From assembly GCA_937141935.1 (NCBI GenBank), contig CAKZQS010000027.1, positions 22,384-86,383 of the forward strand: a stretch of 64,000 nucleotides of DNA. Direction: 5' to 3'. Source of the stretch: an uncultured Ectothiorhodospiraceae bacterium (lineage in GTDB: Bacteria; Pseudomonadota; Gammaproteobacteria; Nevskiales; Oceanococcaceae). The notes below the pieces were generated by a model. It was not told the origin of the DNA and searched no databases. It worked only from the letters and a program-made list of their open reading frames with translations. Of this stretch, positions 1 to 64,000 are shown one piece after another. The translations under genes and the position numbers were made by a program. Position 1 is the stretch's first letter. Each line of letters opens with the position of its first letter.

Positions 1-321
1 CAAGGTGTCGACAGCGTGCTGTCCCAGCTGCGCGCATTGCAGGCGCGCAGCGCCGACCTCGCCCCGCAGCCGGCCGCCGCCGGCGAGGGCGTGGAGAAGG
101 GCGGCTTCGCCGCCGCGCTGGGCCAGGCCCTGGATTCGGTGAACGGCGCGCAGCAAAGCGCGCGCTCCGTCAGCACCGCCTTCGTGCAGGGCGAAGAGAA
201 CGTGGAGCTGGCCGACGTGATGCTGGCCCTGAACAAGGCCGATGTGTCCTTTCGAACGCTGGCCGAAGTCCGCAACCGCATGGTGTCCGCCTACAAGGAC
301 ATCATGAACATGCCCGTCTAG
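1..321 (+). CDS. fliE: FliE, flagellar hook-basal body protein (5' end outside window)
   Basis: FliE links the MS ring to the proximal rod and is one of the first substrates of the flagellar export gate. The frame is open from base 1 and reads QGVDSVLSQLRALQA, which matches the usual FliE start apart from about four missing residues, so the true start lies just upstream of the window. The C-terminal half contains the family signature: VELADVMLALNKADVSF followed by VRNRMVSAYKDIMNMPV. The length, about 110 residues, is normal for the family. It begins the fliEFGHIJK run; fliF starts 10 bases after its stop. Confidence 0.95.
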   Translation, partial: QGVDSVLSQLRALQARSADLAPQPAAAGEGVEKGGFAAALGQALDSVNGAQQSARSVSTAFVQGEENVELADVMLALNKADVSFRTLAEVRNRMVSAYKDIMNMPV

Positions 322-331
322 GGGCTAGGCC

Positions 332-2071
332 ATGAGTGCTGCGCAGCGCCCCGCCGACCCGGCCGGCGCCCCCCCATCCGATTCCGCCGGCGCGGCCCCG
401 CTGGCCGCGACGCTGCGCCGGCTCGCGGCGCACCCGGGTTTTCGCCAGCTGCTGGGCCTGGCCGGCGTGGCGGCGGCCATCGCGGTCGGCCTGACGATCT
501 GGTTCTGGTCCCAGAGCAGCGGCATGGTGCCGCTGTTCACCGGCATGTCGCCCGGGGACGAGATGGCCGTGCTGGACACGCTGCGCGCGCAGCAGGTGCC
601 CTTCGAGCAGGCCCCGGGCAGCGGCAGCGTGCTGGTGCCCGCCGAGCGCGTGCACGAACTGCGCCTGGCGCTGGCCGCCGAGGGCCTGCCGCGTGGCTCC
701 GGCGTGGGCTTCGAGCTGATCCGCGACGGCGGCGGCCTCGGCAGCAGCCCCTTCATGGAGTCGGCCCGTTACCAGCATGTGCTGGAAACCGAGCTGGCCC
801 GCACCATCGGCACGATGCACCCGGTGCGCAGCGCCCGCGTGCACCTGGCGATGCCGCGCCGTTCCGCCTTCGTGCGCCCCAAGCAACAGGCCTCGGCCGC
901 GGTGATGGTCAGCCTGCACCCCGGCCGCACGCTGGAGCCGGGGCAGGTCGCCGCCATCGTGCACCTGGTGTCTTCGGCCGTGCCGGCGCTGGGTCAGGAC
1001 AGCGTGTCCGTGGTTGACCAGCGCGGCGGCTTGCTCAGCCGCCCGCGCGGCGAGGGCCAGGGTCTGGATGCCGAGCAGCTGGCCTACCAGGCGCGGCTGG
1101 AAGAGCGCTACCTGCAGCGCGTGCTGCAACTGCTGGCGCCGCTGACCGGCGCCGAGCGGGTCAGCGCGCAGGTCACGGTGGATCTGGACTTCTCCCGCGC
1201 CGAACAGACCCGCGAATCCTATGACCCCGACTCGCGCACGCTGCGCAGCGAGCAGCTGGCCGAGCAGCGCGATGGCGCCGGCGCCGCGGCCGGCGTGCCC
1301 GGCGCGCTGAGCAACCGCCCGCCCACGGCCGCCGAAACCGCGGCCGGCGAGGGCGAGGCCGGCGGCCGCCGCTCGCTGCAAAGCACCCGCAACTACGAGA
1401 TCAACCGCACCATCGAGCAGACCTGGCAGCAGCCCGGCCGGCTGCGGCGCATCAGCGCGGCGGTGGTGGTCGACCACCTGCCGGACGCGCAGGGCGCGGC
1501 CCAGCCGCTGGATGCCGAGCAGATGCAGCGCATCGAATCGCTGGTGCGCGAGGCCATTGGCTTCGACGAGGCCCGCGGCGACTCGGTCAATGTGCAAAAC
1601 CTGCGCTTCCAGACCCCGGCGCCGCTGGAGCCGGACAGCCCGCCGATCTGGGAGCAGGCCTGGGCGCAGGATCTGGCCCGCCAGCTCCTCGGCCTGGCCG
1701 TGCTGCTGCTGGTGGCCTTCCGTTTGTTCCGCCCGGCCGTGCGCGCCGTGCTGCAGGCGCCGCCGGCGCCGCCCGCCCTGAGTCAATCCGGGGCCGCCGG
1801 TGCCCAGGCCGGTCGCGGCGGCGCGCCGCTGGCGGTCGAGGGCTCGGACCCGCAGGCCCTGGAGGGTGCCGGGCTGGATGCCGACGGCCGCCCGATCGTG
1901 CGCCGCGGCAGCCTGGATACCGGCGAGCCGCTTGAGGGCTACACGCCGGACGCCCAGCGCGTGCGCAATGCGGCGCTGTTCGAAGACAAGCTGGTGATGG
2001 CCCGCGAGGCCGTCGAGCAGGACCCGGCCCGCGTGGCCAACGTCGTGCGCGGGTGGATCGCCAATGAGTGA
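332..2071 (+). CDS. fliF: FliF, flagellar MS-ring protein
   Basis: FliF forms the MS ring in the inner membrane that carries the FliG rotor and encloses the export gate. The 579-residue protein has a first membrane helix at about residues 40–60 (GVAAAIAVGLTIWFW), a periplasmic ring-building region with the typical ARVHLAMPRRSAFVR stretch, an Ala/Gly-rich insert near residues 310–350, and a second membrane helix at about 449–468. The C-terminal tail, which binds FliG, ends in VVRGWIANE, the usual FliF ending. The stop overlaps the start of fliG by eight bases, suggesting translational coupling. Confidence 0.97.
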   Translation: MSAAQRPADPAGAPPSDSAGAAPLAATLRRLAAHPGFRQLLGLAGVAAAIAVGLTIWFWSQSSGMVPLFTGMSPGDEMAVLDTLRAQQVPFEQAPGSGSVLVPAERVHELRLALAAEGLPRGSGVGFELIRDGGGLGSSPFMESARYQHVLETELARTIGTMHPVRSARVHLAMPRRSAFVRPKQQASAAVMVSLHPGRTLEPGQVAAIVHLVSSAVPALGQDSVSVVDQRGGLLSRPRGEGQGLDAEQLAYQARLEERYLQRVLQLLAPLTGAERVSAQVTVDLDFSRAEQTRESYDPDSRTLRSEQLAEQRDGAGAAAGVPGALSNRPPTAAETAAGEGEAGGRRSLQSTRNYEINRTIEQTWQQPGRLRRISAAVVVDHLPDAQGAAQPLDAEQMQRIESLVREAIGFDEARGDSVNVQNLRFQTPAPLEPDSPPIWEQAWAQDLARQLLGLAVLLLVAFRLFRPAVRAVLQAPPAPPALSQSGAAGAQAGRGGAPLAVEGSDPQALEGAGLDADGRPIVRRGSLDTGEPLEGYTPDAQRVRNAALFEDKLVMAREAVEQDPARVANVVRGWIANE

Positions 2072-3074
2072 GGTCGCCGAAAAGGACGTCACCGGCTCCG
2101 AGCGCGCCGCCATCCTGCTGCTGTCGCTGGGCGAAGAGCAGGCGGCCTCGGTGCTGCAGCACATGGATGCCAAGGAGGTGCAGAAACTGGGCACCGCCAT
2201 GGCCTCGCTGCAGGCCGTGTCGCGCGAGCGCGCCGAGTCGGTCATCGAGGAGTTCATCACCTCGCTGCATTCGCAGACCTCGCTGGGCGTGGGCACCGAC
2301 GACTACATCCGCAAGGTGCTGGTCAGCGCGCTGGGCGAGGACAAGGCCGGCCGCGTCATCGACCGCGTGCTGATCGGCCGCAACAGCAAGGGCCTAGAAT
2401 CGCTGAAGTGGATGGACGCGCGCGGCATCGCCGACCTGATTCGCGGCGAGCACCCGCAGATCGTGGCCATCGTGCTGTCCTATCTGGACCCGGACCAGAG
2501 CGCGGCCGTGCTGCCGCTGTTGCCGGAGCGCGACCGCCCCGACATCGTCATGCGCATCGCCTCGCTGGATGGCATCCAGGCCCGTGCGCTGGTCGAGCTG
2601 GACGAGATCATCGAGCGCCAGTTCAGCGGCAGCAACGGCTCCAAGGCCTCCAGCGTCGGCGGCGTGAAGTCGGCCGCCAGCATCATGAACTGCCTGGACT
2701 CGACCACCGAACAGGCGCTGATGGAGCAGATCCGCGAGCAGGATGACCTGCTGGGCAACCGCATCGAGGAGCTGATGTTCGTCTTTGACAACCTCGGCGA
2801 CCTCGACGACCGCGCCATCCAGGTGCTGCTGCGCGAGGTCAAGAACGAGCACCTCGTGGTGGCGCTGCGTGGCGCCGCCGACGAGCTGGCCGAGAAGTTC
2901 TTCCGCAATATGTCCTCGCGGGCCGCCGAGATGGTGCGCGAGGACATGGACGCCCGCGGCCCGGTGCGCGTGGCCGATGTGGACGCCGCGCAGAAGGAAA
3001 TCCTGGCCGTGGCCCGCAAGCTCAGTGAGACCGGCCAGATCCAGCTCACGGCGCAAAGCGAGGACTTCGTATGA
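2064..3074 (+). CDS. fliG: FliG, flagellar motor switch protein
   Basis: FliG is the rotor protein that meets the stator and generates torque, sitting on the FliF tail and contacting FliM. The 336-residue length is typical. The N-terminal domain has ERAAILLLSLGEEQAASVL. The middle domain has the EHPQIVAIVLSYL motif, which resembles the EHPQ motif that contacts FliM. The C-terminal torque helix is visible as the charged run DDRAIQVLLREV near residues 248–260. It overlaps fliF by eight bases and fliH by four, so the switch and export genes are probably co-translated. Confidence 0.97.
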   Translation: MSEVAEKDVTGSERAAILLLSLGEEQAASVLQHMDAKEVQKLGTAMASLQAVSRERAESVIEEFITSLHSQTSLGVGTDDYIRKVLVSALGEDKAGRVIDRVLIGRNSKGLESLKWMDARGIADLIRGEHPQIVAIVLSYLDPDQSAAVLPLLPERDRPDIVMRIASLDGIQARALVELDEIIERQFSGSNGSKASSVGGVKSAASIMNCLDSTTEQALMEQIREQDDLLGNRIEELMFVFDNLGDLDDRAIQVLLREVKNEHLVVALRGAADELAEKFFRNMSSRAAEMVREDMDARGPVRVADVDAAQKEILAVARKLSETGQIQLTAQSEDFV

Positions 3075-3712
3075 GCGCCGCCGCCGGCGAGCGCGGCCGC
3101 GCCGGCATCTGGCACGACGCCCACGGCGCGCAGCGCTGGGAGGTGCCCGAGCTGGATGGCAGCGCCACCGGCCCGACGCGCAGCAGCGCGGCGCCCCCGC
3201 CGGCCGCGCCGCCCACCGCCGCCGAGCTGGAGGCGATTCACGCCGCCGCCCGCGAGGCCGGCTTTGCCGAAGGCCGCGAGGCCGGGCTGGCCGCCGCCAC
3301 CGAGGAGCTGGCCGCGGCGCGCATGCAGTTGCAGGTGCTGGCGGCGCAAATGGCGGCGCCGCTGGCCGAGCTGGACCAGGAGGTCGAGCGCGCGCTGGCC
3401 AATCTGGCGCTGAGCCTGGCCCGGCGCATCGTCGGCCAGTGCGTCGAGGCCCAGGCCGAGGCGCTGCGGCAGCTGGTGCACCGGGTGGTCAGCCACCTGG
3501 GCCCGCTGCAATGCGTGGTGCAGGTGCAGCTCTGCCCGCAGGACCTGAGCCGGCTGCGCGAGCTGGAGGGCCTGGACGCGCAGTGGGAGCTGCAACCCAA
3601 TGCCGAACTCGCGCCGGGCGACGTCCTCGTCGTGCACGGCGATACCCAGGTCGACGGCCGGCTGGCCCAGCGCATCGAGCGCCTGGCCGCCGACATGCTC
3701 GACGGCGGCTGA
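3071..3712 (+). CDS. fliH: FliH, negative regulator of the flagellar export ATPase
   Basis: FliH dimers bind the FliI ATPase and dock it to the FliN/C-ring and FlhA. The 213-residue protein has a variable Ala/Pro-rich N-terminus, then a glycine-spaced helix (AAREAGFAEGREAGLAAA) typical of the AxxxG-rich FliH stalk, and a C-terminal domain with RRIVGQCVEAQAEALRQLV and the ending VDGRLAQRIERLAADML. Identification rests on these features and on its place between fliG and fliI. It starts inside the fliG stop (ATGA overlap). Confidence 0.93.
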   Translation: MSAAAGERGRAGIWHDAHGAQRWEVPELDGSATGPTRSSAAPPPAAPPTAAELEAIHAAAREAGFAEGREAGLAAATEELAAARMQLQVLAAQMAAPLAELDQEVERALANLALSLARRIVGQCVEAQAEALRQLVHRVVSHLGPLQCVVQVQLCPQDLSRLRELEGLDAQWELQPNAELAPGDVLVVHGDTQVDGRLAQRIERLAADMLDGG

Positions 3713-3728
3713 GGCCGCGCCCGCGCCC

Positions 3729-5102
3729 ATGTCTGCCGCCGCCGCCCGCAATGCCCGCCTGGCCGATGGTCTGGCCGCCCGCGGGGCGCGCACCGGGTCC
3801 TCCAGCGGGCTGGTGGCCTCGGGCACGCTGGAGCGCGTGGTCGGGCTGACGCTGGAAGCCAGCGGCTGCCCGGTGCCCATCGGCACGCCCTGCCGGGTCG
3901 AGTCCGACACCGGCCCGGTGGATGCCGAGGTGGTGGGCTTTGCCTCCCGCCGCACCTATTTGATGCCGCGCGGCACCATTGGCGCGCTGCGCCCCGGTGC
4001 CCGGGTCACGCCGGCGCTGCGCCGGGCCGAGGTGCCGCAGGGCGAGGGGCTGCTGGGCCGGGTGCTGGATGCCGACGGCCAGCCCCTGGACGGCCGTGGG
4101 CGGCTGCGCGTGGCCCGTTGGGGCAACCTGCGCCAGCCGCCGATCAACCCGCTGTTGCGGGCGCCCGTTAGCCAGCCGCTGGATGTGGGCGTGCGCTCGA
4201 TCAACGGCGTGCTCAGCCTGGCCCGCGGCCAGCGCATCGGCCTGTTCGCCGGCGCCGGCGTGGGCAAATCCAGCCTGCTGGGCATGATGACCCGCCACAC
4301 CGCCGCCGAAGTCACCGTGGTGGCGCTGATCGGCGAACGGGGGCGGGAGGTGCGCGAGTTCGTGCAGGACACGCTGGGCGAGCGCGGGCTGAAGCGCGCG
4401 GTCGTCGTGGCCGCGCCGGCCGACGCGCCGCCGCTCACCCGGGTCCGCGCCGCCTACATGGCCACGGCGATTGCCGAGGGCTTTCGCGATGCCGGCCGCG
4501 ACGTGCTGCTGCTGATGGATTCGCTGACCCGCTTCGCCCAGGCGCAGCGCGAGATCGGCCTGGCCGTCGGCGAGCCGCCGGCCACCCGGGGCTACCCGCC
4601 CTCGGTTTTCACCCAGCTGCCGCAGCTGATCGAGCGCGCCGGCAACGCCGAGCAGGGGCAGGGCTCCATCAGCGCGATCTACACGGTGCTGGTCGAGGGC
4701 GACGACATGAACGACCCCGTGGGTGACCATGCCCGCGCGATCCTGGATGGGCACATCGTGCTCAGCCGCGAGGTGGCCGAGTCCGGCATTTACCCGGCCG
4801 TGGACCTGGAGCGCTCGGTCAGCCGCCTGGCCCAGGTGGTGCAGACGCCCACCCAGCAGCTCCAGGCGCGCGAGCTGCGCGCGCTGATTGCCGCCTGGCG
4901 GCGCAACCAGGACCTGATCGCCATCGGCGCCTACAAGCGCGGCGCCGATGCGCGCACCGACCGGGCGCTGGATCGCTGGGGCCGCATCGAGGCCTTTTTG
5001 CGCCAGGCGCCGGGCGAGCGCTGCGCGCTCAGCGATGCCCGCGAGGCGCTGGCCGGCCTGCTCGAGGATGCCGTGGACCGGGAGTTGCAGCCGCGGGCCT
5101 AG
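3729..5102 (+). CDS. fliI: FliI, flagellum-specific export ATPase
   Basis: FliI is the F1-beta-like hexameric ATPase that powers and orders flagellar type III export. The ATG at 3729 gives a 457-residue protein of normal size; the open frame runs further upstream but overlaps fliH. The Walker A motif GAGVGKS lies at residues 175–181, followed by IGERGREVREFV. The Walker B region is DVLLLMDSLTRFAQAQREI, and the PPATRGYPPSVF loop is the usual substrate-ATPase signature. fliH ends 16 bases upstream and fliJ follows 18 bases downstream. Confidence 0.97.
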   Translation: MSAAAARNARLADGLAARGARTGSSSGLVASGTLERVVGLTLEASGCPVPIGTPCRVESDTGPVDAEVVGFASRRTYLMPRGTIGALRPGARVTPALRRAEVPQGEGLLGRVLDADGQPLDGRGRLRVARWGNLRQPPINPLLRAPVSQPLDVGVRSINGVLSLARGQRIGLFAGAGVGKSSLLGMMTRHTAAEVTVVALIGERGREVREFVQDTLGERGLKRAVVVAAPADAPPLTRVRAAYMATAIAEGFRDAGRDVLLLMDSLTRFAQAQREIGLAVGEPPATRGYPPSVFTQLPQLIERAGNAEQGQGSISAIYTVLVEGDDMNDPVGDHARAILDGHIVLSREVAESGIYPAVDLERSVSRLAQVVQTPTQQLQARELRALIAAWRRNQDLIAIGAYKRGADARTDRALDRWGRIEAFLRQAPGERCALSDAREALAGLLEDAVDRELQPRA

Positions 5103-5120
5103 ACTTGAGCCTTCGCACCG

Positions 5121-5528
5121 ATGAAGCAGCGAACCATCGACGCGCTGCGGCGGCAACGCCGTAGCCTGGAGGACGCCGCGCGCCAGGACTGGGCGGCTCG
5201 TGAGGCCCACAGCGAGAAGCTGGCCAGCCTGCGCGCCCAGATCGAAGCGGCCCAGCCCACCCGCCCGCCGGCCACCAATGCCTGGCAGCTGCGGCTGGGG
5301 CAGGGCTTTCAGGCCCGGTTGCACGGCGTGCTGGAGCAGGCCCGCAGCCAGGAGGCCCAGGCCCAGGCGCATGCCCAGGCCGGCCAGCAGCTCTACGCCG
5401 ACCGTCGCCGCGACCTGCTGGCCGTCGAGCGCATGCAGGAGCGGCTGGAGGCGCGCCGGCGCGAGGACCGGCAGCGCCAGGAACAACACCTGCTCGACGA
5501 CTACAGCGGCTACCGCCATGGCCGTTAG
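5121..5528 (+). CDS. fliJ: FliJ, flagellar export chaperone/ATPase stalk protein
   Basis: The 135-residue protein is predicted to be almost entirely alpha-helical coiled coil, rich in Arg, Gln and Ala with no membrane segment, as expected for FliJ. FliJ inserts into the FliI hexamer like the gamma subunit of F1 and contacts FlhA. Sequence conservation in this family is low, so the call depends largely on size, coiled-coil character and position between fliI and fliK. The last 11 bases overlap the start of fliK. Confidence 0.88.
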   Translation: MKQRTIDALRRQRRSLEDAARQDWAAREAHSEKLASLRAQIEAAQPTRPPATNAWQLRLGQGFQARLHGVLEQARSQEAQAQAHAQAGQQLYADRRRDLLAVERMQERLEARRREDRQRQEQHLLDDYSGYRHGR

Positions 5529-7323
5529 CGCCACGGGCAGCCCTGGGCTGACGCCGACTTCGCGCGGTGGCGCGGGCATGGCGCCGCCCGGCCGCGCCGC
5601 GGCGGGGAGCGCGGACAACACGCCCTTCGCCAACTTCCTGCGCGCCGGCGCCGCGGGCACGCAAGCGCCGGGCGGGAGCACGCAGTCAGGGCCCGGCGAA
5701 AGCGCCACCACGGACGCATCGACACGGCCTGGGGACAACGGCAATTCCCAGGCCGACGGCACGGCTGCGCTGCCTGCCGCCAGCGCAGCCGCAGCCGCGA
5801 CAGACCCCGCGCCTCCCGGCGCGCCCAAGGGCGGCCTGGGACCAAACTCTTCGGCACAGACGACGTCGGCGAAGGCGGCCGCAAACAGCGGCACGAGTGC
5901 TTCCGACCAGGCGGCGACTGCGCCGTCGGCCGGCTCCGCCTCCGCCACGCACAGCGCCTCCGCCGGCGCCGCCACCGGGGTTGCCGGGGCCCAGCCGAAG
6001 CCGCATCCCCAAGCAGAGCCCGGCCTCGCCCAGCCGCGTGCCCACACGCAGATCGCTCAGGCCGTAGCCGGGCCGGGTGCCGCGGGCTCGGGCACGGCGG
6101 GCTCGGCGGCTGCGACCGCCGCCACGAGCGCTGGCCTGGGTGGGTCCAGCGCCGCGACCAGCCCGGCCGTTACCGCGCCAGCGTCGGCCAGTTCGACCGC
6201 CGCGCACATCCCGCCCGCCTCGGCGGCCCATGCCGGTGGTCCCGGCCCGTCGGCGCCGGGGCAGGGCGCGGGACCCGCGCCCGCGGATCCGGCCGCCGCC
6301 GGCAGCGCGGCAGCCAGCGCCCTGGGCAGCGCGGCCGGCCAGGCCGGCGCGAGTCCCGCTACGACTTCGGGCGCGAACGCGGCCGCGCCCACCACCACCG
6401 CGAGCGCCACCGTGCCCACGACCGCGCCCGCAACCTCGACCACGGCCGCGACCGCCACCTCGACCGCGGCCGCGATGGCCACCGGGAGCCCGGCCGCGAC
6501 GAATCCACAGACGCCGCCGCAGGTCACACCGCCCATACAGGCCCCGACCCATGCCGCCGCGCCCGCGACGCGCAACTCCGCCGGTGCCGGCAGCGGCGAC
6601 GGCGGCGCGCGCGCGGTGCTGTCCGCCGCCTACGCCACCGCCGAGGCGGCATCGCCGGGGCGGCCGCAGGCGGCGCCCCAGGCGGCCGCCCAAACGACCA
6701 TGGCAGCCGGTGGCGGCAATGCGCTGGCGGCCAGCCTGGCCCTGGAAACAATGCTCGGTCCGCAGGCCGCAATGGCCGAATTGCCGGGCCTGGAACTCGC
6801 CCGTGCGGATAACGCCGCGGGCCTGGGCGGGCTGAGCGCCGCGGCCGGCCCTGGCGGGCTGGTACCCCTGCGCCTGGACGCCGCCGCGCCGGGGCTGTGG
6901 CAGGGCCCGCCGCTGGATACCACGCAGGCCGGCTGGGCCGAGGGCCTGGCGGAGGATGTCATCGAGCTGCGCCAGCTGGGCGATGGCCGCCTGCGCCTGC
7001 AGCTCGCGCCCGAGGGGCTGGGTCAGCTCGACATCATGCTCAGCGGGGGTAGCGAAGGCGTGGAGCTGCGCGTGCTCAGCGACTCGGCCGCCGCGCGCGA
7101 ACTGCTGCAGAGCCAGGTCGAGACGTTGCGTAGCCGGCTCGCCGAGGCCGGCCTGGATCTGCTGGGTCTGCACACCGATGCGCCGCAGGCCGATGGCCGG
7201 CGTCGGGATTCCGACGCGATGCCAACTGCCGTGAACGCCGGGCCTGAGGAGGCCGTCGAAAATCCGACGCATGCGCCTGCCGTGTCGCATGCCAGCGCTG
7301 GCCGGCTCGATCTTTACGCCTGA
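5518..7323 (+). CDS. fliK: FliK, flagellar hook-length control protein
   Basis: FliK measures hook length and switches the FlhB export gate to filament substrates. I place the start at the ATG at 5518, overlapping the fliJ stop, giving 601 residues. About 400 residues of the N-terminal part are low-complexity Ala/Ser/Thr/Gly/Pro, acting as a disordered ruler. The conserved C-terminal domain is at about residues 475–560, with ELRQLGDGRLRLQLAPEGLG, the LDIML strand and ELLQSQVETLRSRLAEAGL. The very biased composition produces long open frames on every strand here. Confidence 0.92.
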   Translation: MAVSATGSPGLTPTSRGGAGMAPPGRAAAGSADNTPFANFLRAGAAGTQAPGGSTQSGPGESATTDASTRPGDNGNSQADGTAALPAASAAAAATDPAPPGAPKGGLGPNSSAQTTSAKAAANSGTSASDQAATAPSAGSASATHSASAGAATGVAGAQPKPHPQAEPGLAQPRAHTQIAQAVAGPGAAGSGTAGSAAATAATSAGLGGSSAATSPAVTAPASASSTAAHIPPASAAHAGGPGPSAPGQGAGPAPADPAAAGSAAASALGSAAGQAGASPATTSGANAAAPTTTASATVPTTAPATSTTAATATSTAAAMATGSPAATNPQTPPQVTPPIQAPTHAAAPATRNSAGAGSGDGGARAVLSAAYATAEAASPGRPQAAPQAAAQTTMAAGGGNALAASLALETMLGPQAAMAELPGLELARADNAAGLGGLSAAAGPGGLVPLRLDAAAPGLWQGPPLDTTQAGWAEGLAEDVIELRQLGDGRLRLQLAPEGLGQLDIMLSGGSEGVELRVLSDSAAARELLQSQVETLRSRLAEAGLDLLGLHTDAPQADGRRRDSDAMPTAVNAGPEEAVENPTHAPAVSHASAGRLDLYA

Positions 7324-7354
7324 AAACAGCCGCTTGCGCGCATAGCCGCGCGCG

Positions 7355-7370
7355 CGGCATGCGCTTTGCC
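7355..7370 (+). promoter_or_regulatory. candidate sigma-54 promoter upstream of fliL
   Basis: The sequence CGGCATGCGCTTTGCC has the invariant GG–N10–GC spacing of a -24/-12 element and ends in TTGC. It lies in the 78-base gap between fliK and fliL, 32 bases before the GTG start. In Pseudomonas the fliLMNOPQR operon is driven by RpoN with FleQ, which fits. The first base is C rather than T. Confidence 0.55.
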
Positions 7371-7401
7371 TCTGGCCGGGTAGTTTGATCCGGAGCCGGC
7401 C

Positions 7402-7914
7402 GTGGCCGACAACGACACCAATACCGAAACCGCGCCGGCCGCCCCGGCACCCGCCAAGTCCGGCGGCAAGGGCAAGTTTTTGCTGCTGCTCGTCTTGCTG
7501 CTGGCCGCCGCGGCCGGTGGCGGCGCCGGCTACAAGTTCTTCGTGCTCGACCCGGCGGCGCTGGCCTCCGGCGCCGTGGAGCCGCCCAAGCCCGACCCGG
7601 TCTACGTCGAGCTGCGCCCGGCCTTCGTGGTCAACCTGGCGGACATCGAGGTGCTGCGCTTCGTGCAGGCCGAAATCGACCTGATGAGCCGCGACCCCGA
7701 TGTGGCGCTGCTGATCGAGCAGCACATGCCGGCGATCCGCCACCAGCTGGTGCTGACGCTGTCGATGCAGAACTTCGCCGACCTGCTTGCGCCGGGCGGC
7801 AAGGACGCGCTGCTGGAGGCGATTCGCGCGCGTATCAACACCCTGCTGGCCGAGTTCAGCGAGCAGGAGGAGGCGATTGAGGAGGTCTACTTCTCCGCCT
7901 TTGTGATGCAATGA
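7402..7914 (+). CDS. fliL: FliL, flagellar basal body-associated protein
   Basis: FliL is a single-pass inner-membrane protein that surrounds the stator and supports torque. The GTG at 7402 is chosen because it gives a short basic cytoplasmic tail followed by one membrane helix ([19 protein letters not shown], about residues 27–45). The periplasmic domain contains VYVELRPAFVVNLAD and the terminal EEAIEEVYFSAFVMQ, both typical of FliL. It has 170 residues. Its stop overlaps the fliM start (ATGA). Confidence 0.94.
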   Translation: MADNDTNTETAPAAPAPAKSGGKGKFLLLLVLLLAAAAGGGAGYKFFVLDPAALASGAVEPPKPDPVYVELRPAFVVNLADIEVLRFVQAEIDLMSRDPDVALLIEQHMPAIRHQLVLTLSMQNFADLLAPGGKDALLEAIRARINTLLAEFSEQEEAIEEVYFSAFVMQ

Positions 7915-8912
7915 GCCACGATCTGCTCAGCCAGGACGAAATCGACGCCCTGCTGGATGGCGTCGGTAACGGCGAGGTCGAAACCCAGGACGAGCCGCCG
8001 GAGAAAGGCGCCGTACGCAACTGGAACTTCGGCTCGCAGGATCGCATCGTGCGCGGCCGGCTGCCCTCGCTGGAAATGGTCGGCGAGCGTTTCGCCCGCC
8101 AGTTCCGGGTCACGCTGTTCAACATCCTGCGGCGCAATCCCGAGATCGCCTTTGCCGGGCTGGAGACGCTGAAGTACAGCGACTACATGCACCGGCTCTA
8201 TGTGCCGACCAACCTGAATCTGATTCGGGCCAAGCCGCTGCGCGGCACCGCGCTGCTGCTGATCGAACCCAAGCTGGTCTTTGGCGTGGTCGACCGCTTT
8301 TTTGGCGGCGATGGTCGCTTCAACGCACGCATCGAAGGCCGCGAGTTCACGCCCACCGAGATGCGCGTGATCCGCATCCTGATCGACGCCGCCTTCGGCG
8401 ACCTGAAGGAGGCCTGGTCGCCGGTGATGGACCTGGACTTCGAATACGTCCAGTCCGAGCTGAACCCGCACCTGGCGACCATCGTCAGCCCCTCCGAAAT
8501 CGTGGTCGTGTCGCGCTTTACGGTCGACCTGGAGGGCGCCGGCGGCGAGATCCACCTGACGCTGCCCTACGCGATGATCGAGCCGATCCGCGAGCAGCTG
8601 TCGAACGGCATCCAGAGCGACCGCACCGACCGTGACGAGCGCTGGATCCACAACCTGCGCGACCACGTCAGCGCCTCCGAGGTGGAGCTGCGCGGCGTGC
8701 TGGCCGAGCCTCGCATCACGCTGGCCGAGCTGCTGTCGCTGAGCGCCGAGGACGTCATCCCCATCGCCTGGCCGCCCAAGGTCGAGCTGCGGGTCGAGAA
8801 CGTGACCCGCTTCGCCGGCCAGTTCGGCGTATCGGGCGGCCGTAACGCTGTCCGCATCAATCGCATTGTCGGCCCGGACACCGAGCCGAAAACCCCACGG
8901 AGTGCCGCATGA
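7911..8912 (+). CDS. fliM: FliM, flagellar motor switch protein
   Basis: FliM forms the middle of the C ring and binds CheY-phosphate. The N-terminal CheY-binding peptide is clear: LLSQDEIDALLDG at residues 4–16. The middle domain has the GGDGRF-type loop (RFFGGDGRFNARIEGREFT), which contacts FliG. The C-terminal SpoA domain contains VELRGVLAEPRITLAELLSL. At 333 residues it is of normal length. It overlaps both neighbours by four bases. Confidence 0.97.
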   Translation: MSHDLLSQDEIDALLDGVGNGEVETQDEPPEKGAVRNWNFGSQDRIVRGRLPSLEMVGERFARQFRVTLFNILRRNPEIAFAGLETLKYSDYMHRLYVPTNLNLIRAKPLRGTALLLIEPKLVFGVVDRFFGGDGRFNARIEGREFTPTEMRVIRILIDAAFGDLKEAWSPVMDLDFEYVQSELNPHLATIVSPSEIVVVSRFTVDLEGAGGEIHLTLPYAMIEPIREQLSNGIQSDRTDRDERWIHNLRDHVSASEVELRGVLAEPRITLAELLSLSAEDVIPIAWPPKVELRVENVTRFAGQFGVSGGRNAVRINRIVGPDTEPKTPRSAA

Positions 8913-9337
8913 GCAACGACGCCAGCCCCCAAACCCCGGCCAGCGCCGAGTCCGCCCCGGCGACGAGCCAAGCCGCGGCTCAGGCCCAGTACGCGCCGCC
9001 CGAGTTCCCCAGCGTTGGCGAACCCGAGGAGCCGGCCGCGGCCGCCGCCACGCCGGCGCCGGCCGGCGACGGCAACGTCAATCTGGATCTGATTCTGGAC
9101 GTCCCGATCACGCTGTCCATGGAGGTCGGCCGGACCCGGGTGCCGATCCGCAACCTGCTGCAGCTGAACCCCGGCTCGGTGGTCGAGCTGGACCGCATCG
9201 CCGGCCAGCCGCTGGACGTGTACGTCAACGGCACTCTGATCGCGCATGGCGAGGTCGTGGTGGTCAACGAAAAATTCGGCGTGCGCCTGATCGACGTGGT
9301 CAGCCCGGCCGAGCGCATCCGCAAGCTGCAGGCATGA
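8909..9337 (+). CDS. fliN: FliN, flagellar motor switch protein
   Basis: FliN forms the bottom of the C ring and is the docking site for FliH/FliI. The 142-residue protein has an Ala/Pro-rich disordered N-terminus of about 50 residues, then the SpoA domain: DLILDVPITLSMEVGRTRVP, LLQLNPGSVVELDRIAGQPL, VYVNGTLIAHGEVVVVNEKF and GVRLIDVVSPAERI. These are all standard FliN sequence. It overlaps fliM and fliO by four bases each. Confidence 0.97.
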   Translation: MSNDASPQTPASAESAPATSQAAAQAQYAPPEFPSVGEPEEPAAAAATPAPAGDGNVNLDLILDVPITLSMEVGRTRVPIRNLLQLNPGSVVELDRIAGQPLDVYVNGTLIAHGEVVVVNEKFGVRLIDVVSPAERIRKLQA

Positions 9338-9645
9338 GCGGCGGCGGCGCGATGCTGAACCTGATCTTCGGCCTCGCCGTCGTGCTGGGCATGTTGTGGC
9401 TGCTGCTGGCGGGTTTGCGCCGGGTGCCGGCGCTGCGCGGGCTGATGCCGGCCAGCCGCGGCCGCGTGCACGCCAGCCTGGCCGTCGGCCCGCGCGAGCG
9501 CGTGGTGCTGGTGGAGTTCGCGGGCGAGGCCCTGGTTCTGGGCGTGGCGCCCGGCCGGGTGAGCCTGCTCAAGGAGCTGCCGGCCGCGCACTTGCAGGCG
9601 CTGGCCGCACAGGACGGCGCCCCGCAGCGCACGCCCGCGCCGTGA
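9334..9645 (+). CDS. fliO: FliO, flagellar export-gate assembly protein
   Basis: FliO is a small membrane protein that stabilises FliP while the export gate assembles. The 103-residue product has one N-terminal membrane helix (LIFGLAVVLGMLWLLLAGL) and a short cytoplasmic domain with VHASLAVGPRERVVLVEF and LVLGVAPGRVSLL, the recognisable FliO core. It is at the short end for the family. The start at 9334 overlaps the fliN stop; an ATG six codons later is the alternative. The stop overlaps the GTG of fliP. Confidence 0.9.
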   Translation: MSGGGAMLNLIFGLAVVLGMLWLLLAGLRRVPALRGLMPASRGRVHASLAVGPRERVVLVEFAGEALVLGVAPGRVSLLKELPAAHLQALAAQDGAPQRTPAP

Positions 9646-10463
9646 CCCGCGCCTGGCGTCGCCTGCGGGCCGGGCTGCTGCTGTGCCTGTGCCTGCCGGC
9701 GCTGGCGCTGGCGCAGCCGGCCGATACGTCGCCGCCGCCGCCCGCCAACCCGCCCGCGCTGACGGCCGAGCCGCTGGCCCTGGCCGGGCCCGGGCTGCCG
9801 GCGGTGACCGTGGTGGAAAGCGCCGATGGCGGCGAGACCTACACGCTGACGCTGCAGCTGCTGATCGCGCTGACGCTGCTGACGATGCTGCCGGCGGTGG
9901 TGCTGCTGACCACGGCCTTCACCCGCATCATCGTCGTGCTGGGCCTGCTGCGGCATGCGCTGGGCACCGGCCAGACGCCCTCGAACCAGGTCCTGCTGGG
10001 GCTGGCCCTGATGCTGGCCGCCTTCGTGATGCGTCCGGTGCTCGATCAGATCCACAGCGAGGCCTGGCAGCCCTACAGTGAGGGCCGCATGTCCGCCGGG
10101 GATGCGGTGCAAACGGCGCTGGTGCCACTGCGCGGCTTCATGCTGGCGCAAACCCGCGAGTCCAGCCTGCAAAGCCTGGCCGAGATCGCCGGCGATGGCC
10201 CCTATGCCGGGCCCGAGGCCGTGCCACTCACGGTGCTGGTGCCGGCCTTCGTGCTCAGCGAGCTGACCACGGCCTTTCAGATCGGATTCATGCTTTTCAT
10301 TCCCTTCGTCGTCATCGACCTGGTCGTGGCCTCGGTGCTGATGTCGATGGGGATGATGATGCTCTCGCCCATGCTGGTCTCCCTGCCGATGAAGATCATG
10401 CTGTTCGTCCTGGTGGACGGCTGGGCCCTGCTCGTCGGCAGCCTCGCGGAGAGCTTCCGATGA
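9642..10463 (+). CDS. fliP: FliP, flagellar export-gate protein
   Basis: FliP is the main pore subunit of the FliP5Q4R1 export gate. The GTG at 9642, overlapping the fliO stop, gives 273 residues with a cleavable signal sequence (LRAGLLLCLCLPALALAQ), which FliP normally has. The mature protein shows the first membrane helix with VVLLTTAFTRIIVVLGLLRHALG, the QTPSNQVLLGLAL motif, and the last helices with MMMLSPMLVSLPMKIMLFVL. It overlaps fliQ by four bases. Confidence 0.96.
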   Translation: MTRAWRRLRAGLLLCLCLPALALAQPADTSPPPPANPPALTAEPLALAGPGLPAVTVVESADGGETYTLTLQLLIALTLLTMLPAVVLLTTAFTRIIVVLGLLRHALGTGQTPSNQVLLGLALMLAAFVMRPVLDQIHSEAWQPYSEGRMSAGDAVQTALVPLRGFMLAQTRESSLQSLAEIAGDGPYAGPEAVPLTVLVPAFVLSELTTAFQIGFMLFIPFVVIDLVVASVLMSMGMMMLSPMLVSLPMKIMLFVLVDGWALLVGSLAESFR

Positions 10464-10729
10464 CGATTGCCGACGTGACCGATTTGATGCGCCAGGCGCT
10501 GACGCTGACCACGCTGGTCTCGGCACCGCTGCTGATCGTGGCGCTGGCGGTGGGCCTGATTGTCGGCCTGTTCCAGGCCGCCACCCAGGTCAACGAGATG
10601 ACGCTGAGCTTCATCCCCAAGCTGTTGGCGATGGGCGCGGTGATGCTGGTGGCCGGCGGCTGGATGCTGGCCCACATGGTCGGCTTCACCCGCCAGCTGA
10701 TTCTCGACCTGCCCATCCTGATCGGCTGA
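10460..10729 (+). CDS. fliQ: FliQ, flagellar export-gate protein
   Basis: FliQ is the small two-helix subunit that closes the export gate. The 89-residue product has two membrane helices (LLIVALAVGLIVGLFQAATQ and LLAMGAVMLVAGGWMLAHMV) joined by the conserved VNEMTLSFIPK loop. The first residue after its stop begins the fliR region (one-base gap). Confidence 0.97.
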   Translation: MTIADVTDLMRQALTLTTLVSAPLLIVALAVGLIVGLFQAATQVNEMTLSFIPKLLAMGAVMLVAGGWMLAHMVGFTRQLILDLPILIG

Positions 10730-10730
10730 T

Positions 10731-11501
10731 ATGCCGGCGGCGCCGCTGCTGCTGGGCTTCGAGGAGCTGCTGACGGCGCTGTGGCTGTCGCTGCGCGTGG
10801 GCGGCATGTGGGTGGCGATCCCGGTCTTTGGCAGCGCGGTGCTGCCGGCGCGGCTGCGCGTGCTGCTGATCGTGGCCACGACCGTGTTGCTGGCCATCAC
10901 GCTGCACGAGCGGCTGCCCATCCCCGAGCCCAGCACGCCGGCCTTCTGGGTCGGCGCGGTGCGCGAGATTCTGATTGGCCTGATGCTGGGTTTCACGCTG
11001 CGGCTGGCCTTCGAGGCCATGCTGCTGGCGGCCGAGCTGATCAGCCTGGCGATGGGCCTGGGCTTCGCCCAGCTCAACGACCCGCTGCGCGGCACCTCGG
11101 CCCCGGTGCTGGGGCAGCTCTTCTCGGTGGCGACCACGCTGGTGTTCCTGACACTGGAGGGCCACCTGCGGCTGCTGGAGTGGCTGCTGTGGAGCTACGT
11201 CGGCCCCGATCAGTCCGGGCTGGCCGACGACCTGCTCGGCGGCACGCTGGCCTGGTCGGGCTTTGTCTTCACCCATGCCGTGCAGGTGGCCATGCCGGCC
11301 CTGTTCGCGCTGCTGCTGGTGAACCTGGGCTTTGGCGTCATCAGCCGCTCGGCGCCCAGCCTGAACCTGCTGGCCGTGGGTTTCCCCGCGGCGCTCCTGA
11401 TCGGCATCCTGCTGCTATTGCTGCTGGTGCCGGCCATCGTCGAGGGCGCCGAGCTGGCCATCGCGGCCGGCCTGGCGCTGGTCGAGTCGGTGCTGGGCTA
11501 G
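10731..11501 (+). CDS. fliR: FliR, flagellar export-gate protein
   Basis: FliR is the single-copy gate subunit that joins FliP and contacts FlhB. The 256-residue protein has about six hydrophobic helices and the characteristic segments ILIGLMLGFTLRLAFEAML, AELISLAMGLGFAQLNDP and LLLVNLGFGVISRSAPSLNL. The ATG follows the fliQ stop by one base, and flhB starts nine bases after its stop. Confidence 0.96.
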   Translation: MPAAPLLLGFEELLTALWLSLRVGGMWVAIPVFGSAVLPARLRVLLIVATTVLLAITLHERLPIPEPSTPAFWVGAVREILIGLMLGFTLRLAFEAMLLAAELISLAMGLGFAQLNDPLRGTSAPVLGQLFSVATTLVFLTLEGHLRLLEWLLWSYVGPDQSGLADDLLGGTLAWSGFVFTHAVQVAMPALFALLLVNLGFGVISRSAPSLNLLAVGFPAALLIGILLLLLLVPAIVEGAELAIAAGLALVESVLG

Positions 11502-11510
11502 GGCGGGGCG

Positions 11511-12659
11511 ATGAGCGGCAAGGACGACAGCGCCCAGAAAACCGAAGACCCCACCCCGCGACGCATACGCGAACAACGGGAGAAGGGGCAGGTTCCGCGC
11601 TCGCGCGAGCTGGGCAGCTTCGCGGTGACCGGGGCCAGCGTGCTGGGGCTGCTGCTGGCCGGCGCCGGCATGCTGCGGGCCCTGACCGAGGATCTGCGCG
11701 CCGCGCTGCGCTTTGATGCCGATGACCTACAGCGCGCCAACCTGGGCCTGGAACTGGGCCGCGGGCTGGCCGAGGGGCTGACCTGGATGCTGCCGCTGCT
11801 GATCGCCACGATCATCGGGGCCATTGTCGGCACGCTGGGCGTCGGCGGCTGGAACTTCTCGACCAAGGCCTGGGTGCCGGACTTCAGCCGCCTGAACCCG
11901 CTGGAAGGCTTCAAGCGCATGGTGTCCTGGCAGGGCCTGTCGGAGCTGCTCAAGGGCCTGGCCAAGTTCGGCCTGCTGGGCGCCCTGCTGTGTGCGGTGC
12001 TGTGGACCAGCCGCGACGAAATTCTGGCGCTGGGGCGCATGAGCTGGCCGACCGCCACCGGCTTCGGGGCGCGCGTCATTTTGCTGACGCTGGCGCTGCT
12101 GACCCTGGGCCTGCTGGTCATCGCGCTGATCGATGCGCCCTTCCAGATGTGGCAGTACCGCGAGCGGCTGAAGATGAGCCTGCACGAGGTGCGCGAAGAG
12201 CTCAAGGACAGCGAGGGCCGGCCCGAGGTCAAGCAGCAGATTCGCGCCCAGCAGCAGGCGCTGTCGCGGCGGCGTTTGCGCGAGGCGGTGCCGCAGGCCG
12301 ATGTGGTCATCACCAACCCGCGGCATTACGCGGTAGCACTGCGCTACGAGGCCGACAGCATGGCCGCGCCGGTGCTGCTGGCCAAGGGCACCGGGCCCGA
12401 GGCTGCGCTGATCCGCGAACTGGCGACGGAGCACCAGATTCCGCTGGTCGAGGCGCCGCCGCTGGCGCGGGCGCTGTACCGCCACGTGGCCGAAACCGCC
12501 GCCGTGCCGGCCGCGCTGTACCTGGCCGTGGCCCAGGTGCTCAGCTATGTCTACCAGCTGCGCCAGCTGGCCGAGGCGCCGCCGCAGGCGAGCCTGGCCA
12601 CGCCCACGCCGCCCAGCCCCGACGTGCCGGAAGACTGGCGCTGGGACCCGGCTGACTAG
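11511..12659 (+). CDS. flhB: FlhB, export-gate substrate-specificity switch protein, NPRH variant
   Basis: FlhB has four membrane helices and a cytoplasmic domain that cuts itself between Asn and Pro of an NPTH motif, switching export from hook to filament proteins. The 382-residue protein starts with the usual TEDPTPRRIREQREKGQVPRS. The cytoplasmic linker MSLHEVREELKDSEGRPEVK is standard. The cleavage motif reads NPRH (codons aac ccg cgg cat near 12315), so the scissile Asn-Pro and the His are kept but Thr is replaced by Arg. The rest of the domain (YAVALRYEADSMAAPVLLAK) is normal. Confidence 0.96.
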   Translation: MSGKDDSAQKTEDPTPRRIREQREKGQVPRSRELGSFAVTGASVLGLLLAGAGMLRALTEDLRAALRFDADDLQRANLGLELGRGLAEGLTWMLPLLIATIIGAIVGTLGVGGWNFSTKAWVPDFSRLNPLEGFKRMVSWQGLSELLKGLAKFGLLGALLCAVLWTSRDEILALGRMSWPTATGFGARVILLTLALLTLGLLVIALIDAPFQMWQYRERLKMSLHEVREELKDSEGRPEVKQQIRAQQQALSRRRLREAVPQADVVITNPRHYAVALRYEADSMAAPVLLAKGTGPEAALIRELATEHQIPLVEAPPLARALYRHVAETAAVPAALYLAVAQVLSYVYQLRQLAEAPPQASLATPTPPSPDVPEDWRWDPAD

Positions 12660-12686
12660 CGGCGGTATTGGTCGCGGGATCGGCCG

Positions 12687-12702
12687 CGGTATCGCACTTG
12701 CA
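12687..12702 (+). promoter_or_regulatory. candidate sigma-54 promoter upstream of flhA
   Basis: CGGTATCGCACTTGCA has GG–N10–GC spacing and a perfect TTGCA -12 end, but its -24 half is weak. It lies in the 80-base gap between flhB and flhA. In Pseudomonas flhA has its own RpoN-dependent promoter, so the position is right; the match alone is modest. Confidence 0.4.
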
Positions 12703-12739
12703 GTTTGCGGCGCACGCACTGCCATTCAGACCCACCGCG

Positions 12740-14812
12740 ATGCCCACGACTGCTGCCCTGCGCCCCGGCGCCGCCCAAGCCCTGTGGCAGGGCCTGGCCC
12801 GCGGCAACCTCGGCGCGCCGCTGCTGCTGCTGCTGATCATCGGAATGATGGTGGTGCCACTGGCCCCGGTGGCGCTGGACCTGTTGTTCACCTTCAACAT
12901 CGCGCTGTCGGTCGCGATCCTGCTGGCGGTGGTTTACGCGCTGCGGCCGCTGGACCTCACCGCCTTCCCGACAATCCTGCTGGTGGTCACGCTGCTGCGC
13001 CTGGCGCTGAACGTGGCCAGTACGCGGGTAGTGCTGCTGAACGGCCACGAGGGCGGCGACGCGGCCGGCAAGGTCATCGAGGCCTTCGGCGCCTTCGTGA
13101 TCGGCGGCAACTACGCCGTGGGCATCGTGGTCTTCGTGATCCTGACGATCATCAATTTCGTCGTGGTCACCAAGGGCGCCGAGCGGATCTCCGAGGTCAG
13201 CGCGCGCTTCACCCTCGACGCCATGCCCGGCAAGCAGATGGCCATTGATGCCGACCTCGGCGCGGGCCTGATGGATGCCGACGCCGCCCGTGCCAAGCGG
13301 GCCGAGGTGTCGCAGGAGGCCGACTTCTACGGCTCGATGGACGGCGCCTCGAAGTTCGTGCGCGGCGACGCCATTGCCGGCCTGCTGATCCTGTTCATCA
13401 ACCTGATCGGCGGGCTGTGCATCGGCATGCTGCAGCACGGGCTGGATGCCGGCACCGCCGCCGCCAATTATTCGCTGCTGACCATCGGCGATGGCCTGGT
13501 GGCGCAGATCCCGGCGCTGCTGCTGTCGATCGCCGTGGCCATCCTGGTCACGCGCATGTCCAGCTCGCAGGACATGAGCCGCACCGTGGCCAGCCAGCTC
13601 TTCGCCGCGCCGCAGGCGCTGGCCGTCACCGCCGGCATCCTCGGCATCATCGGCATGATCCCGGGCATGCCCAACCTGGCCTTTCTGCTGCTGGCGGGCC
13701 TGGCCGGCTTTGGCGCCTGGTGGCTGCGTGGCAAGCAGCAGCGCGCCGCCGCGGCCCCGGAGGAGGACAGCGCCCCGGCGCCGACGCCGGTGGCCGAACT
13801 GGGCTGGGACGACGTGCCGGTGGACGAGCCGCTGGCGCTGGAGCTGGGCTACCGCCTGATTCCCATCGTCGACGAAGGGCAGGGCGGGCAGCTGCTGGGC
13901 CGGGTCAAGGGCATCCGCCGCAAGCTGACCCAGGAGCTGGGCTTTCTGATCCCGGCGGTGCACATCCGCGACGACCTGGAGCTGGCGCCCACGGCCTATC
14001 GCATCCGCATCTTCGGCACCACGGTGGGCGAGGGCGAGGTGCGCCCGGGCATGGAGCTGGCGCTGGCCAGCGGCGAAACCACGCAGCGCCTGCCGGGCAC
14101 GCCCACGCGCGACCCGGTCTTTGGCCTGGATGCCTGGTGGGTGCTGCCCGAGCAGCGCGACACGGCGATGAGCAGCGGCCACACCGTCGTGGATGTGGCC
14201 ACGATCATCGCCACGCATCTGTCGCATGCGGTATCGGCGCACGCGCCGGAGCTGCTCGGCCACGAGGAGGTCGAGCGCCTGGTCGAAAGGCTGGCGCAGC
14301 AGGCGCCCCGCCTTGTCGAAGGCTTGACGCCCAAGCCGCTGCCCACGGCGGTACTGGTGCGCGTGCTGCGCAACCTGCTGGCCGAAAACGTGCCGCTGCG
14401 CAACATGCGCTCGATTGCCGAAAGCCTGGCCGCCGCGGCGCCGCACACGCAGGACCCGGAGGCCCTCACGGCCCACCTGCGCCGCGACCTGGGTCGCCAG
14501 ATCACGCAATCGGTGCGCGGCGCCACCGAGGAATTGCCGGTCATCACGCTGGACCCGGGCCTCGAGCGCACGCTGCTCGAAGCCAGCCAGTCGGATGCCG
14601 TCGACCCCGGCCTGATGTCTTCGCTGCAGCAGCGTTTGCTTGCTGAGGCACGCAATCTGCAAAGCCGGGGAGAGCCCGTGGCCCTGCTCGTGCAAGGCCG
14701 CTTGCGGCGACTGCTGGCGCGACTGCTGCGCAGCGGCGTTCCCGGGCTGCAGGTGTTGGCCTATGACGAGATTCCGGACAACCAGAGACTGCGGGTGGTG
14801 ACCACGCTATGA
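12740..14812 (+). CDS. flhA: FlhA, flagellar export-gate protein
   Basis: FlhA is the large ring-forming gate component that uses the proton motive force and docks export chaperones. The ATG at 12740 gives 690 residues, the usual size. About eight membrane helices fill the first half. The highly conserved cytoplasmic FHIPEP loop is represented by the region after ISEVSARFTLDAMPGKQMAI and DADLGAGLMDADAARAKR. The C-terminal domain includes LGYRLIPIVDEGQGGQLL and the chaperone-docking region. The stop overlaps flhF by four bases. Confidence 0.97.
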   Translation: MPTTAALRPGAAQALWQGLARGNLGAPLLLLLIIGMMVVPLAPVALDLLFTFNIALSVAILLAVVYALRPLDLTAFPTILLVVTLLRLALNVASTRVVLLNGHEGGDAAGKVIEAFGAFVIGGNYAVGIVVFVILTIINFVVVTKGAERISEVSARFTLDAMPGKQMAIDADLGAGLMDADAARAKRAEVSQEADFYGSMDGASKFVRGDAIAGLLILFINLIGGLCIGMLQHGLDAGTAAANYSLLTIGDGLVAQIPALLLSIAVAILVTRMSSSQDMSRTVASQLFAAPQALAVTAGILGIIGMIPGMPNLAFLLLAGLAGFGAWWLRGKQQRAAAAPEEDSAPAPTPVAELGWDDVPVDEPLALELGYRLIPIVDEGQGGQLLGRVKGIRRKLTQELGFLIPAVHIRDDLELAPTAYRIRIFGTTVGEGEVRPGMELALASGETTQRLPGTPTRDPVFGLDAWWVLPEQRDTAMSSGHTVVDVATIIATHLSHAVSAHAPELLGHEEVERLVERLAQQAPRLVEGLTPKPLPTAVLVRVLRNLLAENVPLRNMRSIAESLAAAAPHTQDPEALTAHLRRDLGRQITQSVRGATEELPVITLDPGLERTLLEASQSDAVDPGLMSSLQQRLLAEARNLQSRGEPVALLVQGRLRRLLARLLRSGVPGLQVLAYDEIPDNQRLRVVTTL

Positions 14813-16149
14813 AGATCAAGCGATTCGAGGCCGCCGACATGCGCTCCGCGCTGCGCGAGGTGCAGGCCGACTTGGGCCCCGAGGCGGTCATCCTGTCGAC
14901 GCAGACGGAGGCGGCCGGCGTGTGCGTCATCGCCGCGCTGGACTACGACGCCGCGCTGCTGGGCCCCAGCCGCGAAGGCCCGCCGGAAACCGCGAAGCCG
15001 GCGTCCCGCGCGGCCGATACGGCCTGGCCCGCAGCCGCCGCGCCTGCGCCAGCTGCCGCGCCTGCCTCAGCCGCGCCACAATCCCGCCCCGAGAGTCGCA
15101 GCGAGTCGGCCCCGACGCGCGCCAGCGAGCCGGCGCCGTCCTCCGCCGCAAGCGCGCCGCGCCACGGCGCGGCAACGGCGGCGGCTTTCGCACCCACGGC
15201 CACGTCGCCCGCGGCCCATGCGAGCATTTTCGACGAGCAGCGCATCGCCGGCCTGGAGCGCGAGCTGGCCGCCGTGCACCGCCTGCTGGCCGAGCGTCTG
15301 CCCGCCAAGCTGGGCAAGCAGCTTGGCCAGGGCCCGCAAAAACCCACGCTGCTGCGCGAGATCGGGCTGGAAGAGGCCCTGATCACGCGGCTGCGCGCCC
15401 ATTGCCCCGAGGGCAGTGGCAACCCCGATGGCCGCATGCTGGCCGAGCTGTCCCGGCGCCTGGATGCGCTGGCCCGGCCGCAAACGCCACGCTGCCTGGC
15501 CCTGGTCGGGCCGACCGGCGCCGGCAAGACCACCACGGCGGCCAAGCTGGCCGCCCAGCACCTGATGGCGCATCGCGGCAGCCGCGTGCGCCTGATCTGC
15601 ACCGACACCTACCGCATCGGCGGCCGCGAGCAGCTGCAAAGCTACGCCCGCCTGATGGGCCTGAGCGTCGAGCTGGCCGACGACCCCGAACATCTGGCCG
15701 CCTGCGTGGCCGAGACCGGCCCGCAGGATCTGCTGCTGGTCGACACCCCCGGCATCGGCCCGCGCGACGCCGAGTTGGCCCAGCAGCTGCCACGCCTGGC
15801 CGGCATCGAGGGCCTGAGCGTGCTGCTCTGCCTGCCGGCGCCGACGCCGCTGGCCGAGCTGCGGCGCATCGTGACCCGCTACGCGCCAGCCGCGCCGCAG
15901 GCCGCGATTCTGACCAAGGTCGACGAGAGCACCTTGCTCGGGACGGCCCTGTCGGTGGCCCTGGACGCGGCGCTGGCGCCGCTGTGGATCACCGACGGCC
16001 AGCGCGTGCCGCAGGACCTCGCACGCCTCGCCGGCCGCGAGCTGGTGGCGCGGGCGCTGGCCCAGCGCGAACAAACACCGCCGATCGAGCCCACCGCGGC
16101 CGCGCAGCCCACCACCCCCGCAGCGGAGACCGCCGATGCTTGTGCCTAG
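14809..16149 (+). CDS. flhF: FlhF, SRP-type GTPase for polar flagellar placement
   Basis: FlhF is a membrane-recruited SRP GTPase that marks the pole for flagellar assembly. Of 446 residues, the first 30 form the conserved start (MKIKRFEAADMRSALREVQ). A low-complexity Ala/Pro/Ser linker runs to about residue 135, followed by the N domain and the G domain. G1 is GPTGAGKTT at 234–242. The insertion-box region TDTYRIGGREQLQSYA, the G3 motif DTPGIG and the G4 motif TKVDEST follow. It is paired with flhG, which starts inside its 3' end. Confidence 0.96.
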   Translation: MKIKRFEAADMRSALREVQADLGPEAVILSTQTEAAGVCVIAALDYDAALLGPSREGPPETAKPASRAADTAWPAAAAPAPAAAPASAAPQSRPESRSESAPTRASEPAPSSAASAPRHGAATAAAFAPTATSPAAHASIFDEQRIAGLERELAAVHRLLAERLPAKLGKQLGQGPQKPTLLREIGLEEALITRLRAHCPEGSGNPDGRMLAELSRRLDALARPQTPRCLALVGPTGAGKTTTAAKLAAQHLMAHRGSRVRLICTDTYRIGGREQLQSYARLMGLSVELADDPEHLAACVAETGPQDLLLVDTPGIGPRDAELAQQLPRLAGIEGLSVLLCLPAPTPLAELRRIVTRYAPAAPQAAILTKVDESTLLGTALSVALDAALAPLWITDGQRVPQDLARLAGRELVARALAQREQTPPIEPTAAAQPTTPAAETADACA

Positions 16150-17047
16150 GGGCGCACACCAGGCCTCCCAGCTCGTGGGCATGCTGCCGCCGCACCGTGC
16201 GCGCGTCATCGCCATTGCCAGCGGCAAGGGCGGGGTGGGCAAGACCACCGTATCCATCAACCTGTCCACGGCGCTGCAGATGGCCGGCCAGCGCGTGCTG
16301 CTGTTCGATGCCGACTTCGGCCTGGCCAATGTCGACGTGCTGCTGGGGCTGCAGCCGCGCCTGCACCTGGGCCATGTGCTCGAGGGCAAGGCCCGGCTGG
16401 CCGACACGCTGCTGACGACCTCCACCGGCCTGCGCATCGTTCCGTCCGCCTCGGGCAGCCGCTGGCTGGCGGAGATGGACGACACGATGCGTACTGGCCT
16501 GATTCACGGTTTTTCCGAGCTGGCCAGCGATGTTGATTGCCTGATCATCGATACCGCCGCCGGCATTGGCGGCAATGTGCTGTCGCTGGCCCAGGCGGCG
16601 CAGAGCGTGCTGCTGGTGGTGTGCGACGAGCCGGCCGCGATCACGGATGCCTATGCGCTGATCAAGGTGCTGTCCACCGACCACCGCGTGCGCAACTTCG
16701 AGGTGGTGTCGAACATGACCCGCAGCGTCAGCGAGGGCCGGCTGCTGTTCGAAAAGCTGCAGCGGGTCACCGACCGCTTCCTCGACGTGCAGCTCGACTA
16801 TGCCGGCAACGTGCCGCACGACGAGCAGATGCGGCTGGCCATCCAGCAGCAGCGCCCGCTGGTGGAATGGCGCCCCGGCGCGCCGGCCGCGCGGGCCATT
16901 ACCGAGCTGGCCCAGCGCGTGCTGTCCTGGCCGCAGCCGGAGGTGCCGCGCGGGCATATCGAATTCTTTGTCGAAAGCCTGGCGGCCGGGCAGGGCGCGG
17001 CCCCCGCGGGCCATGCCGGCGCGGCGCTGGCGACGGCGCGGCCGTGA
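16136..17047 (+). CDS. flhG: FlhG (FleN), MinD-type ATPase controlling flagellar number
   Basis: FlhG limits flagella to one per pole, by stimulating the FlhF GTPase and, in Pseudomonas, inhibiting FleQ. The 303-residue protein has the deviant Walker A ASGKGGVGKTTVSINLS, the switch I region DADFGLANVDVLLG and the switch II region DTAAGIG. The N-terminal helix that normally reads DQAxxLR, the FlhF-activating motif, reads HQASQLV here, so its Asp and Arg are lost. The ATG at 16136 lies in the flhF 3' end with a 14-base overlap. Confidence 0.95.
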   Translation: MLVPRGAHQASQLVGMLPPHRARVIAIASGKGGVGKTTVSINLSTALQMAGQRVLLFDADFGLANVDVLLGLQPRLHLGHVLEGKARLADTLLTTSTGLRIVPSASGSRWLAEMDDTMRTGLIHGFSELASDVDCLIIDTAAGIGGNVLSLAQAAQSVLLVVCDEPAAITDAYALIKVLSTDHRVRNFEVVSNMTRSVSEGRLLFEKLQRVTDRFLDVQLDYAGNVPHDEQMRLAIQQQRPLVEWRPGAPAARAITELAQRVLSWPQPEVPRGHIEFFVESLAAGQGAAPAGHAGAALATARP

Positions 17048-17826
17048 ATAGCGCGATGCGCTGGGAGGCCCCCGCGGCGCCAAGCCCGGAGCAGCGCGTG
17101 CGCGAGCACGCGCCTCTGGTGCGGCGCATCGCCCTGCATTTGGCCGCCCGCCTGCCCGCCGGCGTCGAGCTGGATGATTTGATCCAGGCCGGCACGCTGG
17201 GGCTGCTGGAGGCCGCGCACAAATTCGAGGCCGGCCATGCCGCCAGCTTCGAGACCTATGCCGGCCATCGCATTCGCGGCGCGATACTCGACGAGCTGCG
17301 TCGCGGCGACTGGGCCCCGCGCTCGGTGCATCGCAGCGGGCGCGAGATCGCCGAGGCCCGCCGCCGCCTGGAGCAGCAGCTGGGGCGCCCGCCGAGTGAG
17401 GCCGAGGTGGCCGCGGCGCTGGACATGGACCCGGCCGACTACCGCCAGGCGGCGGACGACGCGGCCCTGACCCAGCTCGACCGGCTGGAAGGCGAGGGCG
17501 AGGATGACCTCGCGCCGCTGCGCTCGCTGGTCAGCCCGCTGCTCGGCCCCGAGCAGCAGCACGAGCGCGGCGCGCTGCGCGCCGGGCTGGCCGCGGCGAT
17601 CCGCGAGCTGCCCGAGCGCGACCAGCTGGTGCTGTCGCTCTATTACCGCGAAGAACTGCATCAAAAAGAAATCGGCGCCGTGCTTGGCGTTACCGAATCC
17701 CGCGTCTGCCAGCTGCACGCCCGTGCGCTGAAGGCGCTGCGCGCCGCGCTGTCCGACTGGCAGGCCAGCGCCGCGGCACCTGCTCCCACCCGCGACGCCG
17801 CGACCGCCGGCGCCGCCCCCGCCTAG
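17044..17826 (+). CDS. fliA: FliA, flagellar sigma factor sigma-28
   Basis: FliA directs RNA polymerase to late flagellar and chemotaxis promoters. The GTG at 17044 overlaps the flhG stop; ATG at 17056 is an alternative. The 260-residue protein has sigma region 2 with LVRRIALHLAARLP, ELDDLIQAGTLGLLEAAHKF and FETYAGHRIRGAILDELR. Region 3 has RRRLEQQLGRPPSEAEVA, and region 4 has LSLYYREELHQKEIGAVLGV followed by TESRVCQLHARALKAL. An Ala/Pro-rich tail follows. It sits, as usual, between flhG and cheY. Confidence 0.96.
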   Translation: MNSAMRWEAPAAPSPEQRVREHAPLVRRIALHLAARLPAGVELDDLIQAGTLGLLEAAHKFEAGHAASFETYAGHRIRGAILDELRRGDWAPRSVHRSGREIAEARRRLEQQLGRPPSEAEVAAALDMDPADYRQAADDAALTQLDRLEGEGEDDLAPLRSLVSPLLGPEQQHERGALRAGLAAAIRELPERDQLVLSLYYREELHQKEIGAVLGVTESRVCQLHARALKALRAALSDWQASAAAPAPTRDAATAGAAPA

Positions 17827-17842
17827 TTCGCCGGAGGAACCG

Positions 17843-18235
17843 ATGAGCCCCCACGCCCGCATCCTCGTGGTCGACGACTTCCCCACGATGCGCCGTATCG
17901 TGCGCAACCTGCTCGGGGAGCTCGGCTACACCCAGATCACCGAAGCCGACGACGGCGAAACGGCGCTGCCCCTGCTGCAGTCGCAGGACTTCGATTTTTT
18001 GGTGACCGACTGGAACATGCCCGGCATGAGCGGCATCGAGCTGCTGCGCGCCGTGCGCGCCGACGCCAAGCTGGCCAAGCTGCCGGTGCTGATGGTGACG
18101 GCCGAGGCCAGCCGCGAGCAGATCGTCGAGGCGGCGCAGGCCGGCGTGTCCGGCTACATCATCAAGCCCTTCACGGCGGCCACGCTGGCCGAGAAGATCG
18201 AGCGCATCTCGCAGCGCATGCAGGCGGCGGCCTGA
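17843..18235 (+). CDS. cheY: CheY, flagellar motor response regulator
   Basis: CheY carries phosphate from CheA to FliM and reverses flagellar rotation. The 130-residue single receiver domain has the acidic pair DD near residue 12, the phospho-acceptor Asp56 in VTDWNMPGM, Thr in MVTAEA and Lys in IIKPF. These are the full active-site set. A GGAGGA ribosome site sits just before the ATG. It is followed by cheZ after three bases, which marks it as the motor-linked CheY. Confidence 0.97.
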   Translation: MSPHARILVVDDFPTMRRIVRNLLGELGYTQITEADDGETALPLLQSQDFDFLVTDWNMPGMSGIELLRAVRADAKLAKLPVLMVTAEASREQIVEAAQAGVSGYIIKPFTAATLAEKIERISQRMQAAA

Positions 18236-18238
18236 GCC

Positions 18239-18796
18239 ATGGGCGGCGCCAGCGCGCAACGCGCGACGCCGGCAGCCGAGGATCGCGAAACGCTGCTGGC
18301 CGATGGCCTGGCGGCGCTCGCGGCGCGGCTGGCCGAGCAGCTTCAGGGGTTGGATGGCGACGGCGCGCTGCGCCGGGCGGTGGCCGACCTGCCGGATGCC
18401 CGTGACCGCTTGCAGGCCGTCGTGCGCCTGACCGAGGACGCGGCCAACCGCACGCTGGATCTGGTCGAGCAGGCTCAGGGCCGTTTGCGCCGCCTCGAGG
18501 CGCATGCGGACCCCGAGGTCCAGGCCGAGGCGCAGGCGCTGCGCCAGACCTGCCTGCTGCTCGCCGAGGCGCAGGGCTTTCAGGACCTCTCCGGCCAGAT
18601 CATCGGGCGGGTGCACCACATCCTGGAGACCACCCAGACCGGCTTTGAGAGCCTGCTGGCGCAGGCCGGGCTGGCGCCCTTGCCCTCCTGCCAGGCGCCG
18701 CCAACGCTGGCCGGTCCGGCCGTGCACAACCTGCGCCAGGCCGACAGCGCCACGCAGGACGATGCCGATGCGCTGATGCGCGACCTGGGGCTGTGA
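18239..18796 (+). CDS. cheZ: CheZ, CheY-phosphate phosphatase
   Basis: CheZ dephosphorylates CheY. The 185-residue protein is helical, and its catalytic helix contains QGFQDLSGQIIGRV, including the Asp and Gln used in the reaction. The C-terminal CheY-binding peptide DDADALMRDLGL closes the protein, as in other CheZ proteins. It is somewhat shorter than the enteric protein (about 214). It stands between cheY and cheA. Confidence 0.95.
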   Translation: MGGASAQRATPAAEDRETLLADGLAALAARLAEQLQGLDGDGALRRAVADLPDARDRLQAVVRLTEDAANRTLDLVEQAQGRLRRLEAHADPEVQAEAQALRQTCLLLAEAQGFQDLSGQIIGRVHHILETTQTGFESLLAQAGLAPLPSCQAPPTLAGPAVHNLRQADSATQDDADALMRDLGL

Positions 18797-18863
18797 GCCC
18801 GCGCGCCCGCCGCCCGTCCGCGTGCCCGCCGCGGGCGCTGTCTCCGCGGCCCGGGGGGAGGCG

Positions 18864-20828
18864 ATGACCGAAGACGCCGAACTGCTGGCCGACTTTCTGA
18901 CCGAGGCCAGCGAACTGACGGCCGGCCTGGGCCCGGCGCTGATGGCGCTGGCGCAGGCGCCGCAGGACAGCCCCGAGATCCACGCGCTGTTTCGCACCTT
19001 CCACACGCTCAAGGGCAGTGCGGGCTTTCTGGCGCTGGACCCGCTGGTGGGCCTGTGCCACCGGGCCGAGGACCTGTGCGCGCTGCTGCGCGGCGGCGCC
19101 CCCGCGCTGGCCGAAGACATCGACGCGCTGTCGGCGGCCATCGACACCCTGGAAGCGCAGCTCGATGCGCTGCAGGCCGGCCAGGCCGCGCCGCCCCCCG
19201 CGCCGGCGCTGCTGCAGGCGCTGGCGCAGCGCATCGAGGCCCCGCGCAACGCCGCGATCGGCATGGACGGCGCGGCCAGTGCAGACGCCTGCGAGGCCGA
19301 GAGCGTGCCGGCGGATGAGGATTTCGAGGCGCTGCTGGACGCCGCGCATGGCGTCAGTGCGCCCGCGGCGAGCGCCGAGGACGACTTCGAGGCCCTGCTG
19401 GACGCCGCGCACGGCATGCCAGAACCTTCGGACGGCAGCGGGGCCATCGGGGCCAGCCGGGCCGCCGCAGCACCGGACCCTGCCGTCGCGAAGGCCACGA
19501 GCCCCGAGGCGGCGGCTGACGTTTCGTCCGCCTGCGGCTCGACGGCGCAGAACCCGGCGGCAGCCGGTGGCGGCCCCGTGGCGCCCGCGTCGATCCCGCC
19601 CGCGACGCCGCCGGCGGCCGAGAGCAGCGTTCGGGTGGAGACCGCCCGGCTGGATGCGGTGATGGATCTGGTCGGCGAGCTGGTGCTGGCGCGCAATGCG
19701 CTGCTGGCGCGGCAGGCGCAGGCCGCCGGGCCGGGGCGTGGGGGCCGTCGCGACAAGACCATAGCCACGCTGGACCGGGTCACGGCCGATTTGCAGTCGG
19801 CGGTGATGCGCATCCGCATGCAGCCGCTGCACAAGCTCTTCGGGCGCTTCCCGCGCATCGTGCGCGACCTGGCGCGCAGCCTGGGGCGCGAGGTGATGCT
19901 GGAGCTGGAGGGCGCCCAGACCGAACTGGACAAGAACGTGGTCGAGGCGCTGTCCGAGCCGCTGGTGCACCTGGTGCGCAACGCGGTGGACCACGGCATC
20001 GAGGCACCGGAGGCCCGCGAGGCTGCCGGCAAGCCGCGCGCCGGGCGGGTGCGCCTGAGCGCGCGAGCGCAGGGCGACCATGTGCTGATCCGCCTGGAAG
20101 ACGACGGCGCCGGCATGGATGCGAACGCGCTGCGCGCCAAGGCCATCCAGCGCGGCCTGATCGGTGGCGACGCCGCGGCCACGCTGGATGCCGGCGCCTG
20201 CCTGCAACTGATCTTCCTGCCCGGCTTTTCCACCCGCGACGCGGTATCGGATGTATCGGGCCGGGGCGTGGGCATGGATGTGGTGAAGACCCGCATCGAT
20301 GCGCTGGGCGGCGAGATCGAGCTGCACAGCGAGCCGGGGCGCGGCTCGGAGGTCACGCTGCGGCTGCCGCTGACGCTGGCCATTCTGGGCACGCTGATGG
20401 TGGTGGTGGGCGAGCGCATCTTTGCGCTGCCGCTGGCCGCCGTCGACGAGGTGCGTCGGCTGGATACGGCCACCTTGGGCCAGCTCGACGGCCGCCCGGT
20501 GCTGATGCTGGACGAGGAGCCGCTGCCGGTCTTCGACCTGGGGCTGTGGCTGCCCGGCAATGCGCCCTACGGCCAGGGCAGCGACCGCAGCCATGCGGTG
20601 ATTCTGCGCAGCGGCAGCCAGCGTTTCGCGCTGGTGGGCGCACGCGTCAGCGGCCGCGAGGAGGTGGTGATCAAGCCACTGGATGAGTCCTTGGCGCAGG
20701 CCGCGGCCTTCTCCGGGGCCACGGTCACCGGCGACGGGCGCATCGCGCTGGTGGTGGACCCGGCCGGGCTGCTCAAGTCTGGGCCGTTGCCGCCGATACC
20801 CCCTGCAGGCCCCCACGTCGCGAACTGA
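18864..20828 (+). CDS. cheA: CheA, flagellar chemotaxis histidine kinase
   Basis: CheA is the receptor-coupled kinase for CheY. The ATG at 18864 follows GGGGGAG. In the 654-residue protein the P1 domain has phospho-acceptor His47 (FHTLKGSAGF). There is no folded P2; instead an acidic Ala-rich linker carries two copies of DFEALLDAAHG (about residues 153–190), similar to the CheY-binding tip of FliM. P3 starts at VRVETARLDAVMDLVGEL. The P4 kinase has HLVRNAVDHGIE, DDGAGMD and [10 protein letters not shown]. The CheW-like P5 closes the protein. Confidence 0.97.
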   Translation: MTEDAELLADFLTEASELTAGLGPALMALAQAPQDSPEIHALFRTFHTLKGSAGFLALDPLVGLCHRAEDLCALLRGGAPALAEDIDALSAAIDTLEAQLDALQAGQAAPPPAPALLQALAQRIEAPRNAAIGMDGAASADACEAESVPADEDFEALLDAAHGVSAPAASAEDDFEALLDAAHGMPEPSDGSGAIGASRAAAAPDPAVAKATSPEAAADVSSACGSTAQNPAAAGGGPVAPASIPPATPPAAESSVRVETARLDAVMDLVGELVLARNALLARQAQAAGPGRGGRRDKTIATLDRVTADLQSAVMRIRMQPLHKLFGRFPRIVRDLARSLGREVMLELEGAQTELDKNVVEALSEPLVHLVRNAVDHGIEAPEAREAAGKPRAGRVRLSARAQGDHVLIRLEDDGAGMDANALRAKAIQRGLIGGDAAATLDAGACLQLIFLPGFSTRDAVSDVSGRGVGMDVVKTRIDALGGEIELHSEPGRGSEVTLRLPLTLAILGTLMVVVGERIFALPLAAVDEVRRLDTATLGQLDGRPVLMLDEEPLPVFDLGLWLPGNAPYGQGSDRSHAVILRSGSQRFALVGARVSGREEVVIKPLDESLAQAAAFSGATVTGDGRIALVVDPAGLLKSGPLPPIPPAGPHVAN

Positions 20829-20837
20829 CGCCCATCC

Positions 20838-21584
20838 ATGGACAAGCTCACCGTCACCGGACTCTGCCTCGCCCTGGTCGCCGTACTCGGCGGCAGCATG
20901 CTCAAGGGCAGCGGCGTCGGCGCGCTGCTGTCGCCGGCGGCCTTCGTCATCGTGCTGGTCGGCACCGTGGCGGCAATTTTTGTGCAGACCCCGATGGATA
21001 CCTTCCGCCGGGCGATGAAGATCTTCCGCTGGACCATGCGCCCGCCGGAGGAAGACCCGCACGGCGCCGTGAAGCAGGTGCTGGAATGGAGCCAGAAGGC
21101 GCGCAAGGAGGGCCTGCTGGGCCTGGAGCCGCTGATCGAGCAGCAGCCAGACGGCTTTACCAAGAAGGGCTTGCAGTTTCTGGTCGACGGCATCGAGCCG
21201 GACGTGCTGCGCAACATCCTGGAAACCGACATCGGCACCCACGAGCACACCTACAACGACGCGGCCAAGGTCTACGAGGGCCTGGGCATCTACGCGCCGA
21301 CGCTGGGCATCATCGGCGCGGTGATGGGCCTGATGGCGGTGATGCAGAACCTGGCCGACCCCTCGAAGCTGGGCACCGGCATCGCCGCGGCCTTCGTCGC
21401 CACCATCTACGGCATCGGCGCGGCCAACCTGTTCTTTTTGCCCGTGGCTTCCAAGCTCAAGGGCGTCGTGGCCCGCCAGGTGCGCTACCGCGAGATTCTG
21501 GTCGAGGGCTTCATCGCGATTGCCGAGGGCGAAAACCCGCGGCACATCGAGTCGAAGCTGGAGGCCTTCCTGCATGCCGCGTAA
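20838..21584 (+). CDS. motC: MotC, MotA-type flagellar stator subunit
   Basis: MotC is the four-helix proton-channel subunit of the second stator type found in Pseudomonas. The 248-residue protein begins with a hydrophobic helix (VTGLCLALVAVLGGSML) followed by PAAFVIVLVGTVAAIF. The cytoplasmic loop carries the charged segment that meets FliG, and the last two helices include YAPTLGIIGAVMGLMAVMQN and GIAAAFVATIYGIGAANLFF. It directly precedes motD, with an 11-base overlap. Confidence 0.94.
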   Translation: MDKLTVTGLCLALVAVLGGSMLKGSGVGALLSPAAFVIVLVGTVAAIFVQTPMDTFRRAMKIFRWTMRPPEEDPHGAVKQVLEWSQKARKEGLLGLEPLIEQQPDGFTKKGLQFLVDGIEPDVLRNILETDIGTHEHTYNDAAKVYEGLGIYAPTLGIIGAVMGLMAVMQNLADPSKLGTGIAAAFVATIYGIGAANLFFLPVASKLKGVVARQVRYREILVEGFIAIAEGENPRHIESKLEAFLHAA

Positions 21585-22380
21585 GAAGGCCCACGAAGAC
21601 CACGTCAACCACGAGGCCTGGGCCATCCCCTATGGCGATCTGATCACGCTGCTGCTGGCCTTCTTCGTCGTCATGTACGCGACCAGCTCGCTGAACGAGG
21701 GCAAGTTTCGCGTGCTCTCGAACTCGATGGTGGCGGCCTTTGGCGGCCCGCCGCGGGCGGTGATGCCGATCCAGGTGGGCATGAACAAGGCGCGCGAGGA
21801 CACCTCGATGCGCACCATCCGCACGCTGCCGCTGGACAGCGTGCAGCAGAACCTGATTCGCCGGCAGCATGTGTCGCTGCCCCTGCCGCTGGCCATGCAG
21901 GGCGCCCGCGGCGCCGGCGGCAACACCGAGCTGGCGCGCCTGGCCGAGCAGCTGGGCGAAGCCCTGCGCGAGCTGGAGGCGCAAGGCCAGGTGCGCATCA
22001 CCCGCTATTTCGACCGCATCGAAATCGCCATCGGCACCGATGTGCTGTTCCCCAGCGGCAGCGCCGAGGTCACCGCGCAGGCGCGCGCCATCCTGTTGCG
22101 CATCGCCGGGCTGCTGGGCGCGGTGGCGCACCCGGTCGTGGTCGAGGGCCACACCGACGACGTTCCCATCCGCAACGCCCGCTTTCCCTCCAACTGGGAG
22201 CTGTCGGCCGGCCGGGCCGGTCGCGTGATCCGCCTGTTTTCCGACAGCGGCATCGACGATGCGCGCATGAGCCTGCGCGCCTTCGGCGAGCAGCGCCCCG
22301 AGGTGCCCAACACCGACGCGGCCGCGCGCAACCGCAACCGCCGCGTGCTGGTCATCGTGCACGCCCGCGCGCGGGCCTGA
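21574..22380 (+). CDS. motD: MotD, MotB-type flagellar stator subunit
   Basis: MotD anchors the stator to peptidoglycan and supplies the proton-carrying Asp. The ATG at 21574 gives 268 residues. The single membrane helix PYGDLITLLLAFFVVMYATS has Asp22 in the expected place. The C-terminal OmpA-like domain has VLFPSGSAEVTAQ, VVVEGHTDDVPIRN and the LSAGRAGRVIRL segment, ending with RNRNRRVLVIV. It overlaps motC and lies downstream of cheA, as in Pseudomonas. Confidence 0.95.
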   Translation: MPRKKAHEDHVNHEAWAIPYGDLITLLLAFFVVMYATSSLNEGKFRVLSNSMVAAFGGPPRAVMPIQVGMNKAREDTSMRTIRTLPLDSVQQNLIRRQHVSLPLPLAMQGARGAGGNTELARLAEQLGEALRELEAQGQVRITRYFDRIEIAIGTDVLFPSGSAEVTAQARAILLRIAGLLGAVAHPVVVEGHTDDVPIRNARFPSNWELSAGRAGRVIRLFSDSGIDDARMSLRAFGEQRPEVPNTDAAARNRNRRVLVIVHARARA

Positions 22381-22445
22381 TTCGCCCGCCGCGCGCTGGC
22401 CCCAGGCGGGCCGTACGCGCCCAAGGGGCGCGAAGGTCGGCGCTG

Positions 22446-22461
22446 CGGAACGCCCCTTGCA
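22446..22461 (+). promoter_or_regulatory. candidate sigma-54 promoter upstream of cheW
   Basis: CGGAACGCCCCTTGCA keeps GG–N10–GC spacing and a perfect TTGCA, with two mismatches in the -24 half. It lies in the 112-base gap between motD and cheW, 32 bases before the chosen cheW start. It could separate the che/mot unit from the following cluster. This is a sequence match only. Confidence 0.4.
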
Positions 22462-22492
22462 GGCGCCCGGCCATCGTCCCGTCCGCATCCCC

Positions 22493-22933
22493 ATGAGCGC
22501 CAGCCCCGTCGCCGACACCTCCATACGCTGCGTCAGCTTTGCGCTGGCCGGCGAGCGCTTTGGCGTGGATGTGCTGCGCGTGCGCGAGGTGCTGCCGTTG
22601 CCGGCGATCACCAGCGTGCCCGGTGCGCCGAGCAGCTGCCTGGGGGTGTTGAACCTGCGCGGCCGGATTCTGAGCGTGCTGGATACGCGGGCCCTGCTGG
22701 GCCTGGCCACCGCCGCCCCGGGCCCCAGCGCCCACCTGCTGGTGGTCGAAAGCGCGGGCCGCTGGTTGGGTCTGGTCATCGACGCCATCGGCGAGGTGCT
22801 GGCGCTGCCGGAGGCATCCACCGACGACCGGGACGCCGCCGGCCACGCCAGCGCGGCGGTGCGCCTGTGCCACCACGAGCGTGGCTATGTCGGCCTGCTG
22901 ACGCTGCCGATTCTGCTGGAGGAACTTGCATGA
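22493..22933 (+). CDS. cheW: CheW-family coupling protein
   Basis: CheW joins receptors to CheA. The ATG at 22493 gives 146 residues with the CheW fold: VSFALAGERFGVDVLRVREVL, then SCLGVLNLRGRILSVLDTR and WLGLVIDAIGEVL. In Pseudomonas the equivalent position also carries ParA and ParP-like genes; those are absent here. The stop overlaps the following gene by four bases. It could serve the flagellar CheA, while the cheW at 26234 serves the second cluster. Confidence 0.92.
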   Translation: MSASPVADTSIRCVSFALAGERFGVDVLRVREVLPLPAITSVPGAPSSCLGVLNLRGRILSVLDTRALLGLATAAPGPSAHLLVVESAGRWLGLVIDAIGEVLALPEASTDDRDAAGHASAAVRLCHHERGYVGLLTLPILLEELA

Positions 22934-23427
22934 ACACCTGGTACCTGGCTCTGGGCCTGGGCTATGTGCTGCTGAGCGGCGCCGCGATGTGTGCGCTGGC
23001 CCTGGCGCTGCGGCGCATGCAGCAACGCCAGGCGCGCTGGTGGCGGCAACTTGACGCCGCGCACGCCACCCAGGGCGCCTATGCCGAAGCCACCGAGATG
23101 GCGCTGTCGCACCTGCGCGATGGCCTGCAGACGCTGACCACCGTCAGCGCCAACCACGACATGAAGCTCTACGCGCTGGAGCTGCGCCAGCGGCACCGGC
23201 AGCGCAGCGAGGCCCAGGCCCGCACGGTGGCGCCGGCTGCCGGTCTCGCCGTCGGCCCCGCCCCCGCGGGCATGACGCCGCCGCCCGCCGCGGCCCCGAT
23301 GCCGCCGGCGACTGCGCGCGAGGCCCCGGGGCCCGATGCGGCGCGCCTGCGGCCGGCCGAGGCGCAGCTGGCGGCCGCGCTGGGTCGCACTCCGGCAGCG
23401 CCGGACGCCGGCGGCCCGGCGCCATGA
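22930..23427 (+). CDS. DUF2802-like membrane-anchored coiled-coil protein
   Basis: The 165-residue protein begins with one membrane helix (YLALGLGYVLLSGAAMCALALAL), then a charged helical region (about residues 30–85) and a low-complexity Ala/Pro-rich tail. Small proteins of this build follow cheW in Pseudomonas chemotaxis operons (DUF2802), and position is the main argument for the call. No catalytic motif is visible. The start overlaps the cheW stop, and its stop overlaps the STAS gene, so it is translated as part of the chemotaxis unit. The function is unknown. Confidence 0.6.
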   Translation: MNTWYLALGLGYVLLSGAAMCALALALRRMQQRQARWWRQLDAAHATQGAYAEATEMALSHLRDGLQTLTTVSANHDMKLYALELRQRHRQRSEAQARTVAPAAGLAVGPAPAGMTPPPAAAPMPPATAREAPGPDAARLRPAEAQLAAALGRTPAAPDAGGPAP

Positions 23428-23732
23428 GGCTGGAACTGCCGGCGCAACTGATCATCAACCACGTCGCCACCCTGCAGGCGCAATGGCTGGAGCAGCTGGC
23501 GCAACCCGATGCGCGCCAACAGCTGTGGGAACTGGGGGGCGAGGTCGAGCGCGTGGATGCCACCGGGCTGGCGCTGCTGCTGGCGCTGCTGCGCAGCCTG
23601 CGCGAATCCGACTGCGGCTGGGCCTGGCCGCAGGGCGTGCCCCCGACTCTGGACCAGGCGGCCGGGGACCTCGGCGTGGCCTGCGAATTGCACGCCGGTG
23701 CTGTCGAACCGTGCCCCCAAGCCACAGCCTGA
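23424..23732 (+). CDS. small STAS-domain-like protein
   Basis: The 102-residue product looks like a STAS (anti-anti-sigma) domain. It has an N-terminal strand MRLELPAQLIINHVATLQAQ and then a helix. After that come VERVDATGLALLLALLRSL, which corresponds to the usual phospho-site loop D[ST]xG (here DATG), and a final strand/helix. The Thr in DATG could be the phospho-acceptor. It is the first gene before cheY2–cheA2, so it may bring another input or scaffold to the second chemosensory system. STAS proteins head some such clusters. Function not established. Confidence 0.65.
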   Translation: MRLELPAQLIINHVATLQAQWLEQLAQPDARQQLWELGGEVERVDATGLALLLALLRSLRESDCGWAWPQGVPPTLDQAAGDLGVACELHAGAVEPCPQATA

Positions 23733-23742
23733 GAGGACCCTG

Positions 23743-24105
23743 ATGGCCCGCATACTTGCCGTAGACGATTCCCGTTCCATGCGTCAGATGGTGGCCTTCA
23801 CGCTGTCATCGGCCGGGCATGAGATCGCCGAGGCCGAGGACGGCCAGCAGGCCCTGAATCTGGCCCAGAGCGGCGCTTATGACCTGGTGCTGGCCGACGT
23901 CAACATGCCGGTGATGGATGGCATCTCGCTGGTGCGCAAGCTGCGCGAGCTGCCCAGCTACCGCTTTACCCCGGTGCTGATGCTGACCACCGAGGCCGGC
24001 GACGACAAGAAGTCGGAGGGCCGCAGCGCCGGCGCCACCGGCTGGATCGTCAAGCCCTTCAACCCCGAACAACTGCTGTCGACGATCTCGCGCGTGCTGA
24101 GCTAG
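23743..24105 (+). CDS. cheY2: CheY-type response regulator of the second chemosensory cluster
   Basis: The 120-residue receiver begins MARILAVDDSRSMRQMV and has Asp52 in LADVNMPVMDG, Thr in MLTTEAGDDKK and Lys in VKPFNPEQ. This is typical of the CheY proteins paired with CheA in Che2-type clusters. A GAGAGG-like ribosome site precedes the ATG. It is followed after 19 bases by the second cheA. Whether it binds the motor or serves another output cannot be told from sequence. Confidence 0.95.
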   Translation: MARILAVDDSRSMRQMVAFTLSSAGHEIAEAEDGQQALNLAQSGAYDLVLADVNMPVMDGISLVRKLRELPSYRFTPVLMLTTEAGDDKKSEGRSAGATGWIVKPFNPEQLLSTISRVLS

Positions 24106-24124
24106 GGACGCTCGCCACGCCGCC

Positions 24125-26209
24125 ATGAATGTCGATCTGAGCCAATTCCACCAGACCTTCTTCGACGAAAGTTTCGAGGGTCTGGACGCGATGGAGGCCG
24201 GCCTGCTCGGGCTGGATCCGGCGCAGCCGGTGGATCCCGAGACGGTCAATGCCATCTTCCGCGCCGCGCACTCGATCAAGGGCGGTGCCGGCACCTTTGG
24301 CTTCGTCGAGATCGGTGGCTTTACCCACTTGCTGGAAACGCTGCTGGATGAGCTGCGTGCCGGCCAGCGCGCCTGGGATGCCAGTCTTGTTGAGCTGCTG
24401 CTGCAATGCGTGGACAGCACGCGCGGCATGTTGCAGGCCGCCCAGCAGGGCGAGCCGGGTGGCGCCGACGCGGCGTTGGAGGCCCAGCTGCAGCAGGTGC
24501 TGGCCAGTGCCGCACCGGCCACCGGCGCGGAGCACAGCCCCGCGGCCGCGGACCCGGCGTGCACGGCGGGATGGCATATCGATTTTCGCCCCGAGCCCGA
24601 CATCGCCCAGCAGGGCAACGACCCCCTGCGCCTGCTGCGCGCCCTGGCCGAGCTCGGGCCGCTTGACGTCGAGTGCGACACCGCGGCCCTGCGGCCGCTG
24701 GCCGAACACGACGCCGAATGCTGCCCCCTGGGCTGGCGTATCCGCTTGCAGGCTCCCGTCGAGGAGGCAGCGATTCGAGAAGTTTTTGCCTGGGTCGATG
24801 ACGCCTGCGAGCTGCAGATTCGGCCCTCGGTCGACACCGCGGACGGCCCCGGCAGCGCCAGCCCCGGCACTGCCAGCTCCGGCACCGCCCACCCCGGTAC
24901 CGCCAAACTCGGCGACGACGTCGCCGCCGCGACGGAGGCGCCGGCCTCGGGTGCGCCGGCGAACGCTGCACCGACGGCATCGCCCGTAGCCGCGCCAGCG
25001 CCCACGCCGCGCGAGGGCGGCGGCTCGATCCGTGTGGGTGTGGACAAGATCGATGCGCTGATCAACCTGGTTGGCGAGCTGGTCATCACACAGGCCATGT
25101 TGCGCCAGCGCGTGCAGGGGCTGGACCCGGTCGAACACGAATCGCTGCTCGGCGGCATCGGCCAGCTGGAGCAGAACACCCGCCACCTGCAGGAGGCCGT
25201 GATGGCCACCCGCATGCTGCCGGTGGATGTGGTTTTCAGCCGCTTCCCGCGGGTGGTGCGCGATGTGGCGGTGCAGCTTGGCAAGCAGGTGCGCCTGCAG
25301 ACCTCGGGCGAGGGCGCCGAGCTGGACAAGGGCGTGATCGAAAAGATTGTCGATCCGCTGAACCACATCGTGCGCAACGCCATCGACCACGGCATCGAGC
25401 CGGCCGCCGAGCGCACTGCCGCCGGCAAAGCGGCGGAAGCCACGCTGCGGCTCTCGGCCTGGCACCAGGGCGGCCATATCCTGATCCAAGTGGCCGACGA
25501 CGGCCGCGGGCTGGATCGCGAGAAGATCCTGGCCACCGCGCAGGCGCGCGGGCTCGAGGTCGAACCGGACCTGCCCGATGCCGCCGTCTGGGATCTGATC
25601 TTTGCCCCCGGCTTTTCCACGGCGCAGGCCGTCACCGATCTCTCCGGTCGCGGCGTGGGCATGGATGTCGTGCGCCGCAACATCAGCAGCCTGGGCGGGC
25701 AGGTCGATATCGCCTCCGAGCGTGGCCAGGGCACCCGGGTCACGATCCGCCTGCCGCTGACGCTGGCCATTCTGGACGGGATGACCGTGCGGGTGGGCCA
25801 GGAAATCCTGGTCGTGCCCATCGCCGCGGTCATCGAGTCGCTGCAGATCGAGCCGGCGGCGCTGCGCAGCCTGGCCGGCGAGCAGGGCCTGCTGCAGGTG
25901 CGCGATGAATACCTGCCGCTGCTCCGCCTGGACGCCGTGCTCGGCTATGGCGCATCGGCGGGCAGCACGGCCGCCGATGCGGATGCTGCGCCCCGCCTGG
26001 CCGTGGTGGTGGAGTCCCAGCGCGAGAAGCTGGCGCTGGTCGTCGACGAGCTGCTGGGTCAGCAGCAGGTCGTGGTCAAGAACCTCGAAACGCATTACCG
26101 CCCCGTGCCCGGCGTGGCCGGGGCAACCATCCTCGGCGACGGCCGTGTCGCCCTGATTCTTGATGTCGGCGGCGTGCCCCGCCGGCCACCCGTTTCCACC
26201 GCCGCCTGA
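24125..26209 (+). CDS. cheA2: CheA-type histidine kinase of the second chemosensory cluster
   Basis: In the 694-residue protein the P1 domain has His49 in [14 protein letters not shown]. Unlike CheA1 it has an apparently folded middle domain (about residues 150–235, [20 protein letters not shown] onward) before a Thr/Pro/Gly linker, probably P2. P3 starts at [20 protein letters not shown]4 has [29 protein letters not shown] and [13 protein letters not shown]. The CheW-like P5 closes the protein. It is followed by cheW2 after 24 bases. Confidence 0.96.
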
Positions 26210-26233
26210 GGCCCATCGATCCAAGGAGGGACG

Positions 26234-26791
26234 ATGACCGCAACAGCCAACCCCCCACCCGCCGCGCCAGCCGCCACGCCGGTCGCGCCGGCTGCGACGC
26301 CCGCCGTCGGCGAGGCCGCCGAAGGGCACACGCAGGAATACCTGACCTTTTGCCTGGGCGAGGAGGAATACGGCGTGGACATCCTGAAGGTGCAGGAGAT
26401 CCGCAGCTACGACACGGTGACCCGTCTGCCGGCCGCGCCCAGCTACATCAAGGGCGTTATCAACCTGCGCGGCACCATCGTGCCCATCGTCGACATGCGG
26501 CTGCGCTTTGCGATGGCCGAGGCGCGCTACGACGAATTCACCGTGATGATCGTGCTCAGCGTGGCGGGGCGCATCGTCGGCCTGGTAGTCGACGGCGTAT
26601 CCGATGTGATCACGCTGGCCGATACGCAGATCCGGCCCGCGCCGGAGATGTCCAGCAAGGCCCTGGACGGCCGCTTCATTACCGGATTGGGGGCGCTCGA
26701 GGAGCGCCTGCTGATTCTCATCGACATCGAGGCCCTCATCTCCGGAGAGGCGCTGGGCCTGGTGGCGGATGCCGCCGCCGAAACCCATTGA
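26234..26791 (+). CDS. cheW2: CheW-type coupling protein of the second chemosensory cluster
   Basis: The 185-residue protein has a 30-residue Ala/Pro-rich N-terminus and then a CheW domain: [40 protein letters not shown] and [13 protein letters not shown]. An AAGGAGGG ribosome site precedes the ATG. It sits between cheA2 and the large soluble receptor, and its stop is 14 bases before that gene. Confidence 0.95.
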
Positions 26792-26805
26792 AGGGACACA
26801 CCGCC

Positions 26806-29800
26806 ATGAACTTTCTTCGCCCCCAAGCCAAGCTTTCCCCCCAGGTCGTCGAGGCCAGCCGTCAGCTCGAGGCCATCCTGGCCGGCTCCGGCGCCACCGA
26901 GGTCCAGCTGGAGCAGGCCAGCGCCGAGCTGCAGCCGCTGCTAGTCCAGCTGAACACCGTGCTGGCGCGCGCCATCGAACACAAGGCGCGCCGCGGGGAA
27001 TGCGAGGCCAGCCGCGCGGAGCTGGAGTCGCGCCTGCAGGCGCTGACCCGCTCGCAGGCCGTCATCGAATTCGACCTGCAGGGCAACATCCGCGAGGCCA
27101 ACGACGCCTTCCTGGCGACCATGGGCTACACGCTCGACGAAATTCGCGGCCAGCACCACCGCATCTTCTGCGACCCGGCCGATGCCGCCCGGCCCGAGTA
27201 CCAGGCCTTCTGGGCCAAGCTCGGCCGCGGCGAAGCCGACAGCGGCCGCTACCGCCGCCTGGCGAAGGGCGGCCGTAGCGTGTGGATCGAGGCCAGCTAC
27301 AACCCGGTACTGGATGCGCAGGGCCAGCCCATCGGCGTGGTGAAGGTGGCGACCGACATCACCGCGCACATGCGCGAGGCCGCCAGCAATGAAGGCCAGA
27401 TGGCGGCCATCGACAAGGCCATGGCGGTGATCGAGTTCAACCTTGACGGCACCGTCATCCGCGCCAACGACAACTTCCTGGCCACGGTCGGCTACGGTGC
27501 CGACGAAGTCGTGGGCCACCACCACCGCATGTTCGTCGAGCCCGAGGAGGCCCGCTCGGCCGAGTACGAGCGCTTCTGGGAAAAGCTGGGCCGTGGCGAG
27601 TTCGACGCCGGCCGCTACTGCCGCGTGCACAAGGACGGCCACACGATCTGGATCGAGGCCAGCTACAACCCGATTTTCGACGCCGACGGCAAACCCTACA
27701 AGGTGGTCAAGTACGCCACCGACATCACCCGGCAGGTGCATGAGGCCGCCGACTACTCCGGCCAGATCATGGCCATTGGCAAGTCCCAGGCGGTGATCGA
27801 GTTCGAGCTGGACGGCACCATCATCACCGCCAACGAGAACTTTCTGGCGGCGGTGGGCTATTCGCTGGCCGAGGTGCGCGGCCAGCACCATCGCATGTTC
27901 GTGCAGCCCGAAGAGGCGGCCTCACCCGAGTACGCTCGCTTCTGGGAGAAGCTGGGCCGCGGTGAGTTCGACTCGGGCCGCTACATGCGGGTGGGCAAGG
28001 GCGGCCGCGAACTGTGGATCGAGGCCAGCTACAACCCGATCCTCGACCCGCGCGGCAAGCCCTACAAGGTGGTGAAGTTCGCCACCGACGTCACCGAAGA
28101 CGTGCTGCGCAACGCCGATTACCAGGGCCAGATCGCGGCGATCAGCAAGGCCCAGGCGGTGATCGAGTTCGACCTGGACGGCACTATCCGCACGGCCAAT
28201 GAGAACTTCCTGTCGACCGTCGGTTACACCCTGGACGAGGTACAGGGGCAGCACCACCGCATGTTCATGCCGCCCGAGGATGCCTCGCGCCCGGCTTACC
28301 AGAAGTTCTGGGACAAGCTGGGCCAGGGCCATTACGACAGCGGGCAATACAAACGCATCGGGCGCGATGGCCGCGAGATCTGGATTCAGGCGGCCTACAA
28401 CCCGATTTTCGATGCCGCCGGCAAGCCCTTCAAGGTGGTCAAGTACGCCACCGAAATCACCGAGGAGAAGCTGCGCACCGCGGACCACGAGGGCCAGCTT
28501 TCGGCCATCAGCAAGGCCCAAGCGGTGATCGAGTTCAACCTGGACGGCACCATCCTCGGTGCCAATGACAATTTCCTGAAAACGCTGGGTTATACGCTGT
28601 CCGAGGTGCGCGGCCAGCACCACCGCATGTTTGTCGACCCGAGCGAAGCCGGCAGCGCCAACTACGCCGAGTTCTGGCGCAAGCTGGGGCAGGGCACCTA
28701 CGACGCGGGCCAGTACAAGCGCCTGCACAAGGACGGCAGCGAGGTCTGGATCCAGGCCACCTACAACCCGATCTTCGATCTCAACGGCAAGCCCTACAAG
28801 GTGGTCAAGTACGCCACCAACATCACCGAGCAGGTCAAGACCAACCAGGCCATGCGCAAGGCCGTGGAGCAGACCCAGGTGGTCATCGACGGGGCGCAGC
28901 GCGGCGAGCTGACGGCGCGGATCCCGATGGACGGCAAGACCGGCCTGGTCGAATCGCTGTGCGTGGGCATCAACCAGATGCTCGACGGTCTGGAGCAGAA
29001 CCAGACCCGGCAGATGCAGATCGCCCAGGAGAACCTGCGCATTCGTAATGCGCTGGACAACGTGACCACCAACGTGATGATCGCCGATGGCGACCGCGTG
29101 ATCCGCTACGCGAACAAGTCGCTGATCGAGATGCTCACGGCGGCGCAGAACAAGATCCGCGAGCAGCTGCCGCAGTTCGATGTCAGCAAGGTCGTGGGCA
29201 CCAACATCGACATCTTCCACAAGAACCCCGTTCACCAGCAGCGCATGCTGGAGCAGCTGCAGGGCACCCACAAGGCGACCATTCGCGTCGGCGAGAAGAT
29301 CTTCAACCTCACGGTGAACCCCATCATCGACGGTGAAGGCGAGCGCGTGGGTACCGTGGTGGAATGGCTGGACCGCAATGCCGAGGTCGAGGTCGAGGAG
29401 CAGATCGAGCGCATCGTCAGCCAGGCGGCCGCGGGGGACTTCTCGCTGCGGCTGTCCTCCGAGGGCAAGATCGGCTTCATGCGCAGCCTGGCCGAGGGCC
29501 TGAACCAGCTGCTGGATGTCAGCGAGGCGGCCTTCCGCGAGATGAGCAAGCTGATGTCGGCACTGTCCAAGGGCGACCTGACGGCCCAGGTGCACATCGA
29601 CGGCGAGGGCCTGTTCGCGCAGTTGCGGGAAGAATCGCAATCGACCATCGGCACGCTGACCGACATGGTGACCCGCATTCGCGAGTCGGCCGACGCCATC
29701 AACACCGCCTCACGCGAGATCGCGATGGGCAATGCCGACCTGTCCAGCCGCACCGAGCAGCAGGCCGCCAGCCTGGAGGAAACCGCCTCCTCGATGGAGG

Positions 29801-30585
29801 AACTGACCACCACCGTGCGGCAGAACGCCGACAACGCGCAGCAGGCCAATCAGCTGGCGATGGGCGCCTCGGAGGTGGCCGGCAAGGGCGGCGACGTGGT
29901 CGGCGAGGTGGTCAGCACCATGTCCGCCATCAGCGATTCCAGCAAGAAGATCGCCGACATCATCAGCGTCATCGACGGCATCGCCTTCCAGACCAACATC
30001 CTGGCACTGAATGCGGCCGTGGAGGCGGCGCGGGCCGGCGAGCAGGGCCGCGGCTTTGCCGTGGTGGCCGCCGAGGTGCGCTCGCTGGCGCAGCGCAGCG
30101 CCGGGGCTGCCAAGGAGATCAAGACGCTCATTTCCGACAGCGTCGAGCGGGTCAAGAGCGGCACCGAGCTGGTGGACCGGGCCGGCGAGACGATGGCGGA
30201 AATCGTGCAAAGCGTGCAGCGGGTCACCGACATCATGGGTGAGATCACCGCCGCCAGCCAGGAACAGAGCGCCGGCATCGGCCAGGTCAACCAGACCGTG
30301 ACCCAGCTTGACGAGGTCACCCAGCAGAACGCCGCGCTGGTCGAGGAATCGGCCGCGTCGGCCAAGTCGCTGGAGGATCAGGCCGAAACGCTGGTGGAGT
30401 CGGTGCAGATCTTCAAGCTGCACAGCAGCCAAGGTGGCGCCAGTGTGGAGGCGCCGGCCCGCCGCGCCCCCAAGCGCGATAACGGCCAGGCTCAGGCGCT
30501 GCCGGCCCCGGCCCTCAATGGCAAGCACGGCGCCCCCAACGGCCGCAGCAACGGGGTGGATAACGGCCAGTGGACCGAGTTCTAA
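26806..30585 (+). CDS. soluble multi-PAS methyl-accepting chemotaxis receptor
   Basis: The ATG at 26806 gives 1259 residues with no membrane helix, so the receptor is cytoplasmic. After an 80-residue helical start come five PAS domains of the BdlA type, spaced exactly 122 residues apart (about 80–690); each reads AVIEF..DG.I..AN..FL and ends [17 protein letters not shown]. Next are a HAMP-like segment, a sixth divergent PAS (about 750–860), another HAMP, and a signalling hairpin whose tip has [20 protein letters not shown] (about 1069). The C-terminus WTEF resembles the CheR/CheB tether. It lies where Aer2/McpB lies in Pseudomonas Che2 clusters. Confidence 0.94.
27058..28860 (+). repeat. five tandem 366-base PAS-coding repeats
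   Basis: The motif gccgtcatcgaattcgacct at about 27058 and its close relatives recur near 27424, 27790, 28156 and 28522. The period is therefore 366 bases, or 122 codons. Conservation is high inside each unit (for example ggccagcaccaccgcatgtt). The repeats encode the five tandem PAS domains of the receptor. Confidence 0.9.
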
Positions 30586-31496
30586 GCGCCGCGCCCGCCG
30601 CGGCGGCGGTGGACGTTGTGCAGCGCGGCGGCGGCAGTGCGCCGCCGCCATCGCCATTGTCCGCGCGTGCCGTCGGTGCCCCCGGGGCCCTGAGCCTGAG
30701 CCCGGCGGACTTTCGCACGCTGGCGAAGCTGATCCACGACGAGGCGGGCATCGTGCTGGGCGCGCAGAAGCAGGACATGGTGCTGCGCCGCCTGTCGCGG
30801 CGCATGCACAGCCTGGGGCTGCGCAGCTTTCGCGAGTACGCCAAGCGCCTGCAGGTCGATGACGGTGGCGAGCGCGAGCACTTCCGCAATGCGCTGACCA
30901 CCAACCTGACCGCCTTCTTTCGCGAGTCGCATCACTTCGACCGGCTGAACGCGCTGTTCGCCCAGCGCGGCCCCACGCGTCGGCTGCGGGTGTGGAGCGC
31001 CGCCTGCTCGACCGGCGAGGAGCCCTACAGCATCGCGATCTGCGCCTGCGAGCACTACGGTGGCGGCACGCCGCCGGTCCAGATCCTCGCCACGGATGTC
31101 GACACCCAGGTGCTGGCCACGGCCCGAGCCGGTGTGTACCCGCTGGAGCGCCTCAAGGGCATCAGCGAGCCGCGGCGGCGGGCCTATTTTGACCGCGGCA
31201 CCGGGCCGAATGAGGGCCTGGCGCGGGTGCGCGAGCCGCTGCGCCGCATAGTGCAGTGGCAGCCGCAAAACCTGATGGCCGCCGATTACGCGGTGGAGGG
31301 TGGGCTGGATGCGATTTTCCTGCGCAATGTGCTGATCTATTTCGACCGGCCGACCCAGCGCACCATCCTGGCGCGGATGCGCCGTTTGCTGCGGCCCGAC
31401 GGGTGGCTCTTCGTTGGCCATTCGGAGAACCTATTCCACTGCGCCGACCTGTTCCGCTCGCTGGGCCAGACCGTCTATGCGCCGCTGCCACCATGA
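30570..31496 (+). CDS. cheR: CheR, chemoreceptor glutamate methyltransferase
   Basis: CheR methylates receptor glutamates using S-adenosylmethionine for adaptation. The 308-residue protein has the N-terminal CheR domain (about residues 45–120, with [10 protein letters not shown]) and the SAM-binding domain with [24 protein letters not shown] and [14 protein letters not shown] at 30570 overlaps the receptor stop by 16 bases; later GTG codons are possible starts because the first 40 residues are low complexity. The adjacent receptor ends in a WTEF-type tether that CheR enzymes bind. Confidence 0.95.
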
Positions 31497-32148
31497 GCGG
31501 CCCGGCCGGCCCAAAGCCGGCGCCCATGGGGCCTTCGGGCGAGCCGCCGCGATCGCCCGGGGACATGGGGGGCCTCAGCGTCGCCCGGTTGCAGTACGAC
31601 CGGGCGCTGGAATGCGAGGTGTACAAGCTGCTGCCGGGCGAGTTTCTGGCCACCGGCCTGGACCTGGCCATCAGTACCGTGCTGGGTTCTTGCGTCGCCG
31701 TGTGCCTGCATGACCCGGTGGTCGCCGTGGGCGGCATGAACCACTTCTTGTTGCCCGGCGGTGACCGCGGGCAGGGCGGGCGCTACGGCGCGCATGCGAT
31801 GGAGCTGCTCATCAACGAGCTGCTGCGCCGCGGGGCGCAGCGCGAGCGGCTGGCGGCCAAGGTGGCCGGCGGCGCCCGCGTGCTCGATGGCGGCACCGTC
31901 TTCGATGTGGGCAGCCGCAACGCCGATTTTGTCGAGGCCTATCTGGCTGCCGAGCGCATCCCGGTGCTGGCCTCCGAGTTGCGTGGCCAACGGCCGCGCA
32001 AGCTGCTGTTCTTCCCGCACCGTGGACTGGCCCTGCTACGGGCGGTGGGCGATGCCCGCGACCGGGCCGACTGGCAGGCCGAGCAGCGCTACGTGCAGCA
32101 GCTGGTCAACCGCGCGCCGCCGCCCGGTGGCGGGGTCGAGCTGTTCTG

Positions 32149-32149
<1 letters not shown>
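31493..32149 (+). CDS. cheD: CheD, chemoreceptor glutamine deamidase
   Basis: CheD deamidates receptor glutamines and can act with CheC or CheY in adaptation. Of 218 residues, the first 35 are a Pro/Gly-rich leader. The catalytic Cys is in [15 protein letters not shown] and the catalytic His in [11 protein letters not shown] Thr in the [11 protein letters not shown] segment completes the usual triad. The C-terminus ends GGGVELF, which resembles the end of the membrane receptor at 33237. It overlaps cheR (ATGA) and cheB (TGATG). Confidence 0.94.
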
Positions 32150-33236
<1,087 letters not shown>

Positions 33237-33240
<4 letters not shown>

Positions 33241-34427
33241 ACGCGGTCGCCATCAAGATGCTGCTGCCCCCGCTCCTGGTCTCCGGCCTGGTGGTTGGCC
33301 TGTTGCTGGCGCGCGTGCCGGGCCCCTGGGCCTGGGGCGCGAGCCTGGTGCTGGCCGGCCTGTGGGCCAGCCTGCTGGGCGCGGTGTGGCGCGGCCGGGT
33401 CATTCTGGATGTGCCGGCGCGCGACGCGGCCGAGCGGCAGCGCTGCGATGAGCTGGTGCAGCAGTGGCGGCAGCAGGCCGGCACCGAACTCAACGGCCTG
33501 CGCGCCGACCTGGAGCGGCTGCGCCAGCTGGTCAGCGATGCCATCGAAACGCTGACCAGCAGCTTCGACCGCATCCAGGCCGAGTCGCATGCCCAGCAGC
33601 AGGAGGTGCAGCGCATCGTGGATGGCGGCGACGCCAATGCCGTGGATGTGGGCGCCTTCGCCGACAGCGCCGGGCAAATGATGCAGCAGCTGGTGGCGGT
33701 GCTGGCCGAGGAAAGCCGCAACTCGGCCCTCACGGTGCAGCACATCGACACCATGGCCGAGCACCTGGACGCGATCTTCGCGCTGCTCGAGGACGTCGAG
33801 TCGATTGCCGACCAGACCAACCTGCTGGCGCTGAACGCGGCCATCGAGGCCGCCCGCGCCGGCGAGGCCGGCCGCGGCTTCGCGGTGGTGGCCGAAGAGG
33901 TGCGCACGCTGTCCGAGCGCTCGGGCAGCTTCAACGACCAGATCCGCAAGCGGGTGCATGAGTCCCGCGCGGCGATGGCCACCGTGCGCGGCACGGTCAA
34001 GGACATGGCCGCCCGCGACCAGCAGGCGAGCGAAGAGGCCGAAACCCGCGTCGGCGGCATGCTGCAGCAGGCCCAGTCGCTGCAGCAGACCCTGGATGCC
34101 AGCATCGCCCGCGTGGGGGCCTGTGGCGAAGCCATCCGGGCGGCCACGGCCGAGGCGGTGCGCTCGCTGCAGTTTGGCGACATCGCCACGCAGGTGGTTG
34201 GCGCCACCGAGGGCCATGTGCAGCGGGTGGCCGACATCCACGAAGAACTGGTGGCGCTGCAGGGCGCGCTGGGCAAGGCCCTGGCCCGGCCGCTGGAGCC
34301 CGGCGCCGAGCAGGCCGTGCCGCAGGCCGGCGCCCGGCTGCGCGAGCGGCAAAGCGCCTGGACGGCGCCGCCACACAAGCCCGCCCAGCAGGAGAGCCTG
34401 CAGGCCGGCAACGTCGAGTTGTTCTAG
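33237..34427 (+). CDS. membrane chemoreceptor without a periplasmic sensor domain
   Basis: The 396-residue protein has two closely spaced membrane helices at about residues 8–24 and 32–50, leaving almost no periplasmic loop. A coiled-coil follows with the signalling tip [22 protein letters not shown]. It ends GNVELF. Position after cheB, and the lack of a sensor domain, match CttP/PA0180-type receptors of the Pseudomonas Che2 cluster. It may relay signals from other receptors or sense through the membrane. Which receptor glutamates are modified was not resolved. Confidence 0.88.
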
Positions 34428-34438
34428 GCGGCTGGTTA

Positions 34439-34457
34439 CGCCGCGAGTCTCGCGGCG
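34439..34457. terminator. perfect hairpin between convergent genes
   Basis: CGCCGCGA and TCGCGGCG form an 8-bp perfect stem around the loop GTC, 12 bases after the receptor stop. No T-run follows, so it is not a classical intrinsic terminator. It lies between the convergent receptor gene and dksA-like gene, and it may end or protect either transcript. Confidence 0.4.
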
Positions 34458-34553
34458 GAGCTCGCGGCCAAATCCCCGACTCATTCCGCGGCCAAGTCCG
34501 CAGCGAGCTTCGTGGTCAGGCTCGTGGTCAGCCTGGGGCGTTAGGCCCGCGAT

Positions 34554-34916
34554 TCAGTCGCTGCATTCCAGGCAGCGGCTGGCGGTGGGGTCCACCTGCA
34601 TGCGCCGGGGGTCGATGGCCTCGGCGCACTGCGTGCACAGCCCCCATTCGCCACGGGCCAGGCGGCGCCGCGCGCCGCCGATACGGGCCAGCTGCAGCTG
34701 CCGGCGGCGCTGCGCCTCCAGCGCCATTTGCTGCTGCTGCAGCGCATCCATGCGCGACAGCCGGCCCTGCCGGGTCTGGTCCAGCGCCACCGGGTCGGCC
34801 GTGCCGGCCGCCGCGGCGGTCTCGGCCTGCAGCGCGGCCTCCAGGGCATCCAGGCGGGCCAGGGCCTGCTTCGCATCGAGCCCCGCGCCAGCCGCGTTGT
34901 CAAAGTCTGTCGCCAT
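34554..34916 (-). CDS. DksA/TraR-type zinc-finger protein
   Basis: The 120-residue protein (ATG at 34916, after a strong GGGAGGA site) has a long helical hairpin (about residues 14–85) and a C-terminal C4 zinc finger: CTQC, then 18 residues later CLEC. That is the layout of the DksA/TraR family, whose full-size members bind the RNA polymerase secondary channel with ppGpp. DksA is usually about 140–150 residues and this one is a little shorter. The Asp pair at the coiled-coil tip was not checked, so its activity is not certain. It is transcribed toward the chemotaxis cluster. Confidence 0.85.
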   Translation of the reverse strand: MATDFDNAAGAGLDAKQALARLDALEAALQAETAAAAGTADPVALDQTRQGRLSRMDALQQQQMALEAQRRRQLQLARIGGARRRLARGEWGLCTQCAEAIDPRRMQVDPTASRCLECSD

Positions 34917-35043
34917 GCTGTGTCCTCCCGTCCCGGTGGGCGCCTGGCGTGTTGCGGCCTGCGCGATCCCATCCGGTCGAACACCATAGTCGTGCCGCCG
35001 CCGCACTGCCATACTGCAGGCGACCGAGACCGCGGGAGGCGCG

Positions 35044-37029
35044 ATGCTCGCAACCCTGGCCCTGGCCGCCGCGACCTGCGTGGCGGCGCCGCTGCCCGAG
35101 CCGGCGGGCGGTTGGGCCGTGGCCAGCCCCCTGCTGGCCGCACAGCAGCCGCACCAGGCCACCCCCTTGAGCCGACCGCCGCCCTGCAGCGTCTATGCGC
35201 CGCTGGATGGCGAGGCCAATTACGGCATTGGCGCCGAGGAGGGCTGGCTGCGCCTGCGCCTGCCGCCGACGCTGGACGAACCCCGACTGCTGCTGCGCTT
35301 TGCCGGGCTGGAGCAGGTCTGCGTGTACTGGCCGCGGCGCCAGGCCGCGCCGCTGCGCGACTGCCGCCAGCGCGCCACGCCCGCGGGCCTGGGCGGCAGC
35401 GACATCGGCTGGCTGCTGCGGCCGCCCGCCGACTTTGACCCGGCCGGCGAGATCCAGCTGGGCGCCATTGCCCCGCTGTGGCTGAAGCTGCCGCTGGAAT
35501 ACGGCAGCGCCGAGGGCCTGGCCCGCGCCAGCCACCGCCGCCAGTACTACTGGGGCCTGTATTACGGCCTGCTGCTGGCCAGCGCCGTCATGGGCCTGGT
35601 CACCTTCGCCGCCCAGCGCGAGAAGATGTACCTGACCTTCGCCGCCCATGTCGCCGCCCTGGGCGTGGCCGTGGCGCTGTGGCAGGGCCGCTTCGTGGCC
35701 TGGGAGTTCGCCGGCATCAGCAGCGTGGGGCTGGCGCCGATGCTGATGGGCCTCGCCGTGGCGGCCGGGGCCTTGTTCCACCGCGACTTCATGGCCACGG
35801 CACGCACGGCGCCGCGGGCCTCACGCGGTTTCGGGCTGGTGGCTGCGGCGGCCGTGGGCAGTGCGCTGCTGGTGCCGCTGGCGCCGGCCAGCGCCTCCAG
35901 CGCCATCGGCGGGCTGGCGCTGCTGTGGGTGGGGCTGACTCTGGGCACCGCCATGTTGCGCGCCAAGGGCGGGGCGCAGTCCGCACGCTATGTGCTGGCC
36001 GGCACCTCCGTGCTGCTGGCGGCCATCGTCATCAATGCCCTGCAGGCGCTGGGCCTGCCGCTGGCCAGCCCCCAGGCCACGAACCTGTGGCTGTACGTGG
36101 GGGTGTTGTCCTCGACGCTGTTCCTGGTGGTGGCGATGACGCGGCGCGTGCGCACCATGACGCTGGAACGCGACGCCGCCCTGCAGGTGCTGGGGCGCCA
36201 GGGCGCGCAGGCCAGCGGCATCAGCGCCGAGCGCCAGGCGCGGCTGGCACCCAAGCTGCAAGGCGCGTTGTCCCGCGGCCTGCTGGAGCTGCACTACCAG
36301 CCCATATTGCGTGGCCGCAGCGGCCAGCTGGTGGCGCTGGAGGGGCTGCTGCGGTGGCCGCGCGGGCCCGAGCTGGAGCCCGTGGGCAGCGCCGAAACCG
36401 TGGCGCTGGCCCAGGCCAGCGGCATCGGCGGCAAGCTCAGCGACTTCGTGCTGCAGCGCGCGCTGGCCGACATGGCCGCCTGGCGTGGGCTGGGCTATGC
36501 CGTGCCGGCGGTGGCCATCAACCTGCGCGCCGAGGATTTGTCCGTCGAGCTGCCAAGGCGCGTCTTCCGCGCGCTGGCCGCCTGGCGTTTGCCGCCCAGC
36601 GCGCTGCAGCTCGAAATCACCGAGCAGGCGCTGGTGCGCAACCTGGAGCGGGCCGGCAAGGTGGTGGAGGCGCTGTGCGACGGCGGTGTGGAGGTGTGGG
36701 TGGACGACTTCGGCAGCGGCTATTCCGCGCTGAACTACCTGCGCTCGTTGCCGGCTACCGGCGTCAAGCTGGATCGCGCCTTTTTGCAGGATTACCCCGC
36801 CCACCCGCGCGCACGGCAACTGGTCGAGGCCGTATTGGGCCTGGCCCGCGACCTGGGCCTGAAGGTGATTGTGGAGGGCGTGGAGACGGCCGAGCAGCAG
36901 CAGCGCCTGAACAGCGAGGGCGATTTGCTGCTGCAGGGCTTTCACTACGCCGAGCCGCTGGACGCCCCCGCGCTGCGCGGCTGGCTGCAGCAGCGCCGCC
37001 AGCAGGCCACCCAGGCCAACGCCGCTTAG
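35044..37029 (+). CDS. 7TM-DISM sensor with EAL-type c-di-GMP phosphodiesterase domain
   Basis: The 661-residue protein has a signal-like N-terminus, a periplasmic domain (about residues 40–150, DISM-like by layout), then seven hydrophobic helices (about 165–370). It ends in an EAL domain (about 400–650). The EAL signature reads EGLLRW, so the Ala is Gly, but the other active-site segments are present: INLRAEDL, LEITEQAL, VDDFGSGYS, VKLDRAFL and IVEGVET. It has no GGDEF. It should degrade cyclic di-GMP in response to an outside signal. It begins after GGGAGG and ends convergently with the hydrolase gene, with three shared bases. Confidence 0.9.
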   Translation: MLATLALAAATCVAAPLPEPAGGWAVASPLLAAQQPHQATPLSRPPPCSVYAPLDGEANYGIGAEEGWLRLRLPPTLDEPRLLLRFAGLEQVCVYWPRRQAAPLRDCRQRATPAGLGGSDIGWLLRPPADFDPAGEIQLGAIAPLWLKLPLEYGSAEGLARASHRRQYYWGLYYGLLLASAVMGLVTFAAQREKMYLTFAAHVAALGVAVALWQGRFVAWEFAGISSVGLAPMLMGLAVAAGALFHRDFMATARTAPRASRGFGLVAAAAVGSALLVPLAPASASSAIGGLALLWVGLTLGTAMLRAKGGAQSARYVLAGTSVLLAAIVINALQALGLPLASPQATNLWLYVGVLSSTLFLVVAMTRRVRTMTLERDAALQVLGRQGAQASGISAERQARLAPKLQGALSRGLLELHYQPILRGRSGQLVALEGLLRWPRGPELEPVGSAETVALAQASGIGGKLSDFVLQRALADMAAWRGLGYAVPAVAINLRAEDLSVELPRRVFRALAAWRLPPSALQLEITEQALVRNLERAGKVVEALCDGGVEVWVDDFGSGYSALNYLRSLPATGVKLDRAFLQDYPAHPRARQLVEAVLGLARDLGLKVIVEGVETAEQQQRLNSEGDLLLQGFHYAEPLDAPALRGWLQQRRQQATQANAA

Positions 37030-37907
37030 CCGGCCTGGCGCTCGCCCTGGCTGGCGATGCGGGCCACGGCGTCGGCGATGGCCGGCGCCTGGTCTTCCTG
37101 CAAAAAATGCTTGCCCGGCACGGTGTGCAGCGGCGCGCCGGTGATGTCGGCGGCGATGCGGCCGTAGACATCCAGCCGCAGGGCCGGGTCCTGCGCGCCC
37201 CAGAGCAGCTGCACTGGGTAGGGCACGTTGCGCACCGTGCTGATGTAGCGCGCCTCCTTTTCGGGCGTGGTCTCGAAGCTGCGCATGATGCGCAAAAAGG
37301 CGCGGCCGCCATCGCCGTGCTTGAGCAGCGCCACATGGGCGTCGATCTCGCTGGGCGGCACCGCGCGCACATCGCCTATGCCCTGCCAGGCCATCAGCAG
37401 GCGAAAGGCCGGCTTGACCATCGAGGCCAGCCAGGCCTCGCCGAGCAGCGGCACCTCGAAGGGCCGCATTACCCAGGGCTTGCGAAAGCGCGACACCGCC
37501 AGCAGCGTGTTCAGCAGCGTGATCGAGCGCACCCGGCCGCGCAGCGCGGCGGCCAGCTCAAAGCCCACCGGCCCGCCAATGTCGTGCACCACCAGGTGGA
37601 AGTCGTCGAGCCCCAGCGCATCCACCGCCTGCACGGCGAAGCGGCCCAGGCCCGTCCAGGAGTAATCGAAATCGGCCGGCCGCTCGGCCAGCCCCAGGCC
37701 CGGCAGGTCGAAGGCCACACCGCGCAGGCCGCGCTCGGCCAGCGCCGGCACCAGGCGCCGGTACACAAAGCTGGAGACCGGCACGCCATGCATGCACAGC
37801 ACCGGCACACCGCTGCCGGCATCCAGGGCAAAGCTTTCGACCCCGCCGGCGCTGAAACGGCGGCCGGCCGCGGCGTGTTGCTGGAGGACCTCGCGGGTCG
37901 ATGCCAT
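37026..37907 (-). CDS. haloalkane-dehalogenase-like alpha/beta hydrolase
   Basis: The 293-residue protein has the HGxP oxyanion motif (MHGVPVSSFVYRRL). Its nucleophile elbow is VVHDIGGPVG, where Asp replaces Ser, as in haloalkane dehalogenases and epoxide hydrolases. The acid is probably Asp in LLWGAQDPALR and the His is in PGKHFLQED. The family includes haloalkane dehalogenases (VVHDWGG), fluoroacetate dehalogenases and related hydrolases. Which substrate it uses cannot be read from sequence. It ends at the same place as the EAL gene on the other strand. Confidence 0.85.
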   Translation of the reverse strand: MASTREVLQQHAAAGRRFSAGGVESFALDAGSGVPVLCMHGVPVSSFVYRRLVPALAERGLRGVAFDLPGLGLAERPADFDYSWTGLGRFAVQAVDALGLDDFHLVVHDIGGPVGFELAAALRGRVRSITLLNTLLAVSRFRKPWVMRPFEVPLLGEAWLASMVKPAFRLLMAWQGIGDVRAVPPSEIDAHVALLKHGDGGRAFLRIMRSFETTPEKEARYISTVRNVPYPVQLLWGAQDPALRLDVYGRIAADITGAPLHTVPGKHFLQEDQAPAIADAVARIASQGERQAG

Positions 37908-37974
37908 GGCGATACTCGGGCGGGGCGGGGGTCAGCGGCGGACTATGCCGGGCCGCCCCGGCCGACTCAAGCGG

Positions 37975-38913
37975 CTATGGGGCGGGGGCCGGGCCTGGGT
38001 CGGGGTTAGGGGCGGGGTCAGGGTCAGGGTCAGGGTCAGGGGCAGGGGCGCCACGGCCAACGCCGCCACCGCGGGTGGACAGAGCGCCCTCCCGCACACC
38101 GCTGGCCGAGTCGATGGTGCGCGCACCACAATCCTCGCCACGGTTGTGCAGCCACTTGGTCAGCCAGGTCTCGGCCTCCAGCCCGCGCATGCAGCGGGTC
38201 TGATCCGCATTGCTGGCCAGCACCTCGTAGCGCTTCTTCCAGCCGCGCAGGCTGTGCGGCGTTTTTTCGTAGATCACCAGCGCGGCGGACAGCGGCTCGG
38301 AACTCCAGTCCAGCACCGCCATGTAGGGCTTTTGCACCGCTACCGACCAGCCAAAGTTGCTGCCGAGCGGCGGCTGGCCGCGCACCATGCTGCCGTCGTA
38401 CAGCCACTCGCTGGAGGTCGGGTCGTGGCGGTACATGATGCGCACCGCCGGCCGGCGGGCGCTGCCCACCACCCGGTGGTGATCGTCCTCGTACAGCACC
38501 TTCTCGCGCGGGTCGCCATCCAGAATCATCTGCCCCAGCCGCCGGCGCTGCTCGATGTCGCCCTCAATCAGCAGGCCCATGTCGGCGGCATCCTGCGGCG
38601 CATCCGGGGGCGCGATACGGCTTGAGCGGCGGGATGGGCGGGGCTGCCCCGCCGGCTGACCATAGTCGAAGCCCGGCATGGCGTTACTGGCATCGCTGGC
38701 CATGCCGCGGTCGGCGGGGGGCGGCGTTTCCGCCCCGGATTTTTGACCTGCGCCGACGTTGTCGCTGTCGGCGGCTGCGGGTAGGGCCGGGGCCAGGCTC
38801 AGGGCGAAGGCCACGACAAAGGCCAGGAGCCTGGCCAGGCCGGCTTGCCTGCGCGGGCGGCCGAGCGGCGGCTGGACGGTAGGCGGGGGGAAGGGCCTGG
38901 GGGCGGTGCGCAT
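37975..38913 (-). CDS. predicted secreted protein of unknown function
   Basis: I do not recognise this 312-residue protein. The ATG at 38913 is preferred to the GTG five codons upstream. An N-terminal hydrophobic stretch (LARLLAFVVAFALSLAPALPAAA) after Arg-rich residues looks like a signal peptide. Next is a disordered Pro/Ser segment, then a folded part (about residues 120–270) with two Cys (TRCMRGL and EDCGART). The C-terminus is a DPDPDPAP-type acidic proline tail. It could be a cell-envelope protein. It stands alone, with no clear operon partner. Confidence 0.75.
   Translation of the reverse strand: MRTAPRPFPPPTVQPPLGRPRRQAGLARLLAFVVAFALSLAPALPAAADSDNVGAGQKSGAETPPPADRGMASDASNAMPGFDYGQPAGQPRPSRRSSRIAPPDAPQDAADMGLLIEGDIEQRRRLGQMILDGDPREKVLYEDDHHRVVGSARRPAVRIMYRHDPTSSEWLYDGSMVRGQPPLGSNFGWSVAVQKPYMAVLDWSSEPLSAALVIYEKTPHSLRGWKKRYEVLASNADQTRCMRGLEAETWLTKWLHNRGEDCGARTIDSASGVREGALSTRGGGVGRGAPAPDPDPDPDPAPNPDPGPAPAP
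38015..38038 (+). repeat. four perfect GGGTCA hexamer repeats
   Basis: GGGTCA occurs four times in a row, with degenerate GGGG(T/C)-type copies on both sides. On the minus strand it encodes the DPDPDP part of the secreted protein's tail. Short tandem repeats of this type can change in copy number by slippage; in-frame hexamers change the tail by two residues. Confidence 0.9.
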
Positions 38914-39076
38914 GGTCAATCGTCTCACTGCGTGCTGATCAACCCGGACGGAGATGGTCTGGCCGGCGAGGGACTAGGAACGGCCGGCGGCCTGCAAGTT
39001 CCTGGCCCCATCGGGGTGGGCCCGCGGCGCGAACAGCTTGCGCCCTTGGCCCATACCAGCCCCTCCGGCGCGGCGG

Positions 39077-42000
39077 CTACATGTTGCGCCGGTACGCCCC
39101 GCCAACCTCATAGAGCGCGTGGCTGATCTGGCCCAGCGAGTAGTGGCGCACGGCTTCGAGCAGGGCTTCGAAGCTGTTATCGCGGGCCTGGGCGGTCTGT
39201 TGCAGCCGTTTGAGCGCGTCCGGGGCCTGCGGGTTGCGGGCCTGCTGGAAGGCGCGCACGTTGTCGATCTGCTGGCGCTTTTCGTCCTCGCTGGAGCGGA
39301 TCAGCTCGATGGTGGTGGTGATCTCGCCGCCGGCATCGGGGGCCAGGAAGGTGTTCACGCCGATCAGCGGCAGCGAGCCGTCGTACTTCTTGGTTTCGTA
39401 GTACAGCGATTCGTCCTGGATCTTGCCGCGCTGGTACATGGTGTCCATGGCGCCCAGCACGCCGCCGCGCTCGCTGAGCGACTCGAATTCCTTGTACACG
39501 GCCTCCTCGACCAAATCGGTCAGGTAGTCGATGGCAAAGCTGCCCTGCCAGGGGTTTTCGATCTGGTTCAGGCCCAGCTCGCGGTTAATGATGAGCTGGA
39601 TGGCCACGGCCCGGCGCACCGAATCCTCGGTGGGGGTGGTGATGGCCTCGTCGAAGGCATTGGTGTGCAGGCTGTTGCAGTTGTCGAACAGCGCGTACAG
39701 CGCCTGCAGCGTGGTGCGAATGTCGTTGAACTGGATCTCCTGGGCGTGCAGCGACCGGCCCGAGGTCTGGATGTGGTACTTGAGCATCTGGCTGCGCGCG
39801 CTGGCGCCGTAGCGCTCGCGCATCGCGCGGGCCCAGATGCGCCGCGCCACGCGGCCAATCACCGCGTATTCCGGGTCCATGCCGTTGGAGAAGAAGAAGG
39901 ACAGGTTCGGCGCGAAGGCGTCGATGTCCATGCCGCGGGCCAGGTAGTACTCGACGATGGTGAAGCCGTTGGCCAGCGTGAAGGCGAGCTGCGAAATCGG
40001 GTTCGCCCCGGCCTCGGCGATGTGGTAGCCGGAGATGGACACCGAGTAGAAGTTGCGCACGCCGCGCTCGACAAAGCTCTGCTGGATGTCGCCCATCATC
40101 CGCAGCGCGAACTCGGTGGAGAAGATGCAGGTGTTCTGGGCCTGGTCCTCCTTCAGGATGTCGGCCTGCACGGTGCCGCGCACCACCTTGACGGTGTCGG
40201 CGGCGATGCGGGCGTAGGTCTGGGCATCCACCACATCGGCGCCGGACACGCCCAGCAGCCCCAGGCCCAGGCCGTCGTTGCCCTCCGGCAGCTCGCCGGC
40301 GTATTGCGGGCGCGCCGCGTCGCCGTACATCGCCGCGATTTTTTGCTGCGCCGTCTGCCAGCGGGCCTCGTCTTCGCGCAAATGCTTCTCGACCTGCTGG
40401 TCGATGGCGGTGTTCATGAACATCGCCAGGATGATGGGCGCCGGGCCGTTGATCGTCATCGACACGGAGGTGGTCGGCGCGCAGAGGTCAAAGCCCGAAT
40501 AGAGCTTTTTCATGTCGTCCAGCGTGGCGATGGACACGCCGGAGTTGCCCACCTTGCCGTAGATGTCCGGGCGCTCGGCCGGGTCCTCGCCGTAGAGCGT
40601 GACCGAGTCAAAGGCGGTGGACAGCCGCGTGGCCGGCTGGCCCAGCGACAGGTAATGAAAGCGGCGGTTGGTGCGCTCGGGCGTGCCCTCGCCGGCAAAC
40701 ATGCGAATGGGGTCTTCGCCGCTGCGGCGGTAGGGGTAGATGCCGGCCGTGTAGGGGTAGCCGCCGGGTAGGTTTTCCTTAAGCGCAAAGCGCAGCCGCT
40801 CGCCCCAGGCCTCGTAGGCCGGCGCGGCCACCTTGGGGATGGGCTGGTGGCTCAGGCTCTGCGTGTAGTTGTCGCCGCTGATCTCGCGCTCGCGCACCGT
40901 GTAGCGGAACTGCTCGGCGGTCACGCCCTGCACCTTGGCCTCCCACTCGCGCAGGGTGCTGATGGCATCCGGGTCCAGCGCATCCAGCGTGGCGTTGTAG
41001 CGCTGGCGCAGCAGCGTGCGCGAGCGGTCGCCCTCGTCCGTCAATGCCTCGGCGGGGTAGGGGTCCAGCGGCGCCGGGCGGGCCGGGTCCTCGATTTCGC
41101 CCAGGGCTTCGTACAGCGCCTGCAGGCGGTTGGCGGCCTCGTGCTGGCTTTCGATGTGCCGGTTGATGCGCCGGCCGCCCTCGGCAATTTCGGCCAGGTA
41201 GCGGTTGCGCGCAGGCGGGATCAGCACCGTGGCGCGCGGCTCCTTGACCGTGGTGTCGGCCTGCGGCGTCCACTCGGCCTCCGGCAGCTCCAGCTTTGCG
41301 CGCAGCAGCCGGCACAGGTTCACGAACATCCAGGTCAAGCCCGGGTCGTTGAACTGGCTGGCAATGGTGGGGTAAACCGGCAGCTCGGCATCCGGCGTGT
41401 CGAAGGCCAGCCGGTTGCGCTTGACCTGCTTGCGCACGTCGCGCAGCGCGTCGTCGGCGCCGCGGCGGTCGAACTTGTTCAGCACGATCAGCTCGGCAAA
41501 GTCGAGCATGTCGATCTTCTCGAGCTGGCTGGCGGCGCCAAAGTCCGAGGTCATCACATACAGCGGGAAGTCGACCAGGTCGACAATCTCCGAATCGCTC
41601 TGGCCGATGCCGGCCGTCTCCACAATGACCAGGTCGAAGTCCTGCGCCTTCAAACAGGCAATGCAGTCGCGCAGCACCGCGCTGGTGGCCAGGTGCTGGC
41701 GGCGCGTGGCCAGCGAGCGCATGAACACCCGCGGGCTGGACAGCGAATTCATGCGGATGCGGTCGCCCAGCAGCGCGCCGCCGGAGCGGCGGCGGGTGGG
41801 GTCCACGGCCAGCACCGCGATCTTTTTGTCCGGAAAGTGCTGCAAAAAGCGCAGCAGCAGCTCATCCACCACGCTGGACTTGCCCGCGCCGCCCGTGCCC
41901 GTAAGCCCCAGCACCGGCGTGCCGCGGCCCGCCAGCTGCCACTGCTTGCGCAGCGAGGCCAGGCGCTCGTCGCCCATGACCTCATCTTCCAGCGCCGACA

Positions 42001-42520
42001 GCATGCGGCCCAGGCCGGCCTCGTCCTCGGCCCGCTCGCCCTCCGGCGCCGTGGCCGGCTGGCGGGCCTTGTCGGCGCGCTCGACCAGGTCGGCAATCAT
42101 GCCGTCCAGCCCCAGCTTGGCGCCGTCGTTGGGGTGGTAGATGCGCTCCACACCCTTGGCCTGCAGCGCCGCGATCTCCTCCGGCGTAATCGTGCCGCCG
42201 CCGCCGCCAAACACCCGGATATGCCCCGCGCCGCGCTCGGCCAGCATGTCCACCATGTAGGCAAAAAACTCGTTGTGCCCGCCCTGGTAGCTGGACAGCG
42301 CAATGGCGTCCGCATCCTCCTGCAGCGCCGCCCGCACGATGTCCTCAACACTGCGGTTGTGGCCCAGGTGCACCACCTCGGCCCCGCGCGCCTGGATCAT
42401 GCGCCGCATCACGTTAATGGCGGCATCGTGCCCATCAAACAGCGAGGCGGCCGTAACAAAGCGCAGCGGCGGCGCATCGGACTGCGGGGCAGGGCGGTTG
42501 CTGGCGGAGGAAGTCGTCAT
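39077..42520 (-). CDS. icmF: IcmF, fused isobutyryl-CoA mutase with its G-protein chaperone
   Basis: The adenosylcobalamin enzyme interconverts isobutyryl-CoA and n-butyryl-CoA. The ATG at 42520 gives 1147 residues in one chain: a B12-binding domain first ([20 protein letters not shown]), then a MeaB-type P-loop GTPase chaperone ([16 protein letters not shown]), then the mutase barrel (from about residue 570). The barrel has [19 protein letters not shown] and [16 protein letters not shown], as in IcmF rather than methylmalonyl-CoA mutase, whose sequence there is different. The order B12–G protein–mutase is specific for IcmF. An upstream start 21 codons earlier lacks a ribosome site. Confidence 0.93.
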
Positions 42521-42862
42521 CGTTACAGGGTGTGTCTCCGAAGACCCCTGATTGTACGGATGACGGGGGGAAGGGGCTGGCATGTCAGCGTTGGCTAGGC
42601 GTTTGCACGGCGCGGCCCCGGCCGCTATAACGAAGCGTAGAAGGACAGCCCCGTAGAGGGCGCGGAGGGGACACTATGCGGCGCGCCTCAACGCCTTACA
42701 CGTTCGCACGGCCAACGCCGGTGCCGCTTGGCGCAGCGGCGGGGAGGCGCGCTTCGAGCGGCCTCAAGTGCGCTTTAACGCTGGTCATACGCGGCGCGGC
42801 TGGAATGCTGCGTCGCGGTGTTATGCGTCGCGGGCGACGCAGAATTTGGCGCTGGGCCGCCG
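42521..42862. other. intergenic region at the left edge of the foreign island
   Basis: About 340 bases lie between icmF and the first island gene. I see no convincing gene. The stretch has several short GC-rich inverted repeats and the words CTCAACGCC and TTTAACGCTGG, which loosely resemble parts of attC sites. A full attC site could not be put together, and no integrase gene lies here. Confidence 0.5.
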
Positions 42863-43417
42863 GTGAACTACGTCGTGAACGTCGGCTTTCCTAATCTGCT
42901 TCGTGACGCCATCTGGCACACGACTCACCCAGACCGGTGGAACGCAATTTGTAGGTGTGGGGAAATCCTGCCCAATCCAGACATTCCCGACACTGAAAGA
43001 TGGAAAACCAATCGTGGGCCTGACTATTTCCCTTTTGTGCGGCACATCGACGGAATTAGTCTGTTCGATTTCCATGGATTCGACCCGTTGGAGTATTCCG
43101 AAGGTTACCCTTTGTCGAGTTGGCGAACATTTGTGCCGGTGCACCGAGGGTGGCCTGCTGCTATTTGGCTGAAGGTCGACACGTCTCTGGCTAACGGCCA
43201 ATTCCTTTCGCCCAAGGAACTCTCAGAGCGGCAACATGCTGAGGGCGCGCACCGGCATTCCCTCATGCCTCGAATTGAAGCTGCCGTGGTCGGCACTATT
43301 CCGATTGAGGCGGTAGTCGCTGCGTACCGCATAAACTATGGAAGCGCGGATTTTGAAGCGATTGAGAATCAAGGTTGGCGCGTCGCCGCGCAACAAATCG
43401 CTGCGGTGGACAAGTGA
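42863..43417 (+). CDS. unknown island protein, possible cassette-encoded
   Basis: I do not recognise the family. The GTG at 42863 gives 184 residues; an earlier GTG at 42818 adds 15 residues of poor sense. The protein has no membrane helix or signal. The N-terminal part reads AIWHTTHPDRWNAICRCGE, and further on come VPVHRGWPAAIWLKVD and RIEAAVVGTIPIEAVVAAYR. That layout loosely resembles ADP-ribosyltransferase-like toxins of the RES/DarT kind (His near the start, strand before the end), but this is a guess. Its codon use is less GC-biased than the flanks. It is followed by an attC-like half site. Confidence 0.6.
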   Translation: MNYVVNVGFPNLLRDAIWHTTHPDRWNAICRCGEILPNPDIPDTERWKTNRGPDYFPFVRHIDGISLFDFHGFDPLEYSEGYPLSSWRTFVPVHRGWPAAIWLKVDTSLANGQFLSPKELSERQHAEGAHRHSLMPRIEAAVVGTIPIEAVVAAYRINYGSADFEAIENQGWRVAAQQIAAVDK

Positions 43418-43460
43418 CCCGCCAGCCAATTCTGCTGCCGCAAAATCGCCTGTCGCCTCA

Positions 43461-43486
43461 AACGCCGCTGAGCCCAGGCGTTAGAA
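43461..43486 (+). other. attC-like right half before the SIR2 gene
   Basis: GCTGAGCCCAGGCGTTAGAA (43467–43486) agrees at 15 of 20 positions, by my count from memory, with the right half of aadA-type attC sites (GCTTAACTCAAGCGTTAGAT). It ends in the core GTTAGAA; the consensus is GTTRRRY, so the last base is off. AACGCC (43461–43466) and GGCGTT (43477–43482) form an inverted repeat. The SIR2 gene starts 25 bases later, as expected for an integron cassette. Confidence 0.45.
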
Positions 43487-43511
43487 CCCTGATTTAACAT
43501 AGAGAGAACAA

Positions 43512-45947
43512 GTGAGCATAAACATAGGCGACGTTGCGTCGGCGATCGACCCCAAAAGCACCGTGCTGTTTTTCGGGGCGGGTTCTTCCATTCCGTCTGG
43601 AGCCCCTAGTGTTGAGAGCTTGATGGGTTCAATCTCCGAGTCCTTCTCTATCCCATGTGACGGCTATACGCTAAGTGAGCTCGCTGGTGTGGTGGAAATG
43701 AAGAGGGGCAGGCGACCGCTTATTGAGCATTTAAGAAAGAGGCTCCAGAAAGTCCAGCCTACTGGGAGTCTTCTGAACTTCCCCCTCTACGAATGGAAGA
43801 GCATTTACACAACGAATTACGACAGATTGATAGAAGACGCGTATGCCAGCGCTGAAGTGGATATCACGCAAGTTTCGTCAAACTTCGATTTCCAAATAAG
43901 CAAAAACCCAGATGCAATAAAGCTGTTCAAAGTTCATGGCACGATTGAAAAAGATGAAATTGATGGGGTTCACAGCCGTATAATCCTGTCGGACAATGAC
44001 TATGACCTTACAAGCGAATATAGAGAAACGCTTTATGACAGCCTCAGAAACGACCTCGGGCAATCTGATCTTGTAATAATCGGGTACTCATTGTCTGATC
44101 CACATATCAGAGACATCGTGAATCGTGCGCTTGACATCCACACAAAATGTGCCGGCGCAAGGTCGATCTACCTGATTCTCTATACCGAAGATGAAAACAG
44201 GGCGTTGCTTCACGAACGCCGGGGGGTGAAGGTTGCGTTCGGCGGCATCGATCAGTTTGTCGTCGCTCTGCAGGAGCGCATCGATCCACGTGTACAAGCG
44301 TCTGTAAACGTAAACGATCCGTTGGAAGTATCTCCACGCCTGAGGCCGATGACCATCGATGTGTCGCATGAAATTACAAATAGCACAAAAGATGCGAGTG
44401 CCATGTTTAATGGCTGGCCAGCATCCTATGCGGACATCAAGGCCGGGCTTACTTTTCAGCGAAGCTGTTGTCCCAACATTTACGAGTCCTTGAACAGCGG
44501 GAACAAACACGCGGTTGTTCTGCTGGGTCCGAGCGGCATCGGCAAGACCACTCTGGCCAAACAAGTGCTGCTGCGCTTTTCGGATTCTGGCTGGTCATGT
44601 TGGCAACACAAGGAAGACCATACCCTTCTGGCGGATGATTGGTTAAAGGTTGCGAAAAAGCTTCAGGCAGAGGGGCAATCCGGCATTCTTTTTTTAGATG
44701 ACGCACATTTGCACCTTTACGGTTTAAACATCCTGGCTGATTCGTTGCATTCAGAAGGAATCTTAAACCTTAGAATATTCGCAATCTCCTCCCGAAACAT
44801 GTGGAACCCGCGCGTCAAGTCTTCCGTGTTTTTCAAGTCAGGCGAGCAACTTCATATAAAAAGGCTTGACTCCGCCGAGGTAGAGTCGTTGCTGAACCTT
44901 GTTGACTCATCGTCAGACCTAAAACCATTGGTGGAGAATAGTTTTTCTGGTTTTTCTCGGGCGGAAAGGAAGCGCCGTTTAACGGTTCGGTGCGAGTCCG
45001 ATACATTCGTGTGTCTAAAAAATGTTTTTGGATCGGAGAAATTTGATGACATCATTCTTCGAGAATTCGCAAGCCTTGATGGCGATCTGCAGGAAATTTA
45101 TAAAATCGTTGCTGCGATGGAGAGTGCGGGAATCAACGTACATCGTCAGCTGGTCGTTAGGGTCCTCGGCATTGATGCCAACAGCATTGCCTCAATTCTA
45201 GATAAGCTCACTGACATTATCCGCGAACATACAGTTAGCGAAAGACAGGGTATCTATGGATGGAAAGGACGTCATTCCGTGATCATGGATATTGTTGCCA
45301 AGTATAAGATGACGGACTTGGATAAATACAGAAAGCTGTTTGAAGAGGTCATCGAAAACGTCGTTCCAACATATGACATTGAGATTCGGACAATACGACA
45401 AATGTGTGGGTTTGACACGGGCATAAGCCGATTTCCAGATAAACATGTCAGAAACAAACTGCTTCGCCGCATGATTTCAAAGGTTCCTGGCGAGCGGATT
45501 CCTCGGCACAGGTTGATCCGAAACCTAATAGACATCAACGAAATGGAGAAGGCTGAAACTGAAATCCGGTTGTTTGAGAATGATTTTCGTACAGACGGCC
45601 CTGTGCACCGATATAAGGTCATGCTATTGATTGCAAGAGCTGAGAGAACGCCCGGTCTCATGGACGAAGATAGGCTTGCCATTCTCCAACAAGCCCATGG
45701 TCTCGCAGTGAATGGTTGTGATAGGTTCTCGGATAATAAGGATATGCTTCGAATCTACTGTGACGTAGGCATGGAGATCTTCAAGCGTACGGGGGAAATG
45801 ACCGTCTTAGATCAAGCGTTAGATAAGGTGAAGGCTGCCGAAGAGCGCGTTGGGGACCCGGAGCTTACAAACATAATCAACTTCTACCAGCGCATGGTCA
45901 CGGGCCGGCAGGTTGCAGACAGTAATGATCAGCGCGACGGGGCCTAA
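43512..45947 (+). CDS. SIR2–P-loop NTPase (STAND-like) probable anti-phage defence protein
   Basis: The GTG start gives 811 residues. The N-terminal SIR2-like NADase domain (about 1–250) has VLFFGAGSSIPSGAPS, TTNYD with Asn102, KVHG with His142 and VIIGYSLSDPHI. Next is a P-loop ATPase with GPSGIGKTT at 339–347 and ILFLDD at 392–397, followed by a long helical region as in STAND sensors. Proteins with this order (Avs5-type, DSR-type) kill phage-infected cells by removing NAD+. The C-terminal half has no family I can name. Codon use is much richer in A/T than in the flanking genes, so it came by transfer. Confidence 0.88.
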   Translation: MSINIGDVASAIDPKSTVLFFGAGSSIPSGAPSVESLMGSISESFSIPCDGYTLSELAGVVEMKRGRRPLIEHLRKRLQKVQPTGSLLNFPLYEWKSIYTTNYDRLIEDAYASAEVDITQVSSNFDFQISKNPDAIKLFKVHGTIEKDEIDGVHSRIILSDNDYDLTSEYRETLYDSLRNDLGQSDLVIIGYSLSDPHIRDIVNRALDIHTKCAGARSIYLILYTEDENRALLHERRGVKVAFGGIDQFVVALQERIDPRVQASVNVNDPLEVSPRLRPMTIDVSHEITNSTKDASAMFNGWPASYADIKAGLTFQRSCCPNIYESLNSGNKHAVVLLGPSGIGKTTLAKQVLLRFSDSGWSCWQHKEDHTLLADDWLKVAKKLQAEGQSGILFLDDAHLHLYGLNILADSLHSEGILNLRIFAISSRNMWNPRVKSSVFFKSGEQLHIKRLDSAEVESLLNLVDSSSDLKPLVENSFSGFSRAERKRRLTVRCESDTFVCLKNVFGSEKFDDIILREFASLDGDLQEIYKIVAAMESAGINVHRQLVVRVLGIDANSIASILDKLTDIIREHTVSERQGIYGWKGRHSVIMDIVAKYKMTDLDKYRKLFEEVIENVVPTYDIEIRTIRQMCGFDTGISRFPDKHVRNKLLRRMISKVPGERIPRHRLIRNLIDINEMEKAETEIRLFENDFRTDGPVHRYKVMLLIARAERTPGLMDEDRLAILQQAHGLAVNGCDRFSDNKDMLRIYCDVGMEIFKRTGEMTVLDQALDKVKAAEERVGDPELTNIINFYQRMVTGRQVADSNDQRDGA

Positions 45948-45964
45948 CCGCTCGGGTCCAACTG
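45942..45964 (+). other. attC-like left half at the end of the SIR2 gene
   Basis: GCCTAAC at 45942–45948 is the attC R'' core (RYYYAAC) and contains the SIR2 stop codon TAA, as is common in cassettes. Then CGCTCGGGTCCAACTG follows to 45964. It compares with GCCTAACAATTCGTTCAAGC, the classic attC left half. The site then runs into decayed IS3 sequence, so the right half is missing. Confidence 0.45.
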
Positions 45965-46039
45965 CATACAGTTGCCGAGGCGCTCCCCATACACCCGTTC
46001 ATGCCGTACGCAGGCGTCGAGACTCTCTGGAGGGTCGAA

Positions 46040-46650
46040 TTCGGGTGTTGAAGCGCGGGGAAGCGAGCGACACGGCCCCGCGTGAAAATTCGCGCGCTCA
46101 GGAGCTGGAAGTGGAGGTCCAGCGCCTGAAGAGGGAGAATGCCTTTCTAATAACGTGGCCATGGTTCGTACCGGAACAACGGCTGAGCGCTATGCGTTCA
46201 TCGCCGGTCACAGATCGGAATTCCCGCAGAAGTATCTGTGCGTGTCCCTGCTGGCTTCGTGGAAAGGTTGTTACGCTGGCCTGCCTCGACGCCAGCAAGA
46301 GACGACAGCGACCTGCTGACGCAGATGGAAGAGATCTACATCGAGTGCGAAGCGCGCCGCGGCAGCCCACGTGCGCCAGATCCTGCGAGAACAGCGGATG
46401 GGCGGACCGCGAGCACTTATCACAACTGATACTGCGGGGGCGGCTAAGGGCGCTCAGTACGCGGTGGTCTCGGCGGGACGCTCTCGGACCTTCTCGCGGC
46501 GTTGCGGGGATACCGGGCTGGCGGATGGCGCGGGTTATGTCTATTCGGCCCAACGAACAGCCGGTCGGCGACATTACCTGTATCCGCCCTGTTGGCCGAT
46601 TGGCCAATCACAGCTCCCTCACAGGCTCGTATCCCCTCTTCTCTTTCGAA
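46040..46650 (+). pseudogene. decayed IS3-family transposase (orfA end and orfB fragments)
   Basis: Fragments in different frames match IS3-type transposase genes. At about 46075–46150 there is the orfA end (RENSRAQELEVEVQRLKREN). At about 46185–46315 orfB begins (ERYAFIAGHRSEFPQK, then LLASWKGCYAGL). At about 46290–46380 a further piece reads DLLTQMEEIYIECEARRGSPR in another frame. At about 46535–46600 RPNEQPVGDITCI corresponds to the usual DITYI of the DDE catalytic region. At least two frameshifts and stops are present, so it is inactive. No terminal repeats were found. Confidence 0.75.
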
Positions 46651-46705
46651 TCGGGCTTGGGCTCCTAGCGATTCGTAGGTTAGGTACGGGGCCCCTTGGA
46701 GCGCA

Positions 46706-48949
46706 GTGTTGTCGATGAAAGATGCAACGATTGCCGTGTCTGGCGTTCACAGCGATCCTGATCCGTCGCCTGGGATAGGCGTTGCCCGCTCATTGCGCGA
46801 GGCTTTCCCGGAGGCCGCGCTCTATGCCGTCGACTACGATGTGCGAAGTAGCGGCTTGCACCATCCTGTATTCGACTCGTTGTTGGTGCAGCCCGTATGG
46901 TCGGAACTCGACCTGGAGACCTACTCGCTACAGATTCTCCAACATCTGGACCAGCCTGCTGGGTGCTGGATCTCGGGCCTTGACGTCGAATCAGAGTGGT
47001 TGGCTGAGGTTGCGCGCGAACACCCACGGCTGCTTGTTCCGAGCACGGCCGCACAGGCGTCGGTCAGAAAGCCCGTTCTTTCGTGTGCGCCATCCCTTGG
47101 GATGACTGTGCCGGAGTTCTTGCCTGCTTCTTCCGCGCCGACAGATCTCCATGCGTTGGGGCGCCGTAGTGGATGGAATCTTTGGGTGAAGGGCAAGTAC
47201 CACGAGGCTTACCGAGCGAATGGCTTCGCCGATTTATGGCGTCAGATCGGCGCACTCGCGCTCCACTGGCCTCGCGAGGATCTCTTCGTCCAGAAGCACG
47301 TCACAGGTCTGGAGCGATCAATTGTTTTCGCGGCGTACAAAGGCAGGCTCCTCGGTGCCGTTGAGGTCGAAAAGCGAAGCGTCACGTCGCAGGGAAAAAC
47401 GTGGGCGGCATCCGTCACCGCCGCGCCAACGGACATTGCTGAACGCCTTGCGCATCTTGTTGCCGAATTCCGCTGGACCGGTGGCGGTGAGGTGGAGTTC
47501 GTTCGGGATTCCGGAGGTCGTGATTGGCTTATCGATCTAAACCCCAGATTTCCAGCCTACATCTATGGAGTGACGCTTTGCGGCCATAATCTGCCGGCCT
47601 GTCTGGTCGGTGCGGCCCTTGGCCTCGAGCATTCTCCAGGGCATGGGTCGGCCAAGCAGTTCATCCGAGTTGTTCAAGAACTGCCAGTACGTGAGGATCA
47701 TCCGCTCCCAAAGATGGTTCAGTCGGATGCTGCTTTCCCATCGGCTGGCAAGCACCCTTCATTTCAGCCACAACTTGTCCGGCGATTAAGGAAGCGCGAA
47801 CGGGACGCGATAGTCCTACCGAAACCATCTCCGGTAGCTCTCCCAGGATTCCTCAAACGGTGGCAATCGCCCGTGCACACCCCGCTTAGATTCCGCGACT
47901 TCGAAGCGGCTGACACGATTCTAAATGAGTTAGAGAAAAGTCTTGCGCAATGTTCGATCCGGCCAGCGGTCACCCCGGCTTTGAGCGTGAAGACGGACCC
48001 GCACCCCGCTCTCGCCCGTTCGTTTCTTCAGCGCGGGTGGTGGGCTGAAGTCATAAGCCTTCGCGAGCTGGAGTGGGCGCTACGCTTGGGATTCAATGCG
48101 TCCTCAATCGTGTTCAACGGCCCTAGAGCCGCAGAATTGACAGCCTACCGAGGTCAGCCAGTCGCAGTTGCATTCGCTGATTCTGTGGAGGCCCTGGAGT
48201 CATTGATGGCGACTGATCGCTGTGACGCCGTAGGGCTTCGCGTGCGACCTAATGCTGCCACATCAAGATTTGGGATCGACTTCTCGGACTATCGTATCTT
48301 CGACCGGGTAGCGAACGGCCTGGCGCGCTTTCGAGATGGCAGGCCGCTCGGTATTCACATGCACTTCGCTAGTGATGTACTGGGATTCGCGCAATGGCAA
48401 GACTTGGTTGAGCACACGCTCGCTTGGGGAGGCGCGTTGGCTCAGGCATCGGGTGCTGATTACTCGATTTTCGATCTCGGAGGTGGTTGGTATTCCGACG
48501 ATTTCTTGGAACAGTTACTACCGAATCTTCCAGCGCTTCAGGCCCGCATTGAGTTAACGCTACCGGGCGTCGAGAAAATCCTTCTCGAGCCAGGAAAGGC
48601 AGTGGCATCGGAAACCGCATGGCTCGCAACGAGAGTGTTGGAGGTGAGAACACGCCACGCAGATTGCGATAGCGAAGTCGTTGTAGATGCTTCGATTGCA
48701 GACCTCCCGATGGCGGCTGATTATGCGCATCGAGTGCTGCACCTTCGGGACGATACCGTCCTGGGCTGGTTGACTGGCGGCCAGCAGCGGATTCTAGGCT
48801 CCATTTGTATGGAGACGGACGTCCTTGCAAACGGCGTCGCTTTCCCCAAGCCGGTTGCTGCAGGCGACGTTCTGCTCTTTTCTGCGGCAGGCGGGTACAA
48901 CGCGAGCATGGCGTGGCACTTCGCATCCGGGGTGGGTCGTGATACCTGA
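46706..48949 (+). CDS. ATP-grasp / PLP-dependent decarboxylase fusion protein
   Basis: The GTG at 46706 follows TTGGAG; the ATG at 46715 is an alternative. Of 747 residues, about 1–330 is an ATP-grasp ligase: VQKHVTGLERSIVFAA, GGGEVEFVRDSGGRDWLIDL and NPRFPAYIYG. About 415–747 is a fold-III PLP decarboxylase like diaminopimelate or ornithine decarboxylase, with PLP Lys429 (LSVKTDPHP), VGLRVRPNA, FDLGGGW, LEPGKAV and SICMETD with the catalytic Cys. Ligases of this group join a carboxylate to an amine. The fused pair therefore suggests making or decarboxylating a peptide-like metabolite. Substrates are unknown. The next gene overlaps it. Confidence 0.85.
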   Translation: MLSMKDATIAVSGVHSDPDPSPGIGVARSLREAFPEAALYAVDYDVRSSGLHHPVFDSLLVQPVWSELDLETYSLQILQHLDQPAGCWISGLDVESEWLAEVAREHPRLLVPSTAAQASVRKPVLSCAPSLGMTVPEFLPASSAPTDLHALGRRSGWNLWVKGKYHEAYRANGFADLWRQIGALALHWPREDLFVQKHVTGLERSIVFAAYKGRLLGAVEVEKRSVTSQGKTWAASVTAAPTDIAERLAHLVAEFRWTGGGEVEFVRDSGGRDWLIDLNPRFPAYIYGVTLCGHNLPACLVGAALGLEHSPGHGSAKQFIRVVQELPVREDHPLPKMVQSDAAFPSAGKHPSFQPQLVRRLRKRERDAIVLPKPSPVALPGFLKRWQSPVHTPLRFRDFEAADTILNELEKSLAQCSIRPAVTPALSVKTDPHPALARSFLQRGWWAEVISLRELEWALRLGFNASSIVFNGPRAAELTAYRGQPVAVAFADSVEALESLMATDRCDAVGLRVRPNAATSRFGIDFSDYRIFDRVANGLARFRDGRPLGIHMHFASDVLGFAQWQDLVEHTLAWGGALAQASGADYSIFDLGGGWYSDDFLEQLLPNLPALQARIELTLPGVEKILLEPGKAVASETAWLATRVLEVRTRHADCDSEVVVDASIADLPMAADYAHRVLHLRDDTVLGWLTGGQQRILGSICMETDVLANGVAFPKPVAAGDVLLFSAAGGYNASMAWHFASGVGRDT

Positions 48950-49589
48950 GGCGGCATTCAACCGGATATCCCAATACCTCGCGTCGCCATCTATGATCAA
49001 TGATCACGGGTCGCTTTGTTGTCGTCGCGCTCGCGCGTGGCTCCAGGGCACAGACTTTAGTATGAGCTATCGTCACGGCCACTCGCACCCGCCATCGTGG
49101 GTTCGAAGACGGTACGAATGGGGGCCAGTGACTTGGCCCATTTACTGGTGCTCCATTCCCGAGATGGCGAAGCTCGACTGCGGAGCACTAAGCGCTGTCG
49201 CGATTGAGATCTATCGAATGCGTAGAACCCGCGTGGCCGCGGTACAACTTGCCCTCCGCTACCCCCGACACGCGACCGAGCAGTGGTCGCGTATGTGGGA
49301 GCGGGGGGGCAATGTGGCTGCCTGGATACATGGTGAGTTCTGCTATCACGAAGCATGTGGGGTTATCGACGGGGCGACACTTGAAGTGTGGGACCCGACC
49401 GAGAACAGATGGCTCAGCCCGCCATCCTCACTGCAGAGCGGCTACGCGTCCGTCTTGGCAATCAGAATTGCGGATTTCGCCGTCATCGAGAGGACAATGC
49501 TTACTTGGGGTGGCCTGAGGCTTCGCGCCGGCATTTGGCAACGATTCGAAATTGACGCGAAAGGAGACCTAAAGGCTCTAGGATGCTGA
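48939..49589 (+). CDS. unknown protein with a possible Cys-His-Asp triad, partner of the fusion enzyme
   Basis: The GTG at 48939 overlaps the end of the previous gene by 11 bases, so both are probably made from one message. The 216-residue protein matches no family I can name. It shows KLDCGALSAVA (Cys81), YHEACGV (His137) and VWDPTENRW (Asp152), in the order and spacing of transglutaminase/papain-like cysteine enzymes. If so it could ligate, cleave or transfer the product of the ATP-grasp enzyme. There is no signal peptide or membrane helix. Confidence 0.6.
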   Translation: MIPEAAFNRISQYLASPSMINDHGSLCCRRARAWLQGTDFSMSYRHGHSHPPSWVRRRYEWGPVTWPIYWCSIPEMAKLDCGALSAVAIEIYRMRRTRVAAVQLALRYPRHATEQWSRMWERGGNVAAWIHGEFCYHEACGVIDGATLEVWDPTENRWLSPPSSLQSGYASVLAIRIADFAVIERTMLTWGGLRLRAGIWQRFEIDAKGDLKALGC

Positions 49590-49607
49590 CTGCGCTCCGT
49601 CCAACTG
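49587..49607 (+). other. attC-like left-half relic after the last island gene
   Basis: The stop TGA is followed by CTGCGCTCCGTCCAACTG, which parallels the sequence after the SIR2 stop (CCGCTCGGGTCCAACTG). GTCCAAC (49599–49605) fits the RYYYAAC core. The two sites share CGCTC, 2–3 bases, then TCCAACTG at the same distance from a stop codon. No right half was found nearby. Confidence 0.35.
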
Positions 49608-49722
49608 ACAATGCAGGGCGTTATTTTGGACTATTGGGCGATCCGGCCAGCTATCGGAGCACGCGGCAGAGCAGTGGGCTGGGTCCACTCGGTCCCCCAT
49701 CCGAGAGGCCGCGGCCCACCCC

Positions 49723-49920
49723 TCAATTCGGCCGTAACTCCGGCGCCACCTGCATCGCATGGGCGGCGGCCTCTTCGCGGGCCTGGGGGATCAGCTCTTC
49801 GGGCACGATCAGGTGGTGGCGCAGCACGATGTCCACGGTTTCCGGGCGCAGGGGCGGCATCTGCTTGAAGTAGTCGCGGACGCGGCGCATGTGGATGTGG
49901 ATGGTTGTCTCGCTCATCAT
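49723..49920 (-). CDS. small unknown protein
   Basis: Two successive ATG codons (49920 and 49917) open a 65- or 64-residue reading frame with sensible composition: MRRVRDYFKQMPPLRPETVD, then VLRHHLIVPEELIPQAREEA. No membrane helix or motif is seen. The frame lies directly downstream of a strong terminator-like hairpin, so how it is expressed is unclear. It has flank-like GC, unlike the island genes on its other side. Confidence 0.5.
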   Translation of the reverse strand: MMSETTIHIHMRRVRDYFKQMPPLRPETVDIVLRHHLIVPEELIPQAREEAAAHAMQVAPELRPN

Positions 49921-49946
49921 CAAAAACCCCAGCAAACGTGTGTTTG
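49916..49946 (-). terminator. Rho-independent terminator downstream of psd
   Basis: On the minus strand CCCCAAAC-ACAC-GTTTGCTGGGG forms a stem with a two-base bulge, followed by TTTTTG. It lies about 150 bases after the psd stop. It ends right at the ATG ATG of the small downstream frame. Confidence 0.6.
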
Positions 49947-50005
49947 GGGCGCCGTCATGGCGCCGCTGTCGGCTTCCTGGCGCGGCGTGGCCGGGCTGGA
50001 GGCCG

Positions 50006-50030
50006 CAGGAGCCGAGTGCCGCGGCTCCTG
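50006..50030. repeat. perfect 9-bp inverted repeat
   Basis: CAGGAGCCG and CGGCTCCTG are separated by seven bases. It lies between psd and the terminator. It could be part of the 3' untranslated structure of the psd message. No T-run follows on either strand. Confidence 0.5.
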
Positions 50031-50092
50031 TTGCTGGAATGTGAGACAGGCGGCGTGAAAAAAAGGTCAACGCGCGCCGGTAATCCGTGGCG

Positions 50093-50953
50093 CTAGGCGG
50101 TTTTGGCGCCTTCGGGCATGGCCAGGGCCTCGCCCATGCGCACGCGCTGGCCGGGCTCCAGCGTGGGCGCCCAGTGCCAGCCGGCGGGCAGCAGCAGGAT
50201 GACGGTGGAGCCGTAGTTGAAGCGGCCAAACTCCTCGCCGCGCTCGTAGCGGGGCGGGGTGTCGTACAGAAAATCGCGCGGCGCGCCGCCGTGCTTGGGT
50301 GTGACCACGCCGGTGGCGCGGGTCTCCAGCCCGCTGACGAACAGCGCGCCCACCATCACCAGCGACCACTGCGGCGCCTGTGGGCCGCCACGGAAGTGGC
50401 AAACCAGCCGCTCGTTGCGGGCGAACAGCCGCGGCGCGGCGCTGACGGTGGGCGGGTTTACGGCCAGTAGGCGGCCGGGCTGGTACAGCGCGTGCTCCAG
50501 CGCGCCGTCCAGCGGCATGTGAATGCGGTGGTAATCGGCCGGTGCCAGGTACAGCGTTGCGAAGCGGCCGTTGCGGTAGCGCTGTGCCTGGTCGGGGTCG
50601 GCCAGCAGTTCGGCCACGCTGTACACGCTGCCCTTGGCCTGAATGATGCGGCCATCGTCGATGGCGCCCAGCTGCGACACGCGGCCGTCCACGGGGCTGG
50701 CCAGCGCGGGCGCGGGCGCCAGCGGGCGGGCGCCGCTTTTCAGCGCGCGGGTGAAAAAGGCGTTGAAGCTGTCGTAGCTGGCCGGGTCGGGGTTGGCGGC
50801 CTCGGCCATGTCGATCTGAAAGCTGCGTATCGCCTTGCCAATCAGCCACTGCGACAGGCGCGGGTGGCGCGAGGCGGCCAGGCGGTGGGCCAGGCCGGTC
50901 AGGGCCAGCGTGGGCAGCAGGCGCTGCAGCGCCACAAACAGTTTGGCGCCCAT
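50093..50953 (-). CDS. psd: phosphatidylserine decarboxylase proenzyme
   Basis: The enzyme makes phosphatidylethanolamine from phosphatidylserine in the inner membrane. The 286-residue proenzyme cleaves itself at Gly-Ser to form the pyruvoyl group; the site here is FNYGSTVI (the usual motif is LGST, so Tyr replaces Leu). Other signatures are SYDSFNAFFTRALKSGARPL, SPVDGRVSQLG and LAPADYHRIHMP, which holds the Asp/His of the autocleaving centre. It begins one base into the stop of the sco gene (TGATG). Confidence 0.96.
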   Translation of the reverse strand: MGAKLFVALQRLLPTLALTGLAHRLAASRHPRLSQWLIGKAIRSFQIDMAEAANPDPASYDSFNAFFTRALKSGARPLAPAPALASPVDGRVSQLGAIDDGRIIQAKGSVYSVAELLADPDQAQRYRNGRFATLYLAPADYHRIHMPLDGALEHALYQPGRLLAVNPPTVSAAPRLFARNERLVCHFRGGPQAPQWSLVMVGALFVSGLETRATGVVTPKHGGAPRDFLYDTPPRYERGEEFGRFNYGSTVILLLPAGWHWAPTLEPGQRVRMGEALAMPEGAKTA

Positions 50954-51573
50954 CAGTCCCCCACGATGGTGGTCAGGTCGGCGCGCAGCGCCTCCACCTT
51001 GATGGGCGGGGCGAAGTAGGCGCGGATGCGCGCCTGCGGGTCCAGCAGCACCAGCGCGGCGGAATGGTCGACGGTGTAGCCCTCGTCCAGCGGTACCTTG
51101 ATGTAGGCGATGCCGGCCTGGCCGGTCAGCGATTCCAGCGCGGGGTGCGGGCCGCTGAGCGCGGTGAACTCGGGGTGAAAGCCCTCGACATAGCCCTTGA
51201 GCTTTTCGCTGCTGTCGCGTTCGGGGTCCACGGACACCAGCACCACCTCCAGCTTGGCGCGCACGGCCTCGGGCAGCTCGCGGTACACGCGGCTGGCCAG
51301 CAGCAGCGTGTTGGGGCAGATGTCCGGGCAGTTGGCAAAGCCGAAGAACAGCAGGTGGTAGCCGCCCTGCAGGTCGGCCAGCTGCACCGGCGCGCCGTTC
51401 TGGTCGCGCAGCGGCTGCGGCCAGTCGTTCAGCGTGCGCGGGGTGTCGAGCAACAGGCCGTTTTGCAGCTCGGTGGCGCCGGGGGTCAGGTCCAGGCGGG
51501 GCAGCAGCAGGCCCAGCGCGGCCACAAGGGCCAGGCCGCCAAGCAGCAGGCGGGTCAGGTGGGGTCGGCGCAT
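50953..51573 (-). CDS. SCO1/SenC-family copper chaperone
   Basis: Sco proteins deliver copper to cytochrome c oxidase CuA or act as thiol reductases. The 206-residue protein has an N-terminal membrane anchor (LLLGGLALVAALGLLLP). The thioredoxin-like domain has the copper-binding FANCPDICPNT (CxxxC) and the conserved His in YTVDHSAALVLLD. These are the ligands expected for copper. It is co-transcribed with psd, its stop sharing a base with the psd start. Confidence 0.93.
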   Translation of the reverse strand: MRRPHLTRLLLGGLALVAALGLLLPRLDLTPGATELQNGLLLDTPRTLNDWPQPLRDQNGAPVQLADLQGGYHLLFFGFANCPDICPNTLLLASRVYRELPEAVRAKLEVVLVSVDPERDSSEKLKGYVEGFHPEFTALSGPHPALESLTGQAGIAYIKVPLDEGYTVDHSAALVLLDPQARIRAYFAPPIKVEALRADLTTIVGD

Positions 51574-51697
51574 GGCGTCGGTGTGGTCCTTGGGGTCGTG
51601 GGCCAGGGTAGGGCGGGCGCCGCGCGGCCCACCCCGGTGCGGGGGCGGCGGGCGGCTTGCGGCACAATACGCAGTTTACCGACCCTGCCGCCGCCGC

Positions 51698-52648
51698 ATG
51701 TCCTTTGCCCCTGGCTCCGCCCCTGCACCCCTGCCCATTGCGGGTGCGGCGGCGCTGTACAGCCGCCCGCTGGATCTGATCCGCCATGCCGTCAGCCGCT
51801 TCGAGCCGGCCGGGCTGCATTACGGGCACGGCACTACCTGCGCGCTGGACGAGGCCGCCGCGCTGGTGCTGGGCGCGCTGCACTTGCCGCCGGACATGCC
51901 CGACCTCTACCTGCAGGCCACGCTGGCCCCGGCCGAGCGCACCCAGGTGCTGGAGCTGATCGAGCGCCGGGTGAACGAGCGCCTGCCGCTGCCCTATTTG
52001 CTGGGCTGGTGCTGGTATGCCGGCCAGCGCTTCGAGGTCAGCGCCGACACGCTGATCCCGCGCTCGCCGCTGTTTGAGTGGATCGCGGAAGAGGGCAGCC
52101 CCTGGCTGGCGCAGCCGCCGCGGCGCGCGCTGGACCTGTGCACTGGCAGCGGCTGCCTGGCGATATTGCTGGCCCAGGCCTTCCCCGAGGCGCAGGTGGA
52201 TGCCAGCGATATCTCGCCGGCCGCGCTGGAGGTCGCCGCGCGCAATGTGGCCCGGCATGGGCTGCAGGAGCAGGTGCGCCTGCTGCAGGGCGATGGCCTG
52301 GCCGCCTGCGGCGAGGCCCGCTACGACCTGATTCTGAGCAACCCGCCCTATGTGCCGGCCGGCGAATATGCCGCGCTGCCGGCCGAATACGGCCACGAGC
52401 CGCGGCTGGCGCTGGAGGCGGGCGGCGACGGCCTGGATTTTGTGCGCGGCCTGCTGCGCGCCGCGCCGGACTACTTGAACGAAGGCGGCCTGCTGGTCTG
52501 CGAGGTGGGCAGTGCGGCCATGGCGCTGGATGCGCTGTGCGCGCAATGGCCGCTGACCTGGCTGGACTTTGAAACCGGCGGCGACGGCGTTTTTCTGATC
52601 AGCCGCGAGGATCTGCTCGCGGCCCTGCAAGCCACGGAGGGCGAATAA
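51698..52648 (+). CDS. prmB: PrmB, 50S ribosomal protein L3 glutamine methyltransferase
   Basis: PrmB methylates Gln of ribosomal protein L3. The 316-residue protein, from the ATG at 51698, has the SAM motif ALDLCTGSGCLAILLAQAFP and the glutamine-methyltransferase NPPY motif (LILSNPPYVPAGEYAAL). PrmC shares these, but the N-terminal helical domain and the position directly before aroC fit PrmB in Pseudomonas-like genomes. aroC follows after three bases. Confidence 0.93.
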   Translation: MSFAPGSAPAPLPIAGAAALYSRPLDLIRHAVSRFEPAGLHYGHGTTCALDEAAALVLGALHLPPDMPDLYLQATLAPAERTQVLELIERRVNERLPLPYLLGWCWYAGQRFEVSADTLIPRSPLFEWIAEEGSPWLAQPPRRALDLCTGSGCLAILLAQAFPEAQVDASDISPAALEVAARNVARHGLQEQVRLLQGDGLAACGEARYDLILSNPPYVPAGEYAALPAEYGHEPRLALEAGGDGLDFVRGLLRAAPDYLNEGGLLVCEVGSAAMALDALCAQWPLTWLDFETGGDGVFLISREDLLAALQATEGE

Positions 52649-52651
52649 GCC

Positions 52652-53758
52652 ATGTCCGGGAACAGTTTTGGGCGCCTGTTCAGCGTCAGCACCTTTGGCG
52701 AGTCGCACGGCCCGGCGCTGGGCGCCATTGTCGACGGCTGCCCGCCGGGCGTGCCGCTGGAGGCCGCCGACATCCAGCGCGACCTGGACCGGCGCAAGCC
52801 CGGGCAGTCGCGCTATGTCACCCAGCGCCGCGAGGCCGATGAGGTCGAGATTTTGTCCGGCGTGTTCGAGGGCCGCACCACCGGCACGCCGATTGGCCTG
52901 CTGATCCGCAACACCGACCAGCGCTCGCGCGACTACGCCAAGATCGCCGAGGTCTTTCGCCCCAACCACGCCGATTACGCCTACAACCAAAAATACGGCT
53001 TTCGCGACTACCGCGGCGGCGGCCGCAGCTCGGCGCGCGAAACCGCGGCCCGCGTGGCGGCCGGCGCCGTGGCGCGCAAGGCGCTGGCCGAGCTGTTTGG
53101 CGTGGGCGTGCGCGGCTGCATGACGCGCATGGGCGACTTCGACATCGCCATCAAGGACTGGGCGGCGGTGGAGCAAAACCCATTCTTTTGCCCCGACCCG
53201 GCGCGCCTGCCGGAACTGGAGGCGGCCATCAACGCCCTGCGCAAGGAGGGCGATTCGATTGGCGCCGAGATCTATGTCGAGGCCCACGGCGTGCCGGCGG
53301 GCTGGGGCGAGCCGGTGTTCGACCGGCTGGATGCCGACATCGCCCATGCGCTGATGAGCATTAACGCCGTGAAGGGCGTGGCCATTGGCGATGGCTTTGA
53401 TGTGGTGGCCATGCGCGGCTCCGAGCACCGCGACGAGCTGTCGCCGGAGGGCTTTTTGTCCAACCACTCGGGCGGCATCAGCGGCGGCATTTCCACCGGC
53501 CAGGTCATCAACGCCCGGCTGGCGCTCAAGCCCACCTCCAGCATCATCATCCCGGGCCGCACCATCACCACCAGCGGTGAGGCCACCGAGATGCGCACCA
53601 CGGGCCGCCACGACCCCTGCGTGGGCCTGCGGGCCACGCCCATTGCCGAGGCGATGCTGGCCATCACGCTGCTCGACCACGCCCTGCGCCAGCGCGGCCA
53701 AAACGGCCATGTGCGCCCCAACCCGGAGCCGATCCCCGGCAGCACGGACCCCAGCTAG
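52652..53758 (+). CDS. aroC: AroC, chorismate synthase
   Basis: Chorismate synthase is the last enzyme of the shikimate pathway and uses reduced FMN to turn EPSP into chorismate. The 368-residue protein has the three family signatures: [20 protein letters not shown] with GCPPGVPL, then [20 protein letters not shown], and the final region [20 protein letters not shown]. It follows prmB within three bases and precedes the transporter gene by two. Confidence 0.97.
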
Positions 53759-53760
53759 GC

Positions 53761-54906
53761 GTGGCCGGCCTCGGCCTCGCGCTGTATAGCCGGCTGTCCG
53801 GCTATTACTTTTATTACTACGGCATCCTCGGTCTGCTGCTGCCGTACTTCACGCTGTGGATGGCCGACCGGGGCCTGAGCCCCGCGCAAATGGGCCTGGT
53901 GCTGGCCGCGCACGGCGTCAGCCGCATCCTGCTGCCGCCGCTGTGGGGGGCGCTGGCCGATGTCAGCGGGCAGCGGCTGCGCATCATTCAGGTGGCCAGC
54001 CTGCTCAGCGCCATTGGCATCGCGCTGCTGCCGCTGGCGCACAGCTTTGCCACCGTGCTGGGGGCGATGCTGCTGTTCTCGCTGTTCTGGAACGCGACGA
54101 TGCCGCAGTTCGAGGCCTACACGCTGGGCACGCTGGCCGAGCGCGGCGGCGATTATTCGCGCGTGCGGCTGTGGGGCAGCGTGGGCTTTGTGCTGGCCGT
54201 GGTCGGCGGTGGGGCCGGCTTTGAGCGCGTGGGCATCGACTGGCTGCCGGCCACCATCGTCGTGGCGCTGCTGGCCATGACGGCGGCGGCCTTCGCGCTG
54301 CCCGGCGCCCGCACGCGGCTGCCGCCCAGCGCGCAGGACGAATCGCTGTGGGGCGTGCTGCGCCGGCCGGTGGTCATCGCGCTGCTGGTCGCCTGCATGC
54401 TGCACCAGCTCTCCTTCGCGCCCTACTACGGCTTTTTCTCCCTGTACCTGGAGCAAACCGGCTGGGGCAAAACCGCCATTGGCCTGCTGTGGGCCTTTGG
54501 CGTGATCTGCGAGATCGTGGTGTTCGTGTGGACGGGGCGCATCATCCAGCGCTTTGGCCTGCGCGCCGTGTTTCTGGCCGCGATGCTCAGCACCGTGGTG
54601 CGCTGGGTGGGGCTGGAGTTTGTCATCGACTGGCTGCCCGGCCTGTTGCTGCTGCAGGCGCTGCACCTGTCCAGCTTTGGGCTGTACCACGCCTGCGCCG
54701 TGCAGTTCATCCAGCGCGAGTTCCGCGGCCGGCTGCAGGGGCGCGGGCAGGCGCTGCATGTGTCGCTGAGCTTTGGCGTGGGCGGCTCGGTGGGCGCGGC
54801 GCTGTCCGGCGCCATGTGGGAGGTCTGGGGCCCCGAGCCGGCCTATCGCATGGCCGCGCTGGCGGCCTTTGCGGCCACGCTGATCAGCTGGCGCTGGTTG
54901 CGTTAG
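53761..54906 (+). CDS. MFS transporter, HcaT/MFS_1-like
   Basis: The 381-residue membrane protein has about 12 helices. It begins LYSRLSGYYFYYYGILGLLL, then FTLWMADRGLSPAQMGLVL, as in the MFS_1-like/HcaT group. WGALADVSGQRLRI matches the loop 2–3 motif. The substrate is not predictable; HcaT members carry aromatic acids. The GTG at 53761 is two bases after the aroC stop. The prmB–aroC–MFS order is common in Pseudomonas relatives. Confidence 0.9.
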   Translation: MAGLGLALYSRLSGYYFYYYGILGLLLPYFTLWMADRGLSPAQMGLVLAAHGVSRILLPPLWGALADVSGQRLRIIQVASLLSAIGIALLPLAHSFATVLGAMLLFSLFWNATMPQFEAYTLGTLAERGGDYSRVRLWGSVGFVLAVVGGGAGFERVGIDWLPATIVVALLAMTAAAFALPGARTRLPPSAQDESLWGVLRRPVVIALLVACMLHQLSFAPYYGFFSLYLEQTGWGKTAIGLLWAFGVICEIVVFVWTGRIIQRFGLRAVFLAAMLSTVVRWVGLEFVIDWLPGLLLLQALHLSSFGLYHACAVQFIQREFRGRLQGRGQALHVSLSFGVGGSVGAALSGAMWEVWGPEPAYRMAALAAFAATLISWRWLR

Positions 54907-55187
54907 GGCGCGGGGCGTCAGCAAGTCGGCGCGCGCCGCTGGCCGCTAACGGTACGGGGTTGTCGCCCCGCTGCGACAGCCCCGCGATGGCGGCAAATCG
55001 GGGCTTTGCGGCCCCTTCGCGGCCGGCAGGGCGCGCTGCCGGGCGAGCAGCGGGCCGCGAGTGTGTCCCCGCGGCTACAACCGGGCCGCTCGCGACCGCT
55101 GCAGGGGGTAACACGCAGGACTCAGGCTTGTGCCGAAACGGCGTGAACGCCCGTCTTGGCGGGCTTGCGAGCGCACGTCGCCCGAAC
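54907..55187 (+). other. intergenic region upstream of the EF-hand gene
   Basis: I see no gene. It is rich in short GC inverted repeats such as GCGCGC and GCCGGCAGGGCGCGCTGCCGGGC (a possible hairpin at about 55021–55043). A sigma-54 activator, if one acts on the promoter at 55188, would be expected to bind here; no clear palindromic activator site was identified. Confidence 0.4.
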
Positions 55188-55203
55188 TGGCATGACGGTT
55201 GCA
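55188..55203 (+). promoter_or_regulatory. strong sigma-54 promoter of the EF-hand gene
   Basis: TGGCATGACGGTTGCA differs from the sigma-54 consensus TGGCACG-N4-TTGCA at one position and keeps GG–N10–GC. It lies 55 bases before the start codon, so the transcript would have a leader of about 40–45 bases. The best sigma-54 match in the window. Confidence 0.75.
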
Positions 55204-55258
55204 GCATCAGCGCTACCGGAGCAATCCGGCGATTCACTTGTTCAAGGAGGAATGCTTG

Positions 55259-55636
55259 ATGCGCCACTCCAAAAAACACCCCCTGCTACTGGGCAGCCTG
55301 CTGATTCTGGGTAGCGGCGTGGCCATGGCCGATGGCCTGGATTTCGACGCCGATGCCAACGGCACCGTGGACCGCGGCGAGTACTACATCGGCGCCGGTG
55401 CCACCGGCCAGTACAACACCTGGGACATGAACGATGACGGCCTGCTCGACGAGAACGAGTACGGCCGCATCGACGCCGACTGGCGTTTCGATGACCTGGA
55501 TGCCGACGACAACGACTTTCTGGACGCCGGCGAATGGTATGACGCCACCTTTGACGCCTTCGACGACAACGAGGACGGCCACTGGGATGGCGACGAATGG
55601 GATGACGCCGGCGACGCTGGCTTCTGGGACGTCTAA
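55259..55636 (+). CDS. secreted four-EF-hand calcium-binding protein
   Basis: The ATG at 55259 has an AAGGAGG ribosome site. The 125-residue product has a signal peptide (residues 1–24, PLLLGSLLILGSGVAMADG) and then four EF-hand loops in about 100 residues: DADANGTVDRGE, DMNDDGLLDENE, DADDNDFLDAGE and DDNEDGHWDGDE. Each keeps acidic residues at positions 1, 3, 5, 9 and 12 (or Asn). It is very acidic and has no other domain. It should bind calcium outside the cell membrane. Its role is unknown. Confidence 0.88.
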   Translation: MRHSKKHPLLLGSLLILGSGVAMADGLDFDADANGTVDRGEYYIGAGATGQYNTWDMNDDGLLDENEYGRIDADWRFDDLDADDNDFLDAGEWYDATFDAFDDNEDGHWDGDEWDDAGDAGFWDV

Positions 55637-55711
55637 GGCGGCCCCTGACACCCCCAATCTCTAGGAATGCGTGGGCGGCCGCCCGAACGGCTGCCCCACG
55701 ATCCCGAGAGG

Positions 55712-55749
55712 GGCGGGTCCTGTCTTTCGAGGCGGGGCCCGCCTTTTTT
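55712..55749 (+). terminator. Rho-independent terminator
   Basis: GGCGGGTCC pairs with GGGCCCGCC (one G·T pair) around a 13–14 base loop, and TTTTTT follows directly. It ends the EF-hand transcript, and it lies just before the stop of the convergent b561–YceI gene. Confidence 0.8.
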
Positions 55750-55756
55750 GTGCGCG

Positions 55757-56950
55757 CTAGTTCTTCGGCGGCGTCAGGCGGGCGCGCACCTCCACGGCGA
55801 TCTCGCGCGAGACCCACTTGCCCTGGGGGTCGGATTCCATGCCCAGGTTGGCATCGGCACGGTCCAGCGTCTGCGTGCCTGTAATCACGGCCTGGGTGCC
55901 GTCCCAGCGCAGCGTCAGGCCGCGAATCTCCAGCGCTGAATCTTTGATCTGCAGCGTGCCGTCGATGCGAGCCTGACCGTCGCCTTGCGGCGTGATGCCG
56001 GTGGCCGTGAACTGCGCGCTGGGGTATTGCGCGGTATCGAACCACTCGCGCTCGGGCAGCGTGTCCTCCTGCAGGCGCACGCCGGTCAGCGCCGAGCCGG
56101 TTTGCACCGTCACGCGGATGCGCGACTCCTGCAGCGCCTCGGGCACGATCACGATATCGGACTGCCAGCGCTCGAAGTGGCCGGCAAAGTCGCGCTTGGC
56201 ATGGGTGCCGGCAAAGCGGATGTAGCTCTGCTCGGCGTCGATGGGCCAGCTGCCCGGCGCGGCCTGGATGCCGCCGGGGGCGGCCGGCGTAGCCACCGGG
56301 CCGGCCCACCATTGCCAGGCGATGCCGCCGCCGGCGGCCAGGCCGAGCAGCAGCAGGGCCAGGGCTTGCGGCGCCCGCGGCTGCATGCGGTTCAGCAGCC
56401 CGTCGTGGTCCACGTACTGGTGTTTGAGTGCCGCGCCCACATGCAGCAGCAGCAGCGTGCCCATCAGCCAGCCCAGGTAGAGGTGGCTGTCCAGCGCCAG
56501 CGTGGCCACGGCGGCGCGGGTGTCGGCGTCGGCCTGGGCCAGGCCGAAGAGGTGCGGCACCTCGAAGAGCCCAAACCACAGCGTGGGCAGCGTCAGCGGC
56601 GCGCCCTCGCGCCACTGCGTGGACACCAGCAGCCAGCCGCTCAGCGGCAGGGCCAGCATCAGCAGGTAAAACAGCGCATGCGTGGCGCTGGCGGCCCAGT
56701 GCTGCCAGCGCGGCATGGGCGGCGCCGGCGGCGGGCGGTGCGTCAGCCGCCAAGCCAGGCGTGCCAGGCTCAGCAGCAGGATCGTCAGGCCCAGCGACTT
56801 GTGCACCTGGAAGCCGGTGATGGCCGCGGCGGCGGTGTCGCCATCGTCCAGGGCGCGGGTCATCCACCAGCCCAGGCCCAGGTTGGCCAGGATGGCGGCC
56901 GCAATCAGCCAGTGCAGGCTGATTGCGACCGCGCTGTAGCGCGTGCTCAC
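55757..56950 (-). CDS. cytochrome b561 / YceI fusion protein
   Basis: The 397-residue protein has two parts. Residues about 1–180 are a four-helix cytochrome b561-type membrane domain with His ligands in ISLHWLIAA, FQVHKSLGL, THALFYLLML and HLYLGWLMGTLLLLHV. After a fifth helix (about 200–220) comes a periplasmic YceI domain (WPIDAEQSYIRFAGTHAKRD, GTLQIKDSALEIRGLTLRW), which binds isoprenoid-like ligands. The b561 part could pass electrons to or from a YceI-bound quinone. YceI and b561 are adjacent genes in many bacteria. The start overlaps the stop of the YceI gene upstream. Confidence 0.9.
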   Translation of the reverse strand: MSTRYSAVAISLHWLIAAAILANLGLGWWMTRALDDGDTAAAAITGFQVHKSLGLTILLLSLARLAWRLTHRPPPAPPMPRWQHWAASATHALFYLLMLALPLSGWLLVSTQWREGAPLTLPTLWFGLFEVPHLFGLAQADADTRAAVATLALDSHLYLGWLMGTLLLLHVGAALKHQYVDHDGLLNRMQPRAPQALALLLLGLAAGGGIAWQWWAGPVATPAAPGGIQAAPGSWPIDAEQSYIRFAGTHAKRDFAGHFERWQSDIVIVPEALQESRIRVTVQTGSALTGVRLQEDTLPEREWFDTAQYPSAQFTATGITPQGDGQARIDGTLQIKDSALEIRGLTLRWDGTQAVITGTQTLDRADANLGMESDPQGKWVSREIAVEVRARLTPPKN

Positions 56951-57720
56951 GCGCCGGCGTCGTCGCCCGGCGGTTGTTGCAGCAGTTCGCCGTAAAAGGC
57001 CACCTTGACCTCATCGCCCAGCAGGCCTTTGTCGACCAGGAAGTCGATGCCGAAGGGTGAGCGCTGGAAGTCGCCCTTGGCGCGCACGCCAATGGCGCCG
57101 GCGCCGGTGAAGGGGTGCGAGGCCGTTTGCCCGGTGACATAGACATGCATCGCAACGGGGTGGGTCTCGCCGCGCATGGTCAGATCGCCGCGCACCATCA
57201 GGTGGTCGCCATGCGGCTCGACGCTGGTGGAGTCGAAGCGGATGCTGGGGTGCTCGCCGGCGTGGAAGAAGCGCGGGCTCTTGGCCAGGTCCTCCTCCCA
57301 GCTCTCGAATTCCGAGTCCTCGTGGGTGGCCTTGTAGTCGCCCACATAGCCGGTGCTGACCGACATGGGGTCGATTTCCAGCGTGACGGTGGACTGGCCG
57401 ATGTTCTCGGCGTTCAGGTTCAGCTCCAGGCTGTAGTCCTCGAAGCGGGCCACGTATTCGGCCAGGCCCAGGTGCTTGACCCGGAAGCTCAGGTCGGCGT
57501 GGTTCAGGTCCACGCGGTACAGGCCTGAGGGCACTTCCAGCGTCAGCGGCGGCGGCGTTTCGGCGGCCTTGGCCTCGTAGGCGTTCTTGGCGGCGGGCGC
57601 GGGGCTGGTGGCCTCGGGCTCGTCGCCGCCACAGGCGCCCAGCAGCAGGGCGGCCGACAGGGCCAGCAGCGGCGCCGGAGTCCGCAGGTGGGCCGGGTTC
57701 AGAAATCGGGGGAGGGTCAT
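56947..57720 (-). CDS. YceI-family lipoprotein
   Basis: The ATG at 57720 follows a GGAG site. The 257-residue precursor has a lipobox (LLALSAALLLGACGG), so it should be lipid-anchored with Cys at the mature N-terminus. The YceI domain shows YRVDLNHADLSFRVKHLGLA, SPRFFHAGEHPSIRFDSTSV and LTMRGETHPVAMHV. YceI proteins bind polyisoprenoids in a lipocalin-like barrel. It overlaps the b561–YceI gene by four bases, so they are co-expressed and may work together. Confidence 0.92.
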   Translation of the reverse strand: MTLPRFLNPAHLRTPAPLLALSAALLLGACGGDEPEATSPAPAAKNAYEAKAAETPPPLTLEVPSGLYRVDLNHADLSFRVKHLGLAEYVARFEDYSLELNLNAENIGQSTVTLEIDPMSVSTGYVGDYKATHEDSEFESWEEDLAKSPRFFHAGEHPSIRFDSTSVEPHGDHLMVRGDLTMRGETHPVAMHVYVTGQTASHPFTGAGAIGVRAKGDFQRSPFGIDFLVDKGLLGDEVKVAFYGELLQQPPGDDAGA

Positions 57721-57869
57721 CGTGATCTCCGGGTGGGGAAGGGCTTCATCATGCCACCGGCGCAGGCCGGCGCCGGGGTTTTGACGTTGCGGCGGCAGGC
57801 TTGACTGCATGTGCCGCAGCGGCTGCGTGCCAAGGCGGCGCGCCAAGGCCGCGGAGTGGCGGCCGGGAT

Positions 57870-58982
57870 TCAGGCCGCGCGCTCATCCTTGGGCGGCAGC
57901 GCCGGGGGCGCCTCGGCGGCGCTGGCCGCGCCGCCGGCCACCCTGCTGGTCCCTCTGCTGGCGTCCGCGGCCTCGTCGCCACCCTCGAAGTGCGCGCGCC
58001 AGTAGTTGCAGGCATCGGCGTGCAGCGCGTCGCGCTCGCGGCGGCGCGGCAGCCAGGCCGGCGCATTGGCGGTGGCGGCCAGCAGGAAGTTCAGGAACAC
58101 CAGGTGCTGGCGCAGGATGCGCCGGCGGCGGTGCGGCACCTGCGGGTTGAACAGGCCATGGCGGGAGAAGATCTGCCAGGGGTTCTTGCGCACCCACAGC
58201 CAGGAGCCCATCTCCAGCGTCAGCGGCAGCAGCGGCCCGCGACCGCGCGCCAGGCTGCGCGCGTAGAGGTAGTCCCACAGATCGCCATGGATCATGTAGT
58301 GCTGGCACTGCGGCTCGATGCGGTAGGCGATGTGGTGCGGGTAGGTTTGCCGGAACAGCGTGCGCAGCGCGTAGATCTCGGCCAGGTGCGGCATGGGGTC
58401 GGGGCGGTGGGCCCAGGGGAACCAGATGCGGTTCACCGCGCCAAAGCCGCTGTGGCAATCGACGCTGAGCGTGATCGGGCTGTCGGCCGTCCAGCGCTCG
58501 ATCAGCTCGGCCAGCGCCGCGTTCTCCGGCGCCATGGCCCGGCCGCGGTACCAGGGCAGGTGCCGCGACAGGCGCTGGCCGCCGGCCAACCAGTGCGCCT
58601 GCGGCGCGTCAATGGGCGCATTGCGCATCAAATCGATGCCGGCCGCGGTGGCGCGGGTGCCGGCCACATAGCCGCTGGGGTTGGCGATGGGCACGATGAC
58701 CAGGCGAATCGCCTCGAGCATCGCCCGCAGGTAGTCATCCCATTCCAGCCGCGCCAGCAGCGTCTGCAAAAAGGCCACGACCACATCGACGCCGATGCGC
58801 TCGTTGCCGTGGATGCCGCCCACGACCACGCAGCTGGGCGCATGCGGCTGCGTGCTGCCCAGCAGCAGCGCGCGCTGCGGCGGCGTTTCGTGCTGCGGTG
58901 CGCCGGGCAGCAGCTCCTCCACGCGCAGCTCGCCCGCATGCTGCGACAGCATCCGTTCGAGCAGGCTCAGGGCGTTTTCCAT
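57870..58982 (-). CDS. M14-type zinc carboxypeptidase/succinylglutamate desuccinylase-like hydrolase
   Basis: The 370-residue cytoplasmic protein has the zinc ligands of the AstE/aspartoacylase branch of M14 enzymes: His and Glu in [13 protein letters not shown], His in [10 protein letters not shown] and the catalytic Glu in LTLEMGSW. A Pro/Ala-rich tail follows. It has no Arg/Lys catabolism genes beside it, so AstE function is not supported. It may cleave a peptide or an N-acyl amino acid. It is divergent from leuC. Confidence 0.85.
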
Positions 58983-59169
58983 GGCGGGCCGGGCAGGCGG
59001 GTGGCGACCGTGCGGCCAGTCTAGAAGCTCGCCGCGCGGCTTGTGTTACAGCGCTGGGCGCGGGCGAGTTGGGTGGCGGGCGGCGTTGGCGGGCGGCGCC
59101 TCGGCAGGCAGCGCGGGGGCCGGACTACAATGTACGGCTGGCCCCAACCTCCCGCGAGGTCGCACACGG

Positions 59170-60582
59170 ATGGCGCGCACGCTGTACCAAAAAATCTGGG
59201 ACGACCACCTCGTCCAGACCCTCGATGACGGCACCGGCCTGCTGTACATCGACCGCCACCTCGTGCACGAGGTGACCTCGCCGCAGGCCTTCGAGGGCTT
59301 GCGCCTGGCCGGCCGGCCGGTGTGGCGCGCCGATGCCAACCTGGCGGTGCCGGACCACAACGTGCCCACCACCGACCGCGCGGCCGGCATTGCCGACCCG
59401 ATCTCGCGCACCCAGGTGGACACGCTGGACCGCAACGCCCGCGAGTTCGCGCTGCCGTACTTCCCCATGGCCGACCAGCGCCAGGGCATCGTGCATGTCA
59501 TCGGCCCCGAGCAGGGCGCCACGCTGCCGGGCATGACGGTGGTCTGCGGCGACTCGCACACCTCGACCCACGGCGCCTTCGGCGCGCTGGCCTTTGGTAT
59601 TGGCACCTCGGAGGTCGAGCATGTGCTGGCCACGCAGTGCCTGCTGCAGCAGCCGGCCAAGACCATGCGCATTTGGGTCGAGGGCGCGCTGGATGCCGGC
59701 CTGACGGCCAAGGATCTGGCGCTGGCCATCATTGGCGAGATCGGCACCGCCGGCGGCACCGGCTATGTCATCGAATTCGCCGGCCCGGCCGTGCAGGCGC
59801 TGTCGATGGAAGGGCGCATGACCCTGTGCAACATGACCATCGAGGCGGGCGCGCGCGCCGGCATGGTGGCCGTGGACGACACCACCATCGACTACGTGCG
59901 CGGCCGCCCCTTTGCGCCGACGGATGCGCACTGGGAGGCCGCCAAAGCCTGGTGGCGCACGCTGCACAGCGACGAGGGCGCAAGCTTCGACCGCGAAGTG
60001 CGCCTGGATGCCGCGCAGATTCGCCCGCAGGTCACCTGGGGCACCTCGCCAGAGATGGTGGCCGCCGTCGATGCGGCCGTGCCCGACCCGGCGCAGGCCG
60101 GCGACCCGGTCAAGGCCCAGGGCATGCGCCGCGCGCTGGAATACATGGGTCTGGCCGCCGGGCAGGCGATCAGCGACATCGCCGTGGACAAGGTCTTCAT
60201 CGGCTCCTGCACCAACTCGCGGATCGAGGATCTGCGCGAGGCCGCCGCCGTCGTGCGCGGCCGCCACGTGGCCGCGAGCGTAAAGCTGGCCATGGTGGTG
60301 CCGGGCTCGGGGCTGGTCAAAGCCCAGGCCGAGGCCGAAGGGCTGGATGCGATCTTCCGCGCCGCCGGCTTTGAGTGGCGCGAGCCGGGCTGCTCGATGT
60401 GCCTGGCCATGAATGCCGACCGGCTGGAGCCGGGCGAGCGCTGCGCCTCGACGTCCAACCGCAATTTCGAGGGCCGCCAGGGGCAGGGCGGGCGCACCCA
60501 CCTGCTGAGCCCGGCCATGGCCGCGGCCGCCGGCATCACCGGCCACCTGGTCGATTTCCGCACGCTGCCCAGCGTGGCCTGA
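59170..60582 (+). CDS. leuC: LeuC, 3-isopropylmalate dehydratase large subunit
   Basis: LeuC with LeuD isomerises 2- and 3-isopropylmalate in leucine synthesis. The ATG at 59170 gives 470 residues starting [15 protein letters not shown]. The aconitase-type iron-sulfur cysteines are in FIGSCTNSR and [29 protein letters not shown] is another family signature. leuD starts 10 bases after the stop. An AT-rich TACAAT at 59126 might be its -10 element, but the -35 is unclear. Confidence 0.97.
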
Positions 60583-60592
60583 AGGAGCACAG

Positions 60593-61231
60593 ATGCAAGC
60601 CTTTCGCGTGCACAGCGGCGTGGTCCTGCCCATGGACCGGGCCAATGTCGATACCGACGCCATCATCCCCAAGCAGTACCTGAAATCGGTGCGGCGCACG
60701 GGCTTTGGCCCCTATGCCTTCGATGACTGGCGCTACCTCGATGCCGGCGATTTGGATACGCCGGTGGACAGCCGTCGCCCCAACCCCGACTTTGAGCTGA
60801 ACGACGCGCGCTACGCCGGCGCCTCGATCCTGCTGGCGCGGCGCAACTTTGGCTGCGGCTCCTCGCGCGAGCATGCGGTGTGGGCGCTGGCCGACCAGGG
60901 CTTTCGCTGCGTCATCGCCCCCAGCTTCGCCGATATCTTCTTCAACAACTGCTTCAAGAACGGTGTTCTACCCATTGTTCTGGAAGAAGAAACCATCGAT
61001 GAGCTCTTCGCTTTCGCGGCCGGGGGCGCCGAGCTGACGGTGGACCTGGAGCAGCAGCAGATCCACGTCGGCGAACGGCAGATCGACTTTCGCGTGGACC
61101 CGGCCCGGCGCGAGCGCCTGCTGGCCGGCCTGGACGACATTGGCCAGACGCTGCAGCTGCGCGCGCAGATTCAAGACTTTGAGGCGCGCCGCCGGCGCGA
61201 GAAGCCCTGGCTGTTTGGAGCCCGTGCATGA
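60593..61231 (+). CDS. leuD: LeuD, 3-isopropylmalate dehydratase small subunit
   Basis: The 212-residue protein has the family signatures [31 protein letters not shown] and [16 protein letters not shown]. It pairs with LeuC to form the isomerase. An AAGGAG ribosome site precedes the ATG, and it overlaps leuB by four bases. Confidence 0.97.
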
Positions 61232-62304
61232 GCGACAAGATCCTGCTGCTGCCGGGCGACGGCATTGGCCCCGAAATCGTGGCCGAAGCCGAGCGCGTGC
61301 TGGGCGTGCTGGGCGAGGCCTATGGCTATGCCTACGAGACCGACCGTGCGCTGGTGGGCGGCGCAGCCTATGACGCCGCCGGCGACCCCTTCCCGCAGGT
61401 CACCGAGTCGGCCTGCCACGCGGCCGATGCGATTTTGTTCGGCGCCGTGGGTGGCCCGGCCTATGACGCGCTGCCGCGCGACAAGCGCCCCGAGTCGGGG
61501 CTGCTGCGCATGCGCGCCAGCCTGGACCTCTTCGCCAATTTGCGCCCGGCCAAGCTCTACCCCGAGCTGGCGGCGGCCTCCAGCCTGAAGCCGGAGCTGG
61601 TGGCGGGGCTGGACATCCTGATCGTGCGCGAGCTGACTGGTGGCATCTATTTCGGCCAGCCGCGGGCGCAGGAGGACAACCCTCGCCGCGCCTACAACAC
61701 CATGGTTTACAGCGCCGAGGAGATCAGCCGTATCGCCCGCGCCGGCTTCGAGGCGGCGCAGCGCCGCGGCGGCAAGCTGTGTTCGGTGGACAAGGCCAAT
61801 GTGCTCGAGGTCAGCCAGCTCTGGCGGGATGTGGTCGAGGAGCTGGCGCCGGAATACCCGGACGTCACGCTGAGCCATATGTACGTGGACAACGCCGCCA
61901 TGCAGCTGGTGCGCGACCCGCGCCAGTTCGATGTGCTGGTCACCGGCAACCTCTTTGGCGACATCCTGTCCGACCTGGCCGCGATGCTGACGGGCTCGAT
62001 CGGCATGCTGCCCTCGGCCTCCTTGAACGCCGACAGCCGCGGCCTGTACGAGCCGGTGCACGGCAGCGCGCCGGACATCGCCGGCCAGGACAAGGCCAAC
62101 CCGCTGGCCATGCTGCTGTCGCTGGCCATGGCGCTGCGCCACAGCCTGGGCCAGCCCGAGCTGGCGGCGACGCTGGAAGCGGCCATTGGCAGCGTGCTGG
62201 CCAGCGGCCAGCGCACCGCCGACATCGCCGCCGGCGGCCCGGCGCTGGGCACCCGCGCGATGGGCGAGGCCGTATGCGCCGCGCTGCGCGAGCGCGCCGG
62301 CTAA
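61228..62304 (+). CDS. leuB: LeuB, 3-isopropylmalate dehydrogenase
   Basis: LeuB oxidises and decarboxylates 3-isopropylmalate. The 358-residue protein has [20 protein letters not shown], the substrate-binding [20 protein letters not shown], the family signature [20 protein letters not shown] and [20 protein letters not shown]. It overlaps leuD by four bases, forming a leuCDB operon. asd follows after 43 bases. Confidence 0.97.
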
Positions 62305-62347
62305 GGCGGCACCCCCACCCGAACTCCCCCCCAATCACAGGACCGAC

Positions 62348-63373
62348 ATGAGCAAAACCGTAGATATCGCCATCCTCGGCGCCACCGGCGCCGTCGGCCA
62401 GACCATGCTGAAAGTGCTGCACGAGCGCGGCTTTCCCGCCGGGCGCGTCGTGCCGCTGGCCAGCGCCCGCTCCGCCGGCAGCACCGTGCGCTTTGGCGAG
62501 CAGGAGCTGACGGTCGAGTGCGTGGACGACTTCGACTTCTCCACCGTGCAGCTGGGCCTGTTCTCGGCCGGCGGCAGCGTGTCGGCGAAGTGGGCCCCGG
62601 TGGCGGCCGAGGCCGGCTGCATCGTCGTCGACAACACCAGCCACTTCCGCTACGAGGACGACATCCCGCTGGTGGTGCCGGAGGTGAACCCGGACGCGGT
62701 CGAGGGTTACCGCGCGCGCAACATCATTGCCAACCCCAATTGCTCGACCATCCAGATGCTGGTGGCGCTGAAGCCGCTGCACGATGCGGCCGGTATCACC
62801 CGCATCAACGTGGCCACCTACCAGGCCGTGTCCGGCACGGGCAAGGAGGCCATTGACGAGATGGCCGCGCAAACCGCCGCCGATGCGCGCGGCGAGGCGC
62901 CGGTGGCCGAGGTCTACCCCAAGACCATCGTCGGCAACGCGCTGCCGCATATCGACGTCTTCCAGGACAACGGTTACACCAAGGAAGAGATGAAGATGGT
63001 CTGGGAGACCCAGAAGATCTTCGGTGACAAGGGCATCCGCGTGAACCCGACCTGCGTGCGCGTGCCGGTGGTGTATGGCCACAGCGAGGCGGTGCACATC
63101 GAGACCCGCGACAAGCTGACGGCGCAGCGCGCCCGCGAGCTGTTGGAGGCCGCGCCGGGCGTCAAGGTGCTCGACACGCGCAGCGACGGCGGCTACCCGA
63201 CCGCGCGCGAAGAGGCCGCCGGCAACGACTGGACCTGGGTGGGTCGCATCCGCGAGGACATCTCCCACGACCACGGTTTGAACCTGTGGGTGGTGTCGGA
63301 CAATGTGCGCAAGGGCGCGGCCAGCAACAGCGTGCAGATCGCCCAGTTGTTGAAAGAGCGCGGGTATATTTGA
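62348..63373 (+). CDS. asd: Asd, aspartate-semialdehyde dehydrogenase
   Basis: Asd makes aspartate semialdehyde for Lys, Met, Thr and DAP synthesis. The 341-residue protein has the NADP-binding [18 protein letters not shown], the catalytic Cys in [17 protein letters not shown] and the GTGKEAIDE segment. The leuB–asd–fimV order is the one found in Pseudomonas. Gram-negative-type length (about 340–370) fits. Confidence 0.96.
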
Positions 63374-63481
63374 GCCCGTCGCCGGCGGGCGCATTGAGGC
63401 GACCCGCGCTGGCGTTTACAGTGGCGTGAGAACAACGAATTGGGGGATCGGCCGATGCCGTTCGCAAGGTGTGAGTCGAGG

Positions 63482-64000
63482 ATGACAATGGCACGTTGGG
63501 CTTTGATCACCGCGCTCTGCGCGGTTTCGCTGCAGGCGTTTGCGCTGCGGACTGGTGACATCCAGCCGGAGTCGCGTCTGAACGAGCCCTTCCGGGCCTC
63601 CCTGCCGCTGTATGAGCTGGGCCAGGCCGAGCTGCGCACCCTGTCGGTGCGCGTGGCCGCGCCGGAGATCTACAGCCGGCTGGGCCTCGAGCGCAGCGCC
63701 GCGCTGGGCAACCTGGCCTTTGACGTCGATCCCGCCACCGGCCTGGTGCGCATCCGCGGCAACCGCCCGCTGGTCGAGCCCTATGTCGTGCTGCTGCTCG
63801 ACATCCGCACCGACTCCGGGCGTTTGCTGCGCGAATACACCGTGCTGCTCGACCCGGCGCAGGCCGTGGCGCCGCCGCCGGAGCTGGCCGAATCGCTGCC
63901 GCCGTCGGACCCGGCCCCGGCCAACCGCGCTGGTGTGCCCGACGAGCAGGCCGCCGCCGCGCTGCCCGCCGGCGAGCGCGCCGCGCCGCCGCTGAGCCAG
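63482..64000 (+). CDS. fimV: FimV-like protein, N-terminal part (3' end outside window)
   Basis: The frame is open from 63482 to the window end (173 codons) and starts with a signal peptide (ARWALITALCAVSLQAFA). After it comes GDIQPESRLNEPFRASLPLY, the FimV start in which repeated small domains bind peptidoglycan; LRTLSVRVAAPEIYSRLG and GLVRIRGNRPLVEPYVVLLL follow. FimV organises polar type IV pili and the polar cyclic-AMP system in Pseudomonas. In-frame ATG codons at 63455 (with GGGGGA) and 63488 are also possible starts. The LysM and TPR/FimV_Cterm parts lie beyond the window. Confidence 0.88.
   Translation, partial: MTMARWALITALCAVSLQAFALRTGDIQPESRLNEPFRASLPLYELGQAELRTLSVRVAAPEIYSRLGLERSAALGNLAFDVDPATGLVRIRGNRPLVEPYVVLLLDIRTDSGRLLREYTVLLDPAQAVAPPPELAESLPPSDPAPANRAGVPDEQAAAALPAGERAAPPLSQ

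Follow-up and report, generated by a model that had tools for sequence, protein, structure and literature searches.

A candidate Avs5-like SIR2-STAND sensor gene beside an attC-type site in an uncultured gammaproteobacterium

What does a low-GC gene lying directly behind an integron-type recombination site in GC-rich DNA encode, and how might it have come to be there? We addressed this question in a 64,000-nucleotide stretch of contig from an uncultured gammaproteobacterium, hereafter the window. Our comparative analysis leads us to propose, with a probability of about 0.7, that the SIR2-STAND-TPR-like protein encoded after the attC-type site is an Avs5-like sensor that would destroy NAD+ upon phage infection.

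A low-GC gene for a SIR2-STAND protein

The earlier note had pointed to a low-GC gene in GC-rich DNA, and the figures agree. The gene has a GC content of 48.2%, against 67.4% in the flanking IcmF gene (left), 71.7% in the flanking PSD gene (right) and about 70% in the contig. The gene and the parts of its product are located as follows.

43512..45947, + strand: SIR2-STAND-TPR gene, 811 aa, GTG start (ORF list, Pfam, protein search, structure model)
43512..44285, + strand: SIR2 domain, residues 1-258; Asn102 codon 43815-43817, His142 codon 43935-43937
44406..44861, + strand: STAND NTPase core, residues 299-450 (nSTAND5 299-432); Walker A 44526-44549, Walker B 44685-44702
44874..45944, + strand: C-terminal half, residues 455-811, with a winged-helix-like part and a predicted TPR-like superhelix (separate model, matches to SAMD9 and EfAvs5)

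The complete SIR2 active site and the P-loop ATPase claimed in the earlier note are both there. The SIR2 motifs GAGSS (22-26), TTNYD (100-104, with Asn102), KVHG (with His142) and GYSLSDPH (191-198) are present, as are the ATPase motifs GPSGIGKTT (339-347, with Lys345) and ILFLDD (392-397). Three Pfam families score above their cut-offs: SIR2_2 (1.1e-25), nSTAND5 (4.2e-13) and nSTAND3 (3.1e-8). Moreover, Gly22, Gly24, Asn102, His142, Asp196, Lys345, Asp396 and Arg434 are invariant in all 35 aligned family members, and His142 aligns with His146 of KomC, which is mutated in the structure of KomC(H146N). Residues 1-260 contain only two cysteines, Cys49 and Cys213. Hence, the zinc-binding cysteine tetrad of deacetylases is absent, and a classical sirtuin deacetylase was ruled out. 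Judged from the sequences, the invariant catalytic residues and the missing zinc site support NAD+ hydrolysis as the probable activity, as in Avs5, ThsA, DSR2 and KomC.

A protein search returned 470 homologous clusters at E<=1e-3, and the best 120 of them are 735-831 aa long and all carry SIR2_2 and nSTAND5. Close relatives (P0002-P0005) reach 82-90% identity. The sources named among the family include Pseudomonas, Vibrio, Halomonas, Microbulbifer, Methylophaga, Desulfogranum and Shinella. A genome scan found 47 loci, of which 39 are members (L006-L044, 43-60% identity) and eight are partial matches only, at 24-32% identity. Members belong mostly to Pseudomonadota, and some lie on MAG contigs from other phyla. 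The presence of the family is rare, patchy and sporadic. With the window's own genome counted each time, strong matches occur in 2 of 61 genomes of relatives, in 1 of 369 at class level and in 2 of 398 at phylum level; four more relatives' genomes have a weak match of about 200 residues. Within its own genome, the protein has only one second match, a weak one of 53 residues. Viral contigs, scanned with the single protein, held no close relative, and no phage matched at 1e-5. A two-gene system was also considered and rejected, as no partner recurs beside the gene among the ORFs listed for the 39 loci. A family copy on a Pseudomonas plasmid (L003, 12010-14175) is probably broken, since it is annotated as two CDS; a second Pseudomonas plasmid is annotated likewise.

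Downstream of the gene, positions 45983-46705 of the window are decayed and by eye resemble an IS3-type remnant. A plasmid DNA search with stretches downstream (including this one) and upstream of the gene gave no match. The decayed sequence is followed by a 747-aa ORF (46706-48949) that joins an ATP-grasp-like stretch, below the Pfam cut-off, to a PLP-dependent decarboxylase of the diaminopimelate/ornithine type, and then by a 254-aa ORF (48825-49589) for which no family match was found. These two ORFs, which share the low-GC stretch with the SIR2-STAND gene, possibly belong to a small pathway for a natural product or an amino acid. In the same-genus genome G001 we found no IcmF match, and window positions 34.4-50.3 kb showed no colinear match to a 19-kb G001 stretch; therefore, there is no clean empty site.

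Resemblance to Avs5 and the C-terminal half

The SIR2-STAND protein has the architectural features of Avs5. Like EfAvs5 (PDB 9jap), the AVAST5 filament (9nc9) and PaAvs5-1 to -3, it carries SIR2, STAND and a C-terminal helical repeat in this order and at a similar length. Its N-terminal SIR2 domain (PF13289) has the catalytic Asn and His, nSTAND3 is present (33.9 bits against a cut-off of 27.2), and the whole-length predicted fold appears to match that of solved Avs5. The best PDB match of the full-length model is EfAvs5 (8.3e-21), and the AVAST5 filament comes next. The domains are placed differently in the model and in the filament, as shown by the rmsd of 26.6 when the whole model is aligned to EfAvs5. 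The full profile aligns residues 65-534 to 9jap (3.3e-14) in an alignment led by SIR2, residues 245-811 alone retrieved no solved Avs5 at E<=10, and PADLOC gave no Avs5-named model among the best 25 of 37 matches. The earlier note had considered 811 residues short for an Avs protein. This was mistaken: the EfAvs5 chain has 869 aa, and the residue numbers of PaAvs5-1 reach 828 in those parts of PMC12931631 that mention them.

Some features set the window protein apart. Unlike in Avs5, nSTAND5 (49.8 bits) outscores nSTAND3, and a canonical HG is found where PaAvs5-1 has NG. DSR2, ThsA and KomC have the SIR2 fold and the catalytic Asn and His in common with the window protein; unlike them, it has no SLOG-type or DSR2-type remainder, and their models match its SIR2 part only. 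Two of these systems were rejected as assignments. The Dsr2 model scores 17.5 bits against a cut-off of 1400, over residues 58-164 only, and the best model of ThsA (Thoeris) covers residues 6-224, corresponding to model positions 11-224 of 478. The profile and structure comparison proposed at the outset speaks for an Avs5-like fold and against membership of DSR2, and on the whole the interpretation in the earlier note finds partial support.

About 400 residues had been left unassigned, with the suggestion that they might be a new sensor. They have indeed no sequence match to a solved protein; their predicted fold is less novel, as it resembles SAMD9 and EfAvs5. These two were the best PDB matches when the C-terminal half was modelled alone (pLDDT 88.6). 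SAMD9 is a human antiviral STAND protein, and the match of folds is accompanied by about 9% identity and a length of over 1,000 residues in the human protein. From the models, the C-terminal half is likely to be the sensor of the SIR2-STAND protein. As a query, residues 455-811 retrieved 857 proteins, and the best 120 show the same STAND domain or, in two short ones, none. The idea of a sensor common to other effectors was rejected, because no other effector domain appeared in the precomputed Pfam annotation of these best 120.

Mean pairwise identity within the family is 50% in SIR2, 34% in the linker, 46% in the NTPase, 60% in residues 451-600 and 51% in residues 601-811. Since the sensor half is about as conserved as the effector, these alignments suggest a conserved ligand. 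For Avs5, parts of PMC12931631 describe four clades with 18-21% identity between them and a poorly conserved, diversifying C-terminus. The conserved C-terminal half and the integron context of the window protein's family differ from this; only the ranking within each set is comparable, because the Avs5 study spans clades of about 20% identity.

The attC-type site and cassette-like relatives

The boundaries of the gene are marked by the following features.

42818..43417, + strand: 199-aa ORF that ends within the attC-type site, likely the adjacent cassette gene; its true start is uncertain
43386..43488, + strand: attC-type site directly upstream of the gene; R'' GCGCAAC 43388-43394, R' GTTAGAA 43480-43486 (genome copies, stem-loop, covariance model)
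45942..45948, + strand: GCCTAAC, R''-type motif around the TAA stop codon, where the attC belonging to the gene itself likely begins (sequence)
45949..45982, + strand: stem-loop after the stop codon, CTCGG..CCGAG (sequence, fold)

The consensus ends of attC sites are RYYYAAC and GTTRRRY. Seven further copies of most of the 111 bases around the 5' junction of the gene are found in the genome, on contigs C10, C20, C4 and C5. The eight aligned copies form an imperfect stem-loop in which 9 of 27 predicted pairs have both partners changed in one or more copies, and they span RYYYAAC-like to GTTRRRY-like ends, most clearly in the window, C10b, C10c and C5. With a covariance model, 12 sites on five contigs scored at least 43 bits; eight of these sites, the window copy included, had served to train it. 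An intact integron integrase is encoded on C13 (473 bits), and C5 carries one that is broken into two frames. The window's contig has only one full attC-type site and none of the nine integrase matches. Cassette arrays in this genome are scattered over several contig ends, with attC-type sites on C10, C20, C4 and C5, and the ORFs next to the C10 sites encode, among other products, a D12-class methyltransferase and a Swt1-like HEPN protein.

In the window, the start codon lies 25 bases after R' and the gene is in cassette orientation. At the 3' end, no recognisable R' follows the stem-loop, so the attC of the gene itself is incomplete; this stem-loop has no second copy in the genome. A generic attC scan of the window reported one site, inside the gene (44471-44605), missed the upstream attC and reported no 3' attC. 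The 199-aa ORF, likely the upstream cassette gene, is without Pfam, PADLOC or NCBIfam match, and stretches 31-43% identical to it are found on Tritonibacter, Sulfitobacter and Providencia plasmids. Because of the spacing between R' and the start codon, the stop codon in GCCTAAC and the upstream ORF that ends in the attC-type site, the window copy looks like a cassette with an incomplete 3' site, away from the other arrays of the genome.

A relative with cassette-like boundaries is found in Billgrantia bachuensis DX6 (L007). There the gene is flanked by attC on both sides in an array of four attC-type sites (8884-8965, 9887-9970, 12425-12512 and 13530-13601), the third of which has one base changed in R'. 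When the 22-kb loci of L007 and of Marinobacter (L008) were compared, a single common block emerged (9964-12477, 91.5%). Its first base is the G of GTTAGGA, which is the point expected for the crossover of a cassette. Apparently, this relative has passed from one bacterial family to another in the form of an integron cassette. The attC stretches flanking the L007 gene recur at 85-87% identity on Pseudoalteromonas, Marinobacter and Halomonas plasmids (six matches listed). Altogether, parts of the L007 query are matched by 24 plasmid records, of which the two from Pseudomonas match via the SIR2 gene instead.

A stop codon overlapping the start of attC is the typical form of a cassette. As in the window, the stop codon lies inside an attC-type motif in L007, L008, L009, L013 and L036, and in all of these except L009 the motif is fully complementary to the upstream GTTA motif, which holds for 2 of 377 background ORFs. 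The stop lies in such a motif in 6 of 39 family loci and in 7 of 405 other ORFs (one-sided Fisher p 3.4e-4, to be read as post hoc because the motif at the boundary had caught the eye before it was counted). A first count had given 6 of 40 loci and 7 of 377 ORFs, before L023, a near-copy of L041, was dropped; three of the seven background ORFs are other genes of the L007 locus. The motif is absent in 33 of the 39 loci, and also in two further members outside the 39 (L072 and L118). Model R1, run on 41 sources in which relatives occur, gave no attC of the window's class with E under 0.5, and therefore any attC sites in those sources would belong to other classes. The generic attC scan of six loci found three sites in L007, one in L009 and three in L036, those of the latter two off the gene boundaries, and none that passed in L008 or L013. 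IntI scored over the cut-off in 7 of 20 family genomes searched, and in none of the genomes of L007, L009 and L013. On the tree, the integron label of the six loci needs at least five changes, and 91 of 500 shuffles were as low; hence, no single origin is claimed. Part of the movement of this family from one bacterium to another thus apparently takes place as an integron gene cassette.

Defence genes are found near several cassette-type copies: AbiTii at L007, PD-T7-3 at L013 (second gene upstream) and PDC-S06 at L036 (next gene). At L007 (6397-15647), a NERD-domain protein, AbiTii, the SIR2-STAND gene, a 315-aa ORF, a kinase-like ORF and a PLD-like ORF stand in a row and form a compact group of likely defence genes. 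PADLOC at 1e-15 matched restriction-modification enzymes, PDC-S06, PDC-S10 and Tmn (among the best 25 of 87 families) in 123 neighbouring ORFs from 35 loci, a count of defence content made without a control set. Three of these ORFs match Resolvase and three Phage_integrase, and other members lie on conjugative plasmids. Integron defence cassettes (Darracq 2025; Getz 2025; Kieffer 2025; cited in parts of PMC12444791 and PMC12753305) likewise carry defence genes between attC sites. The gene described here may differ from those cassettes as a 2.4-kb STAND (NLR-like) gene, and none of the titles among the listed matches in open-licence literature concerns an NLR-like, AVAST or SIR2 integron cassette.

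Mode of action, rival readings and implications

We envisage that the C-terminal half and the ATPase lid would keep the protein off, and that an infection-linked protein would bind the TPR-like superhelix. ATP-bound STAND domains would then assemble, much as Avs5 forms filaments, and assembly would bring the SIR2 domains together. Asn102 and His142 would hydrolyse NAD+ to ADP-ribose and nicotinamide, and the loss of NAD+ would stop phage growth. In this scheme we infer the phage trigger, the assembly and the NADase activity, as well as any present mobility of the window copy. In Avs5, SIR2 and Walker mutants lose defence and infection lowers NAD+, according to parts of PMC12931631.

The same SIR2-STAND machine might respond not to lytic phages but to plasmids or other mobile elements that enter the cell, and thereby serve competition between elements. 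The members on conjugative plasmids and those beside integrases or resolvases would fit such a role, and a conserved sensor could suit a conserved plasmid factor. However, the nearest solved relatives of known role, Avs5 and DSR2, respond to phage proteins, as parts of PMC12931631 report, and phage-defence genes occur among the neighbours; we consider a plasmid trigger improbable. Even less probable, in our opinion, is a regulator of the cell's own physiology with a host ligand and no role in defence. Such a ligand would equally suit the highly conserved C-terminal half, but the rare and patchy presence of the family, the foreign GC content of the gene, the mobile contexts, the lack of a recurring partner gene among the ORFs listed and the missing zinc tetrad all argue against it.

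A different doubt concerns the position of the gene, which may be an ordinary island gene beside a relict attC that never moved into the window site as a cassette. This would agree with the single full attC-type site on the contig, the lack of a complete 3' attC, the placement of all nine integrase matches on other contigs and the decayed sequence downstream. Yet two features resemble those of a cassette, the distance of 25 bases between R' and the start codon and the position of the stop codon within GCCTAAC, and five relatives have the same stop arrangement, one of them inside an array. We therefore regard the island gene as unlikely, though a serious contender, and retain the reading of a probable Avs5-like NAD+-destroying sensor that probably came as a cassette.

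Avs proteins are bacterial counterparts of the NLR immune receptors of plants and animals. To our knowledge, how large NLR-like receptors spread is not well known. What is added here is a well-defined SIR2-STAND subfamily with a conserved sensor half that in part appears to travel as integron cassettes, and cassette transfer is likely one way in which such immune genes spread. More tentatively, and at somewhat less than even odds, the family may represent an integron-mobilised branch of NLR-like immunity: a one-gene SIR2-STAND alarm whose sensor, conserved and not diversifying, would perceive one widespread infection signal, and which could pass from host to host as a finished gene cassette alongside other defence cassettes. 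If a 2.4-kb NLR-like gene does move as a cassette, the repertoire shuffled by integrons would extend to immune receptors, and further receptors could be sought in cassette arrays. The conservation of the C-terminal half also hints at a conserved trigger that is directly testable.
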